A stretch of 25,887 nt of DNA from a bacterium (GTDB taxonomy: Bacteria; ARS69): contig JALGZR010000055.1 in NCBI GenBank assembly GCA_025774805.1, positions 1-25,887 on the forward strand, given 5' to 3'. The position numbers and the translations under genes were made by a program. The notes under the pieces were generated by a model. That model had not been told where the DNA came from. It worked only from the letters and a program-made list of their open reading frames with translations, and made no database searches. Every line of letters begins with the position of its first letter. The first letter of the stretch is position 1. Below are positions 1 through 25,887 of this stretch, one piece after another.

Positions 1-1
1 G

Positions 2-706
2 GAGGACCAGTCGTTCCGGGTCGGCGACCCACCGGTCGCGATAAGCCCCATCACGATCACGGACGACGCCGTCACGCCGACGATCACGGCCGCGAACGAT
101 CTGAGGGTCCGCATCCCCACGGGATTCAACATGGATTGGGATACGGCCGACGTGACCGCGACGGTCACCGGTCCGGCCGCGGGCAAGGTGTCGGCTGCCG
201 TCACTTACGAGGATGGCGGGAAGACGCTTCTCATCGATGTGACGACCGACTTCGCCGCGAATGATCGGATCACTGTGTCCGGATTGAGCTTCATGAACTT
301 CACGGCGACATCCGCCGCCGACAGCCTGGAGCTCGAGGTGTATGCCGACGACGTCGTCACGGCCTGGGACGACAAGAAGATCGACGTTCTCGAACCGACC
401 CCGGCCGAGGATTCGCGAATCGCTCCCACGGTCTACTCTCTCGAGACGGGGTCGCCGAACCCGTTTCGACATACGACGACGATCCGGTACGACATCCCGG
501 TGGCGGGAACGGCCCGACTGGCCGTCTACGACGTCGCCGGACGGCTGGTGAAGACGCTCCTGCGTGACGCCGTGGTTCCGGGCCGGCACGTGTCGGTTTG
601 GGACGGCCGAGATACCCTCGGTCTACGCGTCGCGGCGGGCGTGTACTTCGTCCGTCTGGACTCCGGGACCTTCAACGCCACGCAAAAGGTCGTGCATCTG
701 CGATAG
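2..706 (+). CDS. Surface/secreted protein C-terminus with FlgD-like (type IX-style) sorting domain, 5' partial
   Basis: The frame is open from the window edge, so the N-terminus lies outside. The visible part has two sections. The first (roughly 2-400) is a beta-rich segment with motifs such as SPITITDD, VTATVTGPAAGKV and ITVSGLSF. The last ~90 residues form a FlgD-like immunoglobulin-type C-terminal domain: SPNPFRHTTTIRYDIP, VYDVAGRLVKTL, GRHVSVWDGRD and AGVYFVRLDSG, ending KVVHLR. In FCB-group bacteria such domains mark exported proteins destined for the cell surface. That role is known for the family and only inferred here. The gene converges with the ABC permease remnant on the opposite strand, with a hairpin between them. 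A second, broken copy of this domain type lies at 19108-19406. The function of the missing N-terminal part cannot be judged. Confidence 0.85.
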   Translation, partial: EDQSFRVGDPPVAISPITITDDAVTPTITAANDLRVRIPTGFNMDWDTADVTATVTGPAAGKVSAAVTYEDGGKTLLIDVTTDFAANDRITVSGLSFMNFTATSAADSLELEVYADDVVTAWDDKKIDVLEPTPAEDSRIAPTVYSLETGSPNPFRHTTTIRYDIPVAGTARLAVYDVAGRLVKTLLRDAVVPGRHVSVWDGRDTLGLRVAAGVYFVRLDSGTFNATQKVVHLR

Positions 707-721
707 GACCGAAACGCGGAT

Positions 722-776
722 CACTGCCCTTCCGAGTCCGGGGGCCGTACGGCTCCCGGACTCTCCGTTGGCAGTG
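722..776. terminator. Candidate bidirectional terminator hairpin between convergent genes
   Basis: A 13-bp stem (734-746 with 751-763, one G-T wobble, GTAC loop) is nested inside an outer 7-bp stem (CACTGCC at 722-728, GGCAGTG at 770-776). It fills the 74-bp space between two convergent genes. There is no clear T-run on either side, so intrinsic termination is plausible but not certain. Confidence 0.5.
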
Positions 777-780
777 GGAA

Positions 781-1999
781 TCACTCGTAGCGCAGGGCCT
801 CGATCGGATCGAGCTTGGCCGCCCGGGACGCCGGGTAGAGTCCGAAAAAGACGCCGATCCCGGCCGAGAAGAGAACGCCGATGGCCGCGGCCAGCGGGTG
901 AACGATGGCGGGAAAGTTCGCGACCTTTCCCAGCGCGTGGGCCAGGCCACTTCCCAAGGCGACTCCCAGGACCCCCCCGATCCCGGTCAACATTCCCGCC
1001 TCGACGAGGAACTGAGCGAGAATGGTCCGCCGCCGGGCCCCCAAGGCCATCCGGATCCCGATCTCGCGGGTCCGCTCCGTAACGGAGACGAGCATGATGT
1101 TCATCACTCCGATGCCCCCGACGGTCAACCCGATCGAGGAGAGTACGAGGAGGACCAGACCGATCGGCCCGGTGATCCGCTTCACGAACTCGTTGATCCG
1201 GTCGTTGGAGATCAATACGAAATCGTCCTTCTCTCCCGGCCTCAATCCGTGCCTCCGACGCATCACGGCCCGCGCCTCCTGCTCGACATCGTCCGGGACG
1301 TGGCCCTCCGCGACGGTCATGTAGATGAAGTAGGGGTCGTTCCTTCGTCCCCAGCTCTTCTTGAACGTGGTCCACGGGATGACCGCGAAGTTCTCGCTGA
1401 GCCCCCCGAAAATCGATTTGCGCTCGTCGAAGACCCCGATGATCCGATAGTGCTCGTCTCCGAGTCGGATCCGCTTCCCGATCGGATCCACGTCGGGGAA
1501 CAGGTCCTTCGCCGGACCGTGCCCGAGAACCATCACGTCCGCCCGGAATCGTGAAGTTGTAGACGTAGGGCATACGGGGTCCGCCTCCCGCGATCGCCAC
1601 CGGAGGGGTCCGCTGATCCCCGTAGCGAAGGGTGGTCATGCGATTCGCGTCGATGTAGAACTCGGCAATGCCCACCGATGGGCAGAGCTCCTCGAGTGCG
1701 GTGGCGTCCTCGGGGACGATGTCGGGGCGGGCGAGGATCTTCTCGTCCTCGGGATTCCCCTCGGTGAGGAAGTCGTACTTCGATAGCGTGATGACCGTAC
1801 GGTCGGACGCGGTCACGTCCTCCTCGATCTTGCGGCCGAGTCCGGCGAGGACCGAGACCATGCCCATCAGCACCGCTACCCCGATCGTCACTCCGAGAAC
1901 GAGAAGTCCCGACCGGAGCTTGTGGGCCACGACCACCCCGAATGCCAATCGGGCGGCCTCCTGGAGGGTCGCGCCCCTCGAACGCACCTCCTCACTCAT
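781..1999 (-). pseudogene. MacB-like ABC transporter permease, disrupted by a short frame-changing deletion
   Basis: Two reading frames together make one MacB/FtsX-type permease. The N-terminal frame starts at 1999 (MSEEVRSRG) and carries the first membrane segment and the start of the extracytoplasmic domain, up to YNFTIPGGR near 1548. The C-terminal frame (visible from the ATG at 1536) continues with VMVLGHGPAKDLF, the rest of that domain, three membrane helices, and the family signatures MNIMLVSVTERTREIGIRMALGARR and FFGLYPASRAAKLDPIEALRYE (each over 20 only if joined; read as separate blocks). Compared with the neighbouring paralogue, about 11 residues (HFNAFEERSSR in that protein) are missing at the junction and the frame changes, consistent with loss of ~32-35 bp. 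The 5' end overlaps the upstream permease gene by 8 bp (ATGAGTGA), so the two were translationally coupled. It is either a real pseudogene or an assembly error. Confidence 0.8.
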
Positions 2000-3221
2000 G
2001 GCGCAGGGCCTCCACCGGATCGAGACGGGCCGCCCGGTTCGCGGGGTAGAGCCCGAAGAAGATCCCGACCGCGAACGTGACGATCAGCCCGGCGAGAACG
2101 GCCTCCGGACGGATCGCGTACGGCAGTGGCGTGAACTCGGCCACCCCGATGGCGATGAGGAAACCGATCAGGATTCCGAGCACCCCTCCGACCAGAGAGA
2201 GGACGACCGACTCGACGAGGAACTGCCACAGAATGTCTCCCCGACGCGCCCCGATCGCCTTGCGCGTTCCGACCTCGCGAGTTCGCTCGGTGACCGACAC
2301 GAGCATGATGTTCATGATGACGACCCCCCCCACCACGAGCGAGATGGAGACGAGCATGATGAGGGCGGAGAAGATCGCTTTGGAGATCGCTTTCCACAGG
2401 TCCACGATCCGGTCCGCGGATGTCACCGCGAAGTCGTCCTTGTCGCCAGGGCGCAGCCGGTGCCGAATCCGCATGTGCCCTCGGATCTCGTCTCGGACGG
2501 AGTCGAGGGTGGCGATCTCGTCCGCCTGGAGACGGATCGAGAGGGAGCGCCTTCCTCCGAACATCTTGAGGAATCGTCCCAGCGGCAGGTAGACGATGAC
2601 GTTCGGATTGCCTCCGAGGACGCCCGAGCGCTCCTCGAGGACCCCGATCACCTCGAGGTGGCGGCCGTTCACGCGGATGGTCTCGCCCACGGGAGAACGG
2701 GAGCGGAGCACCCGCTCCGCGATCTCCGAGCCGATGACCGCCACCGGCCGGCTGCTGCGTTCTTCGAACGCGTTGAAGTGGCGTCCCTCCGCGAGACGGA
2801 AGTCGTGGAAGGCGGGGTAGTCCGCAGTCCAGCCCTCGACCGTTGCGTCGCGGACCGCCCGGCCCCGCGACGAAACCCGACCGACGCTTCGGTCGAAGGC
2901 CGCGATCTCGTCCACCGACGGCAGGTCGGCGTTTCGCAGGGAGCGATAGTCGTCGATCGTCACGTCGGGGTTGTGGAGCGATTCGAGGAAGGCGTCGAAG
3001 TCGGTCAGTACCTGGAGCTCGTCGACCCTTCGCAACGTGAGGACGTTCGAGCCCTCCTGGGCGATCTCCGTGCGCACGTACCCGTCCATGCCGTCGATGA
3101 GCGATACCACGGCGATCACCGACGTGACGGCCACGATGTTGCCGAGAACGGTGAGAAAGGTGCGGAGCTTGTACGTATACAGGGAGACCAAGGCGACGCG
3201 AATCCCCTCGCCGAGCCGCAC
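1992..3221 (-). CDS. MacB-like ABC transporter permease (no fused ATPase)
   Basis: A 409-residue inner-membrane permease of the MacB/LolE-FtsX superfamily. One N-terminal membrane segment (about residues 18-45) is followed by a large extracytoplasmic MacB_PCD-like domain with PVAVIGSEIAERVL and IRVNGRHLEVIGVLEE. Three C-terminal helices (about 288-400) carry the hallmark MNIMLVSVTERTREVG, TRKAIGARRGDIL and FFGLYPANRAARLDPVEAL. The GTG start is chosen because it lies one base after the TGA of the upstream adaptor gene (TGA-C-GTG), which indicates coupling. Partners would be the MacA-like adaptor encoded just upstream, the second permease downstream, and an ATPase that is not visible in this window. 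The substrate is unknown; MacAB-type systems export macrolides, peptides or lipoproteins. Confidence 0.9.
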   Translation of the reverse strand: MRLGEGIRVALVSLYTYKLRTFLTVLGNIVAVTSVIAVVSLIDGMDGYVRTEIAQEGSNVLTLRRVDELQVLTDFDAFLESLHNPDVTIDDYRSLRNADLPSVDEIAAFDRSVGRVSSRGRAVRDATVEGWTADYPAFHDFRLAEGRHFNAFEERSSRPVAVIGSEIAERVLRSRSPVGETIRVNGRHLEVIGVLEERSGVLGGNPNVIVYLPLGRFLKMFGGRRSLSIRLQADEIATLDSVRDEIRGHMRIRHRLRPGDKDDFAVTSADRIVDLWKAISKAIFSALIMLVSISLVVGGVVIMNIMLVSVTERTREVGTRKAIGARRGDILWQFLVESVVLSLVGGVLGILIGFLIAIGVAEFTPLPYAIRPEAVLAGLIVTFAVGIFFGLYPANRAARLDPVEALRHE

Positions 3222-3222
3222 G

Positions 3223-4557
3223 TCAGGAGTCCTCGCCGGGCGACTCCCCGCCGTCCGCGTCCTCTTCCCCCTCCCGATCCCGGTCCCGATCCCGATCCCG
3301 ATCGGAGGGGGTCTTCTTCTTGCGGGACTTGACCTTGTCTCCGGACGCGAGGTCCCGAATGGCGTCGAACGGCCCTCGAACCACCTTCTCTCCCTCGGCG
3401 AGCCCCTCGACGACCTCGAAGTCCTTCTCCCCCGCGATGCCCGTCTTCACCGGCCGAAACCGCGCGACGTCGTCGTCGACCACGAAGACCCCCTCGACCT
3501 CCTCGGAATCCTCGCTCGACTCCCGCTCCAGGACTCGTCTCCGCCGGCCACCCTTCTTCCCTTCCGCAGCCAGCCTCTCCTCCCGCTCCGGATCGCGCAA
3601 CGTGAGAGCCTCGATCGGAATGGCGAGAGCGGAGTCTCGGACATCGGTGACGATCTCGCCCCGGGCGGAAAGACCCGGTCGAAAGCGGGGCGGGGCCTCG
3701 TCGAGGAGAATGCGAACGCGGAAATCCTTGGCCTCCTGGGAACCGAGGGGACCCGCGTTGTAGGCGCTGTTGCCCACCTCGATGACGCGACCGACGAGCG
3801 TCGTGTCGGGAAACGCGTCGACCGTGACCTCGGCCCGCTGGCCTTTCTCCACGGAGACCACTTCGGTTTCGTCGACCAGGACTTGGGCCTCCATCTCGGA
3901 GAGGTCGGCGATCACGACGATGGCCGAGCCTGAGTTGTAGAGGTCGCCCGCGAGCACGTTCTCCCCCTCCTCCACCGAGAGGCGAACGATCACTCCCGGA
4001 ATCTCGGCGCGCACCACCGTCTTTTCGAGCTCGCGCTCGGCGTGCTCCACGCGCGCCCGGGCGTTGCGCACGTCCTCCTTCGCGGCCGCCAGGCGTGCCG
4101 ATCTCACGTCGCGGGACGTCAGGGCCCCCTCCAGATTCTGCTCCGAGGCGAGTCCGCCCTCCACCAGACCCCGCACCCGGGTCAACTCCACCTCGGCCTG
4201 CCGGAGCTCCGCGGCGGCCAACTCCACCTCGGCGGCCGCCCGTGCCCGGGAGGCCTCCGCCTGCTCCAGCAGAGCCTTCCGTTCCCCCGGATCGATCCGG
4301 AGAATGAGGTCTCCCGTCTCGACGAAATCCCCCTCCTCGACGGCCACCTCGAGGACCTTTCCGACCACGTTCGATGTGATGCTCACGGAGTTGCGCGCCT
4401 CGATGCGACCGGATCCGGAGACCTCCGCCGCGAGATCCTTGCGACCGACCTCGACGAGGTCGACCTCTGTCGCGTCCCCGCGGGCCCGCCGCAGGTTGAG
4501 GTAGATGATGACGGCGAGCACGAGAATGACAGCGACGATCCCGAGGGTCTTCTTCAT
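3223..4557 (-). CDS. MacA/HlyD-family periplasmic adaptor of an ABC efflux system
   Basis: A 444-residue membrane-fusion adaptor. It has an N-terminal signal anchor (MKKTLGIVAVILVLAVIIYL) and a biotinyl-lipoyl half (GRIEARNSVSITSNVVGKV, VEEGDFVETGDLILRID). A long alpha-helical hairpin rich in Ala, Glu and Arg spans about residues 75-175, followed by the second lipoyl half (VVRAEIPGVIVRL, VEEGENV) and beta-barrel/membrane-proximal domains (VLVDETEVVSVEKGQ, RFRPGLSARGEI). The start is set at 4557 because GGAGGA stands just upstream; a longer frame to 4596 lacks support. The extreme C-terminus is an unusual charged tail with Asp-Arg dipeptides repeated five times, encoded by a hexamer repeat, then an acidic stretch. 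It lies 39 bp downstream of kptA and one base before the permease gene. Confidence 0.9.
   Translation of the reverse strand: MKKTLGIVAVILVLAVIIYLNLRRARGDATEVDLVEVGRKDLAAEVSGSGRIEARNSVSITSNVVGKVLEVAVEEGDFVETGDLILRIDPGERKALLEQAEASRARAAAEVELAAAELRQAEVELTRVRGLVEGGLASEQNLEGALTSRDVRSARLAAAKEDVRNARARVEHAERELEKTVVRAEIPGVIVRLSVEEGENVLAGDLYNSGSAIVVIADLSEMEAQVLVDETEVVSVEKGQRAEVTVDAFPDTTLVGRVIEVGNSAYNAGPLGSQEAKDFRVRILLDEAPPRFRPGLSARGEIVTDVRDSALAIPIEALTLRDPEREERLAAEGKKGGRRRRVLERESSEDSEEVEGVFVVDDDVARFRPVKTGIAGEKDFEVVEGLAEGEKVVRGPFDAIRDLASGDKVKSRKKKTPSDRDRDRDRDREGEEDADGGESPGEDS
3273..3302. repeat. Tandem hexamer repeat (five units of CCCGAT/CCCGGT)
   Basis: Five uninterrupted 6-bp units inside the 3' end of the adaptor gene encode an Asp-Arg dipeptide run on the minus strand. 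Because the unit is six bases, copy-number changes would lengthen or shorten the charged tail without breaking the frame. Confidence 0.9.
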
Positions 4558-4596
4558 GGATTCCTCCCCGGGGAGAGAAAGCGGCTCCGACGTCAA

Positions 4597-5310
4597 TCAG
4601 CGCCGCGGTTGCCGTTTGCGAGTTCTCCTCTTGAAACCGCCCTCGGGGTCGGGCTCGAGACGGCGGATGCCCGAGGATTGGCCGGCCGACCGAGAGGGAG
4701 CGCTCGGGCGCGGCGTTTCCGGCGGAGGGGCCTCCCGCCGGGGTTGCGACGTGGGGGGAAACTCGGGGACCCGGAGGACTTCGACCGGAAGCGCGGGACA
4801 GAGCCAGATCAGATCCGTCGCCCGATGGAACGTGATTCCACGTTCCCGCGCTGCGGCCGTATCGATCTCGAGGAGCACGGGGTTCTCGGCGTGGCGTCCT
4901 CCCACGGCGAGCGCCTCCTCCTCGGTCGCGGACAGATGGACATAGGCGCGTCCCGAGGGCAACAGCCCTTCCCGGGACACGACCCGCGCCCGATCCCCCG
5001 AGGTTCCGTGGAAGAGTGTCGGGGGAGGATCGTCCTCGAGGAGTGCCAGGTTCACCCGGGCGGAGTGCCCGTACAGCGCCCGAATTCGCCCCTCCGAGAT
5101 CTCGAAGCGGCGTCGATCGGAGCCCTCGACGAGCTTCTGGACCTCTTCCTCGGCATTCTTGCCCAGAATGTCCTCGGCCACGATGACATCGATCAGACTT
5201 TCGAAGTCGACGAATCCGAGCTCGTCCATTCGCAGACCGTACTCGTCCGGACGGTGGCGGAGGACCAGCGAAAGGAACTTGCTGAGACGGGTGGCCGTCC
5301 TTCGGTCCAT
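4597..5310 (-). CDS. kptA: RNA 2'-phosphotransferase (Tpt1/KptA family)
   Basis: A 237-residue Tpt1/KptA protein, which transfers an internal RNA 2'-phosphate to NAD+, giving ADP-ribose cyclic phosphate. The N-terminal winged-helix half begins LSKFLSLVLRHRPDEYGL, with the family Arg-His pair at R18-H19. LGFVDFESLI and RFEISEGRIRALYGHS follow. The NAD-binding half shows LFHGTSGDRARVV, REGLLPSGRAYVHLSAT and NPVLLEIDTAAA. About 50 C-terminal residues, rich in Pro, Ser and Arg, extend past the usual ~180-residue family length and look disordered. The ATG is preceded by GGAGGAAGAG. It heads the minus-strand cluster with the efflux genes 39 bp downstream. The bacterial role is unsettled because most bacteria make no such 2'-phosphate during tRNA splicing. 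Confidence 0.93.
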   Translation of the reverse strand: MDRRTATRLSKFLSLVLRHRPDEYGLRMDELGFVDFESLIDVIVAEDILGKNAEEEVQKLVEGSDRRRFEISEGRIRALYGHSARVNLALLEDDPPPTLFHGTSGDRARVVSREGLLPSGRAYVHLSATEEEALAVGGRHAENPVLLEIDTAAARERGITFHRATDLIWLCPALPVEVLRVPEFPPTSQPRREAPPPETPRPSAPSRSAGQSSGIRRLEPDPEGGFKRRTRKRQPRR

Positions 5311-5609
5311 CTCTTCCTCCGAGAGGGGCGAGCCCTCGATCGCGGCTTTTTCGGGGCAGATCGAGCGAAGTTCCGAGTCTATCGTCTGTCCCCGCCGGGC
5401 GGCAACGGGATTCCCGGGGCCGTCGGCGACCCGCTCCGCGCCCTCTCCGCTCCGTCCCGGACGGCCGCCTCATTGGCTCTCGCCAAGGTACCGGGATACC
5501 GATACATTTCTCAACGGGACGCTGCGAGTCTCACCCCGAGATCCGGATGCCGCGAAGGTCTCGCTCCGCCGTGTCTCCGGGCGGCTCGTATTCGGGAGGT
5601 AGACACCCC

Positions 5610-6842
5610 ATGACGACATCCACCGAGGCGGGCGCCGGGCTGGACGCCCACGCGTTTCTCGTCGCCAAGACCGATCAGGCCATCGAGATCCTCAAGGAGA
5701 AGGGCATCGACGTCTGGATCACCTACGTGCGGGAGTCGATGGCCAACGTGGATCCCACCCTCGAGCTCATCTTCGAGGGGGATCTGACCTGGGAGTCCGC
5801 GCTCATCCTGACCGCCGACGGCGAGAAGATCGCCATCGTGGGAGTGCATGACGCCCCCGAACTCGAAGAGGTGGGAATCTACAACCGGGTGATCGGATAC
5901 CGGGAGGGGATCTCCGAGCCGCTCATCAACACGATCAACCGCCTCAATCCGCGGGCCATCGCGGTCAACATCTCGGAGAACGATCCGCTGGCCGATGGTC
6001 TCGGGGCCGGTCTCTACAAGCTGCTGCAGCGCCGCTTCGAGGGGACGATCTTCGGCGACCGTCTCGTCCCGGCCGAGGACGTCATCTGGTCGCTGCGGGG
6101 CCGCAAGCTCCCGGTCGAGGTCGAGGCGCTTCGGCGGGTGATCGGCGAGACCGAACGGCTTCTCCGGGAGGCCGCCGATTCGATCCGGATCGGGATGACT
6201 GCGCTGGAGCTCGCCGCCCTGATCCGGAACGGGGCGTGCCAGCTCGGGTGGCAGTGTGCCTGGACCCCCAAGATGTGCCCCCTGATCACGACCGGGCCCG
6301 GCTCCCGCATCGGCCACGTCACCCCCTCCGCCGAGGTCATCGGGCCGGGGAGTCTCGTCCACGTCGATTTCGGCATCCGGATCGAGCGCTACTGCTCGGA
6401 CATTCAGCGGATGTGGTACGTGGCGGCGGACGGTGAGGGAGCGCCCGAGCCCGTGCTGCACGCGTTCATGACGATCAACGAGGCGATCACGAAGGCGTCC
6501 GAGGAGCTCGGCCCGGGAGTGGCGGGGTGGGAGATCGACCAGATCGCCCGGGATCACCTGACGGCGAACGGCCACGAGGAGTACCAGCACGCTCTCGGTC
6601 ACCAGCTCGGCCGTTCCCCGCACGACGGGGGAGGCGCGACCCTCGCGCCCCGCTGGGAGCGCTACAACGAGACGCCGTACCGCAAGGTCGAGAAGGGCAA
6701 CGTCTTCACGATCGAGCCCTCCATCCTGCTCCCCGACCACGGGTTGGTCTCGCTGGAGGAGGTCGTCCTCGTCACCGACACCGGCTGCGAGTTCCTCACC
6801 CAACGGCCGCTCGAGCTGCCGGTGCTCCACCTCGAGGCCTGA
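5610..6842 (+). CDS. M24-family metallopeptidase (Xaa-Pro aminopeptidase/prolidase-like)
   Basis: A 410-residue two-domain pita-bread peptidase, predicted cytoplasmic with no signal peptide. The N-terminal creatinase-like domain (about 15-155) contains IDVWITYVRES and WESALILTADGEK. The M24 catalytic domain follows with all five expected metal ligands: D253 (VHVDFGI), D264 (YCSDIQR), H331 (ALGHQLG), E369 (FTIEPS) and E383 (SLEEVV). The ATG at 5610 is chosen over an upstream ATG at 5547 because GGGAGG sits ten bases before it. It is transcribed alone, divergent from kptA and convergent with apt. Substrate specificity within M24 (aminopeptidase P, prolidase or a non-peptidase relative) cannot be fixed from sequence alone. 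Confidence 0.92.
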   Translation: MTTSTEAGAGLDAHAFLVAKTDQAIEILKEKGIDVWITYVRESMANVDPTLELIFEGDLTWESALILTADGEKIAIVGVHDAPELEEVGIYNRVIGYREGISEPLINTINRLNPRAIAVNISENDPLADGLGAGLYKLLQRRFEGTIFGDRLVPAEDVIWSLRGRKLPVEVEALRRVIGETERLLREAADSIRIGMTALELAALIRNGACQLGWQCAWTPKMCPLITTGPGSRIGHVTPSAEVIGPGSLVHVDFGIRIERYCSDIQRMWYVAADGEGAPEPVLHAFMTINEAITKASEELGPGVAGWEIDQIARDHLTANGHEEYQHALGHQLGRSPHDGGGATLAPRWERYNETPYRKVEKGNVFTIEPSILLPDHGLVSLEEVVLVTDTGCEFLTQRPLELPVLHLEA

Positions 6843-6850
6843 TCCGAACG

Positions 6851-6894
6851 CTGATCCGGGCCCGGGACCGCTCGCTCGGGGCTCGACGGATCAG
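6851..6894. terminator. Possible hairpin terminator between convergent genes
   Basis: CTGATCCG (6851-6858) pairs with CGGATCAG (6887-6894) around a GC-rich interior in the 71-bp gap between the convergent M24 and apt genes. No T-run follows, so termination is only suggested by position and structure. Confidence 0.3.
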
Positions 6895-6923
6895 TATTCG
6901 ATGAGTCGACGAGTCAGTATTCG
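6891..6923. repeat. Short direct duplication at the apt 3' end (period 23)
   Basis: TCAGTATTCG occurs at 6891-6900 and 6914-6923 with similar flanks. The right copy contains the last codons and stop of apt. It looks like a small local duplication. Confidence 0.7.
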
Positions 6924-7438
6924 ACGAGGAAGTGCAGGTCGTAACCTCCGATTCTCTTCGCGCCGCCGAGGAAGGCGAGGTGGACGACGAACGCGAATCC
7001 GGCGACCCGACCTCCGGCAAGCTCGACGAGGCGTGCGGTCGCCTCCGCCGTCCCCCCCGTGGCCAGCAGATCATCCACGACGAGCACGCGCGCGCCCGAG
7101 GGAAACGCGTCCCGGTGAATCTCCAGGGAGTCCGTCCCGTACTCGAGCTCGTATTCCACCCGGTGGGTGTCGGCGGGGAGCTTGCCGGACTTGCGGACGG
7201 GGACGAGGGCCAGGCCCAGGCGATCCGCGAGCGCCGCTCCGAAGAGGAACCCGCGCGATTCGATGGCCGCCACGACGTCGATCCCCGATCCCTTCCACCG
7301 CGCCTCCAGGAGGTCCATCGTCTCGCGGAAGAGGTCGGGCCGATTCAGGATCGTCGTGATGTCCTTGAAGACGATGCCCGGCTTGGGAAAGTCGGGCACG
7401 TCACGGATCGCCCCCCGGATCCGGTCCGTCGCGCTCAT
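6914..7438 (-). CDS. apt: Adenine phosphoribosyltransferase
   Basis: A 174-residue type I phosphoribosyltransferase that makes AMP from adenine and PRPP in purine salvage. Family landmarks in order are IRDVPDFPKPGIVFKDIT near the N-terminus, AAIESRGFLFGAALA, LVPVRKSGKLP, YELEYGTDSLEIHRDA and the PRPP-binding loop VLVVDDLLATGGTA. The length matches bacterial Apt proteins. The ATG at 7438 has AGGAGGG six bases upstream. It is a single gene downstream of a tRNA-Pro gene on the same strand. Its 3' end carries a partial 23-bp-period duplication just past the stop codon (TCAGTATTCG occurs twice). Confidence 0.96.
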   Translation of the reverse strand: MSATDRIRGAIRDVPDFPKPGIVFKDITTILNRPDLFRETMDLLEARWKGSGIDVVAAIESRGFLFGAALADRLGLALVPVRKSGKLPADTHRVEYELEYGTDSLEIHRDAFPSGARVLVVDDLLATGGTAEATARLVELAGGRVAGFAFVVHLAFLGGAKRIGGYDLHFLVEY

Positions 7439-7517
7439 CAGGTCCCTCCTACGGCGTAGCGCCCGCCGTCGGCGGCGGGCGCTACTTCAAGCGGCACTCG
7501 AGGTATCGCACCATAAC

Positions 7518-7595
7518 TGGTCGGGGTGAGAGGATTTGAACCTCCGACCTCCTGCTCCCGAAGCAGGCGCGCTAACCGGACTGCGCTACACCCCG
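7518..7595 (-). tRNA. tRNA-Pro, anticodon CGG
   Basis: On the minus strand the acceptor stem CGGGGTG pairs with CACCCCG, followed by discriminator A and an encoded CCA (7518-7520). The D-arm region AGCGCAGTCCGGTTAGCGC is present, then the anticodon stem CCTGC/GCAGG enclosing TTCGGGA, so the anticodon is CGG (reads CCG). The T-arm GGAGG-TTCAAAT-CCTCT is intact. Its total length of 78 is normal. Confidence 0.97.
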
Positions 7596-7739
7596 GTCTC
7601 ACCGTGTACCTCGGCGCGCGAAGTATACTCGCTCCCGCTCCCACCGGGAACCCCGCGACGCTCCCTCGTTCTGCGGCCCCCCGGGGCCGACCGCAGGACG
7701 CCCGCCCCCGGCGACCCGGCGGGCGCGGCCCTCGCTCCG

Positions 7740-8411
7740 TCAGCGATCCCACCCCTCCCGCCCGACGAGCGGCACGAACGCGCAGTCGATGAGGCGGCTC
7801 GTCCGGGCCTTCCCCCCCCGCTTCACGACCACCTCCAGGGATTGGAAGTCCCGGTCGCCGACCGGAATCACGAGGATTCCCTTCTCGGCCAGCTGCTCGA
7901 AAAGGGGGGCGGGCAGATCCGGGGCGCCGGCGGTCACGACGATCCGATCGTAGGGGGCATGTTCCGGCCATCCGAGGGTGCCGTCCCCCGTCTTCAGTAT
8001 GACGTTGTTGTATCCCAGTTCCTTCAGCGTCGCCGCCGCGCTCCGCGAGAGCTGGGGGCTTCGTTCGATCGAAAAGACCCGGGGAGTGAACTCGGCCAGG
8101 ATCGCGGTCTGGTAACCGGATCCGGTCCCGATCTCCAGGACCTTCTCGCCGCCCGAAAGGCCGAGCGCTTCGGTCATCAGTGCGACCATGTACGGCTGGG
8201 AGATCGTCTGCCCGGAGCCGATGGGAAGCGCGTGGTCGTCGTAGGCCCGCGAGCGGAGGGCGACATCCACGAATCGGTGGCGCGGAACGCGCGCCATGGC
8301 CTCCAGCACCCGCCGATCGCGGATGTTCCGCTCCGCGAGCTGGTAGCGGACCATCTCGTCCCGGGCGCGCGTCAGCTCGTCGTTTCCGTTCCCCTCGGGG
8401 CGCAAGGTCAC
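7740..8411 (-). CDS. pcm: Protein-L-isoaspartate O-methyltransferase
   Basis: A 223-residue SAM-dependent methyltransferase that starts repair of isoaspartyl damage in proteins. Diagnostic blocks are RHRFVD near the N-terminus, ALPIGSGQTISQPYMVALM (substrate region of the PCMT family), the SAM motif KVLEIGTGSGYQTAILAE, and YDRIVVTAGAPDLPAPLFEQL followed by GILVIPVGD. The GTG start at 8411 overlaps the surE stop in a GTGA, so the two genes are translationally coupled. The surE-pcm pairing is widespread in bacteria and linked to stationary-phase survival. Confidence 0.95.
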   Translation of the reverse strand: MTLRPEGNGNDELTRARDEMVRYQLAERNIRDRRVLEAMARVPRHRFVDVALRSRAYDDHALPIGSGQTISQPYMVALMTEALGLSGGEKVLEIGTGSGYQTAILAEFTPRVFSIERSPQLSRSAAATLKELGYNNVILKTGDGTLGWPEHAPYDRIVVTAGAPDLPAPLFEQLAEKGILVIPVGDRDFQSLEVVVKRGGKARTSRLIDCAFVPLVGREGWDR

Positions 8412-9166
8412 GTGGCGACCCCCGTCAGGTCGAGGGCCTCGAGCTCCGCGAGCGCGCCCTCGTCGGTGAGGGCCAGGTGGAGCGGAGTGACCGAGATTCC
8501 CCCGGCATGGATCACGGCGCAGTCGGTGTCCTCGGGGCCCACCCACGTCGGCTCGGCGCCGCCGATCCAGTAGTACTTCTTCCCGCGCGGATCCTCCTTC
8601 TCGATGATCTCGTCGGAGTAGGCCCGACTCCCCAGTCGGGTGACGCGCGGCTCGCCCCACTCGGAGGCGGGACCGACCGGGAAGTTCACGTTGAGCAGAG
8701 CTCTCCGGCCCCGGGCCCACTCGCCCAGCCGGTCGATGAGACGGTTCACCACCCGGGCCGCTCCCTCGTAGTCGCCCTTCTCCCGGTCCCTCACCGAGAC
8801 GGCGAGCGAGGGGATGCCCAGGATGTGGGCCTCGAAGGCGGCGGCCACCGTCCCGGAGTAGGTCACGTCCTCTCCCATGTTCGACCCGTGGTTCAGGCCG
8901 GACACGACGAGGTCGGGGTCCTCCCTCAGGACTCCGTGACATCCCACGAGTACGCAGTCGGTCGGGGTGCCGTCTACCGTGAAGCGGAACTCGTCGAGCT
9001 GACGGATTCGGAGCGGTCGATCCAACGTGATCGAGTGACTCGACGCGCTCTGCTCCCGGTCGGGTGCCACCGTGGTCACGCGGTGCCCCGCCCCCCGGAG
9101 GACCTCGCCGAGGATCCGCAAGCCTGGGGCCAGGATGCCGTCGTCGTTGGTCAGAAGGATCTTCAC
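8408..9166 (-). CDS. surE: 5'/3'-nucleotidase SurE
   Basis: A 252-residue SurE nucleotidase, which removes phosphate from nucleoside monophosphates. The N-terminus KILLTNDDGILAPGL carries the acidic metal-binding pair. DREQSASSHSITLDRPL supplies the conserved Ser region, and VVSGLNHGSNMGEDVTYSGT holds the family Asn and active-site loop. SVTPLHLALT is near the end. The frame stays open upstream into the tRNA gene, so the GTG at 9166, immediately before KILLTNDDG, is chosen. The ribosome-binding site there is weak. It overlaps pcm by four bases and lies about 70 bases downstream of a tRNA-Pro gene on the same strand. Confidence 0.95.
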   Translation of the reverse strand: MKILLTNDDGILAPGLRILGEVLRGAGHRVTTVAPDREQSASSHSITLDRPLRIRQLDEFRFTVDGTPTDCVLVGCHGVLREDPDLVVSGLNHGSNMGEDVTYSGTVAAAFEAHILGIPSLAVSVRDREKGDYEGAARVVNRLIDRLGEWARGRRALLNVNFPVGPASEWGEPRVTRLGSRAYSDEIIEKEDPRGKKYYWIGGAEPTWVGPEDTDCAVIHAGGISVTPLHLALTDEGALAELEALDLTGVAT

Positions 9167-9239
9167 CGGGGGTTCCGAACCGAAGGGGGCGGCCGGCTCG
9201 CCGCGAAGGGACCGGTCCTCGGGACCGGAGGGAAAGGGT

Positions 9240-9317
9240 TGGTCGGGGCGACCGGATTTGAACCGGCGACCTCTTGCACCCCAAGCAAGCACGCTAACCG
9301 GACTGCGCCACGCCCCG
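9240..9317 (-). tRNA. tRNA-Pro, anticodon GGG
   Basis: On the minus strand the acceptor CGGGGCG pairs with CGCCCCG, with discriminator A and encoded CCA (9240-9242). The anticodon stem CTTGC/GCAAG encloses TTGGGGT, giving anticodon GGG (reads CCC and CCT). The T-arm CCGG-TTCAAAT-CCGG is intact. It is a second proline isoacceptor 1.6 kb from the first, with a very similar body. Confidence 0.97.
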
Positions 9318-9389
9318 ACCTTTTTCTCGTTTGGACGCCCAGCAATCTAAGGAGGGCCCCATTCCTGATCAAGGGGAAACGGGACCGGT

Positions 9390-9740
9390 CTACGGAGAAA
9401 GCTCCGCCAGGATGCTCTCCAGCTCCTCCCGCAGGGAGACGATCTGGTGGTGCCGCTCCGCCCGGGTGAAGGGGATCTCGATCTGCTCCATATCCACACC
9501 CCGGCGGTCCTGCAGCTTTCGTCGGGCCCCCTTTATGGTGAACCCCTCCTCGTAGAGGAGCTGGCGAATGAGGAGCACGAGCCGGACGTCCTTCTCCCGG
9601 TAGGTCCGATTGCCAGCGCGGTTCTTGCGCGGCCGAAGCGCCGCGAACTCGGTCTCCCAGTAGCGGAGCACGTGGGGCTTCACACCGGCCATCTCCGCGA
9701 CCTCGGTAATCGAGTAGTAGATCTTTCGGGTTCCGCTCAC
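9390..9740 (-). CDS. MerR-family transcriptional regulator
   Basis: A 116-residue protein with an N-terminal MerR winged-helix domain: [22 protein letters not shown], recognisable as [10 protein letters not shown] and LRYWETEF, then [27 protein letters not shown] (blocks NRTYREKDV and LLYEEGFTI). A short C-terminal helix ([13 protein letters not shown]) probably dimerises. It has no obvious effector domain or cysteine metal site. It begins 21 bp after the gpsA stop and is probably the last gene of the der-plsY-gpsA transcript. Small MerR proteins of this kind are common in FCB and related phyla; the target genes are unknown. Confidence 0.9.
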
Positions 9741-9761
9741 TCCGGCCCTCCGGCCCCCATT

Positions 9762-10748
9762 CTAGCGAACTTCGGCCTTCGCGTCTCGCCCCATCAGCTC
9801 GCTCAGAGCGACCCTCGGGTCCTTCTTCTCGAAGAGGATCTCGGCCACCTTTTCGGTGATCGGGAGCTCGACCCCGCGCTCCCGGGCGATCTCGATCGCC
9901 GATCGGGTCGTGTTCACTCCCTCCGCCACCATTCCGGTCTCGCGTGTCGCCTGCTCGAGGGTGCGGCCGCGCCCCAACAGCTCTCCGACGTTGCGGTTGC
10001 GGCTGTGCCGGCTCATGCACGTGGTGATCAGGTCGCCGATGCCCGCGAGCCCGTAGAACGTGTCCGCCCGGGCGCCGAGGGCCTCCCCCAGCCGGGTGAT
10101 CTCGGCCAATCCGCGGGTGAGCAGAGCGCCTTTCGTGTTGTCGCCGAAGCCGAGGCCGTCGCAGATGCCGGCCGCGATCGCGATGACGTTCTTGAGGGCG
10201 GCCGCCGTCTCCACTCCCAGAAGATCGAGATTCGTGTACACGCGAAAGGTCGGACTGAAGAGGATCCGTTGAAACGTGATGGCCACGCTCTGGTCCTCCG
10301 AGGACACGACCACCGTGGTCGGGATCGAACGCGCGACCTCCTCCGCGTGGCTCGGTCCGGCCAAGACCGCAATTCCGGGACCGACGGCGAGCTCTTCACG
10401 AAGGACGGTCGACATGCGCAGCCGCGAGCCCGGCTCGTACCCCTTCGCGGCACAGAGCACCCGGAGGGGGGCTCCCCGGGAAGCCAGGGCACGCGCGACC
10501 TCGCGTTGCGCCCGGGTGGGGACGGCGAGAATCACGTCGTCCCCCGGCGCTTCGGGCGCTCCCGAAGCGACCGTGAGCGAGTCGGGCAGACGGACCCCGG
10601 GAAGGTAGCGGCGATTCTCCCGCGATCGGGCCATCTCCGCGGTGACCTCCGGATTCCGGCCCCACAGGCGGACGGTCTTCCCCGTCGCGGCCAGGAGAAC
10701 CGCGAGCGCGGTTCCCCAGCTTCCCGCGCCGAAAACCTGAACGCTCAC
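9762..10748 (-). CDS. gpsA: NAD(P)H-dependent glycerol-3-phosphate dehydrogenase
   Basis: A 328-residue cytoplasmic enzyme that reduces dihydroxyacetone phosphate to sn-glycerol-3-phosphate for phospholipid synthesis. The N-terminal Rossmann fold shows VFGAGSWGTALAVLL and LWGRNPEV. VLCAAKGYE and VLAGPSHAEEVA follow. The catalytic-lysine region is AALKNVIAIAAGICDGL, then GLAEITRLGEALGA, TFYGLAGIGDLITTC and SRNRNVGELLGRG. The GTG at 10748 overlaps the plsY stop (GTGA) with a purine-rich AGGAAGGGAG upstream. PlsY, encoded immediately upstream, uses the product of this enzyme, which makes the gene order functionally sensible. Confidence 0.96.
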   Translation of the reverse strand: MSVQVFGAGSWGTALAVLLAATGKTVRLWGRNPEVTAEMARSRENRRYLPGVRLPDSLTVASGAPEAPGDDVILAVPTRAQREVARALASRGAPLRVLCAAKGYEPGSRLRMSTVLREELAVGPGIAVLAGPSHAEEVARSIPTTVVVSSEDQSVAITFQRILFSPTFRVYTNLDLLGVETAAALKNVIAIAAGICDGLGFGDNTKGALLTRGLAEITRLGEALGARADTFYGLAGIGDLITTCMSRHSRNRNVGELLGRGRTLEQATRETGMVAEGVNTTRSAIEIARERGVELPITEKVAEILFEKKDPRVALSELMGRDAKAEVR

Positions 10749-11356
10749 AACGCTCCCTTCCTCGGATGATTCCGCGTGATTCGACTCTCCTCGCCGGCCA
10801 GGATTCGACGGATGTTGGAGCGGTGGCGGAGCACGACGAGCAGCGCGATCGCGATTCCCGCCCACTGCAAGGACGGCGGGGCGTCGAGAAGTCGCAGGGC
10901 GACGGCGAGGGCCACCGCGCCCGCCATCGAGGCCAGGGAAACGAACCTCCCGACGGCGAGAACGACGGCGAACACCCCCAAGGCGATGGCGGTGCCGATC
11001 GGGGCGAGGCCGAGGAACGCCCCGGCCGCGGTCGCGACCCCCTTCCCTCCCCGAAAGCGGAGATAGACGGGCCAGACGTGCCCCGCGATCGCGGCCACTC
11101 CGAAAAGGAGGCGAATCCGGGGGTCTCCCAGGCCCAGAAGCGCCGGAATCGCGGTGACCGCGACGAGACCCTTGACGATGTCGAGAAGGAGGACCGGCAC
11201 GCCCAGCGCGGGACCGAGGACCCGGATCGCATTCGACCCGCCGATGTTGCCGCTCCCGTGCCGGCGCACGTCCACTCCTCGGAGCCGTCCCGCGAGGAGC
11301 GCGAACGGGATGCCCCCGACCAGATAGGCGACGAGCACGCCCAGAGCAATCGTCAT
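10745..11356 (-). CDS. plsY: Acyl-phosphate:glycerol-3-phosphate acyltransferase
   Basis: A 203-residue multi-pass inner-membrane protein that acylates glycerol-3-phosphate from acyl-phosphate, the first step of phosphatidic acid synthesis. The three PlsY motifs are all present: GSGNIGGSNA (about 34-43), GHVWPVYLRFRGGKG (about 92-106) and RHRSNIRRILAGEE (177-190). Five or so hydrophobic helices separate them. It overlaps der upstream (ATGA) and gpsA downstream (GTGA), each by four bases, so the three are one operon. Confidence 0.96.
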   Translation of the reverse strand: MTIALGVLVAYLVGGIPFALLAGRLRGVDVRRHGSGNIGGSNAIRVLGPALGVPVLLLDIVKGLVAVTAIPALLGLGDPRIRLLFGVAAIAGHVWPVYLRFRGGKGVATAAGAFLGLAPIGTAIALGVFAVVLAVGRFVSLASMAGAVALAVALRLLDAPPSLQWAGIAIALLVVLRHRSNIRRILAGEESRITRNHPRKGAL

Positions 11357-12702
11357 CCCGCGTCCTTCCCTTCCCGCTTCCGGATGACCACCTTCACCGG
11401 GACTCCCTCGAAGCGGAACTCCTCCTTGAGGCGATTACGGAGGAACCGCGTGTAGTGTCCTTCCAGATTCTCGGGCCGGTTCGTGAACACGGCGAAGGTC
11501 GGGGGTCGCACCGAGACCTGGGTTCCGTAGAGGATCCTCGTCGCGCGCGAGCTTCGATTGGACGGGGGGGGATGGCGCTCGACGATGCGACGCAGCACTT
11601 CGTTCACTCGTGCCGTGGCGATGCGGCGGCGGCGCATCCGGGCCAGGCTCCCCGCCGCGGGAAGAATGCGTCCGACGCGCCGGCCGGTCAATGCCGAGGC
11701 GTAGATCAGGGGCGAATCCGAGAGGAACTTGAAGTGCCACTTCAGCCGGTCCTCGAACTCGAGGGCCGTGTCGTGGTCCTTTTCGACGGCGTCCCACTTG
11801 TTGGCGACGAGAACGACCCCCTTGTAGCGATCCGTCGCCTCGGCGGCGATCTTCACGTCCTGCTCGGACAGCGTCGCGGTCGCATCGAGGACGACCACGG
11901 CCACGTCGCACCGCTCGAGGGCCCGAATCGCCCGCAGCACGGACCAGTACTCGACCCCCTCCCGCACCCGGGACCGCCGCCTCAGACCGGCGGTGTCGAT
12001 GAGCAGGTAGCACTCCCCCTCGATCTCCACGGGGGTGTCGACCGAGTCCCGCGTGGTCCCCGCGACCTCGCTGACGATCATCTTCTTCTCGCCCAGGATC
12101 GCGTTCACGAGGGAGGACTTGCCGACGTTCGGCCTTCCGACGATCGCCACTCCGACGGCATTCTCGGGAGGGGTCTCCGAGCGCTCCCGCCCCGGCGGCA
12201 GGCCCTCGACGACCCGGTCGAGAAGATCTCCGATGCCCCGACCCGACAGGGCGGCCACCGGCAGCGCGGGTCCGAGGCCACCCGCCACGATCGCCGCCGC
12301 CGCGGCCTCCCGGGCCGGATCGTCCGCCTTGTTCGCGACGACCAGAGCGGGCTTGTCCTTCCGGAGCAGCGTGCGCGTCACCTCCTCGTCCTCGGGAGCG
12401 AGTCCGACGTTCCCGTCGAGGAGCAGCACGATGAGGTCCGCCTCCTCGATCGCGGACTCCACCTGTTGCTGGATCGCGGGCTCGAGCCCTCGGCCGTCCC
12501 AAAGGATGACCCCCCCGGTGTCGACCAGCCAGAAGCGACGCCCGTTCCACTCGGCGAGCGCGTAGTTCCGGTCACGGGTGATTCCCGCCTCGTCGTGGAC
12601 GACCGCGAGTCGGCGCCGGAGAATTCGATTGAAGAGGGTGGACTTGCCGACGTTCGGTCGCCCGACGATCGCGACGGTCGGCAGTCCGTCGGCGAAACGC
12701 AT
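11353..12702 (-). CDS. der: Ribosome assembly GTPase Der (EngA)
   Basis: A 449-residue tandem GTPase needed for 50S ribosomal subunit assembly. G domain 1 has GRPNVGKS (14-21), ITRDR (switch), DTGG and NKAD (124-127). G domain 2 has GRPNVGKS (189-196), GTTRDS, DTAG (236-239) and NKWD (301-304). The C-terminal KH-like domain ends with FRFEGVPVKVVIRKRE, typical of the family. The ATG at 12702 follows AAGGAG. It is the first gene of the operon der-plsY-gpsA-merR, whose first three genes overlap by four bases each. Confidence 0.97.
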   Translation of the reverse strand: MRFADGLPTVAIVGRPNVGKSTLFNRILRRRLAVVHDEAGITRDRNYALAEWNGRRFWLVDTGGVILWDGRGLEPAIQQQVESAIEEADLIVLLLDGNVGLAPEDEEVTRTLLRKDKPALVVANKADDPAREAAAAAIVAGGLGPALPVAALSGRGIGDLLDRVVEGLPPGRERSETPPENAVGVAIVGRPNVGKSSLVNAILGEKKMIVSEVAGTTRDSVDTPVEIEGECYLLIDTAGLRRRSRVREGVEYWSVLRAIRALERCDVAVVVLDATATLSEQDVKIAAEATDRYKGVVLVANKWDAVEKDHDTALEFEDRLKWHFKFLSDSPLIYASALTGRRVGRILPAAGSLARMRRRRIATARVNEVLRRIVERHPPPSNRSSRATRILYGTQVSVRPPTFAVFTNRPENLEGHYTRFLRNRLKEEFRFEGVPVKVVIRKREGKDAG

Positions 12703-13732
12703 CCGGATCTCCTTCGGGCGAGGAGTCTAACGGATTCGGGACGATCTGGGGCGGGGCGGATGGCGGGGCTTCGCGTCCCTCCCGGGAGGGCTGCCCCCCG
12801 CGCCCGCGTGCTATCCTCGATCGAACGCGTCGACGACGAGTCGCCCCGACACCGATTCCCTCTCTTCCCCCACCGAGAGAATCGGCGGGGCTCGTCGATG
12901 CGGCCGAGTTCGACCGTCTCGGGAGGGACAGGGAACCCCGGACGGGGACGGCCCCGTACCCGCCCCGAGTGACGCTCGAGGTCCGATCTCCCTGCCGGTT
13001 CAGAGCCGCGGAATCCCCGGCGGCCGGGCCGGGGTCGGGCGGAAGAAACCGGCCGCATGGACACCCGTGCGACCGCCCCGCCCCTTTCGGCGGCCAGGAT
13101 CGCCCACCTCCGAAGATCCCGACGGGGTTCACCTCACTCGGCCTGATCAAAGTCATCCCTTTAGCTGACTGTCGTCATCCCGGCATTCCGAAGAGGAGTC
13201 CCCTCGTCCGGCGGTGGCGGGTCCGGTCCCTGGGAGAGTAGCGCGTACGGTATCCATAGTAACTCCAACTGCACCCGGGACTTCCACGACTTGAATGTAA
13301 ACGTCTCGATGTGCAGACCAACCCGATAATGGGAGAACCGCGGAGAGATGTTATCTATTGACACAGGTGACATAGAAATGCATTTGTAGAGCATTCAGAA
13401 CTTAACTGCAATCAGGAGGCTCTTCCCTTCACCCGAGTCAGGAATTCCTCTCTCCCGAGCCCGGCCAGCTCGATTCCGATCCCGTTGGCAATTTGTCCTC
13501 ACAGAAGAGGATTAGTCCATTTCATTTGCCCGCTCGGAATTGTTATGATTCGCGCGAAAGGGGGAGTCGGCTCACGCTGGGCCCTCCTCCTGCCCGCTCG
13601 CCGAGGGGACTTCCGCGAGCGGGTCTCCGCCGGTCGATCGGCGATTGCCACCCCGGTAAGGAACGGCCGGCGAAACAACACAGGGGTGGCGACTTGGATC
13701 AACACATGGAAAGAGAGAGGAGGTCTTGACGC
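12703..13732. other. About 1 kb without a recognisable gene
   Basis: The stretch lies between the divergent der and 13733 genes. Frames on both strands give only low-complexity, unfamiliar translations. A GC-rich hairpin (CCCCGGC at 13015-13021 with GCCGGGG at 13028-13034) is visible. A less GC-rich patch spans roughly 13245-13550. Both promoters must lie here, but little else can be supported. Confidence 0.6.
13521..13549 (+). promoter_or_regulatory. Candidate sigma-70-like promoter for the 13733 gene
   Basis: TATGAT at 13544-13549 matches the -10 consensus at five of six bases. TTCATT 17 bp upstream is a weak -35. This would give a leader of about 180 nt. It is a consensus match only. Confidence 0.3.
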
Positions 13733-14473
13733 ATGCGCAAGTTCTTCGTTTCTGCGTTCGTATTGGGGGCGATCTTCGCGTTCGCGACCTCGAGTTATGC
13801 CCTCGAGAAGACGCAGGCCCGGTTCACGGGCGATGCTCCCGACGACTGGGTGACATCCGAGGAAACGATCTCCATCAGCTACTACAACATCTGCTTGGGC
13901 TGGGTCTGGGTCTGGTCGGGGTTCGCCGACAGTGAGATGTTTGGCACCGTGTTCAACCACGGCGCCGGCGTGCTCACGGGAAGCTACCAGTACTTCCCGA
14001 CGGGAGCGCCTCCCGGATACGGGTTCACCGGTTGGGCAGTGGTCAACAACGTGAAGGGCGAGAAGCCGCACCTCGAGGGCCTGGTCTGGCCGGCGAAGGC
14101 GCAGATCCCGTTCCTCCCGGCCGGCGCGGGCTGGGAGTACATCGCCTGGGGCGTCCTCATTGGGGAGTGGAAAGATAGCTTCGCCGTTTCGTACTGCCTC
14201 CAGGACGACTTCGGCTACGGGACTCCGGTCAACGTGTACTCGGACGGCCCGTTCGCCTGCGGCGTCTGCTTCCCGACGGATCGCACCACGAAGTCCTACC
14301 TCTGGGGCATCGCCCAGAAGGACGTCGACGGCAAGCCGATCTACACCGAGAACCCGGGCACCCCGCTGTTCGACGGACAGTGCTACGTCGAGTGGCTGGC
14401 TGCGGTTACGCTGAAGAAGGTGATCTCGGTCGACAGCGAGAGCTGGGGAGGTATCAAGAGCCTGTACCGCTAG
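13733..14473 (+). CDS. Secreted protein of unknown function with SWGxIKxxYR C-terminal tail
   Basis: A 246-residue protein with a clear Sec signal peptide (MRKFFVSAFVLGAIFAFATS, likely cleavage after SSYA). The mature part is rich in Trp, Tyr and Gly and contains several Cys (YNICLG, SYCLQ, FACGVCF, GQCYVEW). I recognise no domain. The last residues, SVDSESWGGIKSLYR, match the ends of two other proteins in this window (16533 and 19090), all finishing with an SWGxIKxxYR block directly before a TAG stop. The start has GAGGAGG ten bases upstream. A strong intrinsic terminator follows at 14520, so it is monocistronic. Probably exported to the periplasm or surface; its role is unknown. Confidence 0.88.
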   Translation: MRKFFVSAFVLGAIFAFATSSYALEKTQARFTGDAPDDWVTSEETISISYYNICLGWVWVWSGFADSEMFGTVFNHGAGVLTGSYQYFPTGAPPGYGFTGWAVVNNVKGEKPHLEGLVWPAKAQIPFLPAGAGWEYIAWGVLIGEWKDSFAVSYCLQDDFGYGTPVNVYSDGPFACGVCFPTDRTTKSYLWGIAQKDVDGKPIYTENPGTPLFDGQCYVEWLAAVTLKKVISVDSESWGGIKSLYR

Positions 14474-14519
14474 TGTCGGCTGAACACCGTTCTGTCTGTG
14501 CCTAGACCTCGGTGTTCAT

Positions 14520-14555
14520 GGGGCGTCGATCGGGGGATCGGCGCCCCTCTGTTTT
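14520..14555 (+). terminator. Rho-independent terminator after the 13733 gene
   Basis: A 12-bp stem (14520-14531 with 14536-14547, one G-T wobble) closed by a GGGG loop is followed by TCTGTTTT. It lies 47 bp past the stop codon. Confidence 0.85.
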
Positions 14556-15188
14556 GGCGCTGGAATGGCCGGGAGGCGTTCCGATACCGAAACGGGCGGA
14601 CGAGGATGGATGGAGCGGGCAACGGGATTCGAAGCCGAAATGGGCGGTCTTCATAACCAGGTGATGGTGCACGACTTACCGCCGCAAGGGATTGAATTCC
14701 CGCTGTTTGACTGCCCTCCCCCACTGCACATCCGTCGACACCAGTCGACATGAACTGACCCTGGTTTTCTGCACATGGTGGACACGCTGGAAGGTGGTCT
14801 GCACGCCGAACCACGGTCAATAGGAGTCGGCTGAACGGGGGAAGGAGCCGACTCCATGGCCGATGCTCGCGCGGCGGACGTGGCGTCCTCAAGGGGACGC
14901 GTCGTCTATCCGGGTTGGTGCTAGCACACCCGAACTGGGGGTGTGAGTAAGTCATTGACCATTGCCGGGCCCTCCGCGCGGCCAGGTCCTGTCATCCTGC
15001 GGGTCTGCACAATCCCAACTCTGACGACACGCACTCGCCACAATTCCTTGCAGTTTGGACGTTTAGAGAGGGTATCACTTCCTGATGCTTAGAACTATAC
15101 TGCGGGCGGTGACCGACATGCGCGTCTGTGCAGTTCGGCATAGGTGTAGTTAGACTCTTGGCGTCAGGGCCAACTGCGAAACGGACAT
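14556..15188. other. Intergenic stretch with a cluster of hairpins, no gene recognised
   Basis: No convincing coding frame is present. Three perfect-stem hairpins lie close together: 14823-14855 (10-bp stem), 14883-14900 (6-bp stem) and 14925-14945 (7-bp stem). GC content falls after about 15000, and TATACT (15096-15101) is a possible -10 for the next gene. Confidence 0.5.
14823..14945. ncRNA. Possible structured RNA or mobile-element end (three successive hairpins)
   Basis: GGAGTCGGCT/AGCCGACTCC (14823-14832 and 14846-14855), GCGTCC/GGACGC (14883-14888 and 14895-14900) and CACACCC/GGGTGTG (14925-14931 and 14939-14945) are perfect stems within 123 bp. No known RNA family is recognised. Strand and transcription are unknown. 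Confidence 0.25.
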
Positions 15189-16454
15189 ATGCAAGCACCT
15201 AGACAGAAATACATTAGAATTGCCTTTATGGCAGTGGGTGTTTTCTACGTATGTGAAGTACTGGGCACTTTCGTCAAATACACGTTGTTCTTTCGTGATA
15301 GCGAGGACCTCGTCGAGACCATAGCATCACATTACCAATCAGCGGTTGCAGAAACGTTCGTCTATTCTTGGTTCAAATTGGTGGCAGGGACACTCGTAGC
15401 GCAGACGCTGATCGCTCTTGCCCTGCTACTTGCAGCCCTCCTCTTCATAGCTGTGTCTGCGATGTATTTGGATCTCTCTGGCTCAGTGTACGCCACACTC
15501 AGCAATAAGCTCGGGATCGCGAGTGTTCTTACCAGTGCAGTTCATAGAACATTAGACCAAAAGGTAAGGCGGTCGCTACGATTTCATTTGTCATTCGCTC
15601 TGCTTGTGCCGATGCTGGTTGCCTTGTACGCACACCAGTCTTTCCACCTTAGTCTTGATGCACTTCTACGGATTCTCGCAGCGCTCGTGGTCTTGCACAC
15701 CATCGGCTCAAACGTGATTTGGATGAAAGGTTTGAAATTCGACAAGAGGAAATCCAAGGCATTCGTAAAAGCAGTTGCCTATCACAGCGCCAAGAAGACC
15801 CTTAACTACCTGGTCGTAGTGTTCATTATCATTTACGCATACGTTCCATTTTCTTTTCTCATATGGGAGACATGTCGTAACGTCTACGAGAGCTACTCAG
15901 AGGTGAGGATCTCAGATATCCTCTCTCAGCTCACAAGTGACAATCTGAATTTGCAGCTAATAGAACGGCGTGATGAAACAGGAAATCTCGTTCTCCATTA
16001 CCGAACGAATCCCGGTAGGGCTGTATCATGCCAGAATGGCGTCACCGAACGAAGCGCGAAGCTGGGTCGAATGATAACGTCTCATTTCCAACTACTGAAT
16101 GCAGACAAATATCGGTCGATACTTCCAACACTGACAAGCGTCATGCCGGTCGTCATACTGGTTAACCTATTTTTTTGGTTTGCGTATCCGTTCATTCTAT
16201 ATAAGAAACTCGAGCTGGGTTTGGACCTCATTAGAAAGGTTCTTAGCGTCGGCATGGCGTTTGTCTTCCAGGTGGTGCTGCGCGACGTGTTTCTCTGGGA
16301 TGTCTCATTTGTAACAAGACTCTCGTTGTTTCTGGTCGTGTTCGTCTTCACTGAATACTTTCTGAAGGAAGTGTTCGCGAGAAAGCAGAGGCGATCTTCT
16401 CGATTGGCGCGGCCACCCTCACAAGAGAAGTCTAACACCTCTGAGGCCCCCTGA
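15189..16454 (+). CDS. Polytopic membrane protein of unknown function, atypical base composition
   Basis: A 421-residue protein with about eight hydrophobic helices, including FMAVGVFYVCEVLGTF, TLIALALLLAALLFIAVSA, FALLVPMLVALYA, YLVVVFIIIYAYVPFSFLIW, PVVILVNLFFWFAYPFILY and LSLFLVVFVFTEYFL. A soluble stretch (about residues 230-300) lies between helix groups, and the C-terminal tail is basic and Ser-rich. I recognise no family. Its base composition and codon use (many A/T-ending codons) differ sharply from the GC-rich neighbours, which suggests recent horizontal acquisition. The ribosome-binding site before the ATG at 15189 is weak. It stands alone beside mobile-element remnants. Confidence 0.75.
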   Translation: MQAPRQKYIRIAFMAVGVFYVCEVLGTFVKYTLFFRDSEDLVETIASHYQSAVAETFVYSWFKLVAGTLVAQTLIALALLLAALLFIAVSAMYLDLSGSVYATLSNKLGIASVLTSAVHRTLDQKVRRSLRFHLSFALLVPMLVALYAHQSFHLSLDALLRILAALVVLHTIGSNVIWMKGLKFDKRKSKAFVKAVAYHSAKKTLNYLVVVFIIIYAYVPFSFLIWETCRNVYESYSEVRISDILSQLTSDNLNLQLIERRDETGNLVLHYRTNPGRAVSCQNGVTERSAKLGRMITSHFQLLNADKYRSILPTLTSVMPVVILVNLFFWFAYPFILYKKLELGLDLIRKVLSVGMAFVFQVVLRDVFLWDVSFVTRLSLFLVVFVFTEYFLKEVFARKQRRSSRLARPPSQEKSNTSEAP

Positions 16455-16532
16455 AGTCAAGGGCCAGACGCTCCCTTCTGTACACCTTTCGGTGTCGCCA
16501 CATACTCCTCGGGTGGCCCTGGCAGCGAGACG

Positions 16533-16829
16533 CTATCGGTACTGTGCCTTGATCCTCCCCCAACTCGAATACGAACTCGTGATGGAGACGGGGACAGTAA
16601 ACCCTTCGTAGTTCACGAGAGATCTGTCGCTGTCATCCCAGAAGTCAAATATCGATTCAATGTCAGAGAAGGTCCCTTCTGCGATCATCTCTTGGGTCGT
16701 GACCTCGCCCCATGTGCAGTTGCGAACATCGATTTCGAGATACTGGAGTATGGGAGTCGCGACGGCAACATCGTAGTCCAAGTTGTCGCGAATGACGCAC
16801 TCGTTTACGATTCCGGGATCGTCGAACCG
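16533..16829 (-). pseudogene. C-terminal remnant of a right-handed beta-helix surface protein with SWGxIKxxYR tail
   Basis: An open stretch of just under 100 codons, with an in-frame TGA upstream and no credible start, encodes the end of a larger protein. The pattern NECVIRDN, then NCTWGEVTTQEM..., and WDDSDRSLVNYEGFTVP resembles the closing turns of right-handed parallel beta-helix proteins, which often end in a WWGTTD...DGSLG.VDY-type segment. The end is SSWGRIKAQYR followed by TAG, the same tail as in the 13733 and 18317 proteins. An ATG at 16781 could start an 82-residue product but would lack a signal peptide. Loss of the 5' part is probably tied to the adjacent IS110-type element. Confidence 0.6.
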
Positions 16830-17052
16830 CGTTCGTCAAGCGCTCCGTTTTCACCCCTGACCACTGCGCGTGCCTTGCAGGCACCCATCCGTACCGATCC
16901 GGCGAGCGCCGGATCGTACATGATACGCTTCGCTATGGTGCGTAGCGCCCAATCAGGTCAACGGCGCCGTGCAAACATGGTGTTTGCACGCACCAGCCCC
17001 CAAGTCCGGGCCGCTCACCGACACCAGCACGCGCTGCTTCATTCCTTTCCGC
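16830..17052 (-). other. Noncoding flank of the IS110-type element with hairpins; candidate bridge (seek) RNA region
   Basis: Downstream of the transposase stop are GTGCAAACA/TGTTTGCAC (16969-16989, perfect 9-bp stem with a 3-base loop) and an imperfect palindrome at 16891-16919 (GTACCGATCCGGC.../GCCGGATCGTAC, one bulged base). A weaker stem CGCTA/TAGCG lies near 16931-16947. IS110/IS1111 elements carry a guide RNA in a noncoding end. Assignment here rests on position and structure only. Confidence 0.35.
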
Positions 17053-17189
17053 TCAGACAGCGGCAGAGCATCGTTCGTACCGCGCCAGTCTTAGCCAGCA
17101 GATCGTCGCCAGTTTCCGAGCCACAGCGACTCGGGCGATCTTTGCACTCGAACGCTTCCGGATTCGCTCGTAGAAGCGGCGTAACTTAG

Positions 17190-17212
17190 CCTCGATCCGT
17201 CAGAAAATCTCG
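17190..17212 (+). repeat. Left terminal inverted repeat of the MITE-like element
   Basis: 23 bp, perfectly complementary to 17354-17376, preceded by target-site copy TTAG. Confidence 0.92.
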
Positions 17213-17353
17213 AGGGAAAACGCACGAGAGCGCGCCAGCCGGGGTCGCGCGCAGCCCGAGCCAAGCGGAGCTTATCCCACGATAAGTGAGTATTGGCGAG
17301 GGCGAGCACGGCCGCGGATGGCATGCTATCGTGCGAGCGCCAGCGCTTTTCGC

Positions 17354-17376
17354 CGAGATTTTCTGACGGATCGAGG
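17354..17376 (-). repeat. Right terminal inverted repeat of the MITE-like element
   Basis: 23 bp, perfectly complementary to 17190-17212, followed by target-site copy TTAG. Confidence 0.92.
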
Positions 17377-18330
17377 TTAGCGTCCCGGCGCACCGCTTGG
17401 ATCGCGACCTGGACGAGAATCCACCGCAGCCATCCGGACCCTTGTCGAGTGATGTGGCCATAGTGGCAACTGTTCCCCGACTGGCTGACTCTCGCAGTGA
17501 GACCAGCGTATGCCCCGACCTGGCGCCCGTTCCGAAAACGGCCAGGTTCGGCGACCTCACCGACGATCAACAATGCTGAGTACAGTCCAATCCCGTGGAT
17601 GTCTGTGAGTGCTTCGACCTGCGGAAACGAGTCCTCGAGCTCCGCCAGTCGCTGGTCATACCGCCCAACGGCGCTCTCAAAGTGATCAAGCCGGTCCAGC
17701 AGCTCGTCACGGGACACGTTACCGGACCAGCCAAGGTCAACTCCGGCGATCCATCGCCGTCCGCTCTTGCAGAATATGTTCACGTACGGGACCTGAATGT
17801 TTGAGCGGGCGAGGACGGCGTGCAGCTCATTCTTTGCCCTCACCATCAGACGAACCAGACGCGCCCGAGCTCGAGTGAGATCCCGAAGATCAGAGTACGG
17901 TCTGGCTGGGATGTGGGCCGAGGGTATCAGGTTCGCTCGGAGAAGCCGGGCGAGTAGTGCTGCATCGAGCTTGTCAGTCTTTGCACGACCAGCCACAATG
18001 GCGCGGAGTCGATAGGGATGCGCAAGCGTGACCTCGCCCCACGGTGACAGGAGTTCGTAGAGCCAGCGATAGCTCGATGAAGCCTCGATCACGCAGCGGA
18101 ACGGCCGAAGGGCCTTGAAGAACCCTACGATACGATCCGTCTCGTGGCAGCCCATCCGAACGGGACGATCAACGGGACCTTCATCATCTTCGATACTGAC
18201 GACCAGAAACCGCTTGTGGAGATCAATGCCTGCGTAGTGCACTTGATACCTCCTGTCGTGAGAGGACAACCGCCAGCGGCCAATGTGCCTCGACGGTAGC
18301 ACCTCGGTCAGGAGGCTTGATTCCACGCGG

Positions 18331-19090
18331 TTATCGTATCAGGTCAATCCCTGCCACGGGAGGATCAGTCACACCGCTCACCCATCCCAGTGACGTTGTG
18401 CCTGCGTCTGGGTCTCTTGGTTCTGGTTCGCTCGACTGGTCGCCTGACGGAAGCCAGATCGTTTTCTCGAACTGGCATTGGCTCAATCTAGTGCCCGCCG
18501 CTGGCGGACCAGTAGTAGGGCTCGAGACAGGTATGGGAGATGGCGAGGCGGCCCTCAATCCGTCGTGGTCGCGACCCTTTGGAGCCTATATCGCCTTTGT
18601 GAGATATGAGCAGGGTTACTGTGACATCGTCAGGATCCCCTCGACGGGGTTGCCGCCAGGAGACGACCCCGAGTATCTGCTGAATGGAGGCGCTTTTGAT
18701 CCGGCATACTCGCCCGACGGGAGCCAGATCGCTTGCACTCTGGGGAAGATCTACAGGTTTCCGGCGGAGGGTGGGGTGCCCGTTCAAGTCACGACCGGGC
18801 CGGGCTGGGACGTTCAGCCATGCTGGTCTCCCAACGGTGACTACATCGCCTTCAGCTCGAATCGATCCGGGAATGAGGAGATCTGGATAGTCCCCGCTGT
18901 CGGCGGCACGGAAACGCAGATCACCTTCGACCCGGCTGTCGACCATTTCCCCACATGGTCCCCCGACGGTAGCCAAATCGCGTTCGGGTCGAATCGCGGC
19001 GGCTCCTCTAACATTTGGGTAATCGACGTCGAGCCGCCTGTTTCCATTGAGTCGACCAGCTGGGGCTCGATCAAGGCGTTGTACCGCTAG
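18331..19090 (+). pseudogene. 5'-truncated TolB-like beta-propeller protein with SWGxIKxxYR tail
   Basis: About 250 residues of PD40/WD40-like beta-propeller repeats: LDWSPDGSQIVFSN, YSPDGSQIACT, CWSPNGDYIAFSSNRSG and TWSPDGSQIAFGSNRGG, alternating with IPATGG/IVPAVGG and IWVID strands. This resembles TolB C-terminal propellers and many exported FCB proteins. The C-terminus is SIESTSWGSIKALYR then TAG, the same tail as in two other proteins here. There is no signal peptide. The frame extends a few codons upstream to a TTG at 18317, but that part borders the IS110 element, so the true N-terminus has probably been lost. If translated, it would be a nonexported stump. Confidence 0.7.
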
Positions 19091-19107
19091 GCGGTCAGGG
19101 CGGGGCA

Positions 19108-19406
19108 GTGCCGGACTTTCCTTCGGTCTCGGATCTCTACCCGACTCGGCCCAATCCCTTCGATGGGACGACGACTATCCTCTTCTATTTGGTCAGGCCG
19201 TTTCCGGTGAGCCTGCGGATCTTCGATGTGACAGGACGTCTAATTCGCGAGCTAGAGAATTCCAGCGTCAGTGTTGGGCGTCATTCCTCCGTGTGGGATG
19301 GCCGAGACGACTCCGGCTGCGGGTCGGCGGCGGCACGTATTTCGCGAAGCTCACGACGGGCGACGTGACCCAGACGAGGAAGGTGGTGTTTCTCGGCGGG
19401 AAGTAG
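19108..19406 (+). pseudogene. FlgD-like C-terminal sorting domain fragment, frameshifted
   Basis: The frame from 19108 reads SDLYPTRPNPFDGTTTI, LRIFDVTGRLIREL and GRHSSVWDGRDDSG, then loses register near 19315-19320. The +2 frame continues LRVGGGTYFAKLTTGD, ending TRKVVFLGGK. Adding one base there restores a complete domain closely similar to the end of the protein at 2-706. It begins only about 20 bp after the stop of the beta-propeller stump, so it may be a displaced alternative tail. Confidence 0.8.
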
Positions 19407-19904
19407 TGGCGCTCACGCGCGACCGTGATATGGCGGGGCGGTTCTTCGGAGTTGCCCCGTCTCTCTTTGTGTTCACCGCCGCTCCCCCGTTTTCCGCCCT
19501 CCGCCCCCTCCGGGATCCCGAGCAGTACGCCTCTGTCCACCGTTTCGCCGGAGAAACCCGAGAGCCAGATAGATCCGCCCCCGCCGCGGCTCTCTCGGGG
19601 AGAAGTGGTGGACAACCGGTGGGGTCTCTCGGGTATGCCGTGCCGGGCGCTGGTCGGGAAGATATTCCCCTCCAGGGCGTTACGGCGGCGGAAGGCCGGG
19701 GCGGCGGCCTGGAGGTCGGTTGTCCACTACCTCCCCGCCGCCTTCCGCACCGCCACGTCCGGGTCCCCGAAGAGAACGAAAAGCGGAACGTCCACAGACA
19801 AGAGACAGACTGTCTAGCGCTGCGCGGTAGTGAAGCCGACTCGGCGCCCACACACCCCGATTCTGCCCCGCACCCGTAACCTCAACACCTGCAATTGACA
19901 CGGA
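19407..19904. other. About 500 bp with no recognisable gene
   Basis: Open frames here give only unfamiliar proline- and arginine-rich translations. GTGGACAACC (19608-19617) and GGTTGTCCAC (19718-19727) form a separated inverted repeat, and the DNA between is GC-rich and partly self-similar. No function is supported. Confidence 0.5.
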
Positions 19905-20608
19905 GTTTTCGGGAAGGACAGGCTCATCGAAGAGGCGGAAGGCGGCACGGTGTTTTTCGATGAAGTTGGGGAGATGGGCGAAGAGCTACAGGTCAGCTTC
20001 TTCGGTTGCTGGAGAATGGCGAATACCGCCGCCTCGGTGAGAACAACGTCAAGATCGCCGGCGTGCGCGTCATTTCGGCGACGAACCGCGAACTCTCCAC
20101 CCAGGTAGAGCGCGGCAACTTCCGCCAGGATCTCTACTATAGACTCGGCACCGTAAAGCTGCACATCCCCGCCCTTCGTTTCCGTCAGGGCGACATCCAG
20201 CTCTTGATCCGTCACTTCCTCAGGGAGTGCGCGGCGCGAAACGGCCTCCACGACCGGCACTTCGAAATCGACGTCAAGGCCGTCGAAGCACTCGAGCTCT
20301 ACGATTGGCCGGGCAAGGTTCGCGAGCTTCACAACGAGTTCATGCGCATCGTCTCACTGATCGGACCATCCGACGTGATCCGTTTCGGGATGCTGTCAGA
20401 GCCCGTCAAGAGCAAACGCAAGTCGAGAAAGAGCGGCGGCAAGCTGCTGGAACGAAGCGTCCAGCAGTACGAGCGTCGTCTCATCCTCGACGCCCTCCAC
20501 CGCAACGACTGGAATCGCGTGCGCACCTCCGAAGAGATCGGGGTTCCCCGCACCACGCTCATCACCAAGATGAGAAAGCTCAAGATTGCCGCGCGCGAAC
20601 AGCTCTGA
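19905..20608 (+). pseudogene. Truncated, frameshifted sigma-54-dependent (NtrC-type) activator
   Basis: The remnant starts inside the AAA+ domain: DRLIEEAEGGTVFFDEVGEM (Walker B region), EELQV, then a one-base loss near 19995 (AAG reduced to AG). In the next frame LLRLLENGEYRRLGE, ISATNRELSTQVERGNFRQD, LYYRLGTVKLHIPALR and DWPGKVRELHNEFMR follow. A Fis-type helix-turn-helix (RTSEEIGVPRTTLITKMRKL) closes the protein. The sensory domain, Walker A and GAFTGA loop are absent upstream. It cannot make a working activator. An ORF from 20006 could give a ~200-residue C-terminal piece, probably not meaningful. Confidence 0.88.
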
Positions 20609-20815
20609 CCCAGCCTTCGTCCCATTCTCATCGACCGAATCCAGCAAGCACGTCAAGCGTTTGTAGCCGTCGCCTTGACAACTCCCGCATCTCCGACGTA
20701 CCCTAACCGACTCTCACCGATTGGGCTGGGACCGACATACTCCAACAAGCAAAGACGCAAAGCCGTCCTGGCTCGCGCGATCTCTTGGTGCAAGAACCTG
20801 CAACGGGGAGATATC
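20609..20815. other. Upstream region of the SARP-type regulator
   Basis: About 200 bp without a gene. TTGACA at 20675-20680 matches the -35 consensus perfectly, but the -10 at the right distance (TACCCT, 18-bp spacer) is weak. It is a tentative promoter for the leader frame and regulator. Confidence 0.35.
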
Positions 20816-20881
20816 ATGCACCGCCCAAATGAAGTCGCCGGCGTCGTTGCCGGCGGGGGGCGCGACGAAGTAGAACTCTGA
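20816..20881 (+). CDS. Possible 21-residue leader peptide upstream of the SARP-type regulator
   Basis: ATG at 20816 follows a good site (GGGGAG seven bases upstream) and reads MHRPNEVAGVVAGGGRDEVE plus L before TGA at 20879-20881. A GCCGGC/GCCGGC hairpin (20837-20854) lies inside it. The next start is 19 bp further with the same GGGGAG site. It could be a coupling or attenuation leader, or a chance frame; there is no family evidence. Confidence 0.35.
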   Translation: MHRPNEVAGVVAGGGRDEVEL

Positions 20882-20900
20882 GGGGCCGAGACGGGGAGCC

Positions 20901-21845
20901 ATGCGGGATCTACGGATATCCCTCTTTGGTAACGTGCGTGTCGGCTTCGGCGACACGCCCCAGAAAAGACTCACGAGGGTGGTCAAGGGACTGCTGGCCT
21001 ACCTCGTCCTCTATCGCGAGCGCAGTCACTCGCGCGAAGTGCTGTCCAACCTGTTCTGGGGAGAGTACACGGAGCAGAGCGCCCGAAGCTGCCTCAACAC
21101 CACCCTGTGGCGCCTGCGCGGCATTCTCGAACCTGGCAGGATCAATAAGGGAACCTACCTCGTTTCCGCCGCCGATGGCGACGTCGCCTTCAACCGCGAC
21201 AGCAAATACTGGCTCGACGTCGAGGAGTTCGACACGACGGTGGGCCGTTGCATGGTCCCGCGCGTCGCCGACCTGAAACCCAGCCAGGCCAAATCGCTCG
21301 AGAAAGGTCTGAAGCTCTACGTGGCGGAGCTGATGGAAGGCTGCTACGACGACTGGGCGGTGGGCGAGCGCGATCGCCTGCGCAACAAGTACCTCCAGGG
21401 CCTGGAGCGCCTGATGGAGTACCACGACCTGCGAAAATCTTACGAAGAGGCCGTCACCTTCGGCCAACAGATCCTCTATCACGATCCGCTGCGCGAAGAC
21501 GTACACCGCGACGTCATGCGCCTGTTCGCCCAGAGCGGCCAGCGAACGCGAGCCATCCGCCACTTCGAGAAGTGCTGCGACCTGTTGGACAAGGAACTCG
21601 GCGTCGCGCCCGCCGGGGAGACGAGGGCGCTGTATGAGCGCATCCTCCAGCTCGCCGACGGCCACGTCATCACTGCGTCGCCCGAGAGTGCGTCTTCCTC
21701 TACGCTGGAAGCATCCACGCTCAACGAGTTGACGACCTCCGTCCGCCACGCCATCGACGACTGCGACGCCGTCCGGCGCCGTCTCTCCCAGCTTGAGGAC
21801 CTCCTCCGCAAGCTCGGAGCGCCAGACTCGTCCGCCAACGAGTAG
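20901..21845 (+). CDS. SARP-like transcriptional activator (OmpR-type winged helix plus BTAD domain)
   Basis: A 314-residue cytoplasmic regulator. The N-terminal winged-helix part (about 4-95) has ISLFGNVRV, VVKGLLAYLVLYRERSHSRE, LFWGEYTEQSARSCLNTTLW and LRGILEP, the arrangement of SARP/AfsR-type activators. The bacterial transcriptional activation (BTAD) domain (about 105-255) shows DVEEFD, YVAELMEGCYDDWAVGERDR, YEEAVTFGQQILYHDPLRED, VHRDVMRLFAQSGQRTRAIR and LGVAPAGETRALYERI, i.e. TPR-like helices. A short coiled coil (VRRRLSQLEDLLRKL) ends the protein. The ATG follows GGGGAG. Forty-five bases after its stop begins an array of 11-bp-spaced heptamers in front of the protease operon, the expected kind of target for this family, so it probably activates the downstream genes. 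Confidence 0.9.
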   Translation: MRDLRISLFGNVRVGFGDTPQKRLTRVVKGLLAYLVLYRERSHSREVLSNLFWGEYTEQSARSCLNTTLWRLRGILEPGRINKGTYLVSAADGDVAFNRDSKYWLDVEEFDTTVGRCMVPRVADLKPSQAKSLEKGLKLYVAELMEGCYDDWAVGERDRLRNKYLQGLERLMEYHDLRKSYEEAVTFGQQILYHDPLREDVHRDVMRLFAQSGQRTRAIRHFEKCCDLLDKELGVAPAGETRALYERILQLADGHVITASPESASSSTLEASTLNELTTSVRHAIDDCDAVRRRLSQLEDLLRKLGAPDSSANE

Positions 21846-21890
21846 ACGCGGGTCTCATTCGAACACAAAGCCTCGACATTTTGTTGATTT

Positions 21891-21930
21891 GTGACCGCGA
21901 CGTGACCCGCAAGTGAGCGGCGCGTGAGTC
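21891..21930 (+). promoter_or_regulatory. SARP-type operator: four GTGA heptamers at exact 11-bp spacing
   Basis: GTGACCG (21891), GTGACCC (21902), GTGAGCG (21913) and GTGAGTC (21924) are direct repeats with 4-bp spacers, so their starts are exactly 11 bp apart. SARP activators are known to bind heptameric direct repeats with this period, covering one face of the helix and overlapping the -35 region. No -35 box is visible here, as expected for such promoters. Confidence 0.75.
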
Positions 21931-21938
21931 CCCGTGTG

Positions 21939-21944
21939 TACACT
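21939..21944 (+). promoter_or_regulatory. Candidate -10 element of the protease operon
   Basis: TACACT matches the -10 consensus at four of six positions and begins exactly 8 bp after the last heptamer, the spacing reported for SARP-dependent promoters. A transcript would start near 21951, leaving about 48 nt before the ATG at 21999. The overlapping palindrome GTGTACAC (21936-21943) is an alternative reading. Confidence 0.55.
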
Positions 21945-21998
21945 CCCCGCGTCACATTGGCGAAGCGCGTCCAGGTGTATCAATCCGGGTCACTATTC

Positions 21999-23300
21999 AT
22001 GAGGCCACATTTCACAGTCGCTTTGAGAGAAGGGGTCGCCACGACGTCCGAACCCTCGTCGTGGATCGACCAGGCCAGAGGCGCGGCGCCATCCACCGAC
22101 ACGCTCCACTCCGACGTCGACGACCGGCTCAAACACGCCGGCATCCCCGTGAAGGTCGCGCGCGAGTACACACCCGCCAACGGCCGCGAGTGGGACGCCG
22201 ACGAGCGTGCCTCGGGGATGAACCGCGTGTTCCGCATGGTTTTGCACCGGAGCACGACGATGCCCGACGACCTGATCGAGTCCGTTCGCCTGATTCCGGC
22301 GGTCGAGCAGGCGATCCCCGGCGCGATCGGGATGGCGCCCATGCCGGCGCCGTCTTCACGGCGCCTGGGCCGCACGCCCGGGAAGGACGCGCGCAAAGTC
22401 GTCTACCTGCCCGAAGCACACGCGAGAGCCCGTGGCGACAATGCCATCGCGATCGCCGTCCTCGACACGGGCGTCAGCATGGAGCACCCGGAGTACCAGC
22501 ATCAGCTCGGCGAGGGGTTTGACTTCGTCGACATCATCGACGGCGCCGGCCGCTTCGTGGGCGATTTCGTGGGCGCCGACCCCGATCCCACCGATCAGGT
22601 TGGTCACGGATCGCACGTGGCGGGCGTGATCGCCGCCCGTGGGGGAAAGATGCCGCCCGGCGTCGTGCCGGAGTGCCGGATTCTCCCGGTTCGGGTTCTG
22701 GGAGCGATGCGCCAGGGCAACCGCAGAATCGGCGCCGGCCTGGTGGACAACATCAACGCGGGTATCAAATGGGCGGTCGACAAGGGCGCCGACGTGATCA
22801 ACATGAGCCTGGGCGTTCGTCACATGGGCCGCGGCGGGCTGCCGCACGAGCGCGTGATCGACTACGCGAAGCGCAAAGGCGTGACCATCGTGGCCGCGTC
22901 GGGCAACGACGGCACCACGGAAATCTACTATCCCGGTGGACATCCTTACGTGATCACGGTGGGCGCTGCCGACACGACCGGCCGCGTGGCGCAGTTCTCG
23001 ACCTATGGCGATCACGTCGATCTGATCGCGCCGGGAACCGACATTTACAGCACGTCGCTCGGCGACCGCTACGCCTTTCTGAGCGGGACTTCTTCGGCTT
23101 CGCCGTTTGTGGCGGGAGCGGCGGCGCTCCTCAAATCATACGCACACGAAAAGGGCCGGAGCCTGAGCGACGGTCAAGTGAAACACGTTCTGAAACACAG
23201 TGCAGACAAGATCGGGACACGATTCAAGAGCCGCAAGGCGGGCTATGGCATGCTGAATTTGGCCGACGCCCTGCAACTGCTCGAGCACAAACTCAATTGA
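21999..23300 (+). CDS. Subtilisin-like serine peptidase (S8), without signal peptide
   Basis: A 433-residue peptidase. The N-terminal ~145 residues (FTVALREGV, VFRMVLHRSTTMPDDLIESV) look like an inhibitor-type prodomain or a partner-binding domain. The S8 domain has a complete catalytic set: D156 (IAVLDTGVS), H203 (GHGSHVAG), oxyanion N303 (AASGNDG) and S365 (SGTSSASPF). No signal peptide or membrane segment is seen, so it should act inside the cell or be released by another route. The frame extends to a GTG at 21924, but that codon lies within the operator array and upstream of the predicted transcript start, so the ATG at 21999 is preferred despite a weak ribosome site. The next gene starts 13 bp downstream. 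Confidence 0.92.
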   Translation: MRPHFTVALREGVATTSEPSSWIDQARGAAPSTDTLHSDVDDRLKHAGIPVKVAREYTPANGREWDADERASGMNRVFRMVLHRSTTMPDDLIESVRLIPAVEQAIPGAIGMAPMPAPSSRRLGRTPGKDARKVVYLPEAHARARGDNAIAIAVLDTGVSMEHPEYQHQLGEGFDFVDIIDGAGRFVGDFVGADPDPTDQVGHGSHVAGVIAARGGKMPPGVVPECRILPVRVLGAMRQGNRRIGAGLVDNINAGIKWAVDKGADVINMSLGVRHMGRGGLPHERVIDYAKRKGVTIVAASGNDGTTEIYYPGGHPYVITVGAADTTGRVAQFSTYGDHVDLIAPGTDIYSTSLGDRYAFLSGTSSASPFVAGAAALLKSYAHEKGRSLSDGQVKHVLKHSADKIGTRFKSRKAGYGMLNLADALQLLEHKLN

Positions 23301-23313
23301 GGAGGACCAGAAA

Positions 23314-23871
23314 ATGAGTGTGGCCAAGCGCAGCGTACAGGAGCATTTGAACATCCGGAGGCCGAGCGGTCGAATCGACCCCGTGATCGCCAAGGCCTTG
23401 AAATCACTCGAGGAGAAGAAGATCAAAAAATGGGCCGACGAAGTTCCCAGCGAGCGCGGAAGGACACTCCCGGATTCCAAGAGGAAGCTCGAAGAGTCCC
23501 TCACGACGTGGGCCGGTACATTGCGAACCGCTACGCGCAGGCTTCGCAGGGAGGCGGCGTCGGACGTGGAACGTCTCCTCACGGCCAACCCGGCCCTCTA
23601 TGCTCTGACGCTCCGGCGTGCGGTGGACAACTACGAGGCGGCAACGGCGACCGGGTTGTCCGGAGTCGACTCGCAGACACTGAGAAACGAGCTCGCCGCC
23701 ATCAAAGACGATTTGAAGAAGCGGGCGGCCGAGTTCAGGAGACGGGACAGCGAGCTCAAGAAGAGTGACACCGCGCTCAGTAAGAAGTTGGAGAGAGTGA
23801 ACAAGCTACTCCAGGACTTGAAGAAATCCACCCCGAGAAGCAAGCCACGAAGCCCCAGAACGAAAAGGTAA
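23314..23871 (+). CDS. Basic coiled-coil protein of unknown function
   Basis: A 185-residue, strongly helical and basic protein. The middle contains LESLTTWAGTLRTATRRLRRE-like helices (ESLTTWAGTLRTATRRLRR), and residues about 120-170 form a heptad-rich coiled coil (LRNELAAIKDDLKKRAAEF, LKKSDTALSKKLERVNKLLQ). The tail is Ser-Pro-Arg-Lys rich (KSTPRSKPRSPRTKR). No signal peptide or known domain is seen. GAGGAGG stands upstream of the ATG. It is 13 bp after the protease gene and 16 bp before the next, so it shares their transcript. It could be a structural or adaptor partner, or a substrate of the protease; nothing in sequence decides. Confidence 0.85.
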   Translation: MSVAKRSVQEHLNIRRPSGRIDPVIAKALKSLEEKKIKKWADEVPSERGRTLPDSKRKLEESLTTWAGTLRTATRRLRREAASDVERLLTANPALYALTLRRAVDNYEAATATGLSGVDSQTLRNELAAIKDDLKKRAAEFRRRDSELKKSDTALSKKLERVNKLLQDLKKSTPRSKPRSPRTKR

Positions 23872-23887
23872 AGGGTAAGGAATAGCC

Positions 23888-25309
23888 ATGAGTACTACGA
23901 CCCCCGATGTAGTTGAGATTCTAGGTCAGGCGAAGCTCCAGCTAAACCCGACCGACGGCTTGCTTCACGACTTCGCTGACGAGGTCATCGACAAGGCGGT
24001 CGAGGCGTACGGCCTGGACGCCGATGCGGTTGACAAAAACGACGCCTCCGCCGTGAAGTTTCGCGAGCGGCTCATCTACAAAATGCTCTCGCGCACCTTT
24101 CCGCTGGACAAGTTCAAGGATTTCTTTATGGGAATCTGGAACGAGGCCATGCGCGAGGGCGACATCCCGGCATGGATCGACCTGTTCGATAGCACGAGCG
24201 AGGTTGGCGAGGACAAGCTCACGCCGGCCGTTCGTGACAAGATGGCTGCGTTCCTTCTGGATCGCGGCATCACGCTGCCGAAGGCGCCCGCCAACACCGG
24301 CCGCGTAGCGTACAGAAAGTACCAGGAACACCTGGCCGACGCGTATCACCACGCGATCGACGCCACGGGCCGAGGCGACGATCCGGTTGACGCCGCCAAG
24401 GCCGGACAGTCGGTTTCCACCTGGGACTTTTCGGTCGATACCTCCGAAGACCTTGATAACCAGGAAGTGATCGTTGACAACGTCAAGGCGGCGGGCGCGC
24501 TCTACTATCTCTACAACCTGTGCGAGCGCATGGGCATGCTGAAGGTGGTCGATTCGCTGGTGCTCAACTGGGCCGCGGGCGCAATCGACGTCGTCGACGG
24601 CCCCGGCGCCGACAAGCTGTATCGATACTGGAAGATGCGCGACGAACGCCTCGCCGAGGAAGAGCGCGCCATCGTCTATCGCCGGGTACTCAACCTCGGA
24701 GGCGGAGAGGTTCTTTCGCGCATGACGGTGAACGAGTACTTTCCCGAGCTGTGGAACAAGCTCATGACAGAGGTTGCCGACTACATCGCCAAGGTTGAGA
24801 AGGCGCAGACCTCGGACGATGTGCCACTGGTATCGCGCAAGCCCATCGAGCTGGCCGCGCGCGAGCTTCAGTACAATCTGACCGAGTACGCGACCGGAAT
24901 GGTGCACATGCAGACGCGCGAGATCCATTCGATCTACCGGGAGGCCGTCGAAATACTTAGAGACGATCAGGTGCTCTCGCACTTCGGCGGTCGCGGACGA
25001 AAGAACATGTGGAAAGTCATCGAGAGGGTGTCCAAGCAAGAGCTGTCCCACGCGCCCAACGTCACCAGCGTCCGTACCCTGGCCGTCGACGGCTACAAGG
25101 TCTTCCAGTGGCTCGTGGACGCCAATACCGAGGACGAAGCGGGCTTCCAGGACTTCTTGCGCTCCGCCGAGGCGTGGATCATCGCCGCGGGCACGGACGA
25201 GGAAGAAGCGGGCGCGCGTGAGCCCGACGACGAGGATGAATTCGAAGGCTCCGATGACGACGATCTCTTCGAAACAGAAGACGAAGAATTCGCCGAGCTC
25301 AACGCCTGA
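23888..25309 (+). CDS. Uncharacterised 473-residue mainly helical protein with acidic tail
   Basis: A soluble protein with no signal peptide, no transmembrane helix and no domain I can name. Visible features are a helical N-terminal half (GLLHDFADEVIDKAVEAYGL, FRERLIYKMLSRTF, FKDFFMGIWNEAMREGD) and a central part with LYYLYNLCERMGMLKVVDSL. A C-terminal helical region follows (IELAARELQYNLTEYATGMV, WKVIERVSKQEL, VFQWLVDANTEDEAGFQDFL). The last ~40 residues are highly acidic (DDEDEFEGSDDDDLFETEDEE). The preceding gene is basic, so the two may bind through opposite charge. It is third in the SARP-controlled operon, 16 bp after the coiled-coil gene, with AAGG-type spacing before the ATG. Confidence 0.85.
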   Translation: MSTTTPDVVEILGQAKLQLNPTDGLLHDFADEVIDKAVEAYGLDADAVDKNDASAVKFRERLIYKMLSRTFPLDKFKDFFMGIWNEAMREGDIPAWIDLFDSTSEVGEDKLTPAVRDKMAAFLLDRGITLPKAPANTGRVAYRKYQEHLADAYHHAIDATGRGDDPVDAAKAGQSVSTWDFSVDTSEDLDNQEVIVDNVKAAGALYYLYNLCERMGMLKVVDSLVLNWAAGAIDVVDGPGADKLYRYWKMRDERLAEEERAIVYRRVLNLGGGEVLSRMTVNEYFPELWNKLMTEVADYIAKVEKAQTSDDVPLVSRKPIELAARELQYNLTEYATGMVHMQTREIHSIYREAVEILRDDQVLSHFGGRGRKNMWKVIERVSKQELSHAPNVTSVRTLAVDGYKVFQWLVDANTEDEAGFQDFLRSAEAWIIAAGTDEEEAGAREPDDEDEFEGSDDDDLFETEDEEFAELNA

Positions 25310-25351
25310 TCGACCGTCGCCTCGTGTGATTAGAACTGAAGGGAATTCGAC

Positions 25352-25887
25352 ATGCCAGATGATAGCTCCCTGATGACGACGGCACGCCTGAGGGCGCAGG
25401 AGCAACTCAGCAAATCATCGCAGTTCAAGGCGATGTCCCACGCCGAACAACTCGAGACGTACGGGAACACCGTCCGCGACGAGCTCGACCAGCTCCGCGC
25501 GATGGCGTTGGGGCAAGGGCTGCTTGCGACCGGAATGGCGCCATTCGGGCAGGTGCGCGCCGGCGACCTCATTGACGACTCAAAGCACGGCAGCAAGCGC
25601 ATCGAGCAGGCCGGTGAGCTCGCCGGAGAGTTCGTACAGGAAGTCGACTTCCCCGGCTTCGTCGCCGATTTGCTCAAGGCGGTGTTCGACGCCAATCTCG
25701 AGGTAACTTTAAAGCAGATGGAGACTTACAAGGATCTGCTGAAAGCGGCATCCGAGTCTGTCTCGAAGTTCGTGAGAGAGATCGACAACACCGCCGCATT
25801 CGGATACCTCGCCGAAAAGCAAGGCGACGAGTTTACGTTGTCGTTCGACGACGACGAGAAGGATGACGATGGCCAGCCCGCCGCCCA
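25352..25887 (+). CDS. Uncharacterised helical protein, 3' partial
   Basis: The frame begins at an ATG preceded by AAGGGA (seven-base spacing) and is still open at the window end, giving 178 residues. It is helical and polar: LRAQEQLSKSSQFKAMSHAE, ELDQLRAMALGQGLLATGM, then VDFPGFVADLLKAVFDANLE and VTLKQMETYKDLLKAASESV. An acidic patch follows (LSFDDDEKDDDG). The FPxFVxxLL...QMExYxxLL pattern reminds me of uncharacterised bacterial proteins, but I cannot name a family. It starts 42 bp after the previous gene and is probably in the same operon. Confidence 0.8.
   Translation, partial: MPDDSSLMTTARLRAQEQLSKSSQFKAMSHAEQLETYGNTVRDELDQLRAMALGQGLLATGMAPFGQVRAGDLIDDSKHGSKRIEQAGELAGEFVQEVDFPGFVADLLKAVFDANLEVTLKQMETYKDLLKAASESVSKFVREIDNTAAFGYLAEKQGDEFTLSFDDDEKDDDGQPAA

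Follow-up and report, generated by a model that had tools for sequence, protein, structure and literature searches.

The window, by which we mean the whole 25,887-nucleotide stretch of DNA that was analysed, encodes a small SARP-type activator (20901–21845) that, judging from the sequence, very likely activates the adjoining S8-peptidase operon by an AfsR-type mechanism. The switch would be of the type known from the antibiotic genes of Streptomyces, an activator together with evenly spaced repeats before a weak promoter, placed here in an unrelated bacterium. A sequence-only reading had proposed a SARP operator and promoter at this locus, and our analysis supports that proposal, with the binding and the start site as predictions and with a heptamer that is not the canonical one of Streptomyces.

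The regulator

20901–21845, + strand: small SARP-type activator gene, 314 aa (Pfam BTAD; structure matches to AfsR and EmbR)
21213–21647, + strand: BTAD of the SARP (81.4 bits in one scan; 79.5 bits, cut-off 22.1, in another; Pfam BTAD 4.4e-22)

The protein consists of an N-terminal OmpR-type DNA-binding domain, the BTAD and a C-terminal extension of approximately 60 aa. Of the natural proteins with a solved structure, it matched AfsR (8k60, 8jke and 8hvr, at 1e-10) and EmbR (2fez, 4e-5) best, and its N-terminus aligns with the DNA-binding domains of both in these structures, as expected of an OmpR-type winged helix; the Pfam Trans_reg_C match was weak (E 0.0016, under the cut-off). Together with a BTAD score far above its cut-off, these matches bear out the earlier description of the product as a winged-helix plus BTAD protein. 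The alignment to AfsR is ungapped through the recognition helix and places T67 and R71 of the window SARP at AfsR T88 and R92, which are reported as base-contacting residues (PMC10936776). The full-length cut-off of the NCBIfam AfsR model NF053617 was not reached (59.4 bits vs 1430), and the NOD and TPR domains are absent. In lacking any recognised sensor or ATPase domain, the 20901–21845 protein resembles the small SARPs. A single-sequence structure model of the SARP was discarded (pLDDT 42).

The putative operator array

21891–21897, + strand: operator heptamer 1, GTGACCG, 11-bp repeat
21902–21908, + strand: operator heptamer 2, GTGACCC, 11-bp repeat
21913–21919, + strand: operator heptamer 3, GTGAGCG, 11-bp repeat
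21924–21930, + strand: operator heptamer 4, GTGAGTC, 11-bp repeat

All four of the GTGA-core heptamers that had been claimed at an 11-bp period were found in place, with GTGA starting at 21891, 21902, 21913 and 21924, a period of exactly 11 bp, and the consensus of the array is GTGAsCs. GTGA is the only 4-mer in the whole window that occurs four times at 11 bp. The probability that chance yields a four-fold 11-bp array of a 4-mer is about 0.005 anywhere in the window and less than 5e-5 in the 153-bp intergenic region; for the latter it rises to 0.002 if any period from 5 to 34 is allowed. Across the genome, four-fold 11-bp arrays built from any 4-mer should turn up approximately once per 2 Mb, which speaks for a chance repeat in a GC-rich intergenic region and means that much of the weight rests on the adjacency of the SARP gene and on the -10 element downstream. 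We nevertheless regard chance as exceedingly improbable, given the figure for the intergenic region, the further factor of about 0.01 added by the spacing to the -10 element, and the recurrence of the same arrangement at other SARP genes. In the 5.1-Mb genome, a run of three GTGA at 11 bp is found at one further site, and the pattern GTGA-N7-GTGA-N11-TAnnnT has a single site, the window array itself (0 in reversed-pattern controls).

The start of the S8 gene was placed at 21999 because its Tolypothrix homolog aligns from residue 1, and the array is therefore non-coding; a coding origin of the repeats was rejected for this reason and since 11 bp is no codon multiple. A CRP-like site was likewise rejected, TGTGA-N6-TCACA being absent.

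The predicted promoter and the proposed mechanism

21931–21938, + strand: 8-bp spacer CCCGTGTG, between the last heptamer and TACACT
21939–21944, + strand: -10 element TACACT, sole TAnnnT in the intergenic region
21951–21952, + strand: predicted transcription start, by geometry only (21951 from the -10 element, 21952 from the AfsR register)

The last heptamer ends at 21930 and the TACACT box begins at 21939, which confirms the claimed distance of 8 bp. TACACT is the only TAnnnT hexamer between 21846 and 21998, and the probability of finding one at a given offset by chance is about 0.01; its match to TATAAT is only 4/6, which counts against the proposed promoter. A -35 element had been said to be missing, and a consensus scan of the intergenic region indeed found no sigma-70 -35/-10 pair, the best of the -35 slots of the TACACT promoter matching TTGACA at 2/6. 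In published SARP sites, heptamers lie 11 bp apart, the 3' repeat is 8 bp before the -10 element and the 5' repeat covers the -35 region (PMC4393881, PMC7040171). The window has heptameric repeats at 11 bp, a 3' repeat 8 bp before the -10 element, repeats over the -35 slot and no working -35, so that the likeness to the layout of Actinobacteria that had been pointed out holds.

On DNA, AfsR molecules lie next to one another on 11-bp units whose centre is at -29.5, and they hold sigma region 4, thereby replacing the -35 contact (PMC10936776). With the T of the final GTGA placed at position -27, which AfsR contacts, transcription would begin at 21952, just 1 bp from the 21951 derived from TACACT; we infer a transcription start at 21951–21952. 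In the mechanism that we propose, SARP protomers would occupy the four repeats at 21891–21930 head-to-tail, with a single protomer on each 11-bp unit, the bound activator would sit over the missing -35 element and hold sigma region 4, transcription would start from TACACT at about 21951, and the S8-peptidase operon (21999 to beyond 25887) would be switched on. Here we infer SARP binding, the oligomer, the sigma contact, the direction of regulation and the extent of the operon.

Read on the minus strand, the array could be a box for another OmpR/PhoB-type response regulator, which we consider very unlikely. The minus-strand units (GGTCAC, GGGTCAC, GCTCAC and ACTCAC) do have the kTCAC form of Pho boxes, PhoB-type regulators likewise use 11-bp direct repeats, and in Streptomyces the boxes of AfsR and PhoP overlap, with a TCA core common to both. 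However, such units would be oriented away from the S8 promoter and would turn the 8-bp distance to the -10 element on the plus strand into a coincidence; moreover, the immediate neighbour is the SARP gene, and equivalent arrays elsewhere follow SARP genes and not other genes.

Direct repeats serve many DNA-binding proteins, and the repeats could be real while belonging to another protein or purpose, such as an iteron, an RHH repressor, or control by the 8-bp palindrome GTGTACAC at 21936, which is exact. This we judge highly improbable: nothing near the array was recognised as a replication or partition gene, and the palindrome overlaps the -10 element and the spacer, whereas related SARP promoters have similar, non-palindromic spacers. 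Two of these, TTCGTGTGG and CTTGTGTGC, resemble the window spacer.

The predicted target operon and its neighbourhood

21999–23300, + strand: predicted target 1, subtilase (S8) (Pfam Peptidase_S8 3.6e-51; intact D/H/S motifs)
23314–23871, + strand: predicted target 2, 185-aa coiled-coil-like protein (partial likeness to the N-terminal part of a 615-aa Tolypothrix protein)
23888–25309, + strand: predicted target 3, 473-aa protein of unknown family (41% identity to a Tolypothrix plasmid protein)
25352–25887, + strand: predicted target 4, uncharacterised protein of at least 178 aa, cut by the contig end (39% identity to a Tolypothrix neighbour gene)

The S8 protein is 54.6% identical over its full length to a Tolypothrix plasmid protein, and the 473-aa protein has remoter copies in Burkholderia and Paraburkholderia. 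Relatives of the S8, 473-aa and 178-aa proteins also form clusters on Tolypothrix plasmids and on pBPJTT of Burkholderia pyrrocinia, where the cluster comes after a sigma-54 activator and a large amidase/papain-like protein; no SARP gene is annotated beside the operon at the Tolypothrix or pBPJTT loci. Searches of Pfam, PHROGs and PADLOC gave no convincing match for the 473-aa and 178-aa-type families. This rare S8-peptidase operon was observed at 21999–25887 of the window and at two plasmid loci (L034 17198–27369; L033 8796–24536). The Burkholderia plasmid operon has duplicated copies, with an amidase plus papain-like protein, a cyclase-AAA-TPR protein and a patatin nearby.

Directly upstream of the SARP gene lies the remnant of a sigma-54 enhancer-binding activator (19915–20608), which keeps the part from Walker B onward only; its N-terminal half is gone and there is a frame change near 20000, with the decayed activator itself placed at 20006–20608. 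The remnant is 29% identical to the intact pBPJTT activator of the same class. A decayed sigma-54 activator beside the SARP gene and an intact one at the Burkholderia operon suggest a change of regulator, and our guess, which rests on two loci, is that control of the operon passed from a sigma-54 activator to the SARP. An IS110-family transposase gene (17091–18326, minus strand) is found near the remnant. The setting is not that of an antibiotic-cluster SARP, the neighbours being the S8 peptidase, uncharacterised proteins, the sigma-54 activator remnant and the IS110 transposase. No contractile injection genes were recognised in the window, whose contig ends at 25887.

Recurrence of the arrangement after other SARP genes

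Searches for the window SARP in the four other genomes of its family, and for an ortholog in genome and viral contigs, came back empty, as did those for the 473-aa neighbour in 386 sampled genomes, in a scan of genome contigs and in phages. The closest SARP in plasmid records, from Rhizobium leguminosarum, is 34% identical, and its tested flanks lack an 11-bp array, which counts against the proposal. As no ortholog of the window locus was found, remoter SARP genes were tested for the same arrangement. The sample comprised 60 regions around BTAD matches from sampled genomes plus named plasmid loci, with 65 genes in total, the window excluded. The strict test called for two heptamers 11 bp apart within 160 bp past the SARP stop (first four bases identical and at least 6/7 equal), followed by 8 or 9 bp and then TAnnnT.

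Eleven of the 65 SARP genes passed, against a mean of 0.17 and a maximum of 3 in 300 runs of the Markov null, and the other periods from 7 to 20 gave 0 or 1 passes. In the controls, 0/47 passed upstream of SARP genes and 1/240 downstream of non-SARP genes. Because L115 and L116 are related to each other, as are L111 and L129, the carriers amount to approximately nine independent lineages; the remaining 54 of the 65 SARP genes fail the test, a point against the proposal, though they may act elsewhere. The operator rule was set after the data had been seen, and the window array passes only a relaxed form of the test. An earlier period-11 test of 31 flanking regions, in which promoter position was not used, was unconvincing.

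Across genera of the G133 phylum, GTAAGC units with TAAAAT are kept at orthologous SARP loci (G133, G388 and G270), and at a second SARP gene CTAAGAA units with TATACT are kept in G387, G388 and G270; G387 and G388 lie outside the sample that yielded the rule. In G313, three GTRACC units with a perfect TATAAT follow the SARP gene (L092 4945–5003), and two further promoters with GTAACCTATCTGTAACC occur elsewhere in that genome (C44 and C157).

Recognition helix and operator sequence

The window operator, spacer included, aligns with six arrays (one each in G309, G171, G313 and G247, and two in G024) as GTGACC-N5-GTGACTT-TTCGTGTG-TA. Those SARPs with the recognition-helix core TTxxRLR of the window SARP (G309, G171, G313 and G247) have a near-identical operator and spacer. 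The arrays of G171 and G247 and the second of G024 are 0.5–3 kb away from the SARP gene. One array of the G024 pair shares sequence with a predicted ORF, and the SARP linked to this pair is truncated by the start of the contig, which puts its helix out of view. Pairs of GTRAS units occur downstream of 5/11 SARPs with T and R at the contact positions (window included) vs 5/49 of the others (p 0.013), a difference that is merely suggestive once the window is left out. In the family of G024, G171 and G309, several GTGACC-N5-GTGACTT arrays with YGTGTG-like spacers were observed (L121 680, 2978 and 3764; L114 4816; L091 ~4877), and this family apparently has a small SARP regulon.

The host

The window was thought to derive from an FCB-type bacterium, and the FlgD_ig/Por_Secre_tail-type C-terminal sorting domain encoded at 2–706 fits that assignment. 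WhiB was absent from 15/15 genomes tested (among them all carriers of the array and the window host), with a Corynebacterium control positive, and because of this absence the carriers and the host are probably outside the Actinobacteria.

Relation to known SARP systems

The closest described counterpart is AfsR at the afsS promoter of Streptomyces coelicolor, which shares with the window a SARP domain, 11-bp direct repeats over a poor -35 slot, a weak -10 element, the aligned T and R contact residues, and heptamers that start with GT. Unlike the window SARP, AfsR has NOD and TPR domains, and its afsS operator has two repeats of GTT(T/C)A, whereas the window operator has four units with a GTGA core; the target also differs, that of the window being a peptidase operon. 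The small pathway-specific SARPs OtcR, Aur1PR4, FdmR1 and PapR2 are alike in size, domain order, 11-bp repeats and the 8 bp to the -10 element, and the PapR2 consensus GTCAGSS differs from the window GTGASCS by one or two bases. These regulators belong to antibiotic gene clusters of Actinobacteria, whereas the window SARP neighbours an S8-peptidase operon in a WhiB-less host.

HilA of Salmonella is a related non-actinobacterial case. The mechanism of the AfsR type is known; the host and the target are new. A SARP-family regulator has been characterised outside Actinobacteria in Geobacter sulfurreducens, namely GSU1771, which has a receiver domain, unlike the window SARP, and for which no mention of an 11-bp heptamer operator was found (PMC10599522). 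In Streptomyces, SARP operators have been studied in depth. No description of a SARP operator outside Actinobacteria was found in the open literature searched, which does not prove absence, and a general operator rule for such SARPs is apparently undescribed so far.

Taking the evidence jointly, we lean towards the view that SARP regulation is widespread and old beyond the Actinobacteria, in which the SARP gene would be followed within approximately 10–130 bp by its own operator (11-bp repeats of a GT heptamer, 8–9 bp, TAnnnT) and its target gene. The recognition helix would partly predict the heptamer, so that such pairs could be read from genomes at scale, and the window SARP may have displaced a sigma-54 activator. 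If true, regulator, operator and target could be read from single loci of uncultured bacteria and yield testable promoter predictions, natural regulator-operator pairs would be at hand for solving the DNA-recognition code of SARPs, and there would be an initial hint of how an uncharacterised S8-peptidase operon, elsewhere encountered on plasmids, is controlled.

BTAD has been reported as an eCIS-associated domain, and genes encoding it have been described in the vicinity of injection systems (PMC8213781). The best plasmid match of the window SARP, the small SARP of R. leguminosarum pRL23b7, differs from it in preceding tail-sheath and baseplate genes. On pRL23b7 (L030 6962–13790), this small SARP gene is followed by genes for tail sheath, tail-tube-like and baseplate proteins, and its product may control a contractile injection system.
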